Assembly: GCF_007747215.1 (NCBI RefSeq)
Contig: NZ_CP036273.1
Coordinates: 558,001 to 622,000, forward strand
Source of the DNA: Urbifossiella limnaea
GTDB lineage: Bacteria; Planctomycetota; Planctomycetia; Gemmatales; Gemmataceae
Direction of reading: 5' to 3'
DNA length: 64,000 bases
Part shown: positions 1-64,000 of the stretch, one piece after another
How positions within the stretch are numbered: the stretch's first letter is position 1
Layout of the letters: each line of letters begins with the position of its first letter
Notes under the pieces: generated by a model
Seen by the model: the letters and a program-made list of their open reading frames with translations, nothing else
Databases searched by the model: none
Told to the model about the DNA's origin: nothing
Made by a program: the position numbers and the translations under genes

Positions 1-654
1 CTCGGGGCTGATGTCGGTGCGGCCGGCCTGCAACACCTCCGACATGGCCAGTCCGAAGTCGATGAGCTTGGCCGACCCGTTCGGCCCCACCAACATGTTG
101 TCCGGCTTCACGTCCCGGTGAACCACCCCGGCCTGCCACACCGCCCCGAGCGCGTCGGCCATCTGCGACACGAGGTGCAGCGCCCACCCGGCCGGCAGCG
201 CGCCGCCGGCCCGCAGGAGCTCGCCGAGCGGCCGGCCCTCGAAGAACTCGGTGACGAGGTACGGCCAGCGCGGGTCGAACCCGAAGTCCATGAACCGCAC
301 CACCTGCGGGTGCTTCACCCGGCTCAGCGTCAGCGCCTCCGTGCGGAGTTGCTTCATCGCCGCGGCGCGGTCGAACACGTTTGCCCAGTTCAGAATCTTC
401 AGCGCGACGGGGCAGCTGCGGGCGGCGTCCCAGCCCCGGAAGACGTGGCACGACACGCCCTCGCCGAGCTTGTCCTGCAGCACGAACGAGCCGACCCGGT
501 CGCCGGTCTGCGGCGGGGGCGGTGTCTCCTGCGGCGGCTCGGCCGTGACCTCGCGCTGCAGGTACGCCAGCGCCCGCGTGTCGCCCGAGCGGGCGGACAC
601 GGTGGCAGTAATTCCGGCGGGCGACGTGGGCGGGGCGGTTTCGCGGGAACTCAT
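1..654 (-). CDS. Serine/threonine protein kinase, N-terminal part (runs off the window)
   Basis: The reading frame is open from the ATG at 654 down to base 1, giving 218 residues with no stop, so the gene continues outside the window. After a Pro/Thr-rich N-terminus of about 55 residues comes a Pkn2-type kinase domain: glycine loop LGEGVSCHVF (63-72), VALKIL with the ATP lysine (83-88), catalytic HRDVKPDN (179-186) and the DFG metal site (199-201). All the key residues seen are intact, so an active kinase is expected. Planctomycetes carry many such kinases, usually with C-terminal membrane or sensor domains, which cannot be seen here. The substrate is unknown. Confidence 0.9.
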   Translation of the reverse strand, partial: MSSRETAPPTSPAGITATVSARSGDTRALAYLQREVTAEPPQETPPPPQTGDRVGSFVLQDKLGEGVSCHVFRGWDAARSCPVALKILNWANVFDRAAAMKQLRTEALTLSRVKHPQVVRFMDFGFDPRWPYLVTEFFEGRPLGELLRAGGALPAGWALHLVSQMADALGAVWQAGVVHRDVKPDNMLVGPNGSAKLIDFGLAMSEVLQAGRTDISPE

Positions 655-703
655 ACGACGGCCGGCAGGGGGTGCCGGTGCGGGTTTACCGGTTAGGCGA
701 ACT

Positions 704-2218
704 CTAGCACACGCCGTACAGCGGCCCGAACTTTTCGTTGAGGTACGACATGAACGGCACCGCCGACAGCGGCTCGCCGGTGGCCCGGCGGCACAGCTCG
801 CCGGCCCGGTAGCGGCCGCCGTGGCGGTGGATGTGCTGGCCCAGCCAGCCCTTGAGGCGGCTGAATTCGCCCCGGCGGAAGTCGTCGTCGAGCCCGGCCA
901 GGTCGCGGCGGGCGGCGGCCATCAGTTGCGCGGCGTAGAGGTTGCCCAGGGTATAGGTCGGGAAGTAGCCGATGCCGCCGAAGCTCCAGTGGATGTCCTG
1001 GAGGCAGCCGCGGGCGTCGTCGGGCACGTCCAGGCCCAGCAGCGCCTTGAAGCGCTCGTTCCACGCCCCCGGCAGGTCGGCGACGGCCAGGTCGCCGGAG
1101 ATCAGCCCCAGCTCCAGCTCGAACCGCAGTGCCACGTGCAGGTTGTACGTCGCCTCGTCCGCCTCGACGCGGATCAGCGACGGCTTCACCTCGTTGACGG
1201 CGAAGTAGAACCGCTCCGGCTCGACGCCGGCGAGCGCGGCCGGGAACGTCTGGCGGAGGCGCGGGAAGAAGTGGTCCCAGAACGGCCGGCCGCGGCCGAC
1301 CTGGTTCTCCCACAGGCGGCTCTGGCTCTCGTGGATGCCGAGCGAGCACGCGCCGCCGACCGGCGTGCCGAAGTGCTCGGCCGGCAGGTTCTGCTCGTAC
1401 AGCCCGTGGCCCGTCTCGTGCAGGACGCCGAAGAACGCCTCGCTGAAGAACCGCGGGTTGTACCGCGTGGTGAGCCGGCAGTCGCCGGGGCCGACGCCGG
1501 AGCAGAACGGGTGCGCCGTGGTGTCGAGCCGGCCGGCGGCGAAGTCGAACCCGAACGCGGCCGCGGCCGCCTCGGCGAACACCTTCTGCCGCTCGACCGG
1601 GAAGTCGCGTTCGAGCACGCTCCGGTCGGGCTTCTTGCCGCTGTCGCCGATGGCCTTGATGAGCGGCACGAGGCTGCGGGTGAGGCCGGCGAACACCTCG
1701 CGCACCTCGGCGACGGTCGCCCCGGGCTCGTACTCGTCGAGAAGGGCGTTGTACGGGTGGTCGGTGTAGCCGACGGCCTGCGCCTCCTGCCGCTTCAGGG
1801 CCACGACCTGTTCCAGTAGCGGGCGGAAGGCGGGGAAGTCGTTGGCGGCGCGGGCCTGCTGCCACGCCTGCTGCGCGGCGGTGGTGACGCGGGCCAGCTC
1901 CTCCACGAGCGACGCCGGCAGCTTGGTGCTGCGGTCGTACCCGCGGCGCAGCTCGCGCACGTTCGCGGCGGCGTCGGATTCGGGGTCGCGCACCAGGTCG
2001 CTCCCCTCGACCGCGGCCAGCAGCTCGCCGACCTTCGGGTCGGTGGCCTTGCCGTGGGCCAGCCCGGCGAGGAAGGCCATCTGCTCGCCGCGGAGGCCGG
2101 CGCCCTTCGCCGGCATGTACGTCTGCTGGTCCCAGCCGAGGACGGCGGCGCAGGAGTTGAGGACGCCGAGCTCCTTGGACCGGCGGACGAGTTCGGCGTA
2201 GCTGTCGGCGGCGGTCAT
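704..2218 (-). CDS. M32 family metallo-carboxypeptidase (Taq type)
   Basis: Encodes 504 residues, the usual length of carboxypeptidase Taq. The zinc site HETGH is at 277-281, followed by GLYEQNLP. The family landmarks AHPFCSG upstream and HESQSRLWEN, IRVEADEATYN and GIGYFPTYTLGN downstream are all present. M32 enzymes are cytosolic and trim C-terminal residues from peptides, avoiding proline. There is no signal peptide. The start ATG at 2218 lies about 50 bp from the divergent DUF2007 gene, so the two share a promoter region. Nothing suggests loss of function. Confidence 0.95.
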   Translation of the reverse strand: MTAADSYAELVRRSKELGVLNSCAAVLGWDQQTYMPAKGAGLRGEQMAFLAGLAHGKATDPKVGELLAAVEGSDLVRDPESDAAANVRELRRGYDRSTKLPASLVEELARVTTAAQQAWQQARAANDFPAFRPLLEQVVALKRQEAQAVGYTDHPYNALLDEYEPGATVAEVREVFAGLTRSLVPLIKAIGDSGKKPDRSVLERDFPVERQKVFAEAAAAAFGFDFAAGRLDTTAHPFCSGVGPGDCRLTTRYNPRFFSEAFFGVLHETGHGLYEQNLPAEHFGTPVGGACSLGIHESQSRLWENQVGRGRPFWDHFFPRLRQTFPAALAGVEPERFYFAVNEVKPSLIRVEADEATYNLHVALRFELELGLISGDLAVADLPGAWNERFKALLGLDVPDDARGCLQDIHWSFGGIGYFPTYTLGNLYAAQLMAAARRDLAGLDDDFRRGEFSRLKGWLGQHIHRHGGRYRAGELCRRATGEPLSAVPFMSYLNEKFGPLYGVC

Positions 2219-2268
2219 GCGCGGCTCCGGGCGGGTATCATGTCGGTGTAGCGAAACGGGGGGCGGCG

Positions 2269-2850
2269 ATGGGGACGAAGCTGGTCACGATCGCCACGTT
2301 CGACCAGGTGGTGATGGCGCAGATGGCCGCGGACGCCCTCCGGGCCGGCGGCATCGACGCCGTCGTGACCGACGCCGAGGTGGTGAGCATGGACTGGCTG
2401 CTCGGCCAGGCCGTCGGCGGCATCAAGGTGCAGGTCCGCGAGGACGACGCCGAGCGCGCCGTGGTCGAGCTCGGCCGCAAGTTCGGTGACGACGGCGAGG
2501 GCTTCGGGGCGGAGTACGACGAAGGTGCCGACGAGCCCGAGCCCGACGACGAGCCCGAACCCGCGGCCGGGTGCGAGGACGAGCCGGAACCGGCCGCCGC
2601 GCCCGTCGGCTCCCGCGACGAGTACGCCCGCCGGCTGGTGCTGGCGGCGGTGTTCGGGTTGCTGCTCCCGCCGCTGTGGTTCTACGCCGTGTACCTGTTT
2701 CTGAACGCCGCGTTCGGCGAGGGCGAGCTGTCCGACTACGGGCGGAACAAGCTGTTCATCGGCACCTTCGTCCTGGCCCTTGGGTTCCCGATGTCTTTGT
2801 TCATCCTCTACCTGCCGTTCTTCATCCTCTACATGTTCGCACCCGTATGA
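2269..2850 (+). CDS. DUF2007-domain membrane protein
   Basis: 193 residues. The first ~70 match the DUF2007 'putative signal transducing protein' pattern (MGTKLVTIATFDQVVMAQMA, then GIDAVVTDAEVV and GGIKVQVREDDAERA). An acidic Glu/Pro/Asp-rich linker (about 80-110) follows, then two hydrophobic segments (about 125-150 and 160-190) that should span the membrane. The stop codon overlaps the mnmE start as ATGA, so the two are translationally coupled. The function of DUF2007 is unknown; the layout suggests a membrane-anchored small sensor or regulatory domain. Confidence 0.75.
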   Translation: MGTKLVTIATFDQVVMAQMAADALRAGGIDAVVTDAEVVSMDWLLGQAVGGIKVQVREDDAERAVVELGRKFGDDGEGFGAEYDEGADEPEPDDEPEPAAGCEDEPEPAAAPVGSRDEYARRLVLAAVFGLLLPPLWFYAVYLFLNAAFGEGELSDYGRNKLFIGTFVLALGFPMSLFILYLPFFILYMFAPV

Positions 2851-4178
2851 GTCTTTCTGGCAGTACCACGCCGCACCCGGACGATACCATCGTTGCGGTG
2901 TCGTCGGCCCCCGGCCCGGGGGCGCGGGCAGTCGTGCGCGTCGGCGGGCCGGCGGCGCGGGAGGTGGTGGCGCGCGTGTTCACGCCGGACGCCCCCGCCG
3001 CCGACCGCCACCTCTCCCCCGGCCGGCTCGCGCTCTCCGGCGTGCATTCGCCCGTGCCGGCGGACCTGTACGTCTTCGCCGGCCCGCGGTCGTACACCGG
3101 GCAGGACGTGGCCGAGCTCCACACCGTCGGCTCGCCGCCGCTCGTCGAACGACTCGTCGCCGACCTGCTCGCCGCGGGGGCGCGGCCGGCGCGGCCGGGG
3201 GAGTTCACGCTGCGGGCGTTCCTGGCCGGCAAGCTCGACCTGCCGCGCGCCGAGGCCGTTCACGCCGTCGTCGCCGCCGGCACCGACGCCGACCTGACGG
3301 CGGCGCTGGCCCAGCTCGCCGGCGGGGTGACGCAACCGCTCCACGCCGTCCGCGACGACCTGCTGAACCTCCTCGCCGACCTCGAAGCCGCGCTCGACTT
3401 CGCCGACGAGGACATCACGTTCGTCGGCAAGTCGGACGCGCTGTTGCGGGTGACGGCGGCGCTGGCCCGGCTGTCGAACCTGCGGCGGCAGCTCGACGGC
3501 CGGGCGGTCAGCGGGCGGGCGGTGCGGGCGGCGCTGGTGGGGCCGCCGAACGCCGGCAAGAGCAGCCTGTTCAACGCGCTCGTCGGCGGCGCCGCGGCGC
3601 TCGTCAGCCCCGAGGCGGGCACGACGCGCGACTACCTCACGGCCCGGCTGACGCTCGACGGCGTGGACGTGGAGCTGATCGACACCGCCGGCGCGGCCGC
3701 GGCGGCGGACGCCATCGAGGAGCAGGCCCAGCGGCTCGGCGCCGGGGCGGCGGCGGCCGCGGACGTGGTGCTGCGGTGCGCCGAGCCGGGGGACGCGTTT
3801 ACCGGCCCCGCCGCGAGCGGCGAGCTGATCCGAGTGCGGACGAAGTCGGACCTGGGGGGTGACGCCGAGCCCGGGGTCGTGTCCGCGTCGGCGGTGGCGC
3901 CGGGGGGCGTGGCCGCGCTGCGGGCGGCGCTGGCGGAGCGCGTGGCGGCGCTGGCGCGGCCGCCGCTGGCGCCGAGCCAGAGTCGCTGCCGGCACCACCT
4001 CGACGCGTGTACCGCCGACCTGACCGCGGCGCACCGGCACCTGGCGCTGGACGACCCGCCGGAGTTGGCGGCGCTGGCCGTGCGGAACGCCGTCGGCCAG
4101 CTCGGTGAGATGGTCGGCGCCGTGTACACGACCGACCTGCTGGACCGCATCTTCAGCCGCTTCTGCATCGGGAAGTGA
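2847..4178 (+). CDS. mnmE: tRNA uridine-5-carboxymethylaminomethyl modification GTPase MnmE
   Basis: 443 residues from the ATG that overlaps the previous stop. MnmE works with MnmG to modify the wobble uridine of several tRNAs. The N-terminal tetrahydrofolate-binding domain is followed by an inserted G domain with the P-loop GPPNAGKS (about 232), GTTRDY switch and DTAG. The protein ends in the invariant CIGK whose cysteine is typical of MnmE. The G4 motif reads TKSD instead of NKxD, and the stretch between G3 and G4 is short and alanine-rich, so nucleotide binding may be somewhat altered. Slightly shorter than the E. coli protein. Confidence 0.95.
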   Translation: MSLSGSTTPHPDDTIVAVSSAPGPGARAVVRVGGPAAREVVARVFTPDAPAADRHLSPGRLALSGVHSPVPADLYVFAGPRSYTGQDVAELHTVGSPPLVERLVADLLAAGARPARPGEFTLRAFLAGKLDLPRAEAVHAVVAAGTDADLTAALAQLAGGVTQPLHAVRDDLLNLLADLEAALDFADEDITFVGKSDALLRVTAALARLSNLRRQLDGRAVSGRAVRAALVGPPNAGKSSLFNALVGGAAALVSPEAGTTRDYLTARLTLDGVDVELIDTAGAAAAADAIEEQAQRLGAGAAAAADVVLRCAEPGDAFTGPAASGELIRVRTKSDLGGDAEPGVVSASAVAPGGVAALRAALAERVAALARPPLAPSQSRCRHHLDACTADLTAAHRHLALDDPPELAALAVRNAVGQLGEMVGAVYTTDLLDRIFSRFCIGK

Positions 4179-4284
4179 GTCGCCATTTTCGCTGTTTCTC
4201 GCGGCTTCCGTGACAGCGGAGCACGGAAATGAGCACGGAATTCGGTAGAATACCCCCGTGGAGTACGGAAATCGGGGGTGGGCG

Positions 4285-4416
4285 ATGGCGCGCGGCCGGA
4301 AATCCAGCGTTCGCTACTACGCAACCAAAGGGGCGTACTTCACGCACTTCGAGGGGAAGCAGATTCGCCTCACCTCCGGACGAGGCAGGCGCGACGACGC
4401 CCCACGCCCACGTTGA
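4285..4416 (+). pseudogene. Possible N-terminal fragment of a planctomycete integrase
   Basis: A 43-codon frame starts at an ATG preceded by a GGGGGTGGG stretch and encodes MARGRKSSVRYYATKGAYFT followed by HFEGKQIRLTSG. This resembles, from memory, the basic N-termini of planctomycete tyrosine recombinases, which begin MAR and carry an 'RYYA..GAY...GKQ' core. The frame ends at TGA 4414-4416 and the sequence then joins directly to the drmA remnant. It could be a junction of deleted mobile DNA. Without a search the identity is weak. Confidence 0.3.
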
Positions 4417-4434
4417 GGAACGTGGCGGCTTCGG

Positions 4435-5214
4435 GTGGCCGAGGCGAAGCGGCTGCTCGCGCTACCGTTTTCGGAGAAGGACCACGTGGACGTGGCGATC
4501 GCCACCAACATGATCTCGGTCGGCCTCGACATCACCCGGCTCGGGCTGATGGTGGTGCTGGGACAGCCGAAGACGAGCGCCGAGTACATCCAGGCGACGA
4601 GCCGCGTCGGCCGCGACGTCGCCCGCCCGGGGTTGGTAGTGACGGTGCTCAACATCCACCGCCCGCGTGACCGCTCCCACTACGAACGCTTCAGCTGCTA
4701 CCACGAGACGTTCTACCGCAGCGTCGAGGCCACGAGCGTCACGCCCTTTTCGCCCCGCGCGCTCGACCGCGGGCTGGCCGGCACCGTCGTCGCCCTCGCA
4801 CGTCTCGGACTGCCCGCGATGACGGCTCCACTTGGGGCGCAAGAGATCCTCAAGAACCGCCCGGCGTTGGACTTCGTCATCGACTCGCTCGTGGCCCGGG
4901 CCGAGAAGATGCTGGAGGACAAGGCCGATGCCGAGGCCCTGCGGAGTCGCGTGCGGAGCCGCGTGATGGACCTGCTCGACGAGTGGAGCAAGATCGCGCA
5001 CGACTACCACAACGACGGGATCGCGCTGCAGTACCAGGCGGAGGCCGGGGGCGCGCAGCCGCTCTTGTACACCTTCCTCGACCCGGAGCTGAAGAAGAAG
5101 CCGATGCGGCACCGCAAGTTCCGCGCGAACCGCTCGATGCGGGACGTCGAACCAAGCGTCAACCTGTGGGTGAAGACGTTCGACAACGCCGACGTCGAGG
5201 AGGACGGCCAATGA
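4435..5214 (+). pseudogene. drmA: drmA remnant: C-terminal part of the DISARM helicase
   Basis: 259 codons from a GTG that is only where the surviving frame happens to begin (TGA at 4414-4416 just upstream). The sequence enters in the middle of the second RecA-like helicase lobe: DVAIATNMISVGLDITRLGL, then QATSRVGRD (helicase motif VI), RDRSHYERF and the C-terminal RANRSMRDVEPSVNLWVKT. These are hallmarks of DrmA, the DISARM anti-phage helicase, whose full length is well over 1,000 residues. Motifs I-III, including Walker A and B, are missing, so this cannot be active. Its stop overlaps the drmB start (ATGA), preserving the original operon junction. Confidence 0.8.
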
Positions 5215-5621
5215 CCACGCCGAACAAGCGGCCGCACGGCCAACTCCGCCACAGTCAAGTCGTTACCACCTTCGGGCCGGGCTCGCTCGTCGACCTGCCC
5301 AACCAGTCGGCGATCGTCGGCGGGCTGGAACACTGGTTCCAGGTGACGGACGAGATCCACGAGCCGCGGCTGATCGAGAAGCTGAAGCGGTTGCTCAACC
5401 TGCCGTCCCTGAAACTCTTCAGCCCGCCGCCGGACAATGAAGACCCGACGGCCCCCCGGACCGGGCTCACCGTCTGGCAGTTCCCCGAGTGGTTCATTTC
5501 GCAGAACGCGTCGCGCCTCGACCACGGGGTGAACCGCGGCGAAGGGGTGTTTATACCCCGCCCGGGAACGATTGATCTGTTCGTCCGGGTGTCGATTGCG
5601 TCTACTCTGGCCCGTGCGTGA
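5211..5621 (+). pseudogene. drmB: drmB remnant: N-terminus only, cut by an IS630-type element
   Basis: The ATG at 5211 overlaps the drmA stop. The first ~114 codons are native and match the start of DrmB, the DUF1998-containing DISARM subunit: RPHGQLRHSQVVTTFGPGSL, VDLPNQSAIVGGLEHWF. At about 5552 the sequence passes into the terminal repeat of the IS630-type element, and the frame closes at 5621 inside it. On the far side of the element no drmB sequence resumes, so the rest of drmB and any downstream DISARM genes were deleted, not merely split. Confidence 0.8.
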
Positions 5622-6721
5622 GCATCACGTTCCCCGGAGCCACGGATGGCTACTTGGTTTCGCCCCGCCCTGTCCGCCGACGAGCAGGTGGCCGTCCTCG
5701 CCGACCGCGACGGTCACCCCGACCCGGTCATCCGCCGCAGGATGCTCGTCCTGTGGGCCGTCCACCTCGGCCACGGCCGTGAGGACGCCGCCCGCCTCGC
5801 CCACGTCGGGATCGCCACCGCCAAGCGGTACGTCCTGGCCTACCGCGACGGCGGGTTGGACGGACTCCGGCGCTGCGACCGCCACATCCCGACGAGCGAA
5901 CTGGCCGACCACGCCGACGCCATCCGCCAGTCCCTCACCGCCACCCCGGTCCGCACCATCGCCGAGGCCGCCGACCGCATCGAACGCCTGACCGGGCTTC
6001 GCCGTGGCCTCACCCAGACCCGCACCTTCCTGGCCGGGCTGGGCTTCCGCTGGCAGCGGACCCGGGCCGTCCCGGTGCCCCCAAAAAGTCGCTGACCGAA
6101 CACGTCGCCACCCAGCGGCAGTTCCTCGACACCGAACTGCGACCGGCCCTGGACGCGGCCGCCGCCGGCACCGCGCACGTGCTGTTCGTGGACGCCGCCC
6201 ACTTCGTGTACGGGACGTACCTGTGTTGCCTGTGGTCGGTCCTGCGGGTGTTCGTCCGCGCCGCCAGTGGCCGCCAGCGGTTCAACGTGCTGGGCGCATG
6301 GGACGCCGTCACCCGCCGCCTGCTGAGCGTCACCAACACCACCGTGGTGAACACCGACACCATGTGCCAACTGCTCCGGGCCATCGCCGCCGAGGGGTGG
6401 GTCGGGCCGGTGACGGTGGTGCTGGACAACGCGCGGTATCAGCGGAACAAGGTGGTGCAGGGGCTCGCGGCGGAGTTGTCCATCCGCCTGCTGTTCCTGC
6501 CCAGCTACTCACCCAACCTGAACCTGATCGAGCGCCTGTGGGGGTTCGCCAAGCGGCGGAGCGTGTACGGCAAGTACCACCCCGACTTCGCCTCCTTCCG
6601 AGCGGCCATCGAAGACACCCTGGCGGGCATCCCGTCCACCCACGCCGAAGCGCTCGAATCCCTCATGACGCTGGAGTTTCAGACGTTCGAGGACGTATCA
6701 CTCCTGGCCGCGTAAGGTATA
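5552..6721. mobile_element. IS630-type insertion sequence inside drmB
   Basis: About 1.17 kb. Both ends begin TATACC (left 5552-5557; reverse complement at 6716-6721), and the inverted repeat continues with roughly 20 of 31 matching positions. TA at the tips fits the TA target of the IS630/Tc1 group; whether TA belongs to the element or the duplication cannot be decided. The interior holds one transposase gene in two frames. Flanks: drmB remnant on the left, an unrelated small gene on the right. Confidence 0.85.
5646..6715 (+). CDS. IS630 family transposase, made by -1 frameshift
   Basis: Two frames: 5646-6095 (helix-turn-helix half) and a second frame ending at 6715 (catalytic half). They overlap at CCCAAAA, 6080-6086, which reads C CCA AAA in the first frame, a canonical -1 slippery heptamer. 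Slippage gives a 356-residue product through PPKKSLTEHVATQRQF. The DDE triad is visible: Asp in LFVDAAHFVY, Asp in VVLDNARYQ, Glu in NLNLIERLWGFAKRR. Frameshifting is an established expression strategy in this IS family, so the break is probably programmed and the element may be active. Confidence 0.85.
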
Positions 6722-6747
6722 TTCCCGTCCGAGCGACGCGGCCGGGG

Positions 6748-6960
6748 TCAGCCCGCGTCCGGCTTCCGCCGCGTCGCGTCGCGGTCGAGGCCGTTGAGCG
6801 TGTCGGAGCGGAAGCGGCCCAGATTCTCCTCCGCGTGCGCCGCCTCCTCGGGGTTCCCGGCCAGCGTCTTCTTCAACTCCTGACGGCGGTGCTTGTTGCC
6901 GCGCTTCTTCACGGCCCGCTTCACCTCGCGCATCTTCCGCTTGTCGGGATCGACCGGCAT
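6748..6960 (-). CDS. Small basic conserved protein, function unknown
   Basis: 70 residues from the ATG at 6960, preceded by AAGGG on the coding strand; a longer frame from 6987 lacks such support. MPVDPDKRKMREVKRAVKKR, then GNKHRRQELKK and a C-terminal half with NPEEAAHAEENLGR and LNGLDRDATRR. It is highly charged with no membrane segment. I recall similar short lysine/arginine-rich proteins in planctomycetes but know no function; nucleic-acid binding is only a guess from its charge. It starts 50 bp from, and divergent to, the glycosyltransferase gene. Confidence 0.7.
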   Translation of the reverse strand: MPVDPDKRKMREVKRAVKKRGNKHRRQELKKTLAGNPEEAAHAEENLGRFRSDTLNGLDRDATRRKPDAG

Positions 6961-7010
6961 GAGCAACCCTTTGTCTTGAATCCTCACACGGGTCGCCGCA
7001 CACTGCCGGC

Positions 7011-8015
7011 ATGGCCCGCGTTCTGATCGCCACCGACGCCTGGCACCCGCAGGTGAACGGCGTCGTCCGCTCGCTCGACACCACCGCGCAAGTGCTGCGC
7101 CAGTGGGGGCACACGGTCGAGGTCGTCGAGCCGACGGCGTTTGCGTCGGTCGCGGTGCCGTTCTACCCGGAAATCCGACTGGCGATCCCGCGGCCGGGGC
7201 GGGTGTACGACCGGGTGCGGCGGTTCCGGCCGGACCACGTCCACATCGCCACGGAGGGGCCGCTGGGGCTGCTGGTTCGCCACTTCTGCCGCCGCCGGGG
7301 GTGGAATTTCAGCACATCGTACCACACCCGCTTCCCGGAGTACCTGAAGGAGTTGGCCCGGGTGCCGCTGTGGCCGACGTACCGCTTCCTCCGCTGGTTC
7401 CACGACGCCGCCGGCACGATGATGGTGGCGACGCCGAGCCTGGAGAAGGAGCTGACCGCCCGCGGCTTCCGCGCCCCGATCCGGCGCTGGAGCCGCGGCG
7501 TCGATCTGGGCATCTTCCGCCCGCGGCCGAAGCCCGAGGCGTACCCGCGGCCGGTGATGCTGTACGTCGGCCGGGTGTCGCACGAGAAGAACATCGAGGA
7601 CTTTCTGAAGCTCGACGCGCCCGGCACCAAGCTCGTGGTCGGCGACGGCCCGGCGCGGGCGGAGCTGGAGCGGAAGTACCCGGCGGCGATATTCCTCGGC
7701 TACCGCAAGGGCGAGGCGCTCGGCGAGGCGTACGCGGCGGCGGACGTGTTCGTGTTCCCGAGCCGCACCGACACGTTCGGCATCGTGGTGATCGAGGCGC
7801 TGGCGAGCGGCCTGCCGGTGGCGGCGTACCCGGCGACGGGGCCGATCGACATCATCACCCGCGACGCGCTCGGGGCGGTCGATCAGGATTTGGGAACGGC
7901 GGTGCGGCGGGCGCTCAGCGCCGGCGACCCTGCGGCGTGCGCCGCGGAGGGCGCGAGCTACACCTGGGAGCGCTGCACGCGGCAGTTCTTCGAGAACCTG
8001 GTGCCGGTGGGATAA
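7011..8015 (+). CDS. GT4-type glycosyltransferase
   Basis: 334 residues, GT-B fold, family GT4. The N-terminus RVLIATDAWHPQVNGVVRSL is the pattern of the subgroup that includes the alpha-mannosyltransferase MgtA and sulfoquinovosyltransferase SqdX. The C-terminal lobe has LYVGRVSHEKNIEDFL and the EX7E-like nucleotide-sugar motif in SRTDTFGIVVIEALASGLPV. It probably transfers a hexose to a lipid or surface glycan at the cytoplasmic membrane face; donor and acceptor cannot be read from the sequence. The stop codon is immediately followed by a 44-bp palindrome. Confidence 0.85.
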   Translation: MARVLIATDAWHPQVNGVVRSLDTTAQVLRQWGHTVEVVEPTAFASVAVPFYPEIRLAIPRPGRVYDRVRRFRPDHVHIATEGPLGLLVRHFCRRRGWNFSTSYHTRFPEYLKELARVPLWPTYRFLRWFHDAAGTMMVATPSLEKELTARGFRAPIRRWSRGVDLGIFRPRPKPEAYPRPVMLYVGRVSHEKNIEDFLKLDAPGTKLVVGDGPARAELERKYPAAIFLGYRKGEALGEAYAAADVFVFPSRTDTFGIVVIEALASGLPVAAYPATGPIDIITRDALGAVDQDLGTAVRRALSAGDPAACAAEGASYTWERCTRQFFENLVPVG

Positions 8016-8059
8016 GCCGCTCGCGGCGTAGCGACCGCGGTCGCTACGCCGCGAGCGGC
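8016..8059. repeat. 44-bp perfect palindrome directly after a stop codon
   Basis: Begins at the base after the TAA of the glycosyltransferase gene. Each half is GCCGCTCGCGGCGTAGCGAC plus CG, with no loop. A related GCGGCGTAGCG core recurs in the hairpin at 59131-59178. It can act as a strong hairpin or terminator, but there is no T-tract. Confidence 0.95.
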
Positions 8060-8109
8060 GGCGGTTCGCGGTACAATGGGGCGACAGCCCCCGCGCACCC
8101 GGGTCCGTC

Positions 8110-9648
8110 ATGGCGCTGATCGGCATCGATCTTGGCACCACCTTCTGCGCCGTCGCCGCACTCGACGAGCGCGGCCGGCCCGTCACCGTGCCCAACCGCG
8201 ACGGCGACGTGCTCACCCCGTCGGCGGTGTACCTCGGCCCCGACGGCACCGCCGTCGTCGGCCAGCCGGCGCTCGACCTGGCTCTCGACTACCCCGACCG
8301 CGTGGCGACGCTGGTGAAGCGCCGCATCGGCTACCCCGACCTCGGCCACCCCGTCGCCGGCCGTGCCTTCCGCCCCGAAACGCTCTCCGCGGTCATCCTG
8401 CGCAAGCTCGCCGCCGACGCCGCGCAGCAACTCGGCCGCGTCACCGGCTGCGTCATCACCGTGCCGGCCTACTTCGACGACACCCGCCGCAAGGCGACCA
8501 TGGACGCCGGCCGCATCGCCGGCCTCGACGTGATCGACATCGTGGACGAACCCTCGGCCGCGGCGCTCGCCTACTCGCTGCAAGGGGCCGACGGGGCGAC
8601 GCCGGGCACCGTCCTCGTCTACGACCTCGGCGGCGGCACGTTCGACGTGACGGTCGTGAGTCTGGGGAAGAAGCGGTTCCGCGTGCTGGCCGTGGAGGGC
8701 GACGTGCGCCTCGGCGGCAAGGACTGGGACGACAAGCTCGTGGGCTGGGCCGCCGACCGCTTCCAGCGCGAGGCCGGCGGCGCCGACCCGCGCCTCGACC
8801 CGCTCTCGCTCGTCGCCCTGCAAGCCGCCGCCGAGCGCGCCAAGCGCACGCTCAGCAAGGTCGAACAGACCACGCTCACCGTCAGCCACGCCGGCCACCG
8901 CGTGTCGATGCCGCTGTCGCGCGGCGAGTTCGAGTCGATCACGAAAGACCTGCTCGTCCGCACGCGGCTGACCACGCAACAGGTGCTGCGGCAGGCCGGG
9001 CTGACGTGGGACAAGATCGACCGCGTGCTCCTCGTTGGCGGCAGCACCCACATGCCGGCCGTGGGGCGGATGCTCGCCGAGGTGACCGGCAGGGAGCCCG
9101 ACCGCTCGCTCGCCGTGAGCGAGGTGGTGGCGCGCGGGGCGGCGGCGCACGCGGGGATCGTGTACCAGCGCGAGCAGGGCATCCGCCGCGGCGACACGCC
9201 AGTCCACGAGTTGCTCGCGGACGTGATCGAGATCAGCGTGAACGCGCACAGCCTGGGGGTGGAGGTGAAGCAGCCGGACGGCACGCGGCGGAACGACATC
9301 CTGATCGCCAAGAACACGCAACTGCCGGCGGCGGTGACGCGCGAGTACTTCACGATCGGCGAGGGGCAGTCGCGGGTACGGGTGCGGATTCTGCAGGGCG
9401 AGTCGCCGCAGGCGGCGGCGTGCATTCCGGTCGGCGAGTGCTGGATCGACGGGCTGCCGGCCGAGCTGCCGAAGGGGTCGCCGGTGGAGGTGCGGTGCGG
9501 GGTGGCGGCGAACGGCCGGATCGAAGTGACGGCCCGCGACCGGACGAGCGGCCGGAGCGCCACGGCGACGATCCACCGCCCCGGCGGGCTGACCGAGGCG
9601 CAGCTGACGGCCGAGGCCGAATGGGTGCGCGGGCTCAAGATACAATGA
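8110..9648 (+). CDS. Hsp70-family protein without the long C-terminal lid
   Basis: 512 residues against about 640 for DnaK. The actin-like ATPase domain is intact: MALIGIDLGTTFCAVAALD (phosphate 1), YDLGGGTFDVTVVSLG (phosphate 2), LLVGGSTHMPAVGRML (adenosine). A beta-rich substrate domain follows (about 375-480), and the helical lid is essentially missing. No DnaJ or GrpE gene is nearby, so this is an accessory Hsp70-like protein and not the housekeeping dnaK. Its stop lies 22 bp before the SnoaL-like gene and the two may be cotranscribed. Confidence 0.9.
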   Translation: MALIGIDLGTTFCAVAALDERGRPVTVPNRDGDVLTPSAVYLGPDGTAVVGQPALDLALDYPDRVATLVKRRIGYPDLGHPVAGRAFRPETLSAVILRKLAADAAQQLGRVTGCVITVPAYFDDTRRKATMDAGRIAGLDVIDIVDEPSAAALAYSLQGADGATPGTVLVYDLGGGTFDVTVVSLGKKRFRVLAVEGDVRLGGKDWDDKLVGWAADRFQREAGGADPRLDPLSLVALQAAAERAKRTLSKVEQTTLTVSHAGHRVSMPLSRGEFESITKDLLVRTRLTTQQVLRQAGLTWDKIDRVLLVGGSTHMPAVGRMLAEVTGREPDRSLAVSEVVARGAAAHAGIVYQREQGIRRGDTPVHELLADVIEISVNAHSLGVEVKQPDGTRRNDILIAKNTQLPAAVTREYFTIGEGQSRVRVRILQGESPQAAACIPVGECWIDGLPAELPKGSPVEVRCGVAANGRIEVTARDRTSGRSATATIHRPGGLTEAQLTAEAEWVRGLKIQ

Positions 9649-9670
9649 CGGCCCCGACAGGAGGCCGCCC

Positions 9671-10093
9671 GTGAGCACCCCCGACGAGAACGTGGCGAAG
9701 CTGCGGCACGCGTACCAGCAGTGGCACGACACGCGCGGGGGCAGCGTCCAGACGTGGCTCGACCTGATGGCCGACGACGTGCGGATGCGCTCGGGGCCGG
9801 AGGGGAAGGCGGGCATGGACTTCACCCGCCCGGGTGCGGGGAAGGCGGCCGCCCAGGCGTACTTCGCCGGCCTCGCCGCCGACTGGGAGATGCTCCACTT
9901 CAACGCCGACGAGTTCATCGCGCAGGGCGACCGCGTCGTCGTGCTCAGCCTCGTCGCCTTCCGCTTCAAGGCGACGGGCAAGGTGGCCGAGTCGGCCAAG
10001 GTGGACGTGTTCCGCTTCCGCGACGGCAAGGTCGCGGAGTTCTTCGAGTTCTTCGACACCGCCGCGGCCCTCGCCGCGACCCGGCCGGACTGA
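9671..10093 (+). CDS. SnoaL-like / NTF2-fold protein
   Basis: 140 residues from a GTG with GGAGG 8 bp upstream. It has the cone-fold pattern of the SnoaL_2 group: an N-terminal helix (VAKLRHAYQQWHDTRGG), a DLMADDVRMRS strand, then AGLAADWEMLHFNADEFIAQ, DRVVVLSLVAFRFKATGK and KVDVFRFRDGKVAEFFEFFD. Members of this fold can be isomerases, cyclases or simple ligand binders; nothing here selects among them. It follows the Hsp70-like gene closely. Confidence 0.8.
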   Translation: MSTPDENVAKLRHAYQQWHDTRGGSVQTWLDLMADDVRMRSGPEGKAGMDFTRPGAGKAAAQAYFAGLAADWEMLHFNADEFIAQGDRVVVLSLVAFRFKATGKVAESAKVDVFRFRDGKVAEFFEFFDTAAALAATRPD

Positions 10094-10127
10094 GCGCCCG
10101 GCTCGGGGCTTCGCCGCTTGCGGCTTA

Positions 10128-11443
10128 GGATCTGGTCCTCAACTACTTCCCGAATTCATGCGGTTTGGGGTAGGGCTCGGTAGTTCCATTTCGGGAGGTA
10201 GTCGTCGAAGGCGATCTTCATGCTCGTCCGGAACCCTTCGACGTACTTCCGACCGGTGGCGTACACCTTGTCCAGTAGGCTCACGGTCACCCGCAGGCCG
10301 GCGTCCGTCCTCGCCCGGGCGATGAATTGCCGGGCGACCTCCACGGTGTGGAAGATCACGCCCCGACACGCCCGCGTGATGTGCGGGAACACCTTGTGCT
10401 CGATCGGATTGTGCTTCGAGCAGTACGGCGGGTAATGGGCCACCCGGAGTTCGATCGCCAGTCGGTCCGCCAGGCGTTGCAGGTCCTCCTGGAACAGGTA
10501 CTGGGTGGCACTGTTGCTGCCGCCGCCGTCGCACAGGATCAATAACCGCTTCGCGTCCGGGTAGGCGGCACGGCCGTGCTCGTGCCACCACAGCGCGATG
10601 CTGTCGCAGCACAGTTCGCCGGTGTCGTGCGACGTGTTGAGGTGGATGGACGCGTGGTTGCGGGCCACGTCGAAGATGCCGTGGGGGATCAGCTTGCCGG
10701 ACCCGGCCCGGGGGAAGTCGTGGTCGAAGGTCTCCACCGTCTGGGACGTATACGTCTCCCCGCCGCGGTGGAAGTTCCCCAGCAGTTCCTTCTTCTTCGT
10801 GCCCACGCTGATCACCGGGTCGCCGGCCGCCTCGTACCCCCGCCGGAGGTCCGCGATGTTCTCGAACTGGGCGTTCCGGTCGGGGTGGTGGCCCATCGAC
10901 TTCTTCTTGCGGGCCGTCCGGCGGCCGATCTGGAGGGCCCGCAACGCCCGCCGGATCGTCCGGCGACCGGCCGGGGTGCCCATCGCCGCCAACCGCCGCG
11001 ACAGTTCCCGCAGCGACAGGTTGGTCCAGAGTACGCCGTCCCGCATCGGGTCCCCGGCGGTGAACTCCGGGAGCAGGTGCCGGAGGTTGTCGCCGAGGGA
11101 CGGTCGGGCCGCCATCAGCGGGCGACGTCCGCCCCCTTTTTTCGGACCCGGCCGTCGGCCGGGTCGTCGGGTTGTTCCAGATCCTGCAGGCCTTGTCGGA
11201 TGGTCTTCGGATCGCAGGCCAGCAGGCGGGCGATGTATTCGACGCCGCCGTGCCCGAGTTTCGCCGCTTCGACGGCGGCGTACCGGCGGCGGTCCTTCTC
11301 GGACAACCAGCCCGCCAGCCGCTTCATCATCGCCTCGACTTCCGCCGGATAGGCGTCCATGCCCGCCTCCCGAAATCGCGTTCGCCAGGCCCGAGATTCT
11401 ACCCGCCATCAACGAAACCGGGAACTTGAAGTGGGCCAGATCC
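10128..11443. mobile_element. ISAzo13-type insertion sequence
   Basis: About 1.3 kb with ends GGATCTGG (10128-10135) and its complement CCAGATCC (11436-11443). The inverted repeat continues inward through a shared TTCCCG block. The right tip (11431-11443) was used as target by the IS4-type element, so the same 13 bases appear again at 12940-12952, and the genomic flank resumes only after that. The outside flanks are complementary (GCGGCTTA left, TAAGCCGC right), so the element either inserted in a small hairpin or has slightly longer ends. Confidence 0.85.
10156..11360 (-). CDS. ISAzo13 family transposase, made by -1 frameshift
   Basis: The first frame starts at ATG 11360 (MDAYPAEVEAMMKRLAGWLS) and stops at 11115; the catalytic frame ends at 10156. 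They join at A AAA AAG on the minus strand (11142-11136), a classic -1 slippery heptamer in the right phase. The joined product is about 401 residues. The catalytic half carries HGIFDVARNHASIHL, ILCDGGGSNSATQYLF and HYPPYCSKHNPIEHKVFPH, the D-D-E landmarks of this family. Confidence 0.85.
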
Positions 11444-12939
11444 AGGCCATTCACGGTGACGCATCCCGGTCGTAAGCCGTCCGCTGGCAGGGACTTGGCC
11501 AAGCCAGGGAGAGGGCGCGCCCATGCTGTTCGGTGGGGTCTTCGAGCGGTTCCTAGAGGAGAGCCCGCTCAGCGTGATGTCCCGGGCGACCATCGAGCAC
11601 GCCCTCTCGGCCTCGGCCCTCGACGCGCTGTTCGACCGGACCGCCGAGCGCGGGTACACCCGGGAGTTGCTGTTCTCCACGACGGTCGATCTGATGACCC
11701 TGGTGGTCGGCGGCAAGGCCCTCCACGTCCAGGCCGCCTACCGGCACCTGCGGGACCGCGTCCCGGTCACCCTCAAGTGCGTCTACGACAAGCTCCGGAA
11801 CATCGAGACGGGCGTGTCCGCGGGGCTGGTCGCGCACGTGTCGGGCCGGTGCGAGGGGCTGATCACCGCGCTGGGCGGGGGGTGCAAGAGCCTGCTGCCG
11901 GGCTACCGGGTGCGGGTCCTCGACGGCAACCACCTGGCCGCCACCCAGCGGCGGCTGGGCGTCACCCGGGGGCACACCGCCGGCCCCTTGCCCGGGCAGA
12001 GTTTGGTCGTGCTCGACCCGGCCCTGATGCTGGTCACCGACATCGTCCCGTGCGAGGACGCCCACACCCAGGAGCGGGCGCTGATCGACCAGATTGTGCC
12101 GCTGGTGCGGGAGCGGGACGTGTGGGTCGCGGACCGCAACTTCTGCACGGCGGAGTTCCTGTGTGAGGTGGCCGCCCGGCGGGCCTACGTCGTCATCCGA
12201 CGCCACGGGAACCTGAGCGTCGAGGCCGAAGCCGGGTACGGGGCCGAGGTCGCGACGGACCGGGGCTGGGTGGGCGAGCGGCGGGTCTGGGTCTGCTGGG
12301 GTGGGGCGCGGTTGGTGCGCCTGCGGCAGGTGCGGGTGCGGCTGCGGGCGCCGACCGCGGACGGGGACGCGGAGGTGGAGATCCTGACCAACCTGCCGGC
12401 GAAGGTGCCGGCCAAGAAGGTGGCCGAGATCTACCTCAAGCGGTGGAAGATCGAGGGGGCCTTCCACGAGTTGACAGTCGCCTTGAACTGTGAGGTGAAC
12501 ACCCTGGGGTACCCCAGGGCCGCGCTGTTCGGGTTCTGCGTGGCGGTGGCCGCGTACAACGTGCTGGCCGTACTGAAGGCGGCCCTGCGGGCGGTGCATG
12601 GTGAGAAGAAGGTGCAGGAGGAGGTGTCGGGGTATTACCTGGCGCTGGAGTGGGCGATGGTGTACGCGGGGATGATGATCGCCCTGCCCGCGTCGGAATG
12701 GGAGGCGTTCGGTCCGATGCCCAGCCCGGAGTTGGCCGGCCACCTCCGCGAGTGGGCGGGCAAGGTCGACCTTGGGAGGATCAAGAAAGCGCCGCCCCGG
12801 AAGCCGACGAGGACGGCGACCCGACGGATCAAGGACAAGAGCCCACATGTTTCCACGGCCCGGTTGCTCGACGAGGGGAAGAAGACCCGTCAGGCGAAAG
12901 TCAGCCGGAATCCGTGAGTCTCACACCGTGAATGGCCTG
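11444..12939. mobile_element. IS4-type insertion sequence nested in the tip of the ISAzo13-type element
   Basis: About 1.5 kb. The left end AGGCCATTCACGGTG and the right end CACCGTGAATGGCCT are perfect inverted repeats. The 13-bp sequence GTGGGCCAGATCC flanks it on both sides (11431-11443 and 12940-12952). Target duplications of 11-13 bp are typical of the IS4 group. The perfect ends and exact duplication indicate a recent insertion. Confidence 0.9.
11523..12917 (+). CDS. IS4 family transposase
   Basis: 464 residues, single uninterrupted frame. The RNase-H-like core shows Asp in RVLDGNHLAAT, Asp in VWVADRNFCTAEF, and the IS4 signature YLKRWKIEGAFHEL carrying the Y-2-R-3-E motif. A beta-rich insertion (residues about 245-300) separates the second Asp from the Glu, as usual in IS4 transposases. 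The C-terminus is lysine-rich. With intact ends and duplication the element looks functional. Confidence 0.9.
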   Translation: MLFGGVFERFLEESPLSVMSRATIEHALSASALDALFDRTAERGYTRELLFSTTVDLMTLVVGGKALHVQAAYRHLRDRVPVTLKCVYDKLRNIETGVSAGLVAHVSGRCEGLITALGGGCKSLLPGYRVRVLDGNHLAATQRRLGVTRGHTAGPLPGQSLVVLDPALMLVTDIVPCEDAHTQERALIDQIVPLVRERDVWVADRNFCTAEFLCEVAARRAYVVIRRHGNLSVEAEAGYGAEVATDRGWVGERRVWVCWGGARLVRLRQVRVRLRAPTADGDAEVEILTNLPAKVPAKKVAEIYLKRWKIEGAFHELTVALNCEVNTLGYPRAALFGFCVAVAAYNVLAVLKAALRAVHGEKKVQEEVSGYYLALEWAMVYAGMMIALPASEWEAFGPMPSPELAGHLREWAGKVDLGRIKKAPPRKPTRTATRRIKDKSPHVSTARLLDEGKKTRQAKVSRNP

Positions 12940-12952
12940 GTGGGCCAGATCC
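12940..12952. repeat. Right copy of the 13-bp target duplication
   Basis: GTGGGCCAGATCC, identical to 11431-11443. It duplicates the outer tip of the ISAzo13-type element. Its last base also forms part of the TAG stop of the adjacent minus-strand gene. Confidence 0.9.
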
Positions 12953-13719
12953 TAAGCCGCCGCTCGGCGTTCGTACCGGATGGCTTCTTCGACTTCTTCC
13001 GCCGATCGCCCATAGTCGGCCGCCAGCCCCGCGACGGAATCCCCCGCGGCGTGTCGCTGCGCGATGATCGCGGTCGGGACCCCGGTGCCGGCGATGCACG
13101 GCTGCCCCATGCGCACCCGCGGGTTGATCGCCACGAACCGCGGTGCGGTCGTCGTCCCGGGGTGGGTGAACGGGTACAAGCGGATCGGGTGGTGGTTCTC
13201 GTCCCACTCGACGCGCTGGAGGTGGGCCTCCAGGCATTCCCGGATGTGCAACTGTCCGGCCTCCGAGACGCTGACCAAACTCCCATACCGCTCGACGAAC
13301 AGGCTGGTGCCGTCGGTCAGCATGTGGTGGTCGAGTAGTGGGCGGCGAGAGCCGAACTCCTTCTTCAGGTACGCGATGGCCCGGCGGACCGGCTGCGCCT
13401 TGACGCGGTGGACCCGGCGCAGCGACGCGATGATGTGAATCTCGACGAGATTCAGGAACGACAGCCGTCGGCCGTTCGGGTCGGCGGGCTCGATGAGGGC
13501 GACCGAGCGCGCCCGGCCGCCGCCCGTCGGGTACTCGCGGCCGAAGGCCCAGTCCCGGACGGTGCGGGCCGGCAGGTGGAGGTAGCCAGCCGCTTCCGAG
13601 ACCCCATACACGCCCGCTGCGGCGGGGTCGGCCCCGTCGCGCAGGGGGTACCGGGTTGGGGTTCGCTGCGTCACCGGGTTGCTCGCGGGGTGGGCTGGGC
13701 GGATGAGCCCGAGCGACAT
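12952..13719 (-). CDS. HTH plus DUF433 protein (antitoxin-like)
   Basis: 255 residues. The N-terminal third looks like a MerR/excisionase-type winged helix (GVYGVSEAAGYLHLPARTVR). The C-terminal ~70 residues are DUF433 (INPRVRMGQPCIAGTGVPTA, then DSVAGLAADYGRSAEEVEEA). DUF433 is found in VapB45-like antitoxins and DNA-binding proteins of integrated elements. No toxin gene is adjacent now; one could have been lost when the insertion sequences arrived. The TAG stop (12952-12954) lies exactly at the outer boundary of the ISAzo13/IS4 composite, though the protein end after AIRYERR looks natural. Confidence 0.7.
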   Translation of the reverse strand: MSLGLIRPAHPASNPVTQRTPTRYPLRDGADPAAAGVYGVSEAAGYLHLPARTVRDWAFGREYPTGGGRARSVALIEPADPNGRRLSFLNLVEIHIIASLRRVHRVKAQPVRRAIAYLKKEFGSRRPLLDHHMLTDGTSLFVERYGSLVSVSEAGQLHIRECLEAHLQRVEWDENHHPIRLYPFTHPGTTTAPRFVAINPRVRMGQPCIAGTGVPTAIIAQRHAAGDSVAGLAADYGRSAEEVEEAIRYERRAAA

Positions 13720-13772
13720 TCACAATACATCGCCGGCGCGGCGCGGACAAGCGCCGCGGTCAAGCGCCGCGG

Positions 13773-15122
13773 TCAGCCCACCAGCTCGCGGATCGGCTCG
13801 CCGTGCTCCACCAGCGGCACCGGGCGGCGCTCGGTGTCCGGGAACCACACCTCCCGCGCGGTCACGCCCAGGTGGTGGAACACCGTCGCCGTCACGTCCT
13901 GCGGCGTCGTCGGGCGGTCGGCCACGTACTCGCCCTTCGACGTGCTCCGGCCCACCAGCCGACCCATCTTCAGGCCGCCGCCGGCGAACAGCACGCTGAA
14001 CACGTTCCCCCAGTGGTCGCGGCCGCCCTCCGCGTTCATCCGCGGCGTCCGCCCGAACTCGCCCATCGCCACCACCAGCACCCGCTCGCTCAGGCCGCGC
14101 TCGTGGAGGTCCGTCACCAGCGCCGCCAGGGCCCGGTCGAACGGCGGGATGAACAGCTTGCCGCCCTCCGTCGTGCTGTGCCGGCCGGCCGTCGCGTGGT
14201 GGTCCCACGGCACGCAGTTCACCGTCACGAACGTCACCCCGGCTTCCACCAGCCGGCGGGCCAGCAGCGCGCTCTGGCCGTAGGTGTGGCGGCCGTAGGC
14301 GTCGCGGACCTTCACCGGTTCGGCGCCGATGTTGAACGCCGTCGCCGCGGCGGGGCTCGTCAGCAGCGAGAACGCCTGCTGGCGGAACGGGTCGCCGTCC
14401 GGGGTGCGGTCGGCGGTGCGGCGGGCGGCGTCGAGCGAGTCCACGAGGCCGCGGCGGTCGTCGAGGCGGGCGAACGGCAGGTCGCGGGGCAGCGTCAGGT
14501 TGCGGACGCGGAAGTCGGGCAGGTTCGGGTCCGACTCGGCGACGAACGGGTTACTGGCCCGGCCGAGGTACGCGGCGTAGTGGAAGAAGTTGTCGGTGCC
14601 GCCGCGCAGGTGCGGCACGGCGGCGTAGGCCGGCATCCCGGGGCGGTTGGCGCCGCGCAGCTTCGCCGCGGCGCTCCCCATGCTCGGCCGCTTCTGGCTC
14701 ATGAAGTCCGGGGCGTTGAACGCCGGCCCCTCGAACCCGGTCAGCATCCAGTGGTTCGCCTTGGTGTGGTCGCCCGACCCGTGCGAGACGCTGCGCACGA
14801 CCGACAGCTTGTCGGCGATCCGCGCGTGGTTCGGCAGCAGTTCGCCGAACAGGGTGCCGGGCACGGCCGTGCGCACGGCGCCGAACGGGCCGCGGAACTG
14901 GGCCACGGCGTCGGGCTTCGGGTCCCACGTCTCCATGTGGCCGGGGCCGCCGCTCATCCAGAACAGGATGACACTGGTGTCGGCGCGGCGGGCGGGGGCC
15001 TGCGCGGCGCGCGCTTGCAGGAGCCCGGCGAGGCCGAACCCGCCGAGGGCGCCGGCTTGCACGAAGTGCCGGCGGGTGACGCCGGAGCAGTCGGTGGCGC
15101 ACCCACCCACGACGCGGAACAT
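13773..15122 (-). CDS. DUF1501 family secreted protein (Tat)
   Basis: 449 residues. The N-terminus contains the twin-arginine motif TRRHFVQAGALGGFGLAGLL, so it is exported folded. The body has the alkaline-phosphatase-like pattern of DUF1501: SVILFWMSGGPGHMETWDPK, VRSVSHGSGDHTKANHWMLT and VAMGEFGRTPRMN. In planctomycetes these are usually paired with a DUF1549/DUF1553 cytochrome gene; here it stands alone. The family is assigned to the sulfatase/phosphatase superfamily, but the substrate is not known. Confidence 0.9.
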   Translation of the reverse strand: MFRVVGGCATDCSGVTRRHFVQAGALGGFGLAGLLQARAAQAPARRADTSVILFWMSGGPGHMETWDPKPDAVAQFRGPFGAVRTAVPGTLFGELLPNHARIADKLSVVRSVSHGSGDHTKANHWMLTGFEGPAFNAPDFMSQKRPSMGSAAAKLRGANRPGMPAYAAVPHLRGGTDNFFHYAAYLGRASNPFVAESDPNLPDFRVRNLTLPRDLPFARLDDRRGLVDSLDAARRTADRTPDGDPFRQQAFSLLTSPAAATAFNIGAEPVKVRDAYGRHTYGQSALLARRLVEAGVTFVTVNCVPWDHHATAGRHSTTEGGKLFIPPFDRALAALVTDLHERGLSERVLVVAMGEFGRTPRMNAEGGRDHWGNVFSVLFAGGGLKMGRLVGRSTSKGEYVADRPTTPQDVTATVFHHLGVTAREVWFPDTERRPVPLVEHGEPIRELVG

Positions 15123-15230
15123 GACGCACCCTGTCGAGTGGACTCGGCCCCGGGCGGGGCGGCGGCGGCGGGACGGCGGACAGAGTTGAGTGTGCCAGCG
15201 GGCGCGGCCGGGGGCAAGCGCAAAACGGGT

Positions 15231-15262
15231 GGCGAGCCGGGGGCGTCGGCCCCCGGCTCGCC
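15231..15262. terminator. GC-rich hairpin upstream of rho
   Basis: Perfect 14-bp arms GGCGAGCCGGGGGC and GCCCCCGGCTCGCC around a 4-base loop. It lies in the ~280-bp divergent space between the DUF1501 gene and rho. It could be an attenuator in the rho leader or simply a repeat of the same style as 62086-62115. Confidence 0.5.
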
Positions 15263-15400
15263 GTTACATTCCCTCTCGCCTTTGCGGCGGCCGCGGGTTA
15301 CGATAGTTCCCAACACGCCCGCCCGGCCCCTTCCCGTCGCTCCCGCCGGCTCTTTCCGCGTGCTCCGCGGCCTCGCAACGGCCGCCCGATAGGGTACCGA

Positions 15401-16522
15401 ATGTCCGAACCGCGGCCGATGGCTCAAGGAGTTCTTGAGCTCCACCCGAAGGGGTACGGGTTCCTCCGGAACCCGGCCCGCAACTACGTTCCCACCCCCA
15501 ACGACGCCTACGTCTCCGGGCAACTCATTTCCAAGTTCCGCCTCGCCGAGGGCGTCGCGCTCGGCGGCCCGGTCGAGCCCGCCCGCAAGGGCGCCTCCGG
15601 CCCGCGCCTCGCCACCGTCGAGCAGATCGAGGGCGGCGACCCCGCCACGTACCGCCGCCGGGCGTGGGACGAACTCACCCCCGTCGATCCCACCAAGTGG
15701 ATCCGCCTGGAGACCGGCCCGGAGCCGCTGACGACCCGCGTGATGGACCTGTTCACGCCGATCGGCATGGGCCAGCGCGGCCTCATCGTCGCCCCGCCGC
15801 GGACCGGCAAGACGGTACTCCTCTCCCACATCGCGCAGGCGGTCGTGGCCAACCACCCGGACATGCACCTGATCGTGCTGCTGGTGGACGAGCGGCCGGA
15901 GGAAGTGACCGAGATGCGCCGCAGCATCAAGGGCGAGGTGGTGGCGTCGAGCTCGGACAACGACACGGTCACGCACATCCGCCTGGCGCAGCTGGTGGTG
16001 GAGCGGGCGAAGCGGCTGGTGGAGCGCGGCCGCGACGTGTTCGTGCTGCTGGACAGCCTGACGCGGCTGGCGCGGGCGTACAACAAGCAGACCGGCAGCG
16101 GGCGGACGATGAGCGGCGGCGTGGACGCGAAGGCGCTGGACGTGCCGAAGCGGCTGTTCGGCAGCGCCCGCGCGTTCGACGAGGGCGGCACCCTGACCAT
16201 CCTCGGCACGGCGCTGATCGAGACCGGCAGCCGGATGGACGACGTGATCTTCCAGGAGTTCAAGGGGACGGGCAACATGGAGCTGGTGCTGAACCGCCAG
16301 CTCGCCGAGCGGCGCATCTACCCGGCGATCGACCTGGGCGCCTCGGGCACGCGTAAGGAGGAGCGACTGCTGCCGGCGGAGATGCTGGAGCGGATCACGC
16401 TCTTGCGGCGGGGGCTGATGTCGCTGAAGCCGCAGGACGCGATGGAGGGGCTGGTGAAGCAGTTGACGAAGACGAAGACGAACGACGAGTTCTTGCACAA
16501 CGTCGGCAAGTTCGTGAAGTGA
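15401..16522 (+). CDS. rho: Transcription termination factor Rho, short form
   Basis: 373 residues against about 420 in E. coli. It begins almost directly with the RNA-binding cold-shock-like domain ([20 protein letters not shown]), so the N-terminal Rho_N helical domain is absent. The ATPase core is complete: Walker A APPRTGKT (131-138), [30 protein letters not shown] with Walker B, the Q-loop region [12 protein letters not shown], and the R-loop region [12 protein letters not shown]. It should load on C-rich RNA and terminate transcription as a hexamer. An upstream start in another frame register is not seen. Confidence 0.95.
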
Positions 16523-16548
16523 CCGGGCGCCGGGTCACGAAGACATTT

Positions 16549-16640
16549 TTAGACCGGATAACAGGATGAACGGGATACCGAACCAGGACCACGGCTCGGG
16601 GCTTGGCTCGGTATCCCGTTCATCCTGTTATCCGGTCTAA
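16549..16640. repeat. Long inverted repeat, 36-bp arms
   Basis: Arms 16549-16584 and 16605-16640 match at 35 of 36 positions around a 20-base loop. The core words are ATAACAGGATGAACGGGAT. It lies between the convergent stops of rho (16522) and the ABC permease (16672). It shares the ACAGGATGAA word with the element at 51489-51592. Confidence 0.9.
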
Positions 16641-16671
16641 ACTCCGGTTGCCGGGACTTTCCGGTGCTCCA

Positions 16672-19368
16672 TCATTCCCACTGGATCGCGTCCGGGATGC
16701 GGGTGCGGACCGCGTGCCATGCCGGCAGCAGGCCCGCCAGCGTCGCCGTCAGCAGCGCACCGCCGGCGATCAGGAACGCCTCCCGCCACGGCACCACCAC
16801 GTCCAGCACGAAGCCCGTCTCCTCCGTCAGCACCACCCGCACCACGTACCACTCCATCGGCAGGCCGATCAGCAGTCCCAGCGCCGTGCCGAACACGCCC
16901 ATCAGCACCGCTTCCGCCAGCACCGTCCGCAACACCTGCGCCGGCGTCGCCCCGACCGCCAGCAGCAGCCCGAGCTCGCGCTTGCGCTGCAGCACCGAGA
17001 TGAGCAGCGCCGTCACCACGCCGAGCGCCGCGACCAGGCCCACCACCACCTGCTGGATGTACGCCAGCAGGTAGACGCGGTTGATCAGCTCGCTCAGGAA
17101 CTGCCGCAGCGCCTCGCGGTCGGTGGCGAACAGGCCGTACCGCGCGGCGTACTGCTCGACCGGCCTCGCGCTCGCGCCGGGCTTCAGGAAGACGTGGCAG
17201 ATGTCGATCAGGTCGTCGCCGAACAGGCGGGCGTAGCTGGCCCGGTCCATGATGAGCGACCCGCGGCTCCACGAGTAGTCGCGGATCGTGCCCACCACCC
17301 GGATGTGCACCGGGCCGCGCGGGCCGGGCAGTTCGATCACGTCGCCGACCTTCACCCCGTGCCGCAGCGCAAAATTGTCCGACACCAGCGCGTCGTCGGT
17401 GCCCGGCAGCGCCAGCACCTTCTCCAGCTCGGGCAGCCCCTCGGGCACGCGGTCGCGGGTGCCGCGGGCGTACTCGGCGCAGTCCACGGCGATCAGGTAC
17501 ACGACCGTGCCGTTGTACTCGGGCCGGGCGTAGCGGATGGTCATGACGCGGTCCACGCCCGGCAGCGCCTTCAGGTCGCGGGCCACGCCCAGCGCCATCG
17601 GCGAGTTCGAGCTGCTGGCGCTCGTCATGTTGCCGCTGAACACGAAGTGCTCGGCCTGCACCACCGACGTGATCCACTCCACCACCGGCTCCTCGTTGCT
17701 CCGGCCGACGCCGGCCGTCTGCACCATCAGGGCGACGCCGGCGCCGAGCGCCCCGACCACGACGCCGGTGCGGCCCGGGGCGCGCGTCAGGTTGTCGAAC
17801 GCCAGCCGCACCGACACGCCGCAGGTGGCGCGAACGATCGGCCGCACCAGCGCCGCGAGAATGCCGACGACGATCGGCGCCGCCAGCAGCAGCCCCACGA
17901 GCGCGACCAGCATCCCGCCGACGGAGCCGACGCGCGCGGGCAGTTCGTGGCGGAACACGACCGCGGTGAGGCCGCCCCCGACGAGCGCGGCGCAGGTGGC
18001 GCGGTGGAGGACGCGCCAGCCGCCCTTCGCGCCGGACACGGTCCGCCGCGCCGCGTCGGCGGGGTCGTCGGCCGCGGCCTGGACCGCCGGTACCAGCGCG
18101 GCGAACACGGCGGTGCCCACGCCCGCCAGCATCGCCAGCGCCACGGTGGCGGGCGTGACGCGGGTGGCGTCCACGTCGGGGTTCAGGAACATCGCCGACA
18201 TCTCGCCGGCGACGCGGGTGAGGGCGAAGTCGGCCATCAGCGCGCCGAGCGGGATGCCGAGCGCGGCGCCGGCGACGCCGAGGATGGCGCCGGCCGCCGA
18301 GAACAGCAGCACCACCTGGAGCCGCGTGGCGCCCACGGCGCGGAGGATGCCGATGTCCGTGCGGCGCTCCGCGACGGTCACGGCCATCGCGTTGTAGACG
18401 AGGAACAGGCCGACGATCATCGCCCCGGCGCTGCACACGAGGAAGCCGATTTGCAGGCCCGAAATGATCTCCTGCGTCGCCCGCTGCTGCGCGTCCGGCG
18501 TGCGCACCGCGCCCGGGTTTCCGACGACGCGGCCCACGTCCGCCGCCACCTGGTCGCGGTCGGCGCCGGGTTCGAGGAACAAATCCAGGCGGTTCACCCG
18601 CGTGGGAACGAGGCGCTCCCAGTCGGCGGCGGCGGGGACGCCGGCGGCCCCCAGCACCGCGGCGAACGGCGGCTGGGGCCGCAGCACGCCGGCGGCCTGG
18701 CCGACCTCCATGCCGACGAAGTTCGCCCCGAGGCTGGCCAGCGGCGAGTCGGCCGCGAACTCCAGCACACCGATCGGCAGGCACTCGGTCTCGCGGCCGG
18801 CGTACTTCAGCACCAGCGGCTTGCCCGGCCCGGCGGTCGCGCGCCAGGCGTCGTACACGGGCTTCGTCACCATCACGAGCTTGCCCGGCACGCGGTCCCA
18901 CAGCGCGGGCACGGCCGAGAAGTTGCCGTCCTGCACCGCCTGCCACACGGGAAAGAGGTGCAGGAGCGGCCCCTCGCCGGTCGGCTTCACCGTCACCTTC
19001 AGGGCGTTGTCCGGTTGCAGCAGCTGCGCGGAAATCTCGACGCCGACCAGCACGGCGACGCGGTCGTCGAGCTGCGGCAGGGTGATGCGGTCGTAGACGA
19101 TGGGGGACACCGCCCTCACGCCCGGCACGGCGGCGCGGCGGATGGCCTCGGCGAGCTTGTGGGGGACGAGCGCCTCGCCGTTGGAGACGGACAGGTCGGC
19201 GACGGCGAGCGGGCTCTTGGTCTCGCGGGCGGCCGTCTCGACGCACTGGTTCAGGGCGCGGGCCGACACGAGCGCCGCGACGCCGAGGGCGATGCTCGCG
19301 ACGACGAGGGCGGCGCGGTCCCACCGGTGGAGGGCGTACCGCAGGGCGAGGAGCCGGTAGACGGTCAT
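16672..19368 (-). CDS. ABC transporter permease with two FtsX-like modules
   Basis: 898 residues. One N-terminal membrane segment (about 20-40), a large extracytoplasmic domain, a first FtsX bundle (about 315-480, with VAERRTDIGILRAVGATRLQ), further segments near 495-565, a second outer domain and a C-terminal FtsX bundle (about 755-890, with QRKRELGLLLAVGATPAQVL). The repeated 'R..[DE].G.L.AVGA' coupling helices are the contact with the ATPase. This is the MacB/LolE-type architecture fused in one chain. Together with the next gene it should form an exporter or lipoprotein/lipid extraction machine. Confidence 0.9.
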   Translation of the reverse strand: MTVYRLLALRYALHRWDRAALVVASIALGVAALVSARALNQCVETAARETKSPLAVADLSVSNGEALVPHKLAEAIRRAAVPGVRAVSPIVYDRITLPQLDDRVAVLVGVEISAQLLQPDNALKVTVKPTGEGPLLHLFPVWQAVQDGNFSAVPALWDRVPGKLVMVTKPVYDAWRATAGPGKPLVLKYAGRETECLPIGVLEFAADSPLASLGANFVGMEVGQAAGVLRPQPPFAAVLGAAGVPAAADWERLVPTRVNRLDLFLEPGADRDQVAADVGRVVGNPGAVRTPDAQQRATQEIISGLQIGFLVCSAGAMIVGLFLVYNAMAVTVAERRTDIGILRAVGATRLQVVLLFSAAGAILGVAGAALGIPLGALMADFALTRVAGEMSAMFLNPDVDATRVTPATVALAMLAGVGTAVFAALVPAVQAAADDPADAARRTVSGAKGGWRVLHRATCAALVGGGLTAVVFRHELPARVGSVGGMLVALVGLLLAAPIVVGILAALVRPIVRATCGVSVRLAFDNLTRAPGRTGVVVGALGAGVALMVQTAGVGRSNEEPVVEWITSVVQAEHFVFSGNMTSASSSNSPMALGVARDLKALPGVDRVMTIRYARPEYNGTVVYLIAVDCAEYARGTRDRVPEGLPELEKVLALPGTDDALVSDNFALRHGVKVGDVIELPGPRGPVHIRVVGTIRDYSWSRGSLIMDRASYARLFGDDLIDICHVFLKPGASARPVEQYAARYGLFATDREALRQFLSELINRVYLLAYIQQVVVGLVAALGVVTALLISVLQRKRELGLLLAVGATPAQVLRTVLAEAVLMGVFGTALGLLIGLPMEWYVVRVVLTEETGFVLDVVVPWREAFLIAGGALLTATLAGLLPAWHAVRTRIPDAIQWE

Positions 19369-19370
19369 TG

Positions 19371-19497
19371 GGGACTGTGGGACTGTGGGACTGTGGGACG
19401 GCGGGACACAGGGACACAGGGACCGAGAAGCGTAGGGATGTCTTTCTCCCTGCGTCCCTCAGTCCCCCCGGCCCTCAGTCCCACAAACCGGTCCGTC
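19371..19497. repeat. Imperfect inverted repeat of 'GGGACTGT / GGGACACA' words
   Basis: The left part (19371-19423) is tandem GGGACTGT units followed by GGGACACAGGGACACAGGGA. The right part (about 19447-19492) holds the complementary words (TCCCTGCGTCCCTCAGTCCC). The left 20-mer is repeated in the element at 59931-60009. The right arm supplies the last codons and stop of the ABC ATPase gene. Confidence 0.8.
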
Positions 19498-20160
19498 CGC
19501 TTCCACGAGCCCGTCGCGGATCTGCACCAGGCGGGTGCCGTAGGCCGCGGCGCTGGGGTCGTGCGTGACCATGACGACGGCCCGCCGCCCCGGTTCCGGC
19601 AGCGCCGCGAGCAGCGACAGGATTTCCCGGCTGGTGGCGGTGTCGAGGTTGCCGGTGGGTTCGTCGCAGAGCACCGCCTCGGGGTCGGCCACGAGCGCCC
19701 GCGCCACCGCGACGCGCTGCATCTCGCCGCCGCTCATCTCGTCGGGGAAGTGGTCGGCGCGGTGGCCCATGTTCACCTTCGTCAGGCACTCCCGACCGCG
19801 GTCGAGCGCGGCGCGGCGGGCCATGCCCCCCAGCAGCAGCGGCAGCGCGACGTTCTCGGCGCCGGTGAGCGTGGGCAGCAGGTTGAACGCCTGGAACACG
19901 AAGCCGATGCGGTCGCGCCGCAGCAGCGAGCGCTGCCGGTCGGACATGGTTTGCAGGTCTTGCCCCTGGAAGACGGCGCGGCCGGTACTCGGCGTGTCGA
20001 GGGCGCCCATGAGGTGCATCAGCGTGGACTTGCCGGACCCGGACGGCCCCATGATGGTGACGAACTCGCCGCCGGTGATTTGCAGGCTGACGCCGCGCAC
20101 GGCGTTCACCGTGCGGCGGCCCTGGACGTAGGTCTTGGTGGCGTCGATGAGTTCGAGCAT
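19459..20160 (-). CDS. ABC transporter ATP-binding protein, LolD/MacB type
   Basis: 233 residues. Walker A GPSGSGKST (about 38-46), Q-loop in FVFQAFNLLPTLT, signature MSGGEMQRVAVARAL, Walker B AVLCDEPTGNLD and the switch His in VMVTHDPS are all present. It partners the FtsX-type permease just downstream (91 bp apart). The last ~8 residues (CGTEGRGD) are encoded by the repeat arm at 19459-19497, so the original C-terminus was probably changed when the repeat arrived. Confidence 0.95.
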   Translation of the reverse strand: MLELIDATKTYVQGRRTVNAVRGVSLQITGGEFVTIMGPSGSGKSTLMHLMGALDTPSTGRAVFQGQDLQTMSDRQRSLLRRDRIGFVFQAFNLLPTLTGAENVALPLLLGGMARRAALDRGRECLTKVNMGHRADHFPDEMSGGEMQRVAVARALVADPEAVLCDEPTGNLDTATSREILSLLAALPEPGRRAVVMVTHDPSAAAYGTRLVQIRDGLVEADGPVCGTEGRGD

Positions 20161-20170
20161 CCTTGTCCCT

Positions 20171-20711
20171 CGTCATTCGTCATTCGTCATTCGTCATTCG
20201 TCATTCGTCATTCGGCCGGCGCTATTCCGGCGTATCCGGCGGGGGGGCGTCGGCGCTCGGGTTGGTTTGGCCGATCGAGCGGAGGTAGCCGTTCAGGAGC
20301 GGGGCGAGCCGCTCGACCAAAAGCTGAACCCGCTCGACCTGCTCCGGGGCGAGGAGCTTACGCTTGAACGCCCGGCGGAGCCAGTGTTGCGTTTCGTACA
20401 GCGACCCGCGGGCGATCCGCACGAACCGGCGGTTGTCCTGGTAGCTCCCGCGGCCCGAGCCCTCGGCGATGTTCGCCCCGACGCTGTCGGCCGCACGCAC
20501 CATCTGCTTGCCGACCGTGTCCCGCGCCAGCAGCGGCCACCCCCCCACGATCGACCACAACTCGTCGGCCAGCTGCTCGGCGACCTGGTACACGGTCAGG
20601 TCTTGAAACCGCTTGGTCGACACGGCCGTGCCCTCTCACGTCGTCGGCTCTCGAACGTCAACCTCCGTCGAATCACCCACCCGAATGACGAATGACCAAT
20701 GACGATTGACG
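20171..20711. mobile_element. Candidate four-helix-bundle cassette 1, with terminal inverted repeats
   Basis: The left end is six exact tandem copies of CGTCATT (20171-20212). The right end is four units of the complement (AATGACG, AATGACC, AATGACG, ATTGACG; 20684-20711). Between them lies only the S23-type gene and its leader. The right end stops 3 bp before the ettA stop codon and the left begins 10 bp before the ATPase start. The same layout with different repeat words occurs at 47768-48252. Mobility is inferred, not shown. Confidence 0.55.
20222..20623 (-). CDS. Four-helix-bundle protein of the 23S rRNA intervening-sequence (S23) family
   Basis: 133 residues from a GTG with GAGAGGG upstream. 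The family signature is RAADSVGANIAEGSGRGSYQ, preceded by FQDLTVYQVAEQLADELW and followed by RFVRIARGSLYETQHWLRRA. The fold is an all-alpha bundle that forms pentamers in known relatives (also Avd of diversity-generating retroelements). Members were first found inside intervening sequences of 23S rRNA in Leptospira and Coxiella; their biochemical role is not settled. The C-terminus is a Pro/Asp tail. It is bracketed by inverted repeats and is unrelated in function to its neighbours. Confidence 0.85.
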   Translation of the reverse strand: MSTKRFQDLTVYQVAEQLADELWSIVGGWPLLARDTVGKQMVRAADSVGANIAEGSGRGSYQDNRRFVRIARGSLYETQHWLRRAFKRKLLAPEQVERVQLLVERLAPLLNGYLRSIGQTNPSADAPPPDTPE

Positions 20712-20714
20712 ACC

Positions 20715-22382
20715 TCACCCGTGCAGCTTCCGGTACTTGATCCGCGTCGGGTGGTCGGCGGCGTCGCCGAGGCGCGCGCGCTTCTGCTCCTCGTACACCT
20801 GGAAGTTCCCCTCGCACCACACCACCTTGCTGTCGCCCTCGAACGCCAGGATGTGCGTCGCGATGCGGTCCAGGAACCACCGGTCGTGGCTGATGACCAC
20901 CGCGCACCCGCCGAAGTTGATCAGCGCCTCCTCCAGCGCCCGCAGCGTGTCCACGTCCAGGTCGTTCGTCGGCTCGTCGAGCAGCAGCAGGTTGCCGCCG
21001 CTGCGGAGCAGCTTCGCCAGGTGGATGCGGTTCCGCTCGCCGCCGGAGCAGCTGCCCACCAGCTTCTGCTGGTCCGGGCCGCGGAAGTTGAACTTCGCGC
21101 AGTACGCCCGGCTCGCCACCTTCTGCTTGCCCAGCATGATGTAGTCGGTGCCGCCGGTCACCTCCTCGAAGATGCTGTTCGTGGCCACCAGCGCGTCGCG
21201 GTTCTGGTCCACGTAGGCCACCTTCACCGTCGGGCCGACCGTGAGCTTGCCGCCGTCCGGCGTCTCCTGGCCGACGATCATGCGGAACAGCGTCGTCTTG
21301 CCGGCGCCGTTCGGGCCGATGACGCCGACGATGCCGCCCTTCGGCAGGTTGAACGTCAGGTCGTCGTACAGCAGGATGTCGCCGTACCCCTTCTGCACGC
21401 CCTCGGCCCGCACCACCAGGTCGCCCAGCGGCGGGCCGGCGGGAATCTGGATCGTCAGCTCCCGCTCGTCGTCGTCGATCACCTGCTCCTGCATCTTGTC
21501 GATCGCCGCCAGGCGGGCCTTGCTCTTGGCCATGCGGGCGCGGGGCGAGCTCTTGGCCCACTCCAGCTCGCGGGCCAGCATCTTCTGCTTGGCGCTCTCC
21601 TGCTTCTCCTCCACCGCCAGCCGGCGGCGCTTCTGGTCGAGCCAGCCGCTGTAGTTCCCGCTCCACGGGTAACCCCGGCCGTTGTCGAGCTCCAGAATCC
21701 ACTTCGCGACGTTGTCGAGGAAGTAGCGGTCGTGGGTCACCGCGACGACGGCCCCGGGGTAACTCTCCAGGTGGTGTTCGAGCCACTCGACGCTCTCGGC
21801 GTCGAGGTGGTTGGTGGGTTCGTCGAGCAGCAGCAGATCATGCCGTTGCAGGAGCGTTTTGCACAAGGCCACCCGCCGCCGCTCGCCGCCGGAGAGGCGC
21901 TCGACGGGCGCGTCCGGCGGCGGCAGCCGCATGGCGTCCATCGCCAGTTCGAGCGTGCGGTCGAGCTCGTAGGCGTTGGTGGCGTCGATCTGCGCCTGCA
22001 CGCGCTCCATCTCGTCGGACAGCTTCTCGAAGTCGGCGTCGGGCTCGCCCATGGCGGTGCCGATGGCCTCCTGCCGGGCCAGCAGCGCGCGGATCGGGGC
22101 GACGGCCTCCTCGACGTTTTCCAGGACGGTCTTGCCCGGCGTGAGGTGCGGCTCCTGCGGGACGTAGCCGATGGTGGCGCCCTTGTCGGCCCACGCCTCG
22201 CCCATGAACTCCTTGTCGGCGCCGGCCATGATCTTCAGGAGCGTGGACTTGCCGGCGCCGTTGGACCCGATGACGCCGATCTTGGCGCCGGGGTAGAAGT
22301 TGAGGTTGATGTCCTTGAGCACCTCGCGCTTGCCGTAGTGCTTGGTGAGCTTCTCGATGTTGAAGACGTACTTCTCGCCCAT
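20715..22382 (-). CDS. ettA: Energy-dependent translational throttle protein EttA (ABC-F)
   Basis: 555 residues, the same length as E. coli EttA, choosing the ATG at 22382 ([20 protein letters not shown]); an upstream in-frame extension to 22451 lacks homology. It has two ABC ATPase domains: Walker [10 protein letters not shown] and GPNGAGKTT, signatures [15 protein letters not shown] and [15 protein letters not shown], Walker [13 protein letters not shown] and [13 protein letters not shown] charged linker lies between them (about 240-310). It has no membrane domain. ABC-F proteins bind the ribosomal E site; EttA gates the first elongation step according to the ATP/ADP ratio. Confidence 0.93.
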
Positions 22383-22490
22383 GACATCCCCTGCGGTGCC
22401 GACGGAACCCGTTCGGGAATTGTACGGGCGGCGCGCGACCCCGGAAGGCACACCCCCGCCCCCGGCGTTGCCGGCGGGTCGGAGCGATCA

Positions 22491-22561
22491 GCCGTTCGGC
22501 CGGGGCGCAAGCCCCGTGGAATGTCTACTCCCCGACACGGCTTGCGCCCCGGCCGAACGGC
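22491..22561. repeat. Inverted repeat with GGCCGGGGCGCAAGCC core
   Basis: The arm 22491-22518 and the complementary arm 22536-22561 pair with a 2-base bulge. The core GGCCGGGGCGCAAGCCCCGT is identical to the core of the palindrome inside the E2 gene at 36761-36838. It lies in the ~325-bp gap between the divergent ettA and sahH genes, upstream of the riboswitch. Confidence 0.85.
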
Positions 22562-22707
22562 TGGCCGACATTCGCAGGCACGCCCCGACCCGCCGAACGG
22601 ACTGGACGCCGACCTCCACCGGTGACTATTCTTTATCGGTGGGTCCGCCACGCGATTCGGCCGCCCTGCCTCCGAGGTCTGCCTAGAGCCGACGAAGTCC
22701 GAACCAC

Positions 22708-22793
22708 CCCTCCGAGGGGCGCTGCGACGGGGCGCACGGGCGCCCCTGCCAGGCTCGCTGGGGCGGATTACTACCGTGCAACGGCGCCCGTTC
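22708..22793 (+). promoter_or_regulatory. SAH (S-adenosylhomocysteine) riboswitch
   Basis: Contains the conserved blocks of the SAH aptamer in order: TCCGAGGGGCGCTGCGACGG (22711-22730), CCAGGCTCG (22749-22757), and the pseudoknot strand CAACGGCGCCCG (22779-22790). GGGCGC near the first block pairs with GGCGCCC at the 3' end. It sits 22 bp before the sahH start. SAH riboswitches are known ON switches that raise SAH hydrolase synthesis when SAH accumulates. Confidence 0.9.
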
Positions 22794-22814
22794 ATCAGTC
22801 AGGAGACTCTGAAC

Positions 22815-24239
<1,425 letters not shown>

Positions 24240-24391
24240 TCCCACCCGCGGCCCTGGGGGCGTTCCACCCCCGGGGTCGCGGTCGTTCGCACCACAATTC
24301 TTGTTTCCGGCCGGTGGGGGTCGATTCCCGGCAACATGTCACCGACTCATAAAAAAGTCCATTCGGTCGAATCGCGGTTCGGGCCCGCCGC

Positions 24392-25960
24392 CTACCGCAC
24401 CGTGTACTCCACCCACAGCTTGCCGACCGTCAGGTTCTTCTTGAACGCCTCCCACTCGGCCTTCGACAGCTCCGGCGGCCGCGACGTCTCGATCGCCTCC
24501 GGCGGGTAGTCCTTGTCGGCCGACACCACCACGCGCCCCTTGCACTGCTCGCGCAGGCGGTCCACCAGCGGCTGGTAGAGGATGCCGCTGTACGACTTCT
24601 CCTTCTCCGGGATCAGCGCCACCAGCTCCGGGTGCGTCATCAGCTCCAGCCCCTTCGCCCGCAGCGTGGCGTTGTGGCTGCCGTGGTGGCTCACCTTGTA
24701 CAGCACCGTGTTGTTCAGCAGCTGCTCGGCCGTCACCGTCTCCGTCCGGCCGTCGCGGCGGACGGTCCACGTCATGTCGTGCCAGGCAAGCCAGCTGCCG
24801 ACCTGCGCGTCGCCGGGGAACAGCAGCACACTGCCGGTCGCCTCGATCTCGAACGCCAGCACCAGGCTGGTGTTGTTCACCGCGCCGTCCAGCTGCAGCG
24901 CGAACGGGCCGACGGCGTCGAGCCAGCAGTTGTCCACCCGCCGGTACGCGACCTTCGGGTCGAAGTAGCGCTTCAAGTACGGGTGCGCCTCGGCCTCGTC
25001 GGCGGTGACGCCCACGCCCGGGGCGAACGGCCCGCGCCGGTCCGGCGCCGGCGTGCCGCCCTTGCGGCCCATCTCCAGCAGGCCGTTCACGAACCCGGTC
25101 AGGCCGGTGTGGTTGATGGCCAGGTACGTCTCGGGGTTCTTCTCCGACGGGTCGGACTTGTTAATCCTCGACGACCGCGGCGGCCCCAGCACGTACACGT
25201 TCACGCCGGCCGGCAGCTCGCGCGGGTCCACCGTCGTCCCCGGCTCGTGGTACGTCACGCCGCCCTTCGCGCCGAGGGCGACGACGTTGGTCATCGCCTC
25301 CTCGGTGTCCACGCTGATCTTGCCGTCCGGCTTGTACCGGATGCCGCTCTCGCTCGTGGCCTTGCCCGGCTTCTTCGGCTTCGCCTTGTCCTTCGGCCCG
25401 GGCTTCGCGGCGGCCAGGCCGTAGAAGCCGAGCACGTTCGCCACGTCGGCCACGAACTGCTTCCGCGCGGCGAGCGCCCGGCCGCGGAGGGCCAGCCCCT
25501 GGAGGCGGGCGGCGTCCTCGGCCGCCGCCGGGCCGAGCTTCCCGGCCGCCACCTGCAGCGCCGCCGCCCCGTCCCGCAGCCGCGCGTTGATCGCCTTCGC
25601 CTCGTCGTCGTCCGGGTCCTCGGTCCACGCCAGCCAGACCCGGCCGATGTCGAAGTCGGCGAACGAGACCGGGCTCTTGGTCGGGTGGAAGTAGGCGACG
25701 TGGTCCCAGTGCTCGTGCGTGGCCACCAGCACGTCGATCCGCGGCCGGCCGCCGCCGGCCGGGGCGAGCGTCTTCCGCAGGTCGTCCACCACGGCCTCGA
25801 TCGGCACGGTCTTCGACTTGGTGTTCAGCTTGATGCCGCAGTCCACGAGGACGGCGAACACCGGCTTGTCGGCGGCGAAGAACCGCAGCAGGAAGCAGTC
25901 GCCGAACCCGTGCCGGTACATGCGCACGGCCACGGCGTCCACGGGCGGGGTGCGGCTCAT
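24392..25960 (-). CDS. Metallo-beta-lactamase-fold hydrolase (ComEC/Rec2-like)
   Basis: 522 residues from the ATG at 25960, which overlaps the stop of the upstream peptidase gene (ATGA). The zinc motif is ATHEHWDHVAYFHP (HxHxDH), with later ligands in LLFPGDAQVG and KVSHHGSHNA. This last motif is the one seen in the MBL part of ComEC proteins, here without membrane segments. A long lysine-rich insertion (about 185-235) separates the halves. Likely a soluble nuclease or phosphodiesterase; the substrate is unknown. Its tight coupling to an HExxH peptidase suggests a two-protein system. Confidence 0.8.
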   Translation of the reverse strand: MSRTPPVDAVAVRMYRHGFGDCFLLRFFAADKPVFAVLVDCGIKLNTKSKTVPIEAVVDDLRKTLAPAGGGRPRIDVLVATHEHWDHVAYFHPTKSPVSFADFDIGRVWLAWTEDPDDDEAKAINARLRDGAAALQVAAGKLGPAAAEDAARLQGLALRGRALAARKQFVADVANVLGFYGLAAAKPGPKDKAKPKKPGKATSESGIRYKPDGKISVDTEEAMTNVVALGAKGGVTYHEPGTTVDPRELPAGVNVYVLGPPRSSRINKSDPSEKNPETYLAINHTGLTGFVNGLLEMGRKGGTPAPDRRGPFAPGVGVTADEAEAHPYLKRYFDPKVAYRRVDNCWLDAVGPFALQLDGAVNNTSLVLAFEIEATGSVLLFPGDAQVGSWLAWHDMTWTVRRDGRTETVTAEQLLNNTVLYKVSHHGSHNATLRAKGLELMTHPELVALIPEKEKSYSGILYQPLVDRLREQCKGRVVVSADKDYPPEAIETSRPPELSKAEWEAFKKNLTVGKLWVEYTVR

Positions 25961-28005
25961 TCCGGCCTCCGGGCGGTGCCGTGGGCGTGGGTGAAGGCGA
26001 ACGGCCCGGCCAGGTTGGCGAGCGTGTTCGCGGCGAAGTACGTCTCGGCCTCGCCGCCGAGCATGCCGCTCTCGAACTTGTACTGCTCCACCATCCGGGC
26101 GCGGTCGTCGATGCTCTTGCTGACGGCGTACCGCAGCTTCAGCGTGTCCAGGTCGAACACGAGCGTGCAGCCGCCGCGGAAGACGGTGCTGTGCCGCCCC
26201 CACTTCGCGGCCGGCGTCTTGTCCGGCACGAAGAAGTCCTTCACGGCCACGGTCTTGTTCTTGTCGTCCACGTCGAACCGCACCCCGCGCTTCTGCACGA
26301 GCGTGACCACGACGTGGTTGACGATGGTGTCGTCGGGCGTGACCCGGTTGGCGAGGGCGACGCCGCCGATGGCGTAGGTGGCGGCCGTGGACGTCGGGTA
26401 CTTGAACTCCAGCCCCAGCGCCTCCGACTTCTCCCGGCCGGGGGGGAACATGAGGCCGGTGAGGCGGGTGAACGGGCCGTCGGAGCCGCCCGCCCGGAAC
26501 AGCGACTCGAGCAGCCGGTGGAACCCGTCCGCCCCGCGGATCAGCGCCCGCGTCTGCTCGTAGGCCTGCTCGCGGTCGGTCTGGTAGCCCACCTGCTCCT
26601 TCAACTCGCGGAGGAAGGTGACGACGTCCGCCGCCTGGGCCTCGGTCAGGGCGACGGGGTACAGCGGGTGGAGGAGGTCTTCGACGGCGGTGCTGCGGAG
26701 GCCGGGCGTGAGGCCGCGGCGCTGGAACGCCTCGGCGAACGCCACCCGGTAGCCGTACACGTCGTCGGCCACCATATCGAAGTCGGCGGTGACGAGGGCG
26801 CGGAGGTAGTCGCCGAACGTGAGGTCGAACGGCGGGCAGTAGTCGAGGGCGCGGATGCAGATGCGCTGGACGTTGCCGGCCACCTTCGCCGCGGTCCGGG
26901 TCATCTCGTCCACCAGGTCGGGGTGGAGGTCGCCCTCGGGGAGCTTGCCGGTGCCGCCGGTGGCGATGCGGAGGAGCTTCTGGACGCGCTCCCGGTAGAT
27001 GTTCAGGAAGGCCTCGAACACGGCGGCCACGAGCAGCGCCCCGCGGTCGTGGCACTCGGTCGTCCGGGCGTAGGCGGCGGGGTCGGGCTCCCGCGGCGCC
27101 CACGTCTTGCCGTCGGGGCTGAGCGTGCCGATGGCGTCGCGGAGGCTGCCGTACCCGCCGACGGCCCGGCCGAACTGCTGGGCCAGCTGGCCGAGGAGGT
27201 TCTGCCGCGTCAGGTCGCCGCGCGTCTGGGCGATCTGGTGCCGCAGCACCTCGGGGAAGGAGAAGTGCTGGAACAGGGCGACGAGGTCGGCGAACGCCTC
27301 GTGGAAGGCGCGGGTGTCCGGGTTGGTGGCCTCGATGTACCGGCGGTGGATGCCGTCGAGGATGGCGTGCGTCGTCTCGTGGGCGATGATGTCGTGGCTC
27401 AGGCAGGTGAACACGGTGGCGCCCGGGAGCTGCCCGCGCGGGTCGGCCGGGGCGGCGGTGAAGTACCCGAACAGCAGCGCCTTGCGGTACGGGTCGTAGA
27501 AGGCGTTGGCCTGCCGCAGCGCGTGCGGGTAGACGCGCAGCCGGCGGACGAAGCGGAAGTCCAGCTCCTTGCGGTCGCGCGGCTTCTTCGTCTTCGCCCC
27601 GTCCGGCGCCTTCGTGCCGGCCGGGATGTTCTCGGCCCAGATGACCTTCCGGCCGAGCGCCTTCTCGAAGTTGGCGATCGTGGTCATCACCACGGCGTAG
27701 ACGAACTGCTGGTGGAACTGCGGGTTGCCGACGGCGGGGGGGAGGCCGTTCTGGGCGAGCAGGTGCGGGTGGTCGAGGTTGACCGGCTCGTAGAACCGCT
27801 CGCTGGCCGGGTCGTAGTCGATCACCTCGAGGTACTCGCCGGCGGGGTACGAGGCGCCGGCCTCGCGCGGCCGGCGGTCGAGCTCCTCCCACGCGACCTT
27901 GTAGGTGAGTTCGTTGACCGTCATCGTCAGCAGGGCGGTGCTGAGGCTGGGGTCGATGGCGTAGCCGCGGAGGTGGCGGTACCGCGGGGCGGGGATGGAG
28001 TCCAT
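25957..28005 (-). CDS. Putative HExxH zinc peptidase (M4-like)
   Basis: 682 residues from the ATG at 28005. Motif HETTH at 209-213 followed by a Glu in HEAFADLVALF (Glu at about 236) gives the gluzincin arrangement of thermolysin-like enzymes. No signal peptide or propeptide is evident, so it appears cytosolic. The C-terminal half (about 400-680) has no motif I recognise. It is transcribed first and its stop overlaps the start of the MBL-fold gene. The pair may act together, for example in an inducible proteolysis or conflict pathway, but that is speculation. Confidence 0.65.
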   Translation of the reverse strand: MDSIPAPRYRHLRGYAIDPSLSTALLTMTVNELTYKVAWEELDRRPREAGASYPAGEYLEVIDYDPASERFYEPVNLDHPHLLAQNGLPPAVGNPQFHQQFVYAVVMTTIANFEKALGRKVIWAENIPAGTKAPDGAKTKKPRDRKELDFRFVRRLRVYPHALRQANAFYDPYRKALLFGYFTAAPADPRGQLPGATVFTCLSHDIIAHETTHAILDGIHRRYIEATNPDTRAFHEAFADLVALFQHFSFPEVLRHQIAQTRGDLTRQNLLGQLAQQFGRAVGGYGSLRDAIGTLSPDGKTWAPREPDPAAYARTTECHDRGALLVAAVFEAFLNIYRERVQKLLRIATGGTGKLPEGDLHPDLVDEMTRTAAKVAGNVQRICIRALDYCPPFDLTFGDYLRALVTADFDMVADDVYGYRVAFAEAFQRRGLTPGLRSTAVEDLLHPLYPVALTEAQAADVVTFLRELKEQVGYQTDREQAYEQTRALIRGADGFHRLLESLFRAGGSDGPFTRLTGLMFPPGREKSEALGLEFKYPTSTAATYAIGGVALANRVTPDDTIVNHVVVTLVQKRGVRFDVDDKNKTVAVKDFFVPDKTPAAKWGRHSTVFRGGCTLVFDLDTLKLRYAVSKSIDDRARMVEQYKFESGMLGGEAETYFAANTLANLAGPFAFTHAHGTARRPE

Positions 28006-28115
28006 TGGGCGCGCGTCGGTGACGGGGATTGGTGCCGCCGTTATAACACGGCCGCCGGCAGCCGTCGACGGCCGAACGGGAATTCGACTCAGACCGCCGC
28101 CCCCGGCGTCGGTCG

Positions 28116-29372
28116 TCAGTCCCGCCAGAAGCGCGACTCGCGCGGCGGGTCGTACCGCACCGCGAGGTGCGGCGTCTCCAGCCGCCGGCCGTCCTGCGCC
28201 AGCGACCGGCACCCGGCCGCCACCAGCCCCGTCGTCAGCAGCGTCCGCTCCACCGGGTACGGCGGCACCCCGGTGCGGAACGTCTCCTCGGCCTGCGCCA
28301 TCAGCGCCGCCGAGTACACCACGTTCGGCACCGGCGGCAGGTAGAACAGCACCGACAGCGGCTCCGCCCGCCCCGCCAGCTTCGCCGCGAACGTGAAGTC
28401 CGTCACCAGGCCGTTCAGCAGCAGCATCGTGGCCTTCGTTCCGTCGGCGTACTCGATCCGGTACGCGACCGGGTTTCGCACCCACTCGCGCACCTGGGCC
28501 GCCGTCGGGTAGCGGTGGCTGTACGTCGGCGGCTGGGCGAGCGTCTGGCTGCGGCACAGGCACGCCTCGAACAGCGCCGCGTCCCACCCGCCGGCCGCCC
28601 AGGTCCCCGCCGCCTGCGCCTTCCACACGGCCTCGCCGCGGAGCGCCTGCACGGCGCGGACGCCCGTCTCGCCGCCCTTGCGGCGCTCGGCCATGCACTG
28701 GATCACTTCGAGGGCGTGGAAGTCGTAGCTGTCCACGCCGCCGAACGCGACGCACATCAGTTCCTCGACCGCCGCCCCCAGCGGCAGCTCGATCGCCGGC
28801 ATCCGGAACGTCACCGGCAGCGACGAGCCGGCCAGGAACGGGATCCGCAGCTCCTTCGCGGTGTCCACCATCTCCTTGGCCCAGTCCCAGTTCCACGACA
28901 GGTGCTTGTCGTTGAACACCGGCCGCGCCGCGCCGTCCTTGCGGAACACGTCGGCGACCTGCTTGAAGAACTCGTAGCGCGGGTACTTCTTCTGGCCGAA
29001 CTCGTTGTCGGGGTACGTGCCGTGCTCGCCGATGATGAGGACCGCGTCCACGGCCAGGCGGTCGGTGCCGCGGCGGAGCGCGGCGGCGACGCTGGGGTAG
29101 ATCGTGAACCCGGCCTCCTTCGCGCGGCCGCGGCTGAGGTCGTTCTGCGGGAACTGATCGACGTAGGCGCTGACGACGTCGACGGCGGGGCGGTGCCAGC
29201 GGCCGCGGACGGGGTAGCCGGCGATGAACCGCTCGGCCATGTGCCAGGCGTGGGAGCGGTCGCGCCACTCGGTGGTGACGACGGCGAGCCGGGTGCGCCG
29301 CGCCGGCTCCTGGGCGGCGACCGCGAAAGGGGCGGCGCCGGCGGCGCCGAGGAACGTCCGTCGTGTGAGCAT
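28116..29372 (-). CDS. Tat-exported conserved protein, function unknown
   Basis: 418 residues starting at MLTRRTFLGAAGAAPFAVAA, a twin-arginine signal; a longer frame upstream to 29426 is unlikely. The mature part begins RRTRLAVVTTEWRDRSHAWH and contains VDAVLIIGEHGTYPDNEFGQ and FGGVDSYDFHALEVIQCMAE. I recall similar proteins widely in planctomycetes and Verrucomicrobia, without a known activity. It is divergent from the propeller protein at 29489. It may be a periplasmic oxidoreductase-like or sugar-related protein, but no cofactor site is clear. Confidence 0.7.
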   Translation of the reverse strand: MLTRRTFLGAAGAAPFAVAAQEPARRTRLAVVTTEWRDRSHAWHMAERFIAGYPVRGRWHRPAVDVVSAYVDQFPQNDLSRGRAKEAGFTIYPSVAAALRRGTDRLAVDAVLIIGEHGTYPDNEFGQKKYPRYEFFKQVADVFRKDGAARPVFNDKHLSWNWDWAKEMVDTAKELRIPFLAGSSLPVTFRMPAIELPLGAAVEELMCVAFGGVDSYDFHALEVIQCMAERRKGGETGVRAVQALRGEAVWKAQAAGTWAAGGWDAALFEACLCRSQTLAQPPTYSHRYPTAAQVREWVRNPVAYRIEYADGTKATMLLLNGLVTDFTFAAKLAGRAEPLSVLFYLPPVPNVVYSAALMAQAEETFRTGVPPYPVERTLLTTGLVAAGCRSLAQDGRRLETPHLAVRYDPPRESRFWRD

Positions 29373-29488
29373 GGCCGCCTCCGGGGTGGTTCCGGCGAGC
29401 GTACCGGCGCCACCGGCCGGTGTCAAACGCCGGCGCCGTTACACCCGCGTGACGCACCGCGGCGGCCGCCGCGGGTATGCTGGGGCGC

Positions 29489-31813
29489 ATGAGAACCCCT
29501 CTCGCGCTGCTCCTGGTCGCGCTCCCCGCAACCGCCCGCGCCGACGAGGCGCTCGCCCGCGCCGCCACGCTCCACGCCGTCGGCCGGCCGTTCGAGGCGC
29601 TCGCGCTGCTCGACGCCGCCACACCGGCCGCGCCGCTCGCCCGCTGGGCGGTCGCCTTCGACGGCGTCACCGTCCCCGTCGCCCACGTCGGCCGCAAACA
29701 CGTCGTTCTCACCAGCCACGCCTCGCGCCTGGCCGAGCCGTACCCGATCGCCGGCCCGGCGAGCGGCCCCCGGCTCGACGACCGCACCGGCGTCTACGAC
29801 TTCGACACGCTCTACACCGGGTTCGACGCCGTCACCGGCAAGCGCCTGTGGACGCGGCGGGCGCCCGGCCACAACGACGTGACGCTCGACGACCGCACCG
29901 ACGCGGTGTACGTGTGGCGCGAGCGGCTGTTCAAGCTGAACCCCGACACCGGCGCCACCGAGGCCGACGTGCCGCTCCCGAAGCGGCCGAGCCGGTTCGA
30001 CGCGCTGCTGATCGACGGCCGCCTCCACCGCCCGCAGCCGAACACGGGGCGGCTCGAAGGCCCGGACGAAAAGCTCCCCGCCTGGGACGTGGACCGCAAC
30101 CGCCCCGCCGAGTTCGACCCCGTCGCGGCCCGCCTGTCGCCCGACGAGCGGCGCGTCCTCGGCGTCGGCGGCGGCGGCGGCGGCCGGTTCGGCACGTGGG
30201 TCACGGCGAAGCCGCTCCGCGCCGCGGAGCCCGACTGGACGTTCGAGCACCCGTCGTCGTCGGGCAACGCCCCGTTCTGGCTCGGCAACGACATCGTGGC
30301 ACTCGTCGGCGAGCCGGGTAGCAAGGGCGAGGTGACCCGCCTCGACGGGCAGACCGGCGCCGTGAAGTGGCGGTACGCCCTGCCGCGCGGCGCGTACCGG
30401 CCCGGCGGCGAACCGCTCGGCGGCGGCGCGACGCCGGAGCGCAACTGGAACGCCGTCGGCCTGGTCGGCGGGCTCGTCCTCGCGGTCGGCGGCGAGGGCT
30501 CGCTGTACCTCCTGGAGCCCGACACCGGCAAGCTCGTGTCGAAGCTGACGCCGACGCGGAAGTACCTGACCTTCCCGCGGCTGGTGGACGGGGCGCTGGT
30601 GGTGTGCGGGTTCGAGAGCGTCCGCGCCATCCCGTGGGACGTGGTGCTGCGCCGCGGGCCGGACGACGGCGACCGCCGCGTGCTGCGGGCGCGCTGCCTC
30701 CACGACCTGGGCCGCACCGAGGAGGCGCGGGTCGTGCTGGACGAAGTGCTGAAGCTCGACCCCGAGCGCACCGCGGCGTGGGCGGTGATGGCCGACGTGT
30801 GCCGCGCCGCCGACCGGCCGTTCGACGAGATCGGGGCGCGCTGCCGGCAGCTGGAGCTGACCGGCCGCGATTCGTCGCCGCAGCTGCGGGAGCGGAACGG
30901 CCTGCTGAAGCGGATCGCCACCGGCCACGACCTGTACTCCGACGTGGCGACGACCGGCGACACGGTCTTCGCCGCGACCGTGGCCGGGGCCGCGCTGGCG
31001 GTCGACGTTCACACCCTCGCCGTGGCCCGGACGGAGCTGCCGGCGTCGTCGTCCGGGCTGAGCGCGACGACCGCGGTGAAGGCGCACTTCTTCGGGAGCC
31101 CCAAGACGCAGGAGCTGCCGGCCGAGGCCGGCCCGAAGGGGGCGCCGGCGGCGTTCCTGCGTGGGACCGGGTACGACGGCGCGCCGGTGCGGTGGCAGGG
31201 GAAGTGGTACCGACCGCTCAACCGCGGCGCGGTGAGGGTGCTGGACGGCGACGCGGTGAAGGAGTTTCCGGCGCGGGTGGGCGGGCTGGAGGCGTGGCGG
31301 CTGTACGTGTCGCCGTGGGGGCCGCCACTCGGCTTCGGCGCCGGCGGCGTATACGAGTTGGACGAGAACCTGGTGCCGGTGCGGGTGCGCATCCCGGCCC
31401 CGGCGACGCCGTCGTACCTGCTGGCCGGCGACGCCCGCACGCTGGCCGTGGTGACGTACCGCCGCGACTCGGCGCTCGTGCAGGTGTGGGCGCGCGACGG
31501 CAGTCGGCTGTTGCGGGAGCAGGCGCTGGCGCCGTACCACCCGGTCGGCGGCGGGTATCAGTACCTGCTGCCGCTGGCGGGCGGCTACCTGTACGCGGGG
31601 AGTTCGCTGGCGTGGGTGCCGGCGGGCGACGGCCCGGCGTGGCGGTTCGGGTTCGGGGAGTCGCCAGCGGCGGTGGCGGCGGCGCTGCCGAAATTGCACT
31701 ACGCCCACGCCAGCCTGTTCGGCCGGCCGGTGGTGCGCGACGGGCTGCTGTTCGCCGGCTGCCGCGACGGCGCCGTGTACGTGTTCGACGTGGCGGCGGT
31801 CACCGGCCGGTGA
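29489..31813 (+). CDS. Secreted PQQ-like beta-propeller protein with TPR-like segment
   Basis: 774 residues. The start at 29489 gives a clean signal peptide (MRTPLALLLVALPATARADE), preferred over the ATG at 29477. Repeated strands such as DTGATEADVPLPKRP, LDGQTGAVKWRYALP, LLEPDTGKLVSKLTP are the PQQ-enzyme-like propeller pattern of outer-membrane assembly and quinoprotein-like proteins. A helical stretch near 395-440 (ARCLHDLGRTEEARVVLDEV) looks like a tetratricopeptide repeat. No cytochrome or catalytic site is seen, so a structural or binding role in the periplasm is likely. Confidence 0.75.
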   Translation: MRTPLALLLVALPATARADEALARAATLHAVGRPFEALALLDAATPAAPLARWAVAFDGVTVPVAHVGRKHVVLTSHASRLAEPYPIAGPASGPRLDDRTGVYDFDTLYTGFDAVTGKRLWTRRAPGHNDVTLDDRTDAVYVWRERLFKLNPDTGATEADVPLPKRPSRFDALLIDGRLHRPQPNTGRLEGPDEKLPAWDVDRNRPAEFDPVAARLSPDERRVLGVGGGGGGRFGTWVTAKPLRAAEPDWTFEHPSSSGNAPFWLGNDIVALVGEPGSKGEVTRLDGQTGAVKWRYALPRGAYRPGGEPLGGGATPERNWNAVGLVGGLVLAVGGEGSLYLLEPDTGKLVSKLTPTRKYLTFPRLVDGALVVCGFESVRAIPWDVVLRRGPDDGDRRVLRARCLHDLGRTEEARVVLDEVLKLDPERTAAWAVMADVCRAADRPFDEIGARCRQLELTGRDSSPQLRERNGLLKRIATGHDLYSDVATTGDTVFAATVAGAALAVDVHTLAVARTELPASSSGLSATTAVKAHFFGSPKTQELPAEAGPKGAPAAFLRGTGYDGAPVRWQGKWYRPLNRGAVRVLDGDAVKEFPARVGGLEAWRLYVSPWGPPLGFGAGGVYELDENLVPVRVRIPAPATPSYLLAGDARTLAVVTYRRDSALVQVWARDGSRLLREQALAPYHPVGGGYQYLLPLAGGYLYAGSSLAWVPAGDGPAWRFGFGESPAAVAAALPKLHYAHASLFGRPVVRDGLLFAGCRDGAVYVFDVAAVTGR

Positions 31814-31861
31814 CCGACCGCAGTTCTGGACGACGTGGGCCCGGCACCGAGGCCGGGGTCG

Positions 31862-32212
31862 TTAAGTCACGCCCAGTGCCGCTTTGAGGCAGTCGTCGAG
31901 CCGGGACGCCAGCTTCACCGAGAGCGAGCCGAGCGTCTGGTCGATCGAGTCGCGGTAGACGGTCGCCAGCGCCAGGCACGACACGACGGAATTATGCGCG
32001 AGTCCGGTCGCGTTCCCGTCGGGGGTGGTCACGTCGATGAACAGGCAGGCGGGGTCGGTCGCCAGGCTCGGGTTGCTGGTGATTTCGGCGACCACGACCG
32101 TCGCCACGACGGCGGCGTAGGCGTCGGCCTGCACGACGACGGCGGGCCGCCGCTTGCCGCGGCCGCCGGAGGGGTGCGGGAAGCGCACGAGGACAACATC
32201 CCCGCGGGTCAT
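31862..32212 (-). CDS. PemK/MazF-type toxin
   Basis: 116 residues from the ATG at 32212, which overlaps the antitoxin stop (ATGA). The fold is indicated by TRGDVVLVRFPHPSGGRGKR and RPAVVVQADAYAAVVATVVV, the conserved 'RGDV....P.....GKRRPAVV' start of PemK-like mRNA endonucleases. Toxins of this family cut mRNA and stall growth. It is encoded second in the pair, as usual for type II systems, and the pair is autoregulated in known relatives. Confidence 0.85.
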   Translation of the reverse strand: MTRGDVVLVRFPHPSGGRGKRRPAVVVQADAYAAVVATVVVAEITSNPSLATDPACLFIDVTTPDGNATGLAHNSVVSCLALATVYRDSIDQTLGSLSVKLASRLDDCLKAALGVT

Positions 32213-32460
32213 GGCTTCTCCGGCAGCCGGTCGTACTCGTCCATCCCCTCCCAGCCGATGGACTTCCCGGCCTCCCAGGCGGCCGCCTCCAACTCCTCGC
32301 GGGTCCACGGGCTGTCGTCGTAGTCGTGCCGGGCGAGCCGCTCGTAGTCGGCCACCCGCAGCAGCACGAACGTCTCGCGGGTCCGCGGGTTCGTGACGAG
32401 CGGCGGCTCGGCGGGCGACGCCTCCAACGCCCCGAGTTGCTGGTCCGTCAGTTCGATCAT
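32209..32460 (-). CDS. Antitoxin partner of the PemK-type toxin
   Basis: 83 residues from the ATG at 32460 (MIELTDQQLGALEASPAEPP); a longer frame to 32526 lacks support. Short, acidic, with a Phd-like start and a C-terminal acidic arm (DDSPWTREELEAAAWEAGK) of the kind that wraps the toxin. Its stop overlaps the toxin start, ensuring coupled synthesis. The DNA-binding fold is not obvious. Pairing is judged mainly from the gene arrangement. Confidence 0.75.
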   Translation of the reverse strand: MIELTDQQLGALEASPAEPPLVTNPRTRETFVLLRVADYERLARHDYDDSPWTREELEAAAWEAGKSIGWEGMDEYDRLPEKP

Positions 32461-32559
32461 GATCGCACCCGTTCTCGGCTTTCGATCCCTCTCGTTCAGG
32501 CTACCCGGCTGCGACCCGGGCGTCAAACCGCACCGGCCTCGGCGGAATCACTCCCCGCG

Positions 32560-33054
32560 TCACGCCGCCCGGCTGCGGCGGTACGCCCAGGCGATCGTGT
32601 CGCGGTCCTTCGCCGCGGCCGTACACAGGTACTTCGGGAGCGGCTTGACCCCGACCCGGCCGAGGTCCAGCCGGTCGGCGTCCCAGCACGTCTGCACGGT
32701 CACGTCGGCGCGGGTCAGCCCCTTCTCGTGGTCGCGGATCGCCTCGAACAGCAGCCCGAACCGCTCGTCCGACAGCACCAGCAGCGAGCCGCGCAGCGTC
32801 GCGGCGTAGTCGGCGGCGCGGGCGCCGTGGCCGGGGTCGGTGCCGTCGCTCTCGCGGCAGCAGTCGTGGAGGAAGGCGAACAGCTCGACCAGCTCCTTGT
32901 CGGCGCCGGTGTGGCGGGCGAGGCGGTGGCCGTTCTCGCGGACGCGCGCCCAGTGCGCCACGCCGTGGACGCCGTGAAGCTCCACCGCGACGCGCGCCTT
33001 CGCCGCGGCGAGGACGGCGGCGGGGTCCGTCGTCGTCGTGCGCTTCGTGCCCAT
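32560..33054 (-). CDS. HD-domain-like putative hydrolase
   Basis: 164 residues from the ATG at 33054 (MGTKRTTTTDPAAVLAAAKA). Metal-binding landmarks of HD phosphohydrolases are visible: His in HGVHGVAHWARVRENG, HD in LFAFLHDCCRESDG, His in IRDHEKG, and Asp in CWDADRLDLGRVG. The order and spacing fit a small single-domain HD enzyme acting on nucleotides or phosphoesters. Cytosolic, not in an operon; it is divergent from the MFS gene. Confidence 0.75.
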   Translation of the reverse strand: MGTKRTTTTDPAAVLAAAKARVAVELHGVHGVAHWARVRENGHRLARHTGADKELVELFAFLHDCCRESDGTDPGHGARAADYAATLRGSLLVLSDERFGLLFEAIRDHEKGLTRADVTVQTCWDADRLDLGRVGVKPLPKYLCTAAAKDRDTIAWAYRRSRAA

Positions 33055-33171
33055 GCCCCTTGCGACACCCGCCGCGCCGCCGAAGTTCGCGTTCCCGAAA
33101 CTTTCGGCGCCCACCCGCGCCGCCGGGCTGGTATCCTGTCACGACTCCGACTCTCCCCGGACCCGCGGCCG

Positions 33172-34491
33172 ATGCCCGACGACGCCGACCTGCCGCGCCG
33201 CGTCACCCGCAAGGTGGCGCTCCGCACCCTGCCGCTGCTGTTCGCCCTGTACGTCGTCGCGTACCTCGACCGCGCCAACGTCGGCTTCGCCAAGCTCCGC
33301 ATGTCCGACGCCCTCGGGTTCGACGAGGCCGTGTTCGGCCTGGGCGTCGGCCTGTTCTTCGTCGGCTACCTCGTGCTCGAAATCCCGGGCGCGCTGCTCG
33401 TGGAGCGGTGGAGCGCCCGCAAGTGGTTCGCCCGCATCCTGGTCACGTGGGGCTTCTGCTCCATGGGCATGGCGTACGTCACCACGCCGACCGAGTTCTA
33501 CGTCCTGCGGTTCCTGCTGGGGCTCGCCGAGGCCGGGTTCTTCCCCGGCGTCATCGTCTACTTCACGCACTGGTTCCCGCGCGCCGAGCGCGCCCGCGCC
33601 CTCACCGGCATGCTCGTCGGCATCCCGATCAGCCTGGCACTCGGGGCCGTCGTGTCGCGGTGGCTGCTGGACCAGGGCTGGCTCGGGTACGCCGGCTGGC
33701 AGTGGGTGTTCCTCGCCGAAGGGGCGCCGGCCGTGCTGCTGGGAATCGCCGTGCCGTTCCTCCTGACGGACCGCCCGCGGCAGGCGAAGTGGCTGACGGC
33801 GGAGGAGCGCGACTGGCTCGAAGCGACGCTCGCCGCCGAGCGCGAGGCGACGCCCGCCGCGAACGCGATGCGCGTCCGCGACGCCCTGAAGCTGCGGACG
33901 GTGTGGCTGCTGGCGCTCGGCATCTTCTGCACGAACCTCGGCGGCTACGCCTTCGTGTTCTGGCTGCCGACCGCGGTGAAGGGGCTGCTCGCCGGGCTCG
34001 GCCAGGACGCCGCCGACACCACCGTGCTGGGGTGGACCTGCGTCGTGTACCTCTGCGGCATCGCCGGCGTGGTCACGTCGGGCTTCGTGTCCGACCTCAC
34101 GGGCAACCGCAAGTGGCCGACGACGATCGGCCAGCTCGGCACGGGGCTGTTCCTGGCGCTGAGCACGGTGCCGGACCAGTCGTGGTCGGCGGTGTTCGCG
34201 TGGCTGTGCTGCGCCGGGTTCTTCGCCCACTTCTGGTACACGCCGTTCTGGGTGCTGCCGACGCTGAGCCTGACGGCGTCCGCCGCGGCGGTCGCCATCG
34301 GGTTCATCAACATGTGGGCGAACCTGGCCGGGTTCGCCGGCTCGTGGGCCGTCGGCGAGCTGCGCGTGGCCGGCCTCGGCGACCGCGGCTGCCTGCTGAT
34401 CCTGGCGTGCACCTTCGCCGCGGGCGCGGCGTTCGTCGCGGCCGTGCCCGTACAACGTCCCGACCCTCCTGGGAGCGCCGACGAGTGGTGA
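33172..34491 (+). CDS. MFS transporter, anion:cation symporter (ACS) type
   Basis: 439 residues from ATG 33172, about 12 hydrophobic segments. The N-terminus RKVALRTLPLLFALYVVAYL DRANVGFAK carries the family signature with Asp-Arg-Ala-Asn after helix 1; the second landmark is RFLLGLAEAGFFPGVIVYFT. These transporters import organic acids such as hexuronates, tartrate, phthalate or 4-hydroxyphenylacetate with protons. The stop overlaps the E1 start (GTGA), so the imported acid is probably processed by the dehydrogenase encoded next. Confidence 0.9.
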   Translation: MPDDADLPRRVTRKVALRTLPLLFALYVVAYLDRANVGFAKLRMSDALGFDEAVFGLGVGLFFVGYLVLEIPGALLVERWSARKWFARILVTWGFCSMGMAYVTTPTEFYVLRFLLGLAEAGFFPGVIVYFTHWFPRAERARALTGMLVGIPISLALGAVVSRWLLDQGWLGYAGWQWVFLAEGAPAVLLGIAVPFLLTDRPRQAKWLTAEERDWLEATLAAEREATPAANAMRVRDALKLRTVWLLALGIFCTNLGGYAFVFWLPTAVKGLLAGLGQDAADTTVLGWTCVVYLCGIAGVVTSGFVSDLTGNRKWPTTIGQLGTGLFLALSTVPDQSWSAVFAWLCCAGFFAHFWYTPFWVLPTLSLTASAAAVAIGFINMWANLAGFAGSWAVGELRVAGLGDRGCLLILACTFAAGAAFVAAVPVQRPDPPGSADEW

Positions 34492-36470
34492 CCGACCCGC
34501 CCCCGATCCCGCCGCGCGACGACCTGCTGCGGCTGTTCCGCACGATGGTGCTGATCCGCCGCTGCGAGGAGCAACTGGCCCGCGCCCACCAGCGCGGCCT
34601 CGTCCACGGCGCGTGCCACACCTACGTGGGGCAGGAAGCCGTCGCCGCCGGCGTGTGCGACCACCTGCGCCGCGACGACGTGGTGTTCAGCACGCACCGC
34701 GGGCACGGGCACGCGCTGGCGAAGGGCGTGCCGCCGGTGCAGCTGATCGCCGAACTGTACGGCCGGGCCGCGGGCTGCTCGCAGGGCCGCGGCGGCAGCA
34801 TGCACCTGTTCAGCCCCGAGGTCGGGCTGATGGGCACGAGCGGCATCGTCGGCCCGTGCATCCTGCAAGCCGCCGGCGCCGGCTACACCTTCCTGCTGAC
34901 GAAGACGGACAACGTGGCGGTGGCGTTCTTCGGCGACGGGGCGGTGAACAACGCGGCGTTCCACGAGGGGCTGAACCTGGCGGCGATCTGGAAGCTGCCG
35001 GTGCTGTTCGTGTGCGAGAACAACGGGTTCGCCACCGAGGTCCCGTTCCGCACCGCGGCCGGGAACCCGAGCGTGGCCGGCCGCGGCGCCGCCTACGGGC
35101 TGCCCGGCGTCGAGGTGGACGGCAACGACGTGCTGGCCGTGCGCGCGGCCGCCGCGGAGGCGGTGCGGCGGGCGCGGTCCGGCGAGGGGCCGACGCTGCT
35201 GGAGTGCGTGACGTACCGCACCCGGCCACACGCCGAGGGGATGGGCGACTACACGTACCGCACCCGCGAGGAAGTCGAGAGCTGGAAGGCCCGCTGCCCC
35301 ATCCGCTCGCTGCGCGAGTTGATCGCCGCTTGCGGCGATGCAACCGAACTGGATGCGATCGAATCCACGATCCAAACCGAGGTCGAGGCCGCCCACGCCG
35401 CCGCCGAGGCGGCCGCGTGGCCCGACCCGGCGACGGCCGCGGCGCACGTGTTCGCCGAGCCGCGCCGCCTCCCCGAGCCGCCGCCGCCGGGCGACCGCGA
35501 GGTCACGTACTCGCAGGCGGCGCTCGAAGCGCTGAGCGCCGAGATGGCCGCGAACCCGCGGATTTTCGTGCTCGGCGAGGGGATCGGCGTCCGCGGCGGC
35601 AACTTCCGCACGACCGCCGGCCTGTACGACAAGCACGGCCCCGAGCGGCTCCGCGACACGCCCATCACCGAGCGCGGGTTCGTCGGCCTCGGCTGCGGCG
35701 CGGCGATGACCGGCACGCGCCCCGTGATCGACTTCATGTTCGCCGACTTCGTGCTGGACGGCGTCGGCGAGATCGTCAACCAGATCGCCAAGATGCGCTA
35801 CATGAGCAGCGGCCGGCTGAAGATGCCGGTGCTGCTGCGCGGCTGCGTCGGCATCGGGCACTCGGCGGCGACGCACCACAGCGGCAACTACTACCCGCTG
35901 TTCGCGCAGTTCCCCGGCCTGCGGGTCGCGGTGCCGAGCACGCCCTACGACGCGAAGGGGCTGCTCCACCACGCGCTCCGCTGCGACGACCCGGTGGTGT
36001 TCCTCGAACACCGCGAGCTGCTGACGCTGAAGGGGCCGGTGCCGGAGGCGGCCTACGAGATTCCGTTCGGCCGCGCCGCCGTGGTGCGCGAGGGGCGCGA
36101 CGTGACCGTGGTGGCGCTGGCCCGCATGGTGCGCCTGGCACTGGAGGCGGCCGCCGAGCTGGAGCGCGCCGGCGTGTCGGTGGAGGTGATCGACCCGCGG
36201 ACGGTGGCGCCGCTGGACGTGGACACGATCGGCGCGTCGGTGGCGAAGACGGGCCGGCTGCTGATCGCCGACGAGGGGTTCGCACCGTTCGGCGTCGGGG
36301 CCGAGGTGGCGGCGCAGGTGGCCGACCGCTTCTTCGACGAGCTGGACGCGCCGGTGCGGCGGCTGAACGGGGTGTTCACGCCGACGCCGTACAGCCCGCC
36401 GCTGGAGGCCGCGGTGGTGCCGGACGCGGCCCGGCTGGCGGCGGCGATCCGCGACCTGGTGGAGGAGTGA
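34488..36470 (+). CDS. 2-oxoacid dehydrogenase E1, fused alpha and beta subunits
   Basis: 660 residues from a GTG overlapping the MFS stop. Residues 1-325 are the alpha part: RRCEEQLARAHQRGLVHG, QGRGGSMHLF and the thiamine-diphosphate motif FFGDGAVNNAAFHEGLNLA. Residues about 335-660 are the beta part: VTYSQAALEALSAEMAANP, GVRGGNFRTT, DTPITERGFVGLGCGAAMTG, IGHSAATHHSGNYY and PRTVAPLD near the end. Alpha and beta are normally separate proteins; here they are one chain. It resembles the acetoin/pyruvate dehydrogenase group more than branched-chain enzymes. Decarboxylates a 2-oxoacid or cleaves acetoin and passes the acyl group to the E2 encoded next. Confidence 0.9.
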   Translation: MTDPPPIPPRDDLLRLFRTMVLIRRCEEQLARAHQRGLVHGACHTYVGQEAVAAGVCDHLRRDDVVFSTHRGHGHALAKGVPPVQLIAELYGRAAGCSQGRGGSMHLFSPEVGLMGTSGIVGPCILQAAGAGYTFLLTKTDNVAVAFFGDGAVNNAAFHEGLNLAAIWKLPVLFVCENNGFATEVPFRTAAGNPSVAGRGAAYGLPGVEVDGNDVLAVRAAAAEAVRRARSGEGPTLLECVTYRTRPHAEGMGDYTYRTREEVESWKARCPIRSLRELIAACGDATELDAIESTIQTEVEAAHAAAEAAAWPDPATAAAHVFAEPRRLPEPPPPGDREVTYSQAALEALSAEMAANPRIFVLGEGIGVRGGNFRTTAGLYDKHGPERLRDTPITERGFVGLGCGAAMTGTRPVIDFMFADFVLDGVGEIVNQIAKMRYMSSGRLKMPVLLRGCVGIGHSAATHHSGNYYPLFAQFPGLRVAVPSTPYDAKGLLHHALRCDDPVVFLEHRELLTLKGPVPEAAYEIPFGRAAVVREGRDVTVVALARMVRLALEAAAELERAGVSVEVIDPRTVAPLDVDTIGASVAKTGRLLIADEGFAPFGVGAEVAAQVADRFFDELDAPVRRLNGVFTPTPYSPPLEAAVVPDAARLAAAIRDLVEE

Positions 36471-36474
36471 CCCG

Positions 36475-37650
36475 GTGTCGATTCCCGTGACGGTGCCGCG
36501 CCTCGGCTGGAACATGGAGGAGGGCACGTTCGTCGAGTGGGTGGCGGCCGACGGCGCGGCCGTGAAGCCCGGCGACGTGCTGTTCCGGCTGGAGGGCGAC
36601 AAGGCGGTCGAGGAGGTGGAGAGCCTGGACGCCGGCGTGCTGCGCTACCGTGCGACTGGCCCGAAGCCCGGCGACCGCGTGAAGGTCGGCGACGTGATCG
36701 CCGAGCTGGCGGGGGCGGGTAAGGCTCCACCGACACAACCGCCGGTTGTCCCGGACGAACCGTTAGGCCGGGGCGCAAGCCCCGTCGGTTCTTCCGACGC
36801 CGCGTGCACCCCGACGGGGCTTGCGCCCCGGCCTAACGACACGCCCGCACTCCCCGCGGTCACGCCCCGCGCCCGTCGGCTGGCGGCGCGGGTCGGCGTC
36901 GATCCCACGCAACTCCCCGGCACCGGCCGCACCGGCCGCGTCCGCGAGCGCGACATCCCCGCGCCGGCGCCGACCGGCGTCGAGCCACTCTCGCCGGTCC
37001 GCCGCGCGACCGCGGCGCGGATGGTGGAAAGCCTCCGCGCCGCCGCCCCCGTCACGCTCACGAGTTCGATCGACGCCACGAACCTGGTTAACCTCCGTGC
37101 CCAGTTCAAGGCCGCCGGCGCCGCGGTGCCGACCGTCACCGACCTGCTGCTGAAGCTCGTCGCCGTCGCGATCGGGAAGCACCCGGCGCTCGCCGCCCGC
37201 TGGACCGACGCCGGCCTCGCCCCGGCCGAGCGGCTCGACATCGGCTTCGCCGTGGACACGCCCGCCGGGCTACTCGTGCCGGTGGTGCGCGACGTGCCGG
37301 CGCTCGGGCTGGCGGCGCTCGCCGCCCGCACCCGCGAGCTGGTCGAGCGCGCCCGCCGCGGCGCCCTCGCCGCCGCCGACCTGCGCGGCGGCTGCTTCAC
37401 CATCACCAACCTCGGCGCGTTCGGCGTGGACGCCTTCACGCCGATCATCAACCCGCCGGAGTCGGCGGTGCTGGGCGTCGGCCGCATCGCCCGGCGGCCG
37501 GTGATGGACGGCGACCGCGTGACCGGCCGCGAGCAGCTGACGCTGAGCCTGACCTTCGACCACCGCGTCGTGGACGGCGCGCCCGCGGCGAGGTTCCTCC
37601 AGGCGCTCGCCGGGTGTATCGAGAACCCCGCCCCGTGGCTGACGGCCTGA
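36475..37650 (+). CDS. Dihydrolipoamide acyltransferase E2
   Basis: 391 residues from a GTG. Lipoyl domain (about 1-80) with the lipoylated lysine in EGDKAVEEVES, peripheral-subunit-binding domain (about 120-160; ARRLAARVGVDPTQLPGTGR), and catalytic domain ending in DHRVVDGAPAARFLQAL with the active-site His and Asp. The linker between the first two domains (about 95-122) is encoded by a 78-bp palindromic repeat and reads PLGRGASPVG ... TPTGLAPRPN. No E3 gene is nearby; E3 must come from elsewhere. Confidence 0.93.
   Translation: MSIPVTVPRLGWNMEEGTFVEWVAADGAAVKPGDVLFRLEGDKAVEEVESLDAGVLRYRATGPKPGDRVKVGDVIAELAGAGKAPPTQPPVVPDEPLGRGASPVGSSDAACTPTGLAPRPNDTPALPAVTPRARRLAARVGVDPTQLPGTGRTGRVRERDIPAPAPTGVEPLSPVRRATAARMVESLRAAAPVTLTSSIDATNLVNLRAQFKAAGAAVPTVTDLLLKLVAVAIGKHPALAARWTDAGLAPAERLDIGFAVDTPAGLLVPVVRDVPALGLAALAARTRELVERARRGALAAADLRGGCFTITNLGAFGVDAFTPIINPPESAVLGVGRIARRPVMDGDRVTGREQLTLSLTFDHRVVDGAPAARFLQALAGCIENPAPWLTA
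36761..36838. repeat. Palindromic repeat inside the E2 coding sequence
   Basis: Perfect 28-bp arms (36761-36788 and 36811-36838) around a 22-base loop. The core GGCCGGGGCGCAAGCCCCGT is shared with the intergenic repeat at 22491-22561. Its length is a multiple of three, so the E2 frame is kept and the insert falls in a flexible linker. Confidence 0.95.
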
Positions 37651-37662
37651 CCGGAGACCGAC

Positions 37663-38445
37663 ATGACCAGCGACCTGAGCGGCAAAGTCGCGCTCGTCAC
37701 CGGCGCCGCACGCGGCATCGGCCAGGCCATCGCCGACCGCTACGCCCGGAACGGCGCCGTCGTCTACTACACCGACCTGATCCTGGACGAAGCCCGGGCC
37801 GCGGCCGACCGCACCCCCAACGGCCGCGCCCTGAAGCTCGACGTGACCAGCACCGCCGACGTCGCCGCGGCCGTCGAGCGCGTCGTCGCCGGGAGCGGCC
37901 GGCTCGACATCCTGGTGAACAACGCCGGCGTCAACACGATGGCCCATCGCGTGACGATCGACGAGTTCCCGCGCGCCGAGTGGGACCGCATCCTCGCCGT
38001 GGACCTGACCGGGCTGTACGAGATGACCCGCGCCGCCGCGGCCGTCATGAAGCGGCAGCGCGGCGGCCGCATCATCAACATCGCCTCGATCGCCGGGCTC
38101 GTGCCGCTGCGGTTGCAGTGCGCGTTCGTCGCGGCCAAGGCCGGCGTCGTGAACCTGACGAAGGGCACCGCCCTCGAGCTGGGGCCGCACGGCGTGCTGA
38201 CGAACGCCATCGCCCCCGGCTCGACGCTGACCGAAGGCACGCGCAAGCTCTTTTACGGCGACGACGGGCTGTTCAAGGAGTCGGTGCAGCGGATGCTCGA
38301 CCACGTGCCGCTCGGCCGGCCCGGCACGGTGGACGAGATCGCGGTGGCGGCGCTGTTCCTGGCCGACCCCGAGAACAGCTACATGAACGGCCACGTCCTC
38401 ACGGTGGACGGCGGCTGGACGGCCGGCTACGCCCGCGACTTCTGA
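37663..38445 (+). CDS. SDR-family oxidoreductase with Phe at the catalytic Tyr position
   Basis: 260 residues. The Rossmann NAD(P) motif TGAARGIG (13-20), NNAG (86-89) and catalytic Ser142 are present. The YxxxK motif reads F155-V-A-A-K159: the codon is TTC, where Tyr (TAC) is expected 13 residues after the Ser. Asp at the end of beta-2 (TDL) suggests NAD preference. It follows E2 by 12 bp in the operon, so it should act on the same substrate, but loss of the Tyr hydroxyl would normally abolish dehydrogenase activity. A one-base change or altered chemistry are both possible. Confidence 0.85.
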   Translation: MTSDLSGKVALVTGAARGIGQAIADRYARNGAVVYYTDLILDEARAAADRTPNGRALKLDVTSTADVAAAVERVVAGSGRLDILVNNAGVNTMAHRVTIDEFPRAEWDRILAVDLTGLYEMTRAAAAVMKRQRGGRIINIASIAGLVPLRLQCAFVAAKAGVVNLTKGTALELGPHGVLTNAIAPGSTLTEGTRKLFYGDDGLFKESVQRMLDHVPLGRPGTVDEIAVAALFLADPENSYMNGHVLTVDGGWTAGYARDF

Positions 38446-39050
38446 CCCGCGCCCAGCGCCGCCGCCACCTCCCCGACGCTCGCGTAGCGGACGCCGAGCG
38501 CCTGCCCCTCGGCCTTCGCCGCCGCCTGGAGCAGCCCCGCGGCGGGGATGTCGATTCCGGCCGACGCGTCCTCGGCGAGCCACACCTCGAACCCGGCCGC
38601 GCGCAGGTCGCGGGCGGCGAAGAAGCAGCAGATGTTCGTGGCAATGCCACACACCACCACGGCGCGGATGCCGCTCGCGCGCAGGAAGGCGGCAAACCCC
38701 GGGTGCTGGGCGGTGACGGCGTAGGCCTCGAAGTCCGGGTCGTACCCCTTCCGCCACACGGCGTGGAATCGGTCGGCGTGGAGGCCGGGGAGGAAGTCGG
38801 CCCCGGGCGTGCCGGCGACGCAGTGCGGCGGGTACAGGTCGTCGGCGCGGCCGTGGAACGAGCGGTGGTCCGGCGGGTGCCAGTCCTGGGTGGCGTCGAC
38901 GCGGGCGAACGGCAGCGCCAGCAGCCGGTTGACCGCGGGCACGATGGCGGCGCCGCCGGGGACGGGGAGTTCGTCGGGGCACAGGTCGGTGAACCCACGC
39001 TGCGCGTCGACGACGAGCAGCGACGTAACGGCGGGGGCGAGCGCGGGCAT
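38427..39050 (-). CDS. pncA: Nicotinamidase / isochorismatase-like hydrolase
   Basis: 207 residues from ATG 39050. The cysteine-hydrolase triad is seen as Asp in LLVVDAQRGFTD, Lys in AVWRKGYDPDF and Cys in VVCGIATNICCFFAARDL. The metal site matches DWHPPDHRSFH. PncA turns nicotinamide into nicotinate in NAD salvage. The 3' end overlaps the convergent SDR gene by 19 bp. Relatives include pyrazinamidases and isochorismatases, but the H-x-P-x-H pattern favours nicotinamidase. Confidence 0.85.
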   Translation of the reverse strand: MPALAPAVTSLLVVDAQRGFTDLCPDELPVPGGAAIVPAVNRLLALPFARVDATQDWHPPDHRSFHGRADDLYPPHCVAGTPGADFLPGLHADRFHAVWRKGYDPDFEAYAVTAQHPGFAAFLRASGIRAVVVCGIATNICCFFAARDLRAAGFEVWLAEDASAGIDIPAAGLLQAAAKAEGQALGVRYASVGEVAAALGAGQKSRA

Positions 39051-39110
39051 GGCGGGCCTCCTCCCCCGGAGTATACCAGACTCGCACCCTTCCCCCGACC
39101 CGGGCGCCGC

Positions 39111-39644
39111 ATGACCGCCGCCGACGTGTCCGCCCTCCTCGCCCAGCAGTTCGGCCCCGCCGTCACCGGCACCCACGCCGGCCCCGGCGACCCGTTCGTG
39201 ACCGTCGAACCCGCGCGGCTCGTCGAGGTGTGTACGTTCCTCCGCGACGAGCCGCGGCTGCGGTTCGAGTTGCTCAACGACCTCACCGTCGTGGACTACC
39301 TGGAGCCGGACGCGAAGAAGGCGGCGAAGGCCGGCTTCGAGCCGCACCTGGAGGTGGTCTACCGCGTCAGCAGCTTCACCCACCCCGGCCGCCGCTTCAC
39401 CCTGAAGCTGACGCTGCCGCGCTGGAAGGACGGCACCCCGGGGCAGCTGCCGGAGGTGCCGTCGGTGGCCGGCGTGTGGCGGACGGCCGACTGGCACGAG
39501 CGCGAGGCCTACGACCTGTGCGGCGTGTTCTTCACCGGCCACCCCGACCTGCGGCGCATCCTGCTGGCCGAGGACTGGGAGGGGCACCCGCTGCGGAAGG
39601 ACTACGAGTACCCGCTGGAGTACCACGGCATCCGCTGCCGGTAG
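39111..39644 (+). CDS. nuoC: NADH-quinone oxidoreductase subunit C (30 kDa subunit)
   Basis: 177 residues from ATG 39111. The NuoC signature is HEREAYDLCGVFFTGHPDLR RILLAEDWEGHPLRKDYEY, preceded by VYRVSSFTHPGRRFTLKLTL. This subunit forms part of the peripheral arm of complex I. The gene stands alone: nuoB and nuoD are not next to it, so the complex I genes are scattered in this genome. The N-terminal half fits the family (LLNDLTVVDYLEPD). Confidence 0.88.
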   Translation: MTAADVSALLAQQFGPAVTGTHAGPGDPFVTVEPARLVEVCTFLRDEPRLRFELLNDLTVVDYLEPDAKKAAKAGFEPHLEVVYRVSSFTHPGRRFTLKLTLPRWKDGTPGQLPEVPSVAGVWRTADWHEREAYDLCGVFFTGHPDLRRILLAEDWEGHPLRKDYEYPLEYHGIRCR

Positions 39645-39669
39645 TCTGCGGCGTGTAGCGGTTGGCGCG

Positions 39670-39700
39670 GCGCCGGGGGGCGGGCTCCGCCCGGCGGCGC
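39670..39700. terminator. GC-rich hairpin after nuoC
   Basis: Arms GCGCCGGGGGGCGG (39670-39683) and CCGCCCGGCGGCGC (39687-39700) pair at 12 of 14 positions. It lies 25 bp after the nuoC stop; no T-tract follows. Confidence 0.4.
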
Positions 39701-39781
39701 CGGCGGGTGGGCTGGTGGACGGGCGGAAGCGGGCACTACGATTCAAGTCGGCCGATCCCCACGCCCCTCGGAGCCGCACCC

Positions 39782-40210
39782 GTGACCCGCCTCCTGTTCG
39801 CCGCCGCCGTGCTGGCCGCGTCCGCCGCCGGCGCGACCGCCCAGCCGGACCCCATCCCGCCGCCGCGGCAGGTGGCGCCACCGAAGACCGACATACCGGT
39901 GCCGATGCCGCCCGCGAAGGGGACGGTGCTGACGCCGCCGACGCCGATCGCGCCGGTGCGGCCGCTGCCGCCGACGACGGGCGAGCCGCCGGCGCGGACG
40001 TTCGCCGACTACCCGCCGTCGTTCCTGCCGCCGCCGGGGCCGTTCGGGTACGGTACGCTGCCGCCGCGGATCCCGTACGGGCCGAGCGTGTCGCCGCTGG
40101 AGTACCCGTACCCGCGGTACGCGACGGAGCCCGGCGCGCCGTGGCCGCAGCACGCGGCCACCCCCGGGTACGGCACCTACTACGGGCGGCACGGGCACGG
40201 GCGGCGGTAG
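39782..40210 (+). CDS. Small proline-rich secreted protein
   Basis: 142 residues from a GTG. A signal peptide (MTRLLFAAAVLAASAAGATA, Q) is followed by a mature chain rich in Pro, Gly and Tyr (IPPPRQVAPPKTDIPVPMPP and FGYGTLPPRIPYG). It has no recognisable domain. Such proteins are common in planctomycetes and probably belong to the cell envelope. The stop is followed by a nested hairpin. Confidence 0.65.
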   Translation: MTRLLFAAAVLAASAAGATAQPDPIPPPRQVAPPKTDIPVPMPPAKGTVLTPPTPIAPVRPLPPTTGEPPARTFADYPPSFLPPPGPFGYGTLPPRIPYGPSVSPLEYPYPRYATEPGAPWPQHAATPGYGTYYGRHGHGRR

Positions 40211-40220
40211 GCGTTCGTGG

Positions 40221-40352
40221 GTCGGGTCGGGGCTTCGAGACCCGACGCGGGAAGTGAACGACTCAAGACGAAAGCCCCGGTGCGGCGCCGCACCGGGGCT
40301 TTCGTCGTTCGTATACCGCGCCCCACGCCGGGTCTCGAAGCCCCGACCCGAC
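40221..40352. repeat. Nested hairpins: outer 24-bp arms around a 40-bp palindrome
   Basis: Outer arms 40221-40244 (GTCGGGTCGGGGCTTCGAGA CCCG) and 40329-40352 are perfect complements. The loop contains a perfect 40-bp palindrome at 40267-40306 centred on GGCGCC. The outer arm belongs to the same family as the element at 53367-53448. The inner hairpin may terminate both convergent genes. Confidence 0.9.
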
Positions 40353-40362
40353 CTACGGGAGT

Positions 40363-41016
40363 TTACCGCTCCAGCGCCGCGGCCACGGCCGCGGTCCAGC
40401 GGGCGTACCCGGCCGGGCTCATGTGCAGCCCGTCCTTCACGAACAGCTCCGGCAGCGGCTTCCCGTCCGGCCCCAGCATCGCCGGCACGATGTCCACGTA
40501 GCGCAGCTTCGGGTCGGCGTCACAAATCCCCTTCACCAGCGCGTTCGCCTTCGTCTGCACCTCGTACTTGGCCCAGCGGGCGATGCTCGGCTTCACCGGC
40601 AGGAAGTACACCTTGCACTCCGGCGCGTCCTTGCGGACGGCGGCGACGAACGCGCGGAAGTCGGCGGCCAGCTGCTCCGGGGTGCGGCCGGCGTTGATGT
40701 CGTTGTCGCCGGCGTACAGCACGACGGCCGTCGGGCGGAGCGGCGAGATGAGCCGCGGGGCGAAGTGCGTCGAGTCGCGCGTCTCGGAGCCGCCGAAGCC
40801 GACGTTGACGTAGCCCTTGCCGGGGAACGACTCGTCGAGCTTCCACAGTCGGGTGCTGGAGCTGCCGGCGAACACCACGCCGCCGGCCTTCGGGGGCGCG
40901 TCCTTGAGGCGCTTCTCGATCGCGGCGACTTCCTTCTCCCAGCGCGCGGCGCGTGCGGCGTCGACGGGCGGTGCCGGGGTGGGCTGCAGCGCGACGAGGG
41001 CCAGTGCGAGGATCAC
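40363..41016 (-). CDS. SGNH-type (GDSL) hydrolase, secreted
   Basis: 217 residues with a short N-terminal hydrophobic signal (MILALALVALQ). The four SGNH blocks are visible: Ser in VVFAGSSSTRLW, Gly in VNVGFGGSET, Asn in LYAGDNDINAG, and Asp/His in VKDGLHMSPAGYARW. These are esterases or acetylhydrolases, often acting on acetylated polysaccharide in this bacterial group. It lies downstream of rplI, separated by a strong hairpin, and is probably transcribed alone. Confidence 0.85.
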   Translation of the reverse strand: MILALALVALQPTPAPPVDAARAARWEKEVAAIEKRLKDAPPKAGGVVFAGSSSTRLWKLDESFPGKGYVNVGFGGSETRDSTHFAPRLISPLRPTAVVLYAGDNDINAGRTPEQLAADFRAFVAAVRKDAPECKVYFLPVKPSIARWAKYEVQTKANALVKGICDADPKLRYVDIVPAMLGPDGKPLPELFVKDGLHMSPAGYARWTAAVAAALER

Positions 41017-41038
41017 GGGCGGCTCCGCAGATGTGACG

Positions 41039-41080
41039 CCGTTCGCGGCTTCGCGCTGGGCAGCGCGAAGCCGCGAACGG
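41039..41080. terminator. 20-bp-arm hairpin after rplI
   Basis: Arms CCGTTCGCGGCTTCGCGCTG (41039-41058) and its exact complement (41061-41080) with a 2-base loop, 11 bp from the rplI stop. Likely ends the rpsF-ssb-rplI transcript, although no T-tract follows. Confidence 0.75.
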
Positions 41081-41090
41081 CGGAGCGAAC

Positions 41091-41702
41091 TTACTTCTTG
41101 CCGCCCTGGAGGGCGACGACGAGTACCTGCACGGCGGCCTCGATGCCGTACCCGAGCGACAGCGGCACCGGGGTGAGGGTGTTGGCCTCGCGGATCGGGT
41201 GCTCCAGCTTCACCATGTCGGCCTCGACCGACAGGTTCTTCCCCTTCAGCGCCTTGCTGATGTCGTGGGCGCCGATCGAGCCGTACAGCAGGTGGTGCGT
41301 GTTGCCGGCCTCGTCCACGTGCTCGTGGGCGTTCGCCTCGATGGTGACGGCCGGGAGGCGCGTGAGCTGCTCGGCGAGCACCTTCAGGTCGGCGATGCGG
41401 GCCTCGCGGGCCTTCGACACCTTGATCTTGTAGTGCTCGAGCGTCCGCAGGTTCTCCTCGGACGGGATGACGGCGTGGCCGTACGGGAGGAGGAAGTTGC
41501 GGGCGTAGCCGGGCTTAACCTCGACCACGTCGCCCTGCTTGCCGACGTGGGCCACGTCGTTGACCAGCACGACGAGGTAGCCGCCGTGCGGCCCCTTCTT
41601 GACCTGGTTCCGCTTGCGGACCTTCTTCTTCGGCTGGTTCAACGTCGCGGTCGCCGCGCCGGTCGCCGCGCCGGTCGCCGCCTTCTTCGAGTTCTTGGCC
41701 AT
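41091..41702 (-). CDS. rplI: Ribosomal protein bL9 with N-terminal extension
   Basis: 203 residues; typical bL9 is about 150. Residues 1-45 are a basic, Ala/Lys-rich extension (MAKNSKKAATGAATGAATAT then PKKKVRKRNQVKKG) ahead of the normal start GGYLVVLVNDVAHVGKQGDV. The conserved V.PGYARNFL.P.G.A is intact. bL9 is a two-domain protein bound near the L1 stalk that helps keep the reading frame. Third gene of the rpsF-ssb-rplI operon. Confidence 0.9.
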   Translation of the reverse strand: MAKNSKKAATGAATGAATATLNQPKKKVRKRNQVKKGPHGGYLVVLVNDVAHVGKQGDVVEVKPGYARNFLLPYGHAVIPSEENLRTLEHYKIKVSKAREARIADLKVLAEQLTRLPAVTIEANAHEHVDEAGNTHHLLYGSIGAHDISKALKGKNLSVEADMVKLEHPIREANTLTPVPLSLGYGIEAAVQVLVVALQGGKK

Positions 41703-41714
41703 ATTCGTCACCCG

Positions 41715-41810
41715 GGTTTGGTGTTTCGTGGTCCGTGCTTGGTCCGTCGGCCCCGGCCGGCGGCCCGCCCGTGCGGACCACCAAACACGAAACACCCGAC
41801 ACCAAACACC
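41715..41810. repeat. Imperfect inverted repeat between ssb and rplI
   Basis: The left arm GGTTTGGTGTTTCGTGGTCC GTGC (41715-41738) pairs with the right arm (41771-41810), which repeats complementary words (CCAAACACGAAACACCCGAC). It fills nearly the whole 111-bp space between two genes of a ribosomal operon. Confidence 0.75.
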
Positions 41811-41813
41811 GCG

Positions 41814-42407
41814 TCAGAAGGGGATGTCCTCGTCCCCCCCGCCGGAGGTCCCGCCGCCGCGGGTACCCCCGTAGTCGTTGTCGTCGTCCGGCGGCGGGGC
41901 GGAGTACCCGCCGCGGTTGCCGCCGGTGTTCTGAGCCGGCCGCCCGCCACCGCCGCCGCTGTAGCCGCCGCGGTTGCCGCCGCCGCCGCTCTGGGCCACG
42001 CGACCGCCGCCGCCCATCTCACCGCCGCCGTCGCCGCCGTCGCGGTTGCCGCCGAGGAACTCGATCTCGTTGACGACGACCTTGTGCTTGGACCGCTTGC
42101 CGCCGCCGTTCTTGTCTTCCCACTGGTCGTACTGGAGGCGGCCCTCGATGTACAGCGGGTCGCCCTTCTTGCAGAACTGCTGGATCAGGTTGACCAGGTC
42201 CCGCTTGGTGTCGGGCCGGCTGAACGCCTCGCAGTCGATGTACAACGGGTTCGGGTCGTTCTCCCACTGGCCGGTCTGCGGGTTCTTGCGGCTGCGGCCC
42301 ACGGCGAACCGGAACGGGATGACCCGCCCGCCGTTGGGCATGGTGCGGACCTCGCCCGGGTTGTCCGTCAGCCGCCCGATCAGCATCACCTTGTTCAACG
42401 TCGCCAT
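41814..42407 (-). CDS. ssb: Single-stranded DNA-binding protein
   Basis: 197 residues. OB-fold N-terminal domain (MATLNKVMLIGRLTDNPGEV, then VGRSRKNPQTGQWENDPN and KGDPLYIEGRLQYDQWEDK) of about 115 residues. A glycine-rich linker (about 120-175) leads to the acidic tail ending DEDIPF, the docking site for replication and repair partners. Binds ssDNA as a tetramer. Located between rpsF and rplI as in many bacteria. Confidence 0.95.
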   Translation of the reverse strand: MATLNKVMLIGRLTDNPGEVRTMPNGGRVIPFRFAVGRSRKNPQTGQWENDPNPLYIDCEAFSRPDTKRDLVNLIQQFCKKGDPLYIEGRLQYDQWEDKNGGGKRSKHKVVVNEIEFLGGNRDGGDGGGEMGGGGRVAQSGGGGNRGGYSGGGGGRPAQNTGGNRGGYSAPPPDDDNDYGGTRGGGTSGGGDEDIPF

Positions 42408-42555
42408 GTGCGACCTCCGATCGGACCCGCCCCCGTGAAGGAAACCGTTGAGCTAAAGGCTACAGGTTCGGGGCGGTGTCCACCTCGGAGGTTACGGCAT
42501 GGCGGCGGCCACTCGCAAGGTCCGTTGTCGGAATGTGGGCCGATTCGCGGGCGGG

Positions 42556-43059
42556 TCAGTCCCCCTTGTCGGCGAACTCGGGCCGGCGGCCGCGGGGGCC
42601 GCGGGCGCCGTCGCCCGGGGGGCCGTCCACGCCGGCGGCCGGCTCGGCGCCGAGGGCGCTGGGGTCGGTCTGCACCTGGGCCTCGTCCTGCATCCCCTTC
42701 ACGGCGAACTCCTTGCCGTGCTCGTCGCGGGCGATGCCCAGGATCGTCTCCTGCCACTTCGGGTCGAGCTTCAGCGTCATCGACCGGAGGATCACCCCCT
42801 CGGCCAGCGCGAAGTCGCGCTCGAGCTCGGCCTGCTTGGTGCTCTCCAGCGTGTAGTAGACGATGTGGAAGGCGCCCTTCTTCTGCTTGGCGATCGGGTA
42901 GGTGAGCTTCTGGTTGTAGTTCCACTCGCGGGCGATGCTGATCTGCCCGCCGTGCCGCTCGATCAGGTGGTGGACCTGCGTGCGGACCGCGTCGCCGTCG
43001 GCCGACAACTTCGTGGCGTCGAGGAGGAACAGAGTTTCGTAGGTGTTCACCATCGGCAT
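42556..43059 (-). CDS. rpsF: Ribosomal protein bS6
   Basis: 167 residues, longer than the usual 95-135. The ferredoxin-like fold is clear: NTYETLFLLDATKLSADGDA, REWNYNQKLTYPIAKQKKGA and FHIVYYTLESTKQAELERDF. The last ~60 residues are an acidic/glycine-rich tail (PAAGVDGPPGDGARGPRGRR). bS6 binds bS18 in the 30S platform; rpsR, which usually lies between ssb and rplI, is missing from this operon. First gene of the operon. Confidence 0.93.
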   Translation of the reverse strand: MPMVNTYETLFLLDATKLSADGDAVRTQVHHLIERHGGQISIAREWNYNQKLTYPIAKQKKGAFHIVYYTLESTKQAELERDFALAEGVILRSMTLKLDPKWQETILGIARDEHGKEFAVKGMQDEAQVQTDPSALGAEPAAGVDGPPGDGARGPRGRRPEFADKGD

Positions 43060-43822
43060 ACGGTCCTTCGGCGGAGCCCGGGGGGGGCGGTTGGGTCACC
43101 ACGGATCGGCGGGATACGCCGACCCCCCGCACCACGCGGGGGGAGTGCCCATCGGGCGGGTCCGCGAACCGTTTTCCTTAGAGCGCACGGCACGCGCCGG
43201 ACAGGGGGCGCGGGCGGAATGGAACGAGTCGGTCCGTGCGACCCGGGCCGTAGAACGACCGGCGACTGACGTGGAGTAATTGGCGCCACGGTGACCCGTG
43301 GCCGAATGCCTCAGCGGCCTCTGCTCCAAAAGACAGCATTGAAGCCCGGCCGATGCCCGAAAACGAGGCACGTCCAGCCGCCAGCTTGGGACTGGGAAAG
43401 ACCACGTGTGGCACGCTATCTCGTTGCCGTATCAGACGTTGCGAGGCCGAGCAGATCCCGCTCGAGGAATTGGCACGCGAGGTGCCTTACTCTTCAACAT
43501 CAGAGGAGACGGGCTGGGTGGCCAGGCCGAGGGGAGAGGCGGTGCTGACCGCCGGTCCGTTCTCCGACGAAACACAGCAAGCCGTGTGGTGACCAACGGG
43601 AGAGGTGGTCACCACACGGCTTGTTCGTTTTCTCGGGCGGACGAGCCGGTGGGAGAAACCCGGCCCGCCCGCCCCGTCGTCGGTTCCGCGCCTCGTCCGA
43701 GGGGGTCGCCGGCGGCGGGGGAGAGGGTGTCACTTTCGCCGACGGCGCCGCCGCCGTCAAGCACCAAATTAGCTCACAGGCCAGAATTTTCGCCGCGGCC
43801 ATATCGACCGAAGCCGGGCCGT
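43060..43822. other. Gene-free stretch upstream of rpsF
   Basis: About 760 bp with no frame I accept as a gene. It must hold the rpsF promoter (minus strand). A small hairpin CCCCCCGC/GCGGGGGG lies near 43122-43142, in the rpsF leader, where many bacteria have an S6:S18 autoregulatory site; I could not confirm that motif. The part around 43290-43500 has a lower GC feel than its surroundings and could hold a small RNA or a decayed gene. A perfect hairpin lies at 43578-43623. Confidence 0.5.
43578..43623 (+). terminator. Perfect 18-bp hairpin followed by a T-rich tract
   Basis: Arms CAAGCCGTGTGGTGACCA (43578-43595) and its complement (43606-43623) with a 10-base loop. On the plus strand it is followed by TTGTTCGTTTTCT, so it looks like an intrinsic terminator, though no plus-strand gene is seen before it. 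Confidence 0.6.
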
Positions 43823-44416
43823 TTACCCCGGGAACAGTCGGGCGACGGGGACGCGGAAGCCCGGCAGCGCGTCGCCGCCGTCCAGCTCCTGGGTCGCGTT
43901 GAGCGTGACCGACTCGGCCACCGGAAAGTGAATCGAGACCGTGCGGAAGTCGGGATTCAGGAGCCACACCTGCGGCACGCCGGCGGCGCGGAACAGCTTC
44001 ACCTTTTGGGTGATGTCCTCGACCGTGTCCGACGGCGACAGGATTTCGACCGCCAGCGTCGGCACCCCGTCGATGATCGTGGTCGAGTCGTCGGCCATGA
44101 CCCGGGCCGTCACGTCCGGGGCGAGGTACACGGCATCAACTCCGACCGTCCGGTCCGGGTTCCGAACCAACCGGACGCCGACCTCGCCGGCGTAGCACGA
44201 CCCGCGGGGTTCGGGCTGAGCGTCGAGCCAGGACTCGAGCACGAACGACACCCGGGACTGAATCCGGGCGTGGAACTTGTTCCGGATCGTCATCCCGACC
44301 TCCACAAGCCGGCCGTCGATCAGCCACCGCTCGACGCCGTCGTCCGGCAGGGCGAGGAGGTCTGCGGTCGTGAGGAGGCGGGCGGCGGGCGGCGTGGGCT
44401 CGAGCGCGGTCGCCAT
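43823..44416 (-). CDS. Uma2-family (DUF820) putative endonuclease
   Basis: 197 residues. Restriction-endonuclease-like core: GVERWLIDGRLVEVGM, VYLAPDVTARVM, then PTLAVEILSPSDTVEDITQK with the E-x-K-like catalytic strand and KLFRAAGVPQVWLLNPDFRT. Uma2 genes are hugely amplified in planctomycetes and cyanobacteria; their role is unknown, with links to mobile DNA suggested. It is the last gene of the minus-strand run that begins with phhA, but may have its own promoter. Confidence 0.88.
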   Translation of the reverse strand: MATALEPTPPAARLLTTADLLALPDDGVERWLIDGRLVEVGMTIRNKFHARIQSRVSFVLESWLDAQPEPRGSCYAGEVGVRLVRNPDRTVGVDAVYLAPDVTARVMADDSTTIIDGVPTLAVEILSPSDTVEDITQKVKLFRAAGVPQVWLLNPDFRTVSIHFPVAESVTLNATQELDGGDALPGFRVPVARLFPG

Positions 44417-44475
44417 CGGGTCGCTCCGTTTCGGGCCAAACTACCACAACCGAACCCGCTCGAACAGGGCGGCGG

Positions 44476-44913
44476 TCACCGCCGCGGGCCGCGGACGTTC
44501 GTGAGTCGGGCGAGGAACTCGGGGTACCGGTCCCCGCTCAGCCGCGTCTTCGCCTGCCCGAAGCCCGGGAACTGGTCGGGCCACACCTCGGCCAGCACGT
44601 CCGCGCCCACCGGGTCGAAGACGCGGACCGACGCCGGGTCGAAGTGCATGGCGCCGACGCACCCGTCCTCGGGCTCGGCGAACCGCTCGCAGCCGAGTAG
44701 TTCGGCGCTCGCGACGACGTGCCGGGCGAACTGGAACAGTACCACCTTCCCCGGGTCGGCGCTCAGCCCCGCCGTGCGGAACTCGTAGCGGCCGTTGCGC
44801 GGGAGCGTCGCCAGCTCACCGAGGAAGAAGTGCGCCTGCACGTCCGCGATGCCGCGCCCGGGGAACACGTCCGTGGACATCGGCAGGAGTTGAACCACGG
44901 GGGGTGTCGCCAT
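44476..44913 (-). CDS. Hypothetical protein
   Basis: 145 residues, soluble, no signal peptide. Notable stretches are PGRGIADVQAHFFLGELATL, KVVLFQFARHVVASAELLG and a C-terminal AEVWPDQFPGFGQAKTRLSG. The pattern of beta strands with an aromatic-rich end recalls small PUA/ASCH-like nucleic-acid-binding folds, but I cannot assign it. It lies 12 bp after the flavin reductase gene and is likely cotranscribed. Confidence 0.55.
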   Translation of the reverse strand: MATPPVVQLLPMSTDVFPGRGIADVQAHFFLGELATLPRNGRYEFRTAGLSADPGKVVLFQFARHVVASAELLGCERFAEPEDGCVGAMHFDPASVRVFDPVGADVLAEVWPDQFPGFGQAKTRLSGDRYPEFLARLTNVRGPRR

Positions 44914-44925
44914 CGCGCCACCGTA

Positions 44926-45531
44926 TCACGGCCGCTTCTGCTCGAACAGGTCGGACGTGTGGCACCAGAAGTCGGCGCCGAGCCGGGCCACCGTCCGCAG
45001 CTTGCGCGGGTCCACGCGGCCGGCGGCGTCCAGCACCGCGTCGTCCACGTGGATCGCCACCACGTCGCCGAGCACGAGGTTGCCGGCGATCGGGCCGTCG
45101 CCGAGCGGGACGATCTGCCGCACCCGACACTCCAGCGCCGCCGGCGAAGCGGCCACCCGCGGCGGCCGCACGAGCCGACTCGGCACGGTGGCGAGGCCGG
45201 CGTGTGACACCTCACTGTCATCGGGCGGCAGTTCGGCGCTGGTGGCGTTCACCGCTTCCGCCTGCGGGGCGGTCGCGGCGCTGACCACGAACTCGGGGAC
45301 GCGCTCGAGGTTCAGAAGCGTGTCCTTCTTCGTGCCGTCGCGGCGGAGCGTCGGCGAGAACACCACGACAGGCGGGTTGGCGCTGAACACGTTGAAGAAG
45401 CTGAACGGCGCGAGGTTCACCACGCCGGCCGGCGACACGGTGCTCACCCATGCGATCGGCCGCGGGGTGACGACGCCGGTGAGCAGCTGGTAGACGCGGA
45501 CGGGGTCGGCGCCGGCGGTGTCGAGGTGCAT
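44926..45531 (-). CDS. Flavin reductase family protein (FMN-binding split barrel)
   Basis: 201 residues. Typical start for the family: VYQLLTGVVTPRPIAWVSTV, then NLAPFSFFNVFSANPPVVVF with the FMN phosphate site, KDTLLNLERVPEFVVS and the late AALECRVRQIVPLGDGP strand. Members reduce flavin with NAD(P)H or act as ring-opening enzyme partners. It follows hmgA by 6 bp, so it is probably part of the aromatic amino acid pathway operon or supplies a linked oxygenase. Confidence 0.88.
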   Translation of the reverse strand: MHLDTAGADPVRVYQLLTGVVTPRPIAWVSTVSPAGVVNLAPFSFFNVFSANPPVVVFSPTLRRDGTKKDTLLNLERVPEFVVSAATAPQAEAVNATSAELPPDDSEVSHAGLATVPSRLVRPPRVAASPAALECRVRQIVPLGDGPIAGNLVLGDVVAIHVDDAVLDAAGRVDPRKLRTVARLGADFWCHTSDLFEQKRP

Positions 45532-45537
45532 CGGGGG

Positions 45538-46701
45538 TTAGTCCAGCCAGGATTGCGGGTACGCCGGGTCGTCCAGGTCGAGCGCCGGCCGCGTCAGCGC
45601 CAGCGGGCGGAACGTGTCCACCATCACCGCCAGCTCGTCCGTCCGCGTCTGGTCCTTGCTCGCCACAATCGTGCCCGGGTGCGGCCCGTGCGGGATGCCG
45701 TGCGGGTGGAGCGTGATCGACGCCTCCTCCACCCCGCGGCGGCTGCCGAACTTGCCGCGGACGTAGTACAGCACCTCGTCGCTCTCCACGTTCGAGTGGG
45801 CGTAGGGCACCTTGATCGCGTCCGGGTGCGTGTCCAGCACCCGCGGCGCGAAGGTACACACCACGAACCCCGGCGTCTCGAACGTCTGGTGGATCGGCGG
45901 CGGCTGGTGAACGGTGCCGGTGATTGGCTCGAAGTCGTCGGCGTTGAACGTGAACGGGTAGACGCAGCCGTCCCAGCCCACCACGTCGAACGGGTGGTGC
46001 GCCAGCGTGTAGCGCGTCAGCCGCGAACCGTCCTTCACCAGCACGGTGGTGTCGCGCTCCTCGTCGAGCGTGAGGAGTTCGCCGGGGCCGTGCAGGTCGC
46101 GCTCGGCGAACGGGGCGCCGAGGCGGAACTGGCCGTCGGGGTTCAGGTAGCGCTTCGGGAAGCCGACGGTGCCGGCCGACTCGATGACCAGCAGGTCGGT
46201 CGGGCCGGGGTCGAACTCCAGCTTGTAGGTGGTGCAGCGCGGCACGACGACGTAGTCGAACGGGCGGAACGGCAGGACGCCGAAGTGCGTCAGGAGCCGG
46301 CCGCGGCCGCGGTGAACGAACAGGATTTCCTCGGCGCGGGCGTTCCGGTACAGCTCCGTCTGTGGGTCCGCGGGGCGGCTGCGCCACAGGGTCACGTCGG
46401 CGTTCGTCAGCAGCGGCACGCGGCCGGTCACGGGCTCGCCGTGCGCCGCGAGGAGGCCGGTCTTCAGGTGGTGGTGCCGCAACTCGAACACCTCGGCCGC
46501 TTCGACGGGCCAGGTGCCGGCCGCCTCGACCTTCCGCACCCGCGTCGGCGGGCGGAGGTGGTAGGCGATCGAGTAGGCGCGGGCGAACCCCTCGGTGGAG
46601 ACGACCTCCTCGTAGAAGATGCCTTCGTTGCGGTAGCCGGGGGTGGCGCGGTGGGCGGTGTGCCGCTTCGGCGGGAGCGTGCCACGAGTGAGGTATCTCA
46701 T
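45538..46701 (-). CDS. hmgA: Homogentisate 1,2-dioxygenase
   Basis: 387 residues from ATG 46701. A bicupin iron enzyme opening the ring of homogentisate to maleylacetoacetate. Landmarks: EEILFVHRGRGRLLTHFGVL, RCTTYKLEFDPGPTDLLVIE, HHPFDVVGWDGCVYPFTFNA, and the iron/substrate region VPYAHSNVESDEVLYYVRGK plus TLHPHGIPHGPHPGT. Shorter than the fungal/human enzyme (~440) but in line with bacterial short forms. Its ATG overlaps the stop of the preceding small gene (ATGA). Confidence 0.93.
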   Translation of the reverse strand: MRYLTRGTLPPKRHTAHRATPGYRNEGIFYEEVVSTEGFARAYSIAYHLRPPTRVRKVEAAGTWPVEAAEVFELRHHHLKTGLLAAHGEPVTGRVPLLTNADVTLWRSRPADPQTELYRNARAEEILFVHRGRGRLLTHFGVLPFRPFDYVVVPRCTTYKLEFDPGPTDLLVIESAGTVGFPKRYLNPDGQFRLGAPFAERDLHGPGELLTLDEERDTTVLVKDGSRLTRYTLAHHPFDVVGWDGCVYPFTFNADDFEPITGTVHQPPPIHQTFETPGFVVCTFAPRVLDTHPDAIKVPYAHSNVESDEVLYYVRGKFGSRRGVEEASITLHPHGIPHGPHPGTIVASKDQTRTDELAVMVDTFRPLALTRPALDLDDPAYPQSWLD

Positions 46702-47078
46702 TCCGCGCCTCCTGTGAGGGTGGCAGCGTGGCCCAGCACCCGGGCGCCGCCCTTCAGCAGCGAGCACGTCGGCACGTACCCGATCTTTACCCGCCACGCC
46801 AGCAGTTCGTCCGGCGTCGGCTTGTGGCCCCAGACGGCGACCGCCGTCAGCTCGCCGAATCAGGTGACGGCGAACGCCAGCCAGCGGGCGTCCGGCAGCG
46901 GCACCAGGAAGTCGTAGCTGTACTCGTCCTGCTGCACCAGATCGAGCCCGGCCAGCGACACGCCCGCGCCCGGCGCCCACTTCAGGATGCCTTCGAGGTT
47001 CCGCAGCCGGCCGACCTCCGCGCCGAGACTGGGGTCGGACGCGGTCAACTCCGCCAGCTGGTCCGGATACGGCGTCAT
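46698..47078 (-). pseudogene. Small operon gene with an in-frame TGA
   Basis: Reading from ATG 47078 the frame runs 72 codons (MTPYPDQLAELTASDPSLGA ... PDARWLAFAVT), meets TGA at 46862-46860, and then continues open in the same frame (FGELTAVAVWGHKPTPDELL) to a TGA that overlaps the hmgA ATG. Both operon junctions (FAH stop/ATG and stop/hmgA) keep the ATGA overlap, which argues the full 126-codon frame was the gene. CGA to TGA is a single transition. A sequencing error or readthrough are alternatives. The family is unknown to me. Confidence 0.75.
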
Positions 47079-47809
47079 CCGGGCTGCTCCACGATCGGGT
47101 TGCGCAACACGCCGAGATGTTCGATTTCGAGCTCCACCACGTCGCCGGGTTTCAGCCAGCCGCCGACCGCCTCGGGCGTCAGTTCCAGGATGCAGCCGGT
47201 GCCGACGGTGCCGCTGCCGAGCACGTCGCCGGGGCGGAGGTCGGCGTCGCGGCTGGCGTGGGCCAGCAACTGCGGCCACGTCCAGTACATACTGCCGGCG
47301 TCGCCGCGGCTGTACTCCTTTCCGTTCACCCGGGCCGTCATCGTCAGGTGGAGGCGGCCGTCGCGGTAGTACGGCTGCAATGCGGTGAACGGCACGAGGC
47401 CAGGGCCGAGGGACGTGGCGAAGTCCTTGCTCTTGCTCGGGCCGAGGCCCACCGCCATCTCGGCCCGCTGGAGGTCGCGGGCGCTCCAGTCGTTCATGAT
47501 GGTGAAGCCGGCGACGCACGCCAGCGCCGCGTCATCCGCCGGCAGGTTCCGCGCCGCGGTGCCGATCACGCACGCCAGCTCCAGCTCGTAGTCGAGGGCC
47601 GCGCTGCCGGCGGGCGCGCACACCGGGTCGCCGTCGCCGACGACCGCGGCCGGGTTCGAGAAGTAGAAGACGGGCACGTCGTACCACTGGGGCACCATCC
47701 CGAGCCCGCGGTGCGCCCGGCACGTCTTCACGTGCTGCTCGAACGCATAAAAGTCCCTGATGGAGCGGATCGATGATCGAAGATCGAGGATTGATGATTG
47801 AGAAGACAT
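47075..47809 (-). CDS. Fumarylacetoacetate hydrolase family protein
   Basis: 244 residues as read from ATG 47809. The FAH fold is seen in VPVFYFSNPAAVVGDGDPVC, the metal ligands in LDYELELACVIG, and MNDWSARDLQRAEM, SKDFATSLGPGLVP. It would cleave fumarylacetoacetate to fumarate and acetoacetate, the last step of tyrosine breakdown. The first ~14 residues (MSSQSSILDLRSSI) are encoded by the terminal repeat of the four-helix-bundle cassette, so the true or ancestral start was altered by that insertion. Confidence 0.85.
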   Translation of the reverse strand: MSSQSSILDLRSSIRSIRDFYAFEQHVKTCRAHRGLGMVPQWYDVPVFYFSNPAAVVGDGDPVCAPAGSAALDYELELACVIGTAARNLPADDAALACVAGFTIMNDWSARDLQRAEMAVGLGPSKSKDFATSLGPGLVPFTALQPYYRDGRLHLTMTARVNGKEYSRGDAGSMYWTWPQLLAHASRDADLRPGDVLGSGTVGTGCILELTPEAVGGWLKPGDVVELEIEHLGVLRNPIVEQPG

Positions 47810-48252
47810 GACGCGGTTACGCTCCCGGCTTGGCGTCGCGGCTGCGGCGGACGGCCGTGGCCCGGGAGGCAGACATGATGCGGAGGAGTTCGTTCGCTTC
47901 GGCCAAGAGGGGCTGAACGAGCTCGGACTTGTGCAGGTTCCCGTCGATGACCAGTTCGAGCCAGAACGCGCTCTCGTCGGCCTCCTCGATCACGACGCCC
48001 ATCTTGGCGACGAACTCCTTCCGCGACCGCGCCCGGCACGCGGCCCGGTAGTTGGCTCCCACCGAGGTGCCCGATCGCATCAACTGGTTGGCGACCGCCC
48101 GCCCCTGCACCGTCCCCGGCAGCGCGGCGGTGAGCCTCATGACGCGCAGGGCGAACTGCTTCGTCCGGTTCTGAAGCTCAGCCCGGTCCATCGTGTCGCC
48201 CCCACCGACCTTGTCTTCCCAATCATCAATCCTCGATCACCAATCATCAATC
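47768..48252. mobile_element. Candidate four-helix-bundle cassette 2, with terminal inverted repeats
   Basis: The 35-bp ends (47768-47802 and complement of 48218-48252) match at about 30 positions and are built of GAT/GATT words (GATCGAGGATTGATGATTG shared exactly). Between them is only the S23-type gene. The right end overlaps the hppD stop codon; the left end provides the start of the FAH gene. It thus sits inside an otherwise tightly packed operon. Same architecture as 20171-20711 but with different repeat words. Confidence 0.6.
47817..48191 (-). CDS. Four-helix-bundle protein of the S23 family
   Basis: 124 residues. Family signature: ANQLMRSGTSVGANYRAACR followed by RSRKEFVAKMGVVIEEADES and AFWLELVIDG. 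The C-terminus is basic (SRATAVRRSRDAKPGA). It differs clearly from the copy at 20222-20623 (motif SVGANYRA versus SVGANIAEGSGR), so these are two subfamilies, not a recent duplicate. It lies between hppD and the FAH gene with no pathway connection and is enclosed by inverted repeats. Confidence 0.85.
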   Translation of the reverse strand: MDRAELQNRTKQFALRVMRLTAALPGTVQGRAVANQLMRSGTSVGANYRAACRARSRKEFVAKMGVVIEEADESAFWLELVIDGNLHKSELVQPLLAEANELLRIMSASRATAVRRSRDAKPGA

Positions 48253-49351
48253 ACAAAGTCCCCCGCAGCGCCTGCTCGCGCTCGATCGCCTCGAACAGCG
48301 CCTTGAAGTTCCCCTTGCCGAAGCTCTTGCCGCCGACCCGCTGGATGATCTCGAAGAACAGCGTCGGCCGGTCCTGCACCGGCTTCGTGAAGATCTGCAG
48401 CATGTACCCCTCGTCGTCGCGGTCCACCAGGATGCCGAGCTCGGCCAGCTCCGCGATGTCCTCGTTGATCGCGCCCACCCGCTCGGCCAGCGTGTCGTAG
48501 TACGCCTTCGGCACCCGCAGGAACGACACGTCGTTCGCCCGCAGCGCCTTCACCGTGGCCACGATGTCGTTGGTGGCGAGCGCGACGTGCTGCACCCCGG
48601 CGCCGCCGTAGAAGTCGATGTACTCCTCGATCTGGCTCCGCCGCTTCCCCTTCGCCGGCTCGTTGATCGGGAACTTGATCCGCCCCCGCCCGCCCTGCAC
48701 CACCTTGCTCATCAGCGCCGAGTACTCGGTGCTGATGTCCTTGTCGTCGAAGCTCACCAGCTGCTCGAACCCGAGCACCTTGCGGTAGAACTCGACCCAC
48801 TCGTCCATCTTCCCTTCCTCGACGTTGCCGACGACGTGGTCGATGCCGAGGAGCCCGGCGGGGTGGTAGGTGCCGGGGCTGTAGCGGGCCGGGTCGATCG
48901 ACTGGAAGCCCGGGGCGAACGCGCCGTGGTACTTGTCGCGGTTCACGAACGTGTGCGTGGTGTCGCCGTAGGCGCGGATCGTGGCGAACTCGTAGACGCC
49001 GTGCTCGTCCTCGAGCCTGGTCGGGCCTTTGACGCCGTGGGCGCCGCGCTCGACGGCCAGGTTGTAGGCGTCCCTCACGTCGTCCACCTGGAGGGCGATG
49101 TCGGAGACGCCGTCGCCGTGGAGGACGAGCCGCTGCACCTCCGGGTGCTGGGGCCGCAGCGGCGACACGATCACGAACGTGATGCCGCCCTGCTTCACGA
49201 CGTACCCGGCCTCGTGGCGCACCTTGGTTTCGAGGCCGGCGTAGGCGACCACGTCGAACCCGAAGGCGTTGCGGTAGAAGAACGCGCTCTGCCGGGCGTT
49301 GCCGACGAAGAACCGCAGGTGGTCGATCTTCCGCAGCGGCAGGTCGGTCAT
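48251..49351 (-). CDS. hppD: 4-hydroxyphenylpyruvate dioxygenase
   Basis: 366 residues from ATG 49351 (MTDLPLRKIDHLRFFVGNAR). Two VOC domains; iron ligands are the His in GLLGIDHVVGNVEE, His in GAGVQHVALATNDI and Glu in RPTLFFEIIQRVG. Also seen is the C-terminal GNFKALFEAIEREQ conserved helix that closes the active site. Converts 4-hydroxyphenylpyruvate to homogentisate. Second gene of the operon after phhA; its stop codon is overlapped by the cassette repeat. Confidence 0.95.
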   Translation of the reverse strand: MTDLPLRKIDHLRFFVGNARQSAFFYRNAFGFDVVAYAGLETKVRHEAGYVVKQGGITFVIVSPLRPQHPEVQRLVLHGDGVSDIALQVDDVRDAYNLAVERGAHGVKGPTRLEDEHGVYEFATIRAYGDTTHTFVNRDKYHGAFAPGFQSIDPARYSPGTYHPAGLLGIDHVVGNVEEGKMDEWVEFYRKVLGFEQLVSFDDKDISTEYSALMSKVVQGGRGRIKFPINEPAKGKRRSQIEEYIDFYGGAGVQHVALATNDIVATVKALRANDVSFLRVPKAYYDTLAERVGAINEDIAELAELGILVDRDDEGYMLQIFTKPVQDRPTLFFEIIQRVGGKSFGKGNFKALFEAIEREQALRGTL

Positions 49352-49364
49352 GGGGGCTCCACCG

Positions 49365-49492
49365 GAAGACGGATTGGCCGCAAAAAGGCACAAAAGACAC
49401 AAAAAGGACAGAATTCAAAACCGGGTTCTTGTCTGACTATCTTGTCTGTCCTTTTTGTGTCTTTTGTGCCTTTTTGCGGCCAATCCGTCTTC
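49365..49492. repeat. Long inverted repeat with perfect 47-bp arms
   Basis: Arms 49365-49411 and 49446-49492 are exact complements around a 34-base loop. The words are AAAAAGGCACAAAAGACACA and the complement. It is AT-rich against its surroundings and fills most of the space between phhA (stop 49503) and the hppD start (49351). RNA from the operon would fold it into a very stable stem. Confidence 0.95.
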
Positions 49493-49502
49493 GCTTCTGT
49501 GG

Positions 49503-50393
49503 CTAGGTTACTTTGATCGCCAGCTTCTTCACCAGCGCTTCTGCCTCGGCCCGCAAGAACTTCAACGACGGGGCCACGAACAGCTGCGTCTGCATGTACG
49601 TCGGGTCGTAGTCGGTGTTCACGACCACGTCGGTCACGAACGGGCGGCGCGTCACGGCGCGGCTGAACAGGCTGTTCGGGATCTCGCCCGTGCTCGACAG
49701 GATGCCGGCGCCGAACACCTTCACGTCGCCGGCTTCCTCGACCAGCCCGAACTCGATGCTGAACCAGCTGAACCGCTTCAGCATCAGGACGTGCCCGCCG
49801 TCCGTCGCCGCGGCGGCCGCCTTCCCGAGCAGCGTGATGAGCTCGGCGTAGTCGCGGTCCATGAACGGCGGCACGTGCCCGAGGCAGTCGTGGATCATGT
49901 CCGGTTCGGGCGTGAACTCCGGGTGCGACGGGTGGCGGAGGAACTGCGTGACGGGGAAGCCGCGGGCGGCGATGTAGCGGTAGAAGGTGCGGTACGCCAG
50001 CGAGCCTTCCGCGGGGATGAGGTGGGTCTGGGTGGCGGCGCGGAGGCGGTCGCTGAGGTGGCGCATCTGCGGCACCTCGGCCGACGTGATGGCCAGCTCG
50101 TGCTTCGCCTTGCGGTACAGGGCGCAGGCGTGGGCGTCGTGCAGCGGGGCGAGCTGCGCCGACACGTCGGCCCACAGCCGGGCCTCCTCCGGCATGTACT
50201 CGAACACCGGCGGGCCGAGACCTTCGAGGCGGTGCTTGCGCGTCAGCGCGAAAATCCACCGCCGCCGGGACATGTACGCGGGGTCGTCGATGCCGGGGGT
50301 CTTGGGGTCGACTTCGAGCTCGTCCGGGTCCGGCGGCTCGACCATCTCCCGCGGGTCCACGGCGACGCCGTACTGGATCAGCGTGTCCTTCAT
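49503..50393 (-). CDS. phhA: Phenylalanine 4-monooxygenase
   Basis: 296 residues from ATG 50393. The iron site is MIHDCLGHVPPFMD (two His) plus Glu in FSWFSIEFGLVEEAGD. The pterin-binding region HLIPAEGSLAYRTFYRYIA and the FSRAVTRRPFV C-terminal block are present. It lacks the regulatory ACT domain, as in other bacterial enzymes. Hydroxylates phenylalanine to tyrosine with tetrahydropterin. First gene of the phenylalanine/tyrosine catabolic operon. Confidence 0.95.
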   Translation of the reverse strand: MKDTLIQYGVAVDPREMVEPPDPDELEVDPKTPGIDDPAYMSRRRWIFALTRKHRLEGLGPPVFEYMPEEARLWADVSAQLAPLHDAHACALYRKAKHELAITSAEVPQMRHLSDRLRAATQTHLIPAEGSLAYRTFYRYIAARGFPVTQFLRHPSHPEFTPEPDMIHDCLGHVPPFMDRDYAELITLLGKAAAAATDGGHVLMLKRFSWFSIEFGLVEEAGDVKVFGAGILSSTGEIPNSLFSRAVTRRPFVTDVVVNTDYDPTYMQTQLFVAPSLKFLRAEAEALVKKLAIKVT

Positions 50394-50478
50394 GACGCCT
50401 CCAGACCTGGGGCGAGCGGCGAAGGCCGGGCCGCGCCCTATTCTACCACCGCCCCCGTTCCCGCCGGAAGGTGCCGCC

Positions 50479-51480
50479 GTGAAAGCCGCGTTCCTCGACC
50501 AGCCCGGCCCGCCCGAAGTCATCCGCACGGGAGAGCTTCCCACGCCCACCCCGGGCGCCGGCGAAGTCCTCGTCCGCGTCACCGCCGCGTCCGTCAACCC
50601 GATCGACACGTACATCCGCGCCGGCCTGGTCGCCATGACCTTGCCCAGGCCCTTCATCCCCGGCTGCGACCTGGCCGGCGTCGTGGAGGCGGTCGGGGCC
50701 GGGGTGAAGCGGTTCCACGTCGGCGACCGCGTGTGGGGCTCGAACCAGGGGCTGCTCGGCCGGCAGGGCACGTTCGCCGAGTACGCCGCCGTCGGCGAGC
50801 AGTGGCTCTACCCCACCCCGACGAACGTCGCCGACGAGCAGGCGGCCGCGGCGGCGCTCGTCGGCATCACCGCGCACCTCGGCCTGTTCGGCTGCGCCAA
50901 GCTGCACGCCGGCGACACCGTGTTCGTGAACGGCGGCACCGGCGGCGTCGGGTCGATGGTGATCCAGATGGCGAAGGCCGCCGGCGCGCGAGTCGTCACC
51001 ACCGTCGGCTCGGCGGAAAAGGCGACGCTGGCGGCGGAACTGGGGGCGGACGCCGTCATCAACTACAAGACTGACGACGTGGCGGCGAAGGTGAAAGAGG
51101 CGGCCGGCGGTGCGGGTATCACGGTCTGGTACGAGACGCAGCCGCCGACCGACCTGGACCGCACCGTGGAGCTGATGGCGCCGCGCGGCCGGGTGGTCGT
51201 GATGGCCGGGCGGGCGGCGCGGCCGGTGTTCCCGAACGGGCCGTTCTACGTGAAGGGGCTGTCGCTGCACGGGTTCGCCATGTTCAACGCCACGCCGGAC
51301 GAGCAGCGGGTGTGCGGGGCCGATCTTGCGCAGTGGCTGGGGCAGGGTAAGATCAAGGCGCTGATCGGCGCCCGCTTCCCGCTCGCGGACGCGGCCAAGG
51401 CCCACGCGCTGCAGGAGGAGAACACCGGCAAGAAGGCCGGCACCCTCACCGGCAAGATCGTGGTGCTGCCGAGTGTGTAA
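50479..51480 (+). CDS. Zinc-free NADPH:quinone reductase (MDR family)
   Basis: 333 residues from GTG 50479 (MKAAFLDQPGPPEVIRTGEL), with GGAAGG upstream. Rossmann motif NGGTGGVGSMVIQMAKAAGA (about 155-174), quinone-reductase-type VNPIDTYIRAG and PGCDLAGVVEAVGAGV. No zinc-ligand cysteine cluster is present, as expected for the QOR branch. Reduces quinones or enones with NADPH. Divergent from phhA with an 85-bp gap, so promoters are shared there. Confidence 0.9.
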   Translation: MKAAFLDQPGPPEVIRTGELPTPTPGAGEVLVRVTAASVNPIDTYIRAGLVAMTLPRPFIPGCDLAGVVEAVGAGVKRFHVGDRVWGSNQGLLGRQGTFAEYAAVGEQWLYPTPTNVADEQAAAAALVGITAHLGLFGCAKLHAGDTVFVNGGTGGVGSMVIQMAKAAGARVVTTVGSAEKATLAAELGADAVINYKTDDVAAKVKEAAGGAGITVWYETQPPTDLDRTVELMAPRGRVVVMAGRAARPVFPNGPFYVKGLSLHGFAMFNATPDEQRVCGADLAQWLGQGKIKALIGARFPLADAAKAHALQEENTGKKAGTLTGKIVVLPSV

Positions 51481-51488
51481 GGGGGCTT

Positions 51489-51592
51489 TTTTTGACGAGA
51501 TGAACAGGATGAAACAGGATTAGAACCGGGCCTGAATTAATACAGAACTCTGATTCTTCCATCCTGTTTCATCCTGTTCATCCCGTCAAAAA
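51489..51592. repeat. Inverted repeat with 32-bp arms, ACAGGATGAA type
   Basis: Arms 51489-51520 and 51561-51592 match at 31 of 32 positions; loop 40 bases. Words: GATGAACAGGATGAAACAGG. The same ACAGGATGAA word is in the repeat at 16549-16640. It starts 9 bp after the quinone reductase stop. Confidence 0.92.
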
Positions 51593-51626
51593 TGCCTTGA
51601 TTCTTGTCCTTACCCCTGAGAATCAC

Positions 51627-52898
51627 ATGGTTCGGGTCGTCGGCGCGGCGGTCGCCCTCCTCGCGGTCGCGGCACAGCCCGGCGACCGGCCCGCCGGTAC
51701 GGCCACGTCCGCCGCCGCCACGTTCTCGGCGCTCGCGCCCGGCACGGCCGGCTTCAAGGTGCTCCCCGAGGGCGCGGCGCTCCGGGCCGGCGACCTCCTC
51801 GTCGCGCTCCCCGGCGCGGTCGCGAGCTCGGCCAACGGCGCCGTCGCCCTCCGCTCCTTCGCCGACTACGACGGCCGCTCGCCGCTGCCGATCCTCGAAA
51901 CGGCCTTCAGCCTGGCCGAGGCCAAGGACGCCGACCTCGACGTGACGCTCGACCGCGGCCGGCTCGACCTGACGAACACGAAGCCGGCCGGTCCGGCGAC
52001 GGCCCGCGTCCGCTTCTGGGACCAGACGTGGACGGTGACGCTGGACGCCCCCGGCACCCGCGTCGCGTTCGAGCTGTCGGCCCGGTGGCCGGCCGGCAGC
52101 CGGTTCAAGGCCGCCGACCCCGCCGCCGCCCCGCAGGCCGGGCCGGTCGCGCACCTGCTGTGCCTCGTGCTCAAGGGCGACCCCACGGTGAAAGTCGGCG
52201 GCACGACGGTGGGGCTGGCCGCTCCGCCCGGCCCGGCGCTGATCGAGTGGGACAGCGTGGAGGGGGTTCGCGCCCGGCCGCAGCGGCTGGAGAAGCTGCC
52301 GGACTGGGCCGACCCGGACGCCGGCCTGTCGGCCGACGGGAAGAAGCTCGCCGCCGCGGTGGAGAAGTTCCGCGCCGCCCGCGCAACCGACGCCTCGGGG
52401 GCGTTCCGCACGTTCCTCGATTCGAAGGAGGCGGTGGAGCAGCGGGTGGCGCTGGTGACCGCCGGCGCCACCGACGAGCTCGACCTGTTGAGCCGGGAGC
52501 TGGCCGAGGCGAAGACGCAGGAGGAGTGGGACTTCGGCATTACGGTCGTTCGCCACTGGCTCGGCCGCGGCCCCGGGCAGGATCAGAAGTTCTACACGCG
52601 GCTGACGCGCGCCTACACGCCGGCGCAGGCGCGCATCGTGATGCAGCTGCTGATGGGCTTCTCGGCCGACGACCTGCAGCAGCCGGAGACGTACGAGGTG
52701 CTGATCGACTACCTGACGGACGACGTGCCGGCGGTGCGCCACCTGGCGGCGTGGCACCTGGTGCGGGCGGTGCCGGGCGGCCGGGCGATCGGGTTCAAGC
52801 CGGGCGGGACGAAGGCCGAGTGCGAGGCCGCGGCCCGCGAGTGGCGCCGCCGCGTGCCGCCGGGCCAACTGCCGACGCCGGAGGAGAAGAAGAAGTAG
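51627..52898 (+). CDS. Secreted FecR-like protein, function unknown
   Basis: 423 residues from ATG 51627; a frame start at 51597 would begin inside the repeat. Signal peptide MVRVVGAAVALLAVAAQP. The region 25-85 (GAALRAGDLLVALPGAVASS, then NGAVALRSFADYDG) resembles the FecR/LysM-like beta domain common in planctomycete secreted proteins. The C-terminal half is helical (EAVEQRVALVTAGATDELDL) and could be HEAT-like. Ends in PTPEEKKK. Likely envelope or periplasmic. Confidence 0.65.
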   Translation: MVRVVGAAVALLAVAAQPGDRPAGTATSAAATFSALAPGTAGFKVLPEGAALRAGDLLVALPGAVASSANGAVALRSFADYDGRSPLPILETAFSLAEAKDADLDVTLDRGRLDLTNTKPAGPATARVRFWDQTWTVTLDAPGTRVAFELSARWPAGSRFKAADPAAAPQAGPVAHLLCLVLKGDPTVKVGGTTVGLAAPPGPALIEWDSVEGVRARPQRLEKLPDWADPDAGLSADGKKLAAAVEKFRAARATDASGAFRTFLDSKEAVEQRVALVTAGATDELDLLSRELAEAKTQEEWDFGITVVRHWLGRGPGQDQKFYTRLTRAYTPAQARIVMQLLMGFSADDLQQPETYEVLIDYLTDDVPAVRHLAAWHLVRAVPGGRAIGFKPGGTKAECEAAAREWRRRVPPGQLPTPEEKKK

Positions 52899-52950
52899 GC
52901 GGCAGAGCTACAGCGTTGGTGAACCACAGGTTCGGCCCTGGAGGCGGCTG

Positions 52951-53370
52951 GTGGTCGAAGTCGCCTGGGTTCCAGGTTGGTACGAGCTCGACCCGCCGTT
53001 GGAGGTCGGGTTGACCGGCACTTTCGCATTCTGGCGGGTGGTACCCGACCACCTTCGCGGACCCGAATCGTTGGTGCTATACAACACGCTCTGGCACCCG
53101 GAGGACGCGGTCATCGCCCGCGGCACTATTTCGGCCATCCGACACCCGGAACTGGGCGCGGTTCGCAAGGTGGACACGTGCGGCCTTGACTACACCATCG
53201 TCCTCGCCGACGGCATGGAACTCACCGTGAACGCCGAGGAGGCGCCGGGCGATCTATCCGAGTGGGTCGAAGATCGGTGGCGCGCGTCGTCGCGACGAGT
53301 GAGGGATTGGCGGTTCGTGGTCGAGTTCGAGTCGCTGTCCGAGCCGAAGCAGGCCGAGTTGCATTCGTAG
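52951..53370 (+). CDS. Hypothetical protein
   Basis: 139 residues from a GTG preceded by GGAGGCGG. Soluble, mixed alpha/beta, with WVPGWYELDPPLEVGLTGTF, TCGLDYTIVLADGMELTVNA and a C-terminal helix WVEDRWRASSRRVRDW. No family recognised. Its TAG stop lies inside the first arm of the following long palindrome, which may have created the present 3' end. Confidence 0.55.
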   Translation: MVEVAWVPGWYELDPPLEVGLTGTFAFWRVVPDHLRGPESLVLYNTLWHPEDAVIARGTISAIRHPELGAVRKVDTCGLDYTIVLADGMELTVNAEEAPGDLSEWVEDRWRASSRRVRDWRFVVEFESLSEPKQAELHS

Positions 53371-53448
53371 GTCGGGTCGAGTCTTCGAGACCTGACGGCG
53401 GCGCTGGTACGCGCCGCCGTCAGGTCTCGAAGACTCGACCCGACCTAC
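53367..53448. repeat. Perfect 38-bp-arm palindrome over a stop codon
   Basis: Arms 53367-53404 and 53411-53448 are exact complements with a 6-base loop. The arm starts GTAGGTCGGGTCGAGTCTTC, whose TAG is the stop of the preceding gene. It belongs to the same family as the outer arms at 40221-40352. Confidence 0.97.
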
Positions 53449-53528
53449 AAAGCGGTGGCCCTCGCATCGGCCGGCCGCGTGGGCTACAATAACCGTCACC
53501 TGATCGACCCCCCGTGCGGGAGGCTCCC

Positions 53529-54668
53529 ATGTCGCGGTTCCCCTGGCTGGCGGCGGCGGCGCTCGGCGGCTTCCTCGGCACCCCGGGTGTCGCCCCGGCG
53601 CAGTTCATCGGCGGGTTCGGCGGGGCGGCCATGGTGCCGCGACCTCCGCTCGGCGGGGCGCTGTACCCCCGCATCCCGAACATCGGCTTCGGCGTGCAGT
53701 ACCGCTACGGCCTCAACACGCCGTTCGGCTCGTACCAGTACGGCCGCACCGTCTTCGGGCCGGTCGGGTACTACTTCGCGGCGTCGAACGCCAACCGCAG
53801 CTCGTACCTCTACCCGCCGGCCGGCAGCGGGTACATGAGCGGCGGCGTCGCCAACCCGGCGCTGGCCGCCGCCCAGGCCGACCTCGCCCGCGCGCAGAAC
53901 GCCGCCGCCGGCGCCGCCATGTCCGCCAAGGGGGCCGTCCACGAGCAGTGGGCCTACGAGAAGATCGGCGTCCCCGGCGTCAAGGGCGTGAAGCTCGGCG
54001 CCGACACGCCCGAGGCCGTGGCGAAGGCCGTGGCCACCACCGACGAGCGCGAGATCGCCACCGGCGAGCCGCTCAACCACATCCTCGTCGCCGCGTCGGC
54101 CGCCGAGAAAAAGGCCGGCAAGGTCGAGTCCGCGTTCCTCCCGCCGGACCTACTCGCCGACCTGGTCTTCACCGGCCCGAAGGCCGACGCGATGAACCTC
54201 CTCCGCAGGGGCGGCCGGCTCGACTTCCCCGTCGGGTTCGACGCCCCCGCCCTGGCCGACGCCCGCGCCGTGCTGGAGCGAGAATTCACGGCCGCGGCGT
54301 CGCCGGTGCTGCTGGGGAAGGCCGCCGACCCGTCGAAGGCGGCGAAGCTGGAGGCGGCCGTGGCCGAGGCGCGGAAGGTGCTGGCCCCGCAGATCCGCGA
54401 GATGAGCTTCGAGGACGCCGCGGCCGCCCGGCGGTTCCTGAACCAGATGGACAGCGCCGCCCGCACGTTCAAGGCGCCGGGCACGGCGGGCCTGATCGAC
54501 CCGGCCTGGCGCGTCGAGGGGACGAATGCGGCCGGGCTGGTGAAGCACCTGAGCCGGCACAACCTGCTGTTCGGCCCGGCCGCGGCCGGCACCGAGGACC
54601 GCTACGTCGCCGCCCACCGCGGCCTGGCGACGTACCTGTTCGCGCTCACCGACGCTCAGAAGAAGTAA
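53529..54668 (+). CDS. Secreted planctomycete protein, function unknown
   Basis: 379 residues from ATG 53529 (MSRFPWLAAAALGGFLGTPG), a clear signal peptide with cleavage near VAPAQ. The first part is Gly/Tyr-rich (FGVQYRYGLNTPFGSYQYGR), followed by an alanine-rich helical body (ARAQNAAAGAAMSAKG and later KAAKLEAAVAEARKVLAPQI). No catalytic motif is seen. It probably belongs to the periplasm or envelope. Confidence 0.65.
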   Translation: MSRFPWLAAAALGGFLGTPGVAPAQFIGGFGGAAMVPRPPLGGALYPRIPNIGFGVQYRYGLNTPFGSYQYGRTVFGPVGYYFAASNANRSSYLYPPAGSGYMSGGVANPALAAAQADLARAQNAAAGAAMSAKGAVHEQWAYEKIGVPGVKGVKLGADTPEAVAKAVATTDEREIATGEPLNHILVAASAAEKKAGKVESAFLPPDLLADLVFTGPKADAMNLLRRGGRLDFPVGFDAPALADARAVLEREFTAAASPVLLGKAADPSKAAKLEAAVAEARKVLAPQIREMSFEDAAAARRFLNQMDSAARTFKAPGTAGLIDPAWRVEGTNAAGLVKHLSRHNLLFGPAAAGTEDRYVAAHRGLATYLFALTDAQKK

Positions 54669-54684
54669 ACGAGTATCGAACAAC

Positions 54685-54742
54685 GCGTCGGCCCGCTCCG
54701 GGGGCCGTGGGACTTCCCACGGCCCCCGGAGCGGGCCGACGC
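54685..54742. terminator. Perfect 28-bp-arm hairpin between convergent genes
   Basis: Arms GCGTCGGCCCGCTCCGGGGG (start of 54685-54712) and the complement (54715-54742), 2-base loop. It lies between the stops at 54668 (+) and 54758 (-) and can end transcription from both sides. Confidence 0.85.
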
Positions 54743-54757
54743 ATTTCCAGCCGCACC

Positions 54758-56185
54758 CTACTTCTTCGCCGGCGGCTCGGCGCCGGGCGGCAGCGCGGCC
54801 TTCACCAGCGCCCCGCTCTTGCCGTTGTAGATGCGCACCACGCCTTCCTCGCCGCCGGCCGCCACCACCTCGCCGTCGGGGCTGGCGCCCACGGCGTACA
54901 CGTAGTCCGTCGCCCCGGGGAACTGGCGGACGTTGCCGCCGTTGTCAGCGTTCCACATCCGCACCGAGTTGTCGCCGCTCCCCGTGAGGAACTGCGGCGT
55001 CTTCCCGACGAACGCGAGCGCCGTCACCTGCTTCGTGTGGCCGGTCATGTCGCGGAGCTTCTCGCCCTTCTCGTAGTCCCACGCCTTCACGAAGTTGTCG
55101 GCGCCGCAGCTCACGATCTTCTTCCCGTCCGGCGTCCAGCCCACGCCCATGACGTGGTGCGTGTGCCCTTCGAAGCTCTTGACCAGCTTGCCGGCCGGGA
55201 GCTCGAACACCTTCACAAACTTGTCCGACGCGCCGGTGGCGAGCAGCTTACCGTCCGGGCTGAACGCCACGGCGTACACCGTGTCCGAGTGGGCGTTCTT
55301 CAGCTCCAGCTCCTGCTTGCCGGCGGCGCTGAACACTTTCACCTCGCCGTCCTCGGCCGCGGGGCCGCCGGCGGTCGCGAAGTGTTTGCCGTCGGCGCTG
55401 TAGGCGATGGCCGCGACGCGGTCGCCGAAGCCGGCCACGCGCTCCTTCACGGTCCCCTTCTCGGCGTCCCACAGGGTGAGCTCGCGGAAGCTGCCGGTGG
55501 CCAGCGTCTTGCCGTCGGGGCTGAACGCCATCGACTCCACCAGCGACACGTGCGCCGCCTTCGCCTCCTTGCCGTCGGCACTCTTCAGCTGCGGGTCGAG
55601 GAGCGTCTTGAGGAAGTCGCCCTTCTTGGCGTCGTACAGGTGGACCTGGTTGCCGCGGCTGGCGGCGACGACCTTGCCGTCCGGGCTCACGGCCACGGCG
55701 CGCACGGGCTTCACGAGCGCCGGCGGCAGGCTCACGGCGATGACGCGCTTCACCCGCGCCATCGTCGGCGCCTTGGCGCCCTGGTCGATCCACAGCTTCA
55801 GGAGCGTGACCTCCTGCGACGTGCAGGGCTCCTCGCTCTTGGGCGGCATGATCGGCTTCTTCTGCCGGCTGCAGAACAGGAACAGGTTGCTCTCGGCCGA
55901 CTTCCCGGGCACCACGGCGACGCCGCGCTTGCCGCCCTTCATAACGCCGGCGTAGGTGGACATGTCGAACTTGCCTTCGAGGATGCTGCCGCTGTGGCAC
56001 ACGGTGCAGCGGTTCTCGAAGATCGGCTCGACGTGCTTGCTGTAGTCCACCGGCTCCGACAGCTTCAGGTCGGTGGTGGGGATCGTCGGCAGGTCTTTGC
56101 CGTCCTTCTTCTCCTGCGTCGTGGCGACGCCGGAGAGCCCGGCGACGAGTACGGCGGAGAGGGCGGCGAGAGCGAGGTATCGCAT
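54758..56185 (-). CDS. Secreted cytochrome-c-box plus WD40 protein
   Basis: 475 residues from ATG 56185 (MRYLALAALSAVLVAGLSGV signal). Residues about 50-130 form the planctomycete cytochrome-c-like domain with a haem site ENRCTVCHSGSIL (CxxCH) and a distal IMPPKSEEPC. The rest is a WD40-type beta-propeller with repeats such as VRAVAVSPDGKVVAASRGNQ, VYAVAFSPDGKLLATGASDK and VMGVGWTPDGKKIVSCGADN. Periplasmic; such proteins are a hallmark of planctomycetes, with redox or scaffold roles proposed. It lies downstream of the PPC-domain gene. Confidence 0.9.
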   Translation of the reverse strand: MRYLALAALSAVLVAGLSGVATTQEKKDGKDLPTIPTTDLKLSEPVDYSKHVEPIFENRCTVCHSGSILEGKFDMSTYAGVMKGGKRGVAVVPGKSAESNLFLFCSRQKKPIMPPKSEEPCTSQEVTLLKLWIDQGAKAPTMARVKRVIAVSLPPALVKPVRAVAVSPDGKVVAASRGNQVHLYDAKKGDFLKTLLDPQLKSADGKEAKAAHVSLVESMAFSPDGKTLATGSFRELTLWDAEKGTVKERVAGFGDRVAAIAYSADGKHFATAGGPAAEDGEVKVFSAAGKQELELKNAHSDTVYAVAFSPDGKLLATGASDKFVKVFELPAGKLVKSFEGHTHHVMGVGWTPDGKKIVSCGADNFVKAWDYEKGEKLRDMTGHTKQVTALAFVGKTPQFLTGSGDNSVRMWNADNGGNVRQFPGATDYVYAVGASPDGEVVAAGGEEGVVRIYNGKSGALVKAALPPGAEPPAKK

Positions 56186-56219
56186 GGGGGTGGGTGTGGT
56201 TGAGGTGGGGATCGGAGGA

Positions 56220-56349
56220 ATTAACCACAGAGTCACAGAGGGCACAGAGAGGAAACCGAAGACAGAGTGAAACCCGGATTTGGTTTCAAACCCGGCTTCG
56301 TTCTCGGATTTCTGTCTTCTCTCGGTGTCCTCTGTGACTCTGTGGTTAA
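56220..56349. repeat. Inverted repeat of 'CACAGAG' words
   Basis: The left arm from 56220 (ATTAACCACAGAGTCACAGA GG...) pairs with the right arm 56310-56349 with one short indel. It fills the space between the PPC-domain gene and the WD40 gene. Similar CACAGAG-type repeats are, to my knowledge, common between genes in many bacteria. Confidence 0.88.
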
Positions 56350-56368
56350 TCTTGGATTTTGTGTCTCT

Positions 56369-59023
56369 CTACTTCGCCACGTTGAAGTTCACCTTCGTCT
56401 CGGTCACGACGTCCTTCCCGGCGTAGCGCCCGGTCACGGTCACGATCGCGTTGTTCACCGCGCCGGCCTTCGCGCCGTCACCGATCCGCAGGATCAGCTT
56501 CGCCTCGTCGCCCTTGCCCGCCGGCACCGTCACTTCGTCGGCGGTGACGCCGGTCAGGCCCATCGGGGCGGTGAACTTCACCTTGAACTCGCCGGCGTAG
56601 TCGTACTGCCGCTCCAGCTTCAGCAGCAGCTCGGCCTTGCTGTTGAGCTTCGCCGTGTTGTTCGGCAGCTGGCCCGGCGTTACCTTCACCAGGCTCGTCG
56701 GCAGCACCGTGAACTCGACCGGGTCGGCGAACGACACCGCCGGCGTCGCCTTCCCCTTGTCCTTCGCCGCGTCCCGCGTGAACGGCACCGGCGACTCGCC
56801 GCGCAACGCCACCGCGTACTTGCCCGGGAAGGCGTTGGCCTTCACGTCGATCGTCACCACGCCCTCGGCCTTGTCCTTCGTCGGCTGCGTGCCGGCGGTG
56901 ACGGCGAACGGCACCTGCTGCTGCCCCGGGCCGACCGGGTCGGCGGCCACGGTCACGTTCGCCTTCTCGGGGTGGACCCACGTCACCTTCACCGGCAGCG
57001 TCAGCTTCTCGCCCTGCTTGAGGAAGATGGGGCCGCTCACCTTTTCGTCCTTGCCGCCGGTCTTGATGGTGGCCCCGGCGGGGTCGGCGGCGAGTTTGAA
57101 GAACGCCTTCTCGGGCCGCACCGCGATCACCAGCGACTGCGCCAGCCGGCCCAGGATCGGTGTGTTGTTCCCCTGCGGGTTGGGGATGCCCCACGTCACC
57201 GTCGCCGGCCGGGCCTCGCGGACCACCTGCTTGCCGTCCACCGTGGCCGTGGCCTTCACCTTGATCTCGGCGAGGCTCGGGGCGGCGTTCGCGGCGACGT
57301 TCAGCACCATCACGCCCCAGCGGGCGCCGCCGCCGATCGTGGTCCCCTTCGTCGTCACGCCCGCCGGCAGCCCCTCGGCGGTGACGGCCACCTCGCCCGT
57401 GAAGCCGTCCATGCGGTGGACGTAGACCTCGATCGCTTCGGAGCCGTCCTGCCGGCCGGCGCTGCCGGTCTGGTAGCTCTTGGTGTAGGTGCGGGCCACG
57501 ACGCGGAAGTCCGGCCGCGGCGGGCCGACGCGCAGCCGGTACGCCGTGCTCGGGCCGGTGATCGCGTTGCTCTCGCGGCAGCCGACGGCGACCAAATACT
57601 TGCCGTCCGTCGGCGGCACGAAGCGGTACGGCGGCGGGTCGCTGGTGCGGGTGTAGAACTCGGTCGGGTGGAGCAGGTCGGCGTCGTCGTCCTGCTCCGG
57701 CCCCATCATGTCGTTCTTGGCCTGCGGGTTGTGGACGCTGAAGTAGAAGTCGGTGGGGCTGCCGTTCCGCTCGGCCGTCAGCTCCAGCTGCACCGGCACG
57801 CCCTTCTTCGCGTCGAAGCTGTACCAGTGCCGCTCGCCGCGCTTCTCGACCATGCCGGCCACCTCGCACGGCGTCGGCAGCGCCTCGGCGGCCTCGGCCT
57901 TCGTGGCGGCGGCGTTCTTGCGCGGCACCAGCTTCTCGCGGGTGAAGTAGACCGGCACCGCGTTCGAGCTGCCACCCGGCCCCTTGAGCCGGTACTCGAA
58001 GCCGTCCTGCAGCGCCGCGAGCGGCGGCGTCGATTCGCGGACGGCGAGCCGCAGCGCCGCGGCGGCGTCGGCCGGCGGCGTAATCGTGACGGCGAGCTTC
58101 TCCAGCGGCCGGCCGTCGAGGACGAACCCGCTCGGCTGCCCGCCGGGGAGGTTGCGGCCGTAGACGGTGACCTGCGCCGGCTTGCCGAACTCGACCGCCG
58201 CGGGGAACACGTAATCGACCCACGGCGCCGAGCTGATGGTGAGGCGGTACGTGTGGTCGGGGCTGCCGCCGATGTAGGTGTACTCGAACAGCCGGACGAG
58301 GTAGTCGCCGTCGGCCGGGAGCACCAGGTCGGTGAGGGCGTTGTTGTCGCGGTAGTTGCGGTTCTGGGCGAGCTTGCGGCCGGCGGCGTCGATCACCTCG
58401 AACATCGGGTTGGCCTTGCCGTCGATGCTCGACGCCTGGACGGCGATGACGACCTTCTGCCCGGCCTTGCCGGCGAAGACCGTGTAGTCCACGTCGGCGT
58501 TGCCGCCGATGGTGCCGACGACGGTGGTGCCGATCTCGACCTTCTGGGCCTCGGGCACGTCGTTGTTCGGCTCCTTCTCGGCGACCTCGGGCAGCTCGCC
58601 GACGACGAACGCCCGCGGGTTGCTGACGCCGTACTTGCCGACGGCCCGCACGTCGTAGGTGCCGGGCGGCACGTCGGCGGCGACGCTCACCTTGAACTTG
58701 TGCGGCCCGCCGGCGGGGCCGGCGCCCTTCTTCCCCTTCTTCGGGGTGGTGTCCTTCTTCTCGTCCTTCTTCTTGGGGTCCACCGGCTCCGGCGGCTCGA
58801 CGTACTCGGCCTTGATGCCGGGGTGCGAGAAGTACAGGCCGGTCGGGTCGTCCAGGTCGGCGCCGGTGACGGTGACTTCGACGCTGGTGCCGAGCTTCGC
58901 CCCGGTGGGGAAGGCGGTGTTGACGCGCGGGCTGGGGAGGCCGGGCGGCGGCTGGCCGGCGACGGTGCCGAACAGGACCACGGTCGCGGCGGCGACGACG
59001 GTGCCGGACACGAGGCGGCGCAT
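56369..59023 (-). CDS. Large secreted protein with pre-peptidase-C-like domains
   Basis: 884 residues. Signal peptide MRRLVSGTVVAAATVVLFGT. An IPT/TIG-like beta domain near 35-75, then PPC-type domains with typical wording: AEKEPNNDVPEAQKVEIGTT, GTIGGNADVDYTVFAGKAGQ, and NRNYRDNNALTDLVLPADGD YLVRLFEY. Later sections are further beta-sandwiches. No peptidase site is present. Probably an extracellular or cell-surface adhesion/binding protein, transcribed ahead of the cytochrome/WD40 gene. Confidence 0.85.
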   Translation of the reverse strand: MRRLVSGTVVAAATVVLFGTVAGQPPPGLPSPRVNTAFPTGAKLGTSVEVTVTGADLDDPTGLYFSHPGIKAEYVEPPEPVDPKKKDEKKDTTPKKGKKGAGPAGGPHKFKVSVAADVPPGTYDVRAVGKYGVSNPRAFVVGELPEVAEKEPNNDVPEAQKVEIGTTVVGTIGGNADVDYTVFAGKAGQKVVIAVQASSIDGKANPMFEVIDAAGRKLAQNRNYRDNNALTDLVLPADGDYLVRLFEYTYIGGSPDHTYRLTISSAPWVDYVFPAAVEFGKPAQVTVYGRNLPGGQPSGFVLDGRPLEKLAVTITPPADAAAALRLAVRESTPPLAALQDGFEYRLKGPGGSSNAVPVYFTREKLVPRKNAAATKAEAAEALPTPCEVAGMVEKRGERHWYSFDAKKGVPVQLELTAERNGSPTDFYFSVHNPQAKNDMMGPEQDDDADLLHPTEFYTRTSDPPPYRFVPPTDGKYLVAVGCRESNAITGPSTAYRLRVGPPRPDFRVVARTYTKSYQTGSAGRQDGSEAIEVYVHRMDGFTGEVAVTAEGLPAGVTTKGTTIGGGARWGVMVLNVAANAAPSLAEIKVKATATVDGKQVVREARPATVTWGIPNPQGNNTPILGRLAQSLVIAVRPEKAFFKLAADPAGATIKTGGKDEKVSGPIFLKQGEKLTLPVKVTWVHPEKANVTVAADPVGPGQQQVPFAVTAGTQPTKDKAEGVVTIDVKANAFPGKYAVALRGESPVPFTRDAAKDKGKATPAVSFADPVEFTVLPTSLVKVTPGQLPNNTAKLNSKAELLLKLERQYDYAGEFKVKFTAPMGLTGVTADEVTVPAGKGDEAKLILRIGDGAKAGAVNNAIVTVTGRYAGKDVVTETKVNFNVAK

Positions 59024-59130
59024 GGGAGGGCGTCCTGGGGAGCGGGCGGGAGCGACGCGGGCGGGGCCGCGGGGTCGGCGGGTAAGGTGATGCTAACCCG
59101 GCGCGGCGGGGGGGTCAAGGGTGCGCCTCC

Positions 59131-59178
59131 CGCCGCTTGCGGCGTAGCGGCGTCCACGCCGCTACGCCGCAAGCGGCG
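59131..59178. repeat. Hairpin with perfect 22-bp arms
   Basis: Arms CGCCGCTTGCGGCGTAGCGG CG (59131-59152) and its complement (59157-59178), 4-base loop TCCA. It lies in the ~265-bp divergent space between the PPC-domain gene and sodA. Shares GCGGCGTAGCG with the palindrome at 8016-8059. Confidence 0.95.
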
Positions 59179-59288
59179 ATACCCCGAGCCATCGGCCCCG
59201 CCGATGCGCCCCCCGCCCGCCGCCTCGCGGCGGCCGGCCCGCCGTTCCTACAATGCCCCCGTCCGCCCCTCTACCGGAGACCCCACCC

Positions 59289-59915
<627 letters not shown>

Positions 59916-59930
59916 GACCGTGGGACGGGG

Positions 59931-60009
59931 GGACACAGGGACACAGGGACCGGTGGCGTGAACCACCTGTTTTCTCCCTGTGTCCGTCAGTCCCTGTGTC
60001 CCTGTGTCC
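59931..60009. repeat. Inverted repeat of 'GGACACAGGGACACAGGGAC'
   Basis: 20-bp arms at 59931-59950 and 59990-60009 are exact complements, with another partial unit near 59975-59986. The same 20-mer occurs in the element at 19371-19497. It lies between sodA and the membrane protein gene at 60022. Confidence 0.9.
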
Positions 60010-60021
60010 TCGGAGAATCCC

Positions 60022-60690
60022 ATGCTCGCCCTGTTCGGCGTCGACGTGAACCCCGACGACGTGGTCAACGAGACCACCAAGCGCGTCATCGTCACCGTCA
60101 TCGTCGCGGCGATCACCTCGACGGCCACGTTCTTCGCCGGCCGGTGGTACGGCCGGTACGTCGCCGGCCGGCAGTGGCACAGCAAGGAGTTCCTCGACCG
60201 CATCATCATCAGCCTCAACATTTTCTCCGACGGCTACCTGAAGATCCGCACCGTCATGGAGCGCTCCATCGAGGAGGTGTTCCTCAACCGCCTCGCCGTC
60301 GAGAAGGTGAACGCCGCGGCCCGCGCCACGACGGTCGAGAACCCCATCATGCCGATCGCCAAGGCCGACCGCTGGTTCATCCTGAACTTCGTCCTGAACG
60401 CCGTCGCCGAGCACTTCGTGGACGGCCAGATTCGGCTGGACGCGGGCCAGCCGGTGACGAAGGTGCGGTACGCGCTGTTCCTGACGTGCGAGCTGGTCGG
60501 CGAGGAGCGGATCCGCAAGGTGCGGGCGATGCTGGTGCGGGCCGACGTGCTGGAGGCGTTCCCGTACCCGGACTCGCTGCCGAAGCTGGAGAACGTCTGG
60601 CACGACAACCGCGTCCTGACGCTCCGCAAGGCCGCGGCGCTGTACAAGACGGAGCCCGACCACTTCCTCACGCTTGAAGTTTGTGTGTAG
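60022..60690 (+). CDS. Membrane-anchored protein, function unknown
   Basis: 222 residues from ATG 60022 (MLALFGVDVNPDDVVNETTK); the longer frame from 59980 begins in the repeat. One membrane segment (about 22-45, RVIVTVIVAAITSTATFFAG). The rest is a soluble alpha/beta region with RIIISLNIFSDGYLKIRTVM and DRWFILNFVLNAVAEHF. I recognise no family. The TAG stop's last base is the first base of the following palindrome. Confidence 0.6.
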   Translation: MLALFGVDVNPDDVVNETTKRVIVTVIVAAITSTATFFAGRWYGRYVAGRQWHSKEFLDRIIISLNIFSDGYLKIRTVMERSIEEVFLNRLAVEKVNAAARATTVENPIMPIAKADRWFILNFVLNAVAEHFVDGQIRLDAGQPVTKVRYALFLTCELVGEERIRKVRAMLVRADVLEAFPYPDSLPKLENVWHDNRVLTLRKAAALYKTEPDHFLTLEVCV

Positions 60691-60772
60691 GCGAACCGGC
60701 GGCGTCTGCCGCCGGGTGGCGCCGCGTATCACATCCACGTCCCCACCCGGCGGCTGACGCCGCCGGTTCGCC
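60690..60772. repeat. Inverted repeat with 30-bp arms touching a stop codon
   Basis: Arms 60690-60719 and 60743-60772 match at 29 of 30 positions, loop 23. The word is GGCGAACCGGCGGCGTCTGC. It fills the space between 60690 and the next start at 60784. Confidence 0.95.
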
Positions 60773-60783
60773 AGGAGCTAACC

Positions 60784-61647
60784 ATGAAGCGGTCCGCGTT
60801 GCTCGTCGGCGCCGTCGTCGTTCTCGTCGGACTCGCCGCCGGGCTCGCCTCCGCGTGGTGGGCCGGCGGCCACGAAACGATCGCCGAGGCCGCCGCCGCC
60901 CGGCTGCCCGACGAGGTGCCGGCGTTCTTCCGCCGCGGCGGCCGCCACCTCGCCCACTTCGCCGTCGACCCCGACCGCTGGAAGAACAAGAACGCCCAGC
61001 TCCTCCGCCGCGCCGAGGAGGGCAACCACTTCCTCGACCTGGAAGACCTCGACGGCCGCCAGCCGCCCGCGACCAACCGCTTCGACTACATGAAGCTCGT
61101 GTACACCGAGCTGAAGAAGGACCCGAACAAGGTCGGCCTGCTGCCGTACTCGATCGTCGAGAACTACGAGCGGCTGATGGTCGCCTTCTACGACCACCGC
61201 AAGGCGCCGGCGAGCGAGGCGGTGCCGATGGCGGCGCTGGTCGCGGGCGGGAACCTGGCGCACTACACCGGCGACGCCGCCATGCCGCTCCACACCACCC
61301 GCGACTACGACGGCCGCGTTCAGCCGGACGGCACGGTGAAGCAGAAGGGGATTCACGCGAAGCTGGACGGCTTCCCGGAGAAGAACAAGATCACGCCCGA
61401 GGAGGTGTGCCGCGGCCTGGAGGCGCGGCCGATCGACGACGTGTGGGCGCACGTGAACCGGTTCATCGCCGAGTCGCACACGCACGTGGGGCGGTGCTAC
61501 GAGTTCGACGCCGCGGGCGCCTTCGACACGCCGACGAACGAGAGCCGGGCGTTCGTGCTGGCGCGCTGCCGGGCCGGGGCGCAGCTGACGCTCGACCTGT
61601 GGTACACGGCGTGGGTGAAGAGCGCCAACCTGCCGGGACACTGGTGA
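60784..61647 (+). CDS. S1/P1 nuclease-like, phospholipase C/P1 fold protein
   Basis: 287 residues. Signal MKRSALLVGAVVVLVGLAAG LASA, and the mature chain would begin with Trp (WWAGGHETIAEA), whose amino end is a zinc ligand in this family. Further ligands are in NHFLDLED, GNLAHYTGDAAMPLHT and GIHAKLDGF. The trinuclear zinc enzymes of this fold cut single-stranded nucleic acids or phospholipids outside the cytoplasm. The order of the His/Asp clusters fits, so it is probably active. Confidence 0.82.
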   Translation: MKRSALLVGAVVVLVGLAAGLASAWWAGGHETIAEAAAARLPDEVPAFFRRGGRHLAHFAVDPDRWKNKNAQLLRRAEEGNHFLDLEDLDGRQPPATNRFDYMKLVYTELKKDPNKVGLLPYSIVENYERLMVAFYDHRKAPASEAVPMAALVAGGNLAHYTGDAAMPLHTTRDYDGRVQPDGTVKQKGIHAKLDGFPEKNKITPEEVCRGLEARPIDDVWAHVNRFIAESHTHVGRCYEFDAAGAFDTPTNESRAFVLARCRAGAQLTLDLWYTAWVKSANLPGHW

Positions 61648-61651
61648 CCGG

Positions 61652-62032
61652 TCACGGCTCCGGCACGATCGACACGAACCGCGTCTGCACGGCGAGCGTG
61701 CCGTTCGACAGTTCGGTCTCGCTCCACCGCCACACCCGGACGCGCTGCCCGGGGGCGAACCGCCCGGCCCCGCCGTCGGGGCCGCGGACCGGCGTCTCCC
61801 GCCGCACCGTCAGCGACACCCGCCGGCCCCCGTCCGCCGCCACGCCGACGTGCCACGAGCCGCGGCCGAAGTAGCCGGGTTGGGACGGCGGGTCCACCTT
61901 CACCACCCGGCCGGTCAGGTCCGGCTCGCCGAACGGCTCGTCGTACCGGTGCTCCCACCACAGCACGCCGAGGCCGGCGAGCGCCGCCGCGCCCGTCACC
62001 CACGCCGCGGCAAGGAACCCCCTCCGGGCCAT
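61652..62032 (-). CDS. Small membrane-anchored protein, function unknown
   Basis: 126 residues. N-terminal hydrophobic segment (about 5-25, GFLAAAWVTGAAALAGLGVL) then a beta-rich soluble part (TGRVVKVDPPSQPGYFGRGS, GQRVRVWRWSETELSNG). It looks like an OB-like or SH3-like outward-facing domain. Convergent with the nuclease gene, 4 bp between stops. Confidence 0.6.
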   Translation of the reverse strand: MARRGFLAAAWVTGAAALAGLGVLWWEHRYDEPFGEPDLTGRVVKVDPPSQPGYFGRGSWHVGVAADGGRRVSLTVRRETPVRGPDGGAGRFAPGQRVRVWRWSETELSNGTLAVQTRFVSIVPEP

Positions 62033-62085
62033 GTGAACGCCCCCGGTGTCGGGGGAACCCTAGAACGAGAACCCCACAAACGCCG

Positions 62086-62115
62086 GAAGCCCGGGGGCGG
62101 CCGCCCCCGGGCTTC
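62086..62115. terminator. 30-bp perfect palindrome
   Basis: GAAGCCCGGGGGCGG and its exact complement with no loop, 19 bp after the BBP7 gene stop (minus strand). A likely terminator, no T-tract. Confidence 0.7.
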
Positions 62116-62134
62116 GGTGCGTTCGGCTCCCGCC

Positions 62135-63721
62135 TTAGAAGCGGAGCGTGAACCCGGTGTTCAGGCCCATCAGCCAGAAGTCGTCCTGGTTGAAGAACGT
62201 CTGCCGGACCAGCGGGCGGTTCGTGCCGAAGTTCGGGCTGAACGGCACCGTCGCGCTGTTCACCGTCGTCGTGAACTCGTTCGCCGGGCGGGCCACCTTG
62301 TCGATGTAGATGAGGTTGTAGCCCACGTGGAACGACAGGCTCTGGGTCACCGCCAGGCCGAGGTTCAGGTTCATCTCCGGGATCACCGCGAACTCGTCGT
62401 TGTTGTACCGGCCGATGTTCGAGGCGTTGGCGTACAGCCCGCCGAACGTCCGCCCGCTGACCAGCGGGATCGGCGCCGACACCGCGCCCGGCTGGATGTC
62501 GGTGTACCCGGTGATCTCCAGTTCCTGCCGCATGTGCCCGATGGCGATCTTGCCGCTGGCCCCGAACGTGAACATGCCGTGACGGAACTCGGCCCGCAGG
62601 CCGGTGTTCAACCCGTGGAACTGGTTCCGCGTGCGGATCGTGTCGGTGATCGACACCGTGTGGCCGCTCGGCACCGTCAGCCCGCCGACGTTCACCACCC
62701 CCGGCACGACCGTGACGCCCGTCACCGTCACCTGGCCGAACGGCCCCACGGTGGTGTTCGGGATGATCGTCCCGCCCGGCGTCAGGCGCGTCACGCTGCT
62801 GGCGCGGAACACCTCGTCCAGCTCCAGGTAGCGGTAGCCGGCGAGGACCTCGATCGTGCAGTTCTTGCTGCACCCGGGCTCGGACCGGTACAGGTTCACC
62901 ACCGCGTCGGCCTCGACGCCCCACACCTGCGTGCTGTTCAGGAACGACGCCCGCCCCTGCCCGACGGTCGGGCTAGCCACCACCAGCGTGGTGACGACGT
63001 TCGGGGCGGCCGAGTCGCGGAACGGCCGGGCCAGCAGCGGGATGCCCGACGGCGACGTGACCTCGGTGATCCGCTGCACGCCGTTCTCGGTGACGAACCC
63101 GCTCCCCTCGAACCCGAACCGGCGGTCGGCGTCGCCGTAGAACCCGGCGGTGACGCGGCCGCCGTTGAGCGGGTTGACGTCGACGTCGCCGCCGCCGGCC
63201 AGCACCAGCGTGCTACCCGCGCTCGGCAGGCCGAGTTGGGAGGGGGCGCTGGTGGTGAGCAGCGGGGCCGAGTAGCTCTGGCTCTTCGAGTACATCAGGA
63301 GGTACTCGTAGGTCATCCAGAAGTGCGGGGCGCCGCCCGCGCCGCCCGCGCCGCCCATGCCGGGGCCGCCGGCCGGCTCCCACAGCGGGGCGCCGTACGG
63401 GCCCGGCGGCGGGTACATCGGGCCGGGCGGCGGGCCGAACCCGGCCATCGGGCCGAAGCCCTGCGGGTCGCCGGACGGGCCGGGCGCGATCGGCGGCATG
63501 ATCGCCGGCGGCAGCGAGTGAAACCCCGAGGCCGGGGCGCCGGGGCCGCCCGGCGGCAGCCCGACGCCGGGCGGGACCGGCCCGAAGCCCTGCGCCGGCA
63601 CGAGCCCGGCCGCCGAGCCGAGGGCCGCCGGCGCCGGCGGGTCGGCGGTGGGGGACTGGCCCCACGCCCCGCCGGCCCCGACGGCCACCCCCGCGATCGC
63701 TCCCCACATCCGCTTACGCAT
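62135..63721 (-). CDS. BBP7-family outer-membrane beta-barrel protein
   Basis: 528 residues. Signal (MRKRMWGAIAGVAVGAGGAW) then a Pro/Gly-rich linker (about 25-125) and a barrel whose features fit BBP7: WMTYEYLLMYSKSQSYSAPL, LNGGRVTAGFYGDADRRFGF, WGVEADAVVNLYRSEPGCSK, LAGYRYLELDEVFRAS and the C-terminal strand MGLNTGFTLRF ending in Phe. BBP7 proteins are abundant in Gemmata-like planctomycetes and thought to be outer-membrane porins. The gene stands alone. Confidence 0.9.
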   Translation of the reverse strand: MRKRMWGAIAGVAVGAGGAWGQSPTADPPAPAALGSAAGLVPAQGFGPVPPGVGLPPGGPGAPASGFHSLPPAIMPPIAPGPSGDPQGFGPMAGFGPPPGPMYPPPGPYGAPLWEPAGGPGMGGAGGAGGAPHFWMTYEYLLMYSKSQSYSAPLLTTSAPSQLGLPSAGSTLVLAGGGDVDVNPLNGGRVTAGFYGDADRRFGFEGSGFVTENGVQRITEVTSPSGIPLLARPFRDSAAPNVVTTLVVASPTVGQGRASFLNSTQVWGVEADAVVNLYRSEPGCSKNCTIEVLAGYRYLELDEVFRASSVTRLTPGGTIIPNTTVGPFGQVTVTGVTVVPGVVNVGGLTVPSGHTVSITDTIRTRNQFHGLNTGLRAEFRHGMFTFGASGKIAIGHMRQELEITGYTDIQPGAVSAPIPLVSGRTFGGLYANASNIGRYNNDEFAVIPEMNLNLGLAVTQSLSFHVGYNLIYIDKVARPANEFTTTVNSATVPFSPNFGTNRPLVRQTFFNQDDFWLMGLNTGFTLRF

Positions 63722-64000
63722 GGCACGCTCCTGCTCGGCCTGCCGTGGCGGGACCAGGCGGCCGGTGGCCGGTCCATCCCCCAGTACGGTGGCGTGGGGG
63801 CGGGCCGACCCGCCGCGCGGGCGTCCCCCGACGGCCCACCCCTCACACCACCTGGCGTCCTGCTAGCCGCTACGATCGGCACGCCCGACGCGCCGGCTTG
63901 AGGGGGAATTCCGACCGAGCCGGTTGCGCCGCCGGCGCGGCCCCCGGCCAGCTTGCCCAGCTTGCCGCGGCGCGACCTTCGGGCGAGGTTCATTGTTTCT
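63722..64000. other. Window end, no gene recognised
   Basis: The 279 bp upstream of the BBP7 gene must hold its promoter. I see no gene here. Confidence 0.4.

Follow-up and report, generated by a model that had tools for sequence, protein, structure and literature searches.

The short tandemly repeated repetitive (STRR) heptamers of cyanobacteria have been described as direct repeats without a gene. Direct repeats of the heptamer TAACTGA, for which a regulatory role was proposed, are reported from Beggiatoaceae, Cyanobacteria and Bacteroidetes in PMC4679880. In the intervening sequences (IVS) of 23S rRNA genes, as presented in PMC4990558, a protein-coding gene lies within a hairpin: the terminal inverted repeats of the Coxiella IVS form a 28-bp stem, and the gene for the intervening-sequence protein (IVP) lies in the loop. 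The same paper describes the distribution of these IVS as sporadic, and their mobility as long suspected and unexplained. REP palindromes, according to PMC3733652, are 20-40 bp long and tagged GTAG or CGTC at one end.

The window analysed here is a stretch of 64,000 nucleotides of the Urbifossiella limnaea genome (hereafter G000; window = G000:C1:558001-622000), and it contains two gene-less hairpins built from the word ACAGGAT (Table 1). With a probability of about 0.72, they are gene-less miniature members of hairpin elements that carry a gene for a GxxExxY protein, the word being recognised by the element's own protein. The full plan of such an element is a word array, a small gene and an inverted word array. 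In class I, a GxxExxY gene (PD-(D/E)XK family) stands between words spaced with a period of 8-11 (ACAGGAT, CACGGAT, CGCAGAT, CACAGAG, CGCAAAG, CACGAAG, CACAAAA); in class II, an IVP gene encoding a four-helix bundle stands between mostly pure tandem heptamers. Hairpins with arms built from one short word, the fuller ones with a small gene in the loop, apparently form a large undescribed family, and a search of the open-access literature returned no paper containing the words or tying GxxExxY or IVP genes to such hairpins.

Class II has the hairpin and the IVP gene in its loop in common with 23S rRNA IVS bearing an S23/IVP ORF, as portrayed for Coxiella and Leptospira. The word hairpins differ in lying between protein genes, whereas IVS lie in rRNA helices (an Rfam search of the window found no rRNA), and also in their tandem-word arms, their second class with an unrelated nuclease gene and their abundant gene-less copies. 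The STRR repeats, likened here by description, share the tandem heptamers, which stand as inverted arms at 8 of 9 cyanobacterial plasmid IVP loci; a link between STRR and IVP was not found in the open-access literature searched. TAACTGA repeats are likewise intergenic heptamers of distant lineages, but they are direct, with one inverted case (PMC4679880). REP/REPIN sequences with their RAYT are also small intergenic hairpins with a partner gene and within-genome families. Nevertheless, the RAYT partner, a Y1 HUH protein, is encoded outside the hairpin, and in G000 the REP arms are aperiodic and belong to separate families.

Table 1. Word hairpins and gene-bearing hairpin elements of the window (positions counted from its first base).
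Feature	Position	Strand	Remarks
Gene-less ACAGGAT word hairpin	16548..16641	.	class I, GxxExxY-type word; inner module CCGAACC
Gene-less word hairpin	19376..19485	.	TGTGGGAC/GGGACACA
Left arm, first IVP element	20177..20215	.	heptamer (TCGTCATT)n = AATGACG inverted
IVP gene P0001, in loop	20222..20623	-	four helix bundle, TIGR02436/PF05635
Right arm, first IVP element	20681..20712	.	
Left arm, second IVP element	47768..47808	.	heptamers GATCGAN/GATTGAN
IVP gene P0002, in loop	47817..48191	-	
Right arm, second IVP element	48212..48252	.	
Gene-less class I hairpin	49365..49492	.	word CACAAAAAG, matching arms of GxxExxY gene L315 elsewhere in G000
Second gene-less ACAGGAT word hairpin	51489..51592	.	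class I
Gene-less class I hairpin	56220..56350	.	word CACAGAG
Gene-less word hairpin	59923..60009	.	GGACACAG

The first ACAGGAT hairpin lies directly 3' of a rho gene and has arms at 16548-16590 and 16599-16641 (43 nt, 93% complementary); the second is flanked by two + strand genes in our own gene calls, with arms at 51489-51520 and 51561-51592 (32 nt, 97% complementary). Folded as single-stranded DNA, they reach -47.1/-45.8 kcal/mol (z -14.9/-14.0) and -33.4/-35.7 kcal/mol (z -10.3/-10.8), respectively, and for each, 0/200 shuffles were as good. The preliminary description, which placed the first at 16549-16640, was thus right in calling both near-perfect inverted repeats. Their lengths do differ, as it stated, although partly through unequal loops, and the arms can be aligned with 1-base indels. 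It had also proposed that both are built from the same word, and the counts agree: ACAGGATGAA occurs 11 times in the window with at most one mismatch (0.8 expected), and 72 times exactly in the 7.80-Mb genome, against 2 for the reversed control word. Of the 72 copies, 52 are paired at distances below 500 bases, and each of the 26 pairs is ordered + then - (inward); the remaining 20 copies are single, several of them within coding sequence. The same word occurs 17 to 157 times in five congeners, and 3 to 29 times in the other 53 relatives searched.

An 864-kb stretch of G000 around the window holds 132 long hairpins (score at least 18), against 0 in one second-order Markov copy. Clustering these by k-mer content, the check that had been suggested, gave 14 clusters of at least three members, in which word families emerge beside REP-like ones. 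The periodic families include AATGACG, GTGAAGGG, CACAAAAAG, CACAGAG, GGGAGTCGTT and others; GTTAGGCCGGGGCGCAAGCCCCG and GGCGAGCGGCCCGCG are among the aperiodic, REP-like hairpin families of G000. The clusters are imperfectly clean, one of 16 members mixing ACAGGAT with GAGGGATG and AAGGATG, and the 'word' class demands an exact period, so that elements with 1-base indels, such as the hairpin at 16548-16641, are missed. By our own gene calls, 39 of the 44 periodic word hairpins in this stretch are intergenic. Purines predominate in the 5' arm of 43 of these 44 (mean 0.73, by symmetry on either strand), compared with only 0.56 in REP-like hairpins. The window has REP-like hairpins at 22489-22563, 36761-36838 and 60690-60772, whose kinds are also found beside RAYT-type genes of G000. 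It further contains an SAH riboswitch (RF01057; 22708-22796, + strand; 49.5 bits, above the gathering score). A structure with inverted ends CAGGCCATTCACGGTG and a loop of ~1466 bases, found at 11442 to ~12941 of the window (G000:569442), at G000:290205 and at G000:741235, is perhaps one insertion sequence in three copies.

Within G000, 24 collected ACAGGAT hairpins fit one consensus, (GAAGAG)TTTTGACAGGATAACAGGATGAAGCAGGATG, mostly followed by CCGAACC or GAAGACAAAGACAGAAATCAATTTAAA. The idea of a family defined by words and not by a consensus is therefore not supported in that form for the ACAGGAT copies inside this genome, and holds across phyla. Its converse, a single ancestral element with ordinary divergence, is half right: there is one consensus, but the arms differ by 12% between copies and by 1.8% within a copy (14/787 cells in shared columns; this value is biased low, since the finder cuts an arm off where a mismatch occurs), and many positions of the 24-copy alignment have changed on both sides. 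The consensus ends, TTTTGACAGG.../...CCTGTCAAAA, appear untagged by eye, and a minority of copies, including 51489-51592, read GACG/CGTC there.

The main omission of the preliminary description is the genes in the loops. G000 holds 3 PF13366 (GxxExxY nuclease) and 7 PF05635 (IVP) genes, and 9 of these 10 lie between inverted word arms with scores of 20 to 33, each with another word; the tenth, L318, has no arms of score 12 or more. The GxxExxY arm words are ACAGGAT, CGCAAAG/CACCAAG and CACAAAAAG, and those of the six IVP genes found in the loop of a stem-loop (6/7, class II) are TGAAGGGG, AATGACG, GGGAGTCGTT, AGGGATG, GATTGAN and AAGGATG. Two ACAGGAT pairs, ~380 and ~430 bp apart, each have an ORF inside. 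One of these ORFs encodes a GxxExxY protein (PF13366, TIGR04256; E 5e-40 for TIGR04256), with the gene at 6072557-6072895 and the arms at G000:6072520-6072952, and CACAAAAAG arms enclose a GxxExxY gene at G000:6314329. The gene-less ACAGGAT and CACAAAAAG hairpins have the same termini as these gene-bearing relatives, which is the MITE-like relationship. The other, at L025 (G000:1099962-1100345), is an ORF of ~92-116 residues with cysteine pairs in the loop of an ACAGGAT hairpin; a search with 92 of its residues gave no NCBIfam match, and it is perhaps a third cargo of word hairpins.

In the window, a match to the solved structure 2gsc was obtained for the IVP P0001 (E 1.5e-7), and the word of the P0001 element (20177-20712) is oriented outward, contrary to the rule. 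All five IVP genes of the 864-kb stretch have arms of score at least 16, compared with 1/218 other genes of up to 700 bp (p 1e-9), the exception being a RAYT gene between its REPs. When the same stretch was searched, without regard to gene identity, for 16-mers inverted across loops of 150-1500 bp, 47 pairs were returned, including all five IVP elements. Inverted AATGACG arrays at G000:914526 have an 878-bp loop enclosing a gene that is presumably smpB.

The same anatomy recurs in other genomes. Thirty-six distinct genomes were searched, 35 obtained via the ACAGGAT pattern (the relative G001 included) plus G003; G074, the same assembly as G001, was dropped. PF13366 was found in 30/36, compared with 69/148 genomes drawn from the window's phylum (window genome excluded; p 7e-5), and gave no match in G003, the isolate Thiobaca trueperi (G071) and four MAGs. 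For the best match per genome (loci that are not random draws, some of them related), arms of score at least 14 flank 25/29 GxxExxY and 20/28 IVP loci, or 24/28 (p 6e-27) and 20/27 (p 3e-21), respectively, when both flanks reach 200 bases, against 4/261 control ORFs of 250-650 bp. On named plasmids, 4/8 GxxExxY loci are armed, as are 8/9 IVP loci of cyanobacteria (Nostoc, Calothrix, Aulosira, Anabaena, Pseudanabaena galeata), among which two pairs are near-duplicates and Pseudanabaena PCC 7367 is the single armless locus. In the pooled sets of 40 GxxExxY and 44 IVP loci, which retain those with shorter flanks, arms of score at least 14 are absent from 8 and 10, respectively.

The two classes differ in their arms. 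Among pooled loci, a period of 7 occurs in 30/33 IVP loci (the other 3/33 have other periods) vs. 0/31 GxxExxY loci (p 3e-15), and at least two class I words occur in 28/32 GxxExxY arms vs. 0/34 IVP arms; GxxExxY genes thus go with spaced words of period 8-11, and IVP genes with mostly pure tandem heptamers. On both sides, the arm-to-gene distance is mostly ~10-120 nt, and up to 244 nt. At L390 and L391, on cyanobacterial plasmids of two genera, a heptamer-armed IVP gene lies between cas6 and cas4 of a CRISPR locus, and at L398, on a Sphingomonas parapaucimobilis plasmid, a CGCGAAG-armed GxxExxY gene lies between fabD and fabG.

PF13366 is named PDDEXK_3, and the PD-(D/E)XK motif is present in the aligned GxxExxY rows: of the 40 rows, 37-40 retain E, Y, D, ExK and QxxxY, and 37-39 retain the E, D, ExK and QxxxY of the motif, with one row (L315) misread at that step. 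We take the E, D, ExK, QxxxY pattern to be that of RecB-like PD-(D/E)XK nucleases. PF05635, in turn, resembles the DGR accessory protein Avd, according to PMC10053308. In the tree of the 40 GxxExxY proteins, a single split is well supported (97/98); it separates 7/7 loci with GAT-ending words (ACAGGAT, CACGGAT and others) from 23/23 loci with AAG/GAG-ending words, and requires one change. Host kinship does not explain this split, as a Planctomycetota MAG, a Bacteroidota isolate and proteobacterial MAGs stand together on the GAT side. The result was replicated on 30 new GxxExxY loci from the window's phylum with unchanged word labels, which had been written after the first set was seen. Arms of score at least 14, with periods 8 to 10, were found at 25 of these loci and were missing at five; 6 new GAT and 15 new AAG/GAG loci fell on the expected sides, bringing the totals to 13 and 38, still with one change. 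Two labels are weak, each resting on one matching word: that of L393, on the AAG/GAG side, whose visible word is GGACTGAAGAA, and that of L413, on the GAT side, with a score of 14. IVP loci with higher protein identity tend to have more similar words (Mantel r 0.31, p 0.0002, n = 32 loci, two near-duplicate plasmid loci being removed for this test only and kept among the 44).

The preliminary description was correct in stating that similar words occur in other phyla. A two-word inverted ACAGGAT pattern with free spacers occurs in at least 119 stretches of GTDB genomes, from bacteria and archaea, for a chance expectation that we infer by rough arithmetic to be ~1e-4. The 80 record titles listed include Proteobacteria, Planctomycetes, Chloroflexi, Acidobacteria, Bacteroidota, Verrucomicrobia, Chlamydiota, Elusimicrobiota and Hydrogenedentota, and, among the archaea, Methanoperedens and ANME-2. 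Across phyla, the 7-base word is retained and the 2-base spacers drift. In 127 such hairpins, 55% of the spacer bases pair vs. 38% when shuffled; the spacers do pair, but far below a stem kept solely for pairing. A shared transposase, sought in the flanks of 130 ACAGGAT loci (within at most 8 kb for genomes and 15 kb for viral contigs), was not apparent among the 14 largest protein clusters, the top ones being an ATPase family (9 loci) and kinases (8 loci). One locus, L125:67-617, consists of five head-to-tail units of 112 bases, with a complete ACAGGAT hairpin in each.

Presence and absence vary at orthologous sites. The relative G005 shares the IVP element at 47768-48252, with drifted GATTNNN arms; the site leaves no room for it in G004 (138 bp) or in G002 (319 bp), and is taken by other DNA in G001. 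The gene junctions 603532 and 608394 are tight in G000 and hairpin-filled in relatives, with REP-like hairpins included. At slot 49365, the four relatives with both flanks each carry a hairpin of a different class I word (three found by program, that of G004 by eye), and in G001, an ACAGGAT hairpin lies next to an apparent remnant. The ACAGGAT-GxxExxY element occupies the same site in G000 and G001, and was therefore inherited there, its arms having changed more than its gene. Hairpin slots do not coincide significantly between species (14 in both, 12 in G000 only, 7 in the other only, 15 in neither; p 0.15), and slot conservation was accordingly rejected as a functional proof. Among these relatives, ~70-92% alike, no clean empty site with a readable target duplication was found, and no transposition event was observed.

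The strongest rival, which we nonetheless hold to be unlikely, is that the hairpins are independent and pre-existing, both genes being parasites that home into the loops, with the protein following the word. Gene-less word hairpins far outnumber gene-bearing ones (44 in 864 kb, compared with 10 genes in 7.8 Mb), the long word arrays at L393 and L390 could serve as targets, and the fit between word and clade would equally follow from target specificity. Homing sits badly with arms that are near the gene on both sides, mostly within the same ~10-120 nt and up to 244, with an IVP element that differs as a whole between species, and with the fact that, among the loci seen, neither protein class was found with the words of the other. 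Elements that carry their own gene, with gene-less derivatives, are the preferred reading.

A selected role as transcription terminators or mRNA 3'-end protectors, with the word likeness secondary, is improbable as the whole explanation. Word hairpins of G000 do begin at a median of 8 nt past stop codons (41/43 distances of at most 36 nt, own gene calls), their 5' arms are purine-rich (43/44), and the gap at 937126 is almost purely hairpin in both G000 and G001, with different words. Despite this strong closeness to 3' ends in G000, the terminator reading was rejected, as divergent gaps are not significantly avoided (5/39 vs. 96/458, p 0.30) and the U-run is absent, T-runs lying 5' and A-runs 3' of both window stems on both strands. 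Elsewhere, ACAGGAT hairpins lie in divergent gaps in 20/85 vs. 95/485 cases (p 0.38), a count from which 26 of the 127 hairpins placed against ORFs are excluded for lying within called ORFs and 16 for lying at contig edges. Termination also leaves unexplained the loop genes and the words common to archaea and bacteria, although an added terminator role may exist at some sites. As for mobilisation of the word hairpins as classical REP elements by a RAYT (Y1 HUH) transposase, G000 does have RAYT-type genes and REP-like hairpins; yet 3/3 Y1_Tnp genes are flanked by aperiodic REP-like families and 0/3 by word hairpins within ~1.5 kb, and the partner gene of the word hairpins lies inside the loop, not between separate hairpins. 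Rejected by this gene neighbourhood, RAYT mobilisation is very improbable and largely refuted for G000, with its 3 Y1_Tnp genes, which, for this genome, bears out the original remark that the word hairpins are unlike classical REP elements.

For the gene-bearing elements and their miniature derivatives, a working scheme can be proposed from sequence comparisons, from which we infer both the mobility and the recognition of the word. The protein would bind its own word in one or both arms, probably in hairpin form (ssDNA, DNA or RNA), and would help its own element, as well as gene-less derivatives in trans, into new intergenic sites. GxxExxY may supply the nicking or cutting that opens the target or the element, and IVP, as a relative of Avd, may be the nucleic-acid-binding partner of some polymerase, as Avd is with the DGR reverse transcriptase. 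We propose that pairing and words are both kept because both arms are recognised. RNase III may cut the stem from RNA, as in the 23S rRNA IVS, and the likeness to these suggests excision from mRNAs, which could render insertions beside stop codons or within operons harmless. As hairpin elements with a partner protein, the word hairpins stand nearest to IVS, and, in their putative working, nearest to REP/RAYT.

In a broader and more tentative reading, to which we give somewhat less than even odds, these elements would constitute a new superfamily of mobile hairpins of bacteria and archaea, in which a one-gene protein, either a RecB-like nuclease or an Avd-like bundle, reads a short word that is the element's whole identity. 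Protein and word would co-diversify into many word 'languages', of which the cyanobacterial heptamer repeats and the 23S rRNA IVS would be branches. The preferred explanation gives the intergenic word repeats of bacteria and archaea a home and a candidate partner, and gives context to protein families annotated just as 'GxxExxY protein' and 'four helix bundle / S23'. The spread of 23S rRNA IVS and the nature of the cyanobacterial heptamer repeats become directly testable, as a prediction of the DNA word to be bound follows from each protein subclade. If word reading by the proteins is real, they would represent compact hairpin-binding proteins or nucleases, with the word set by the clade.
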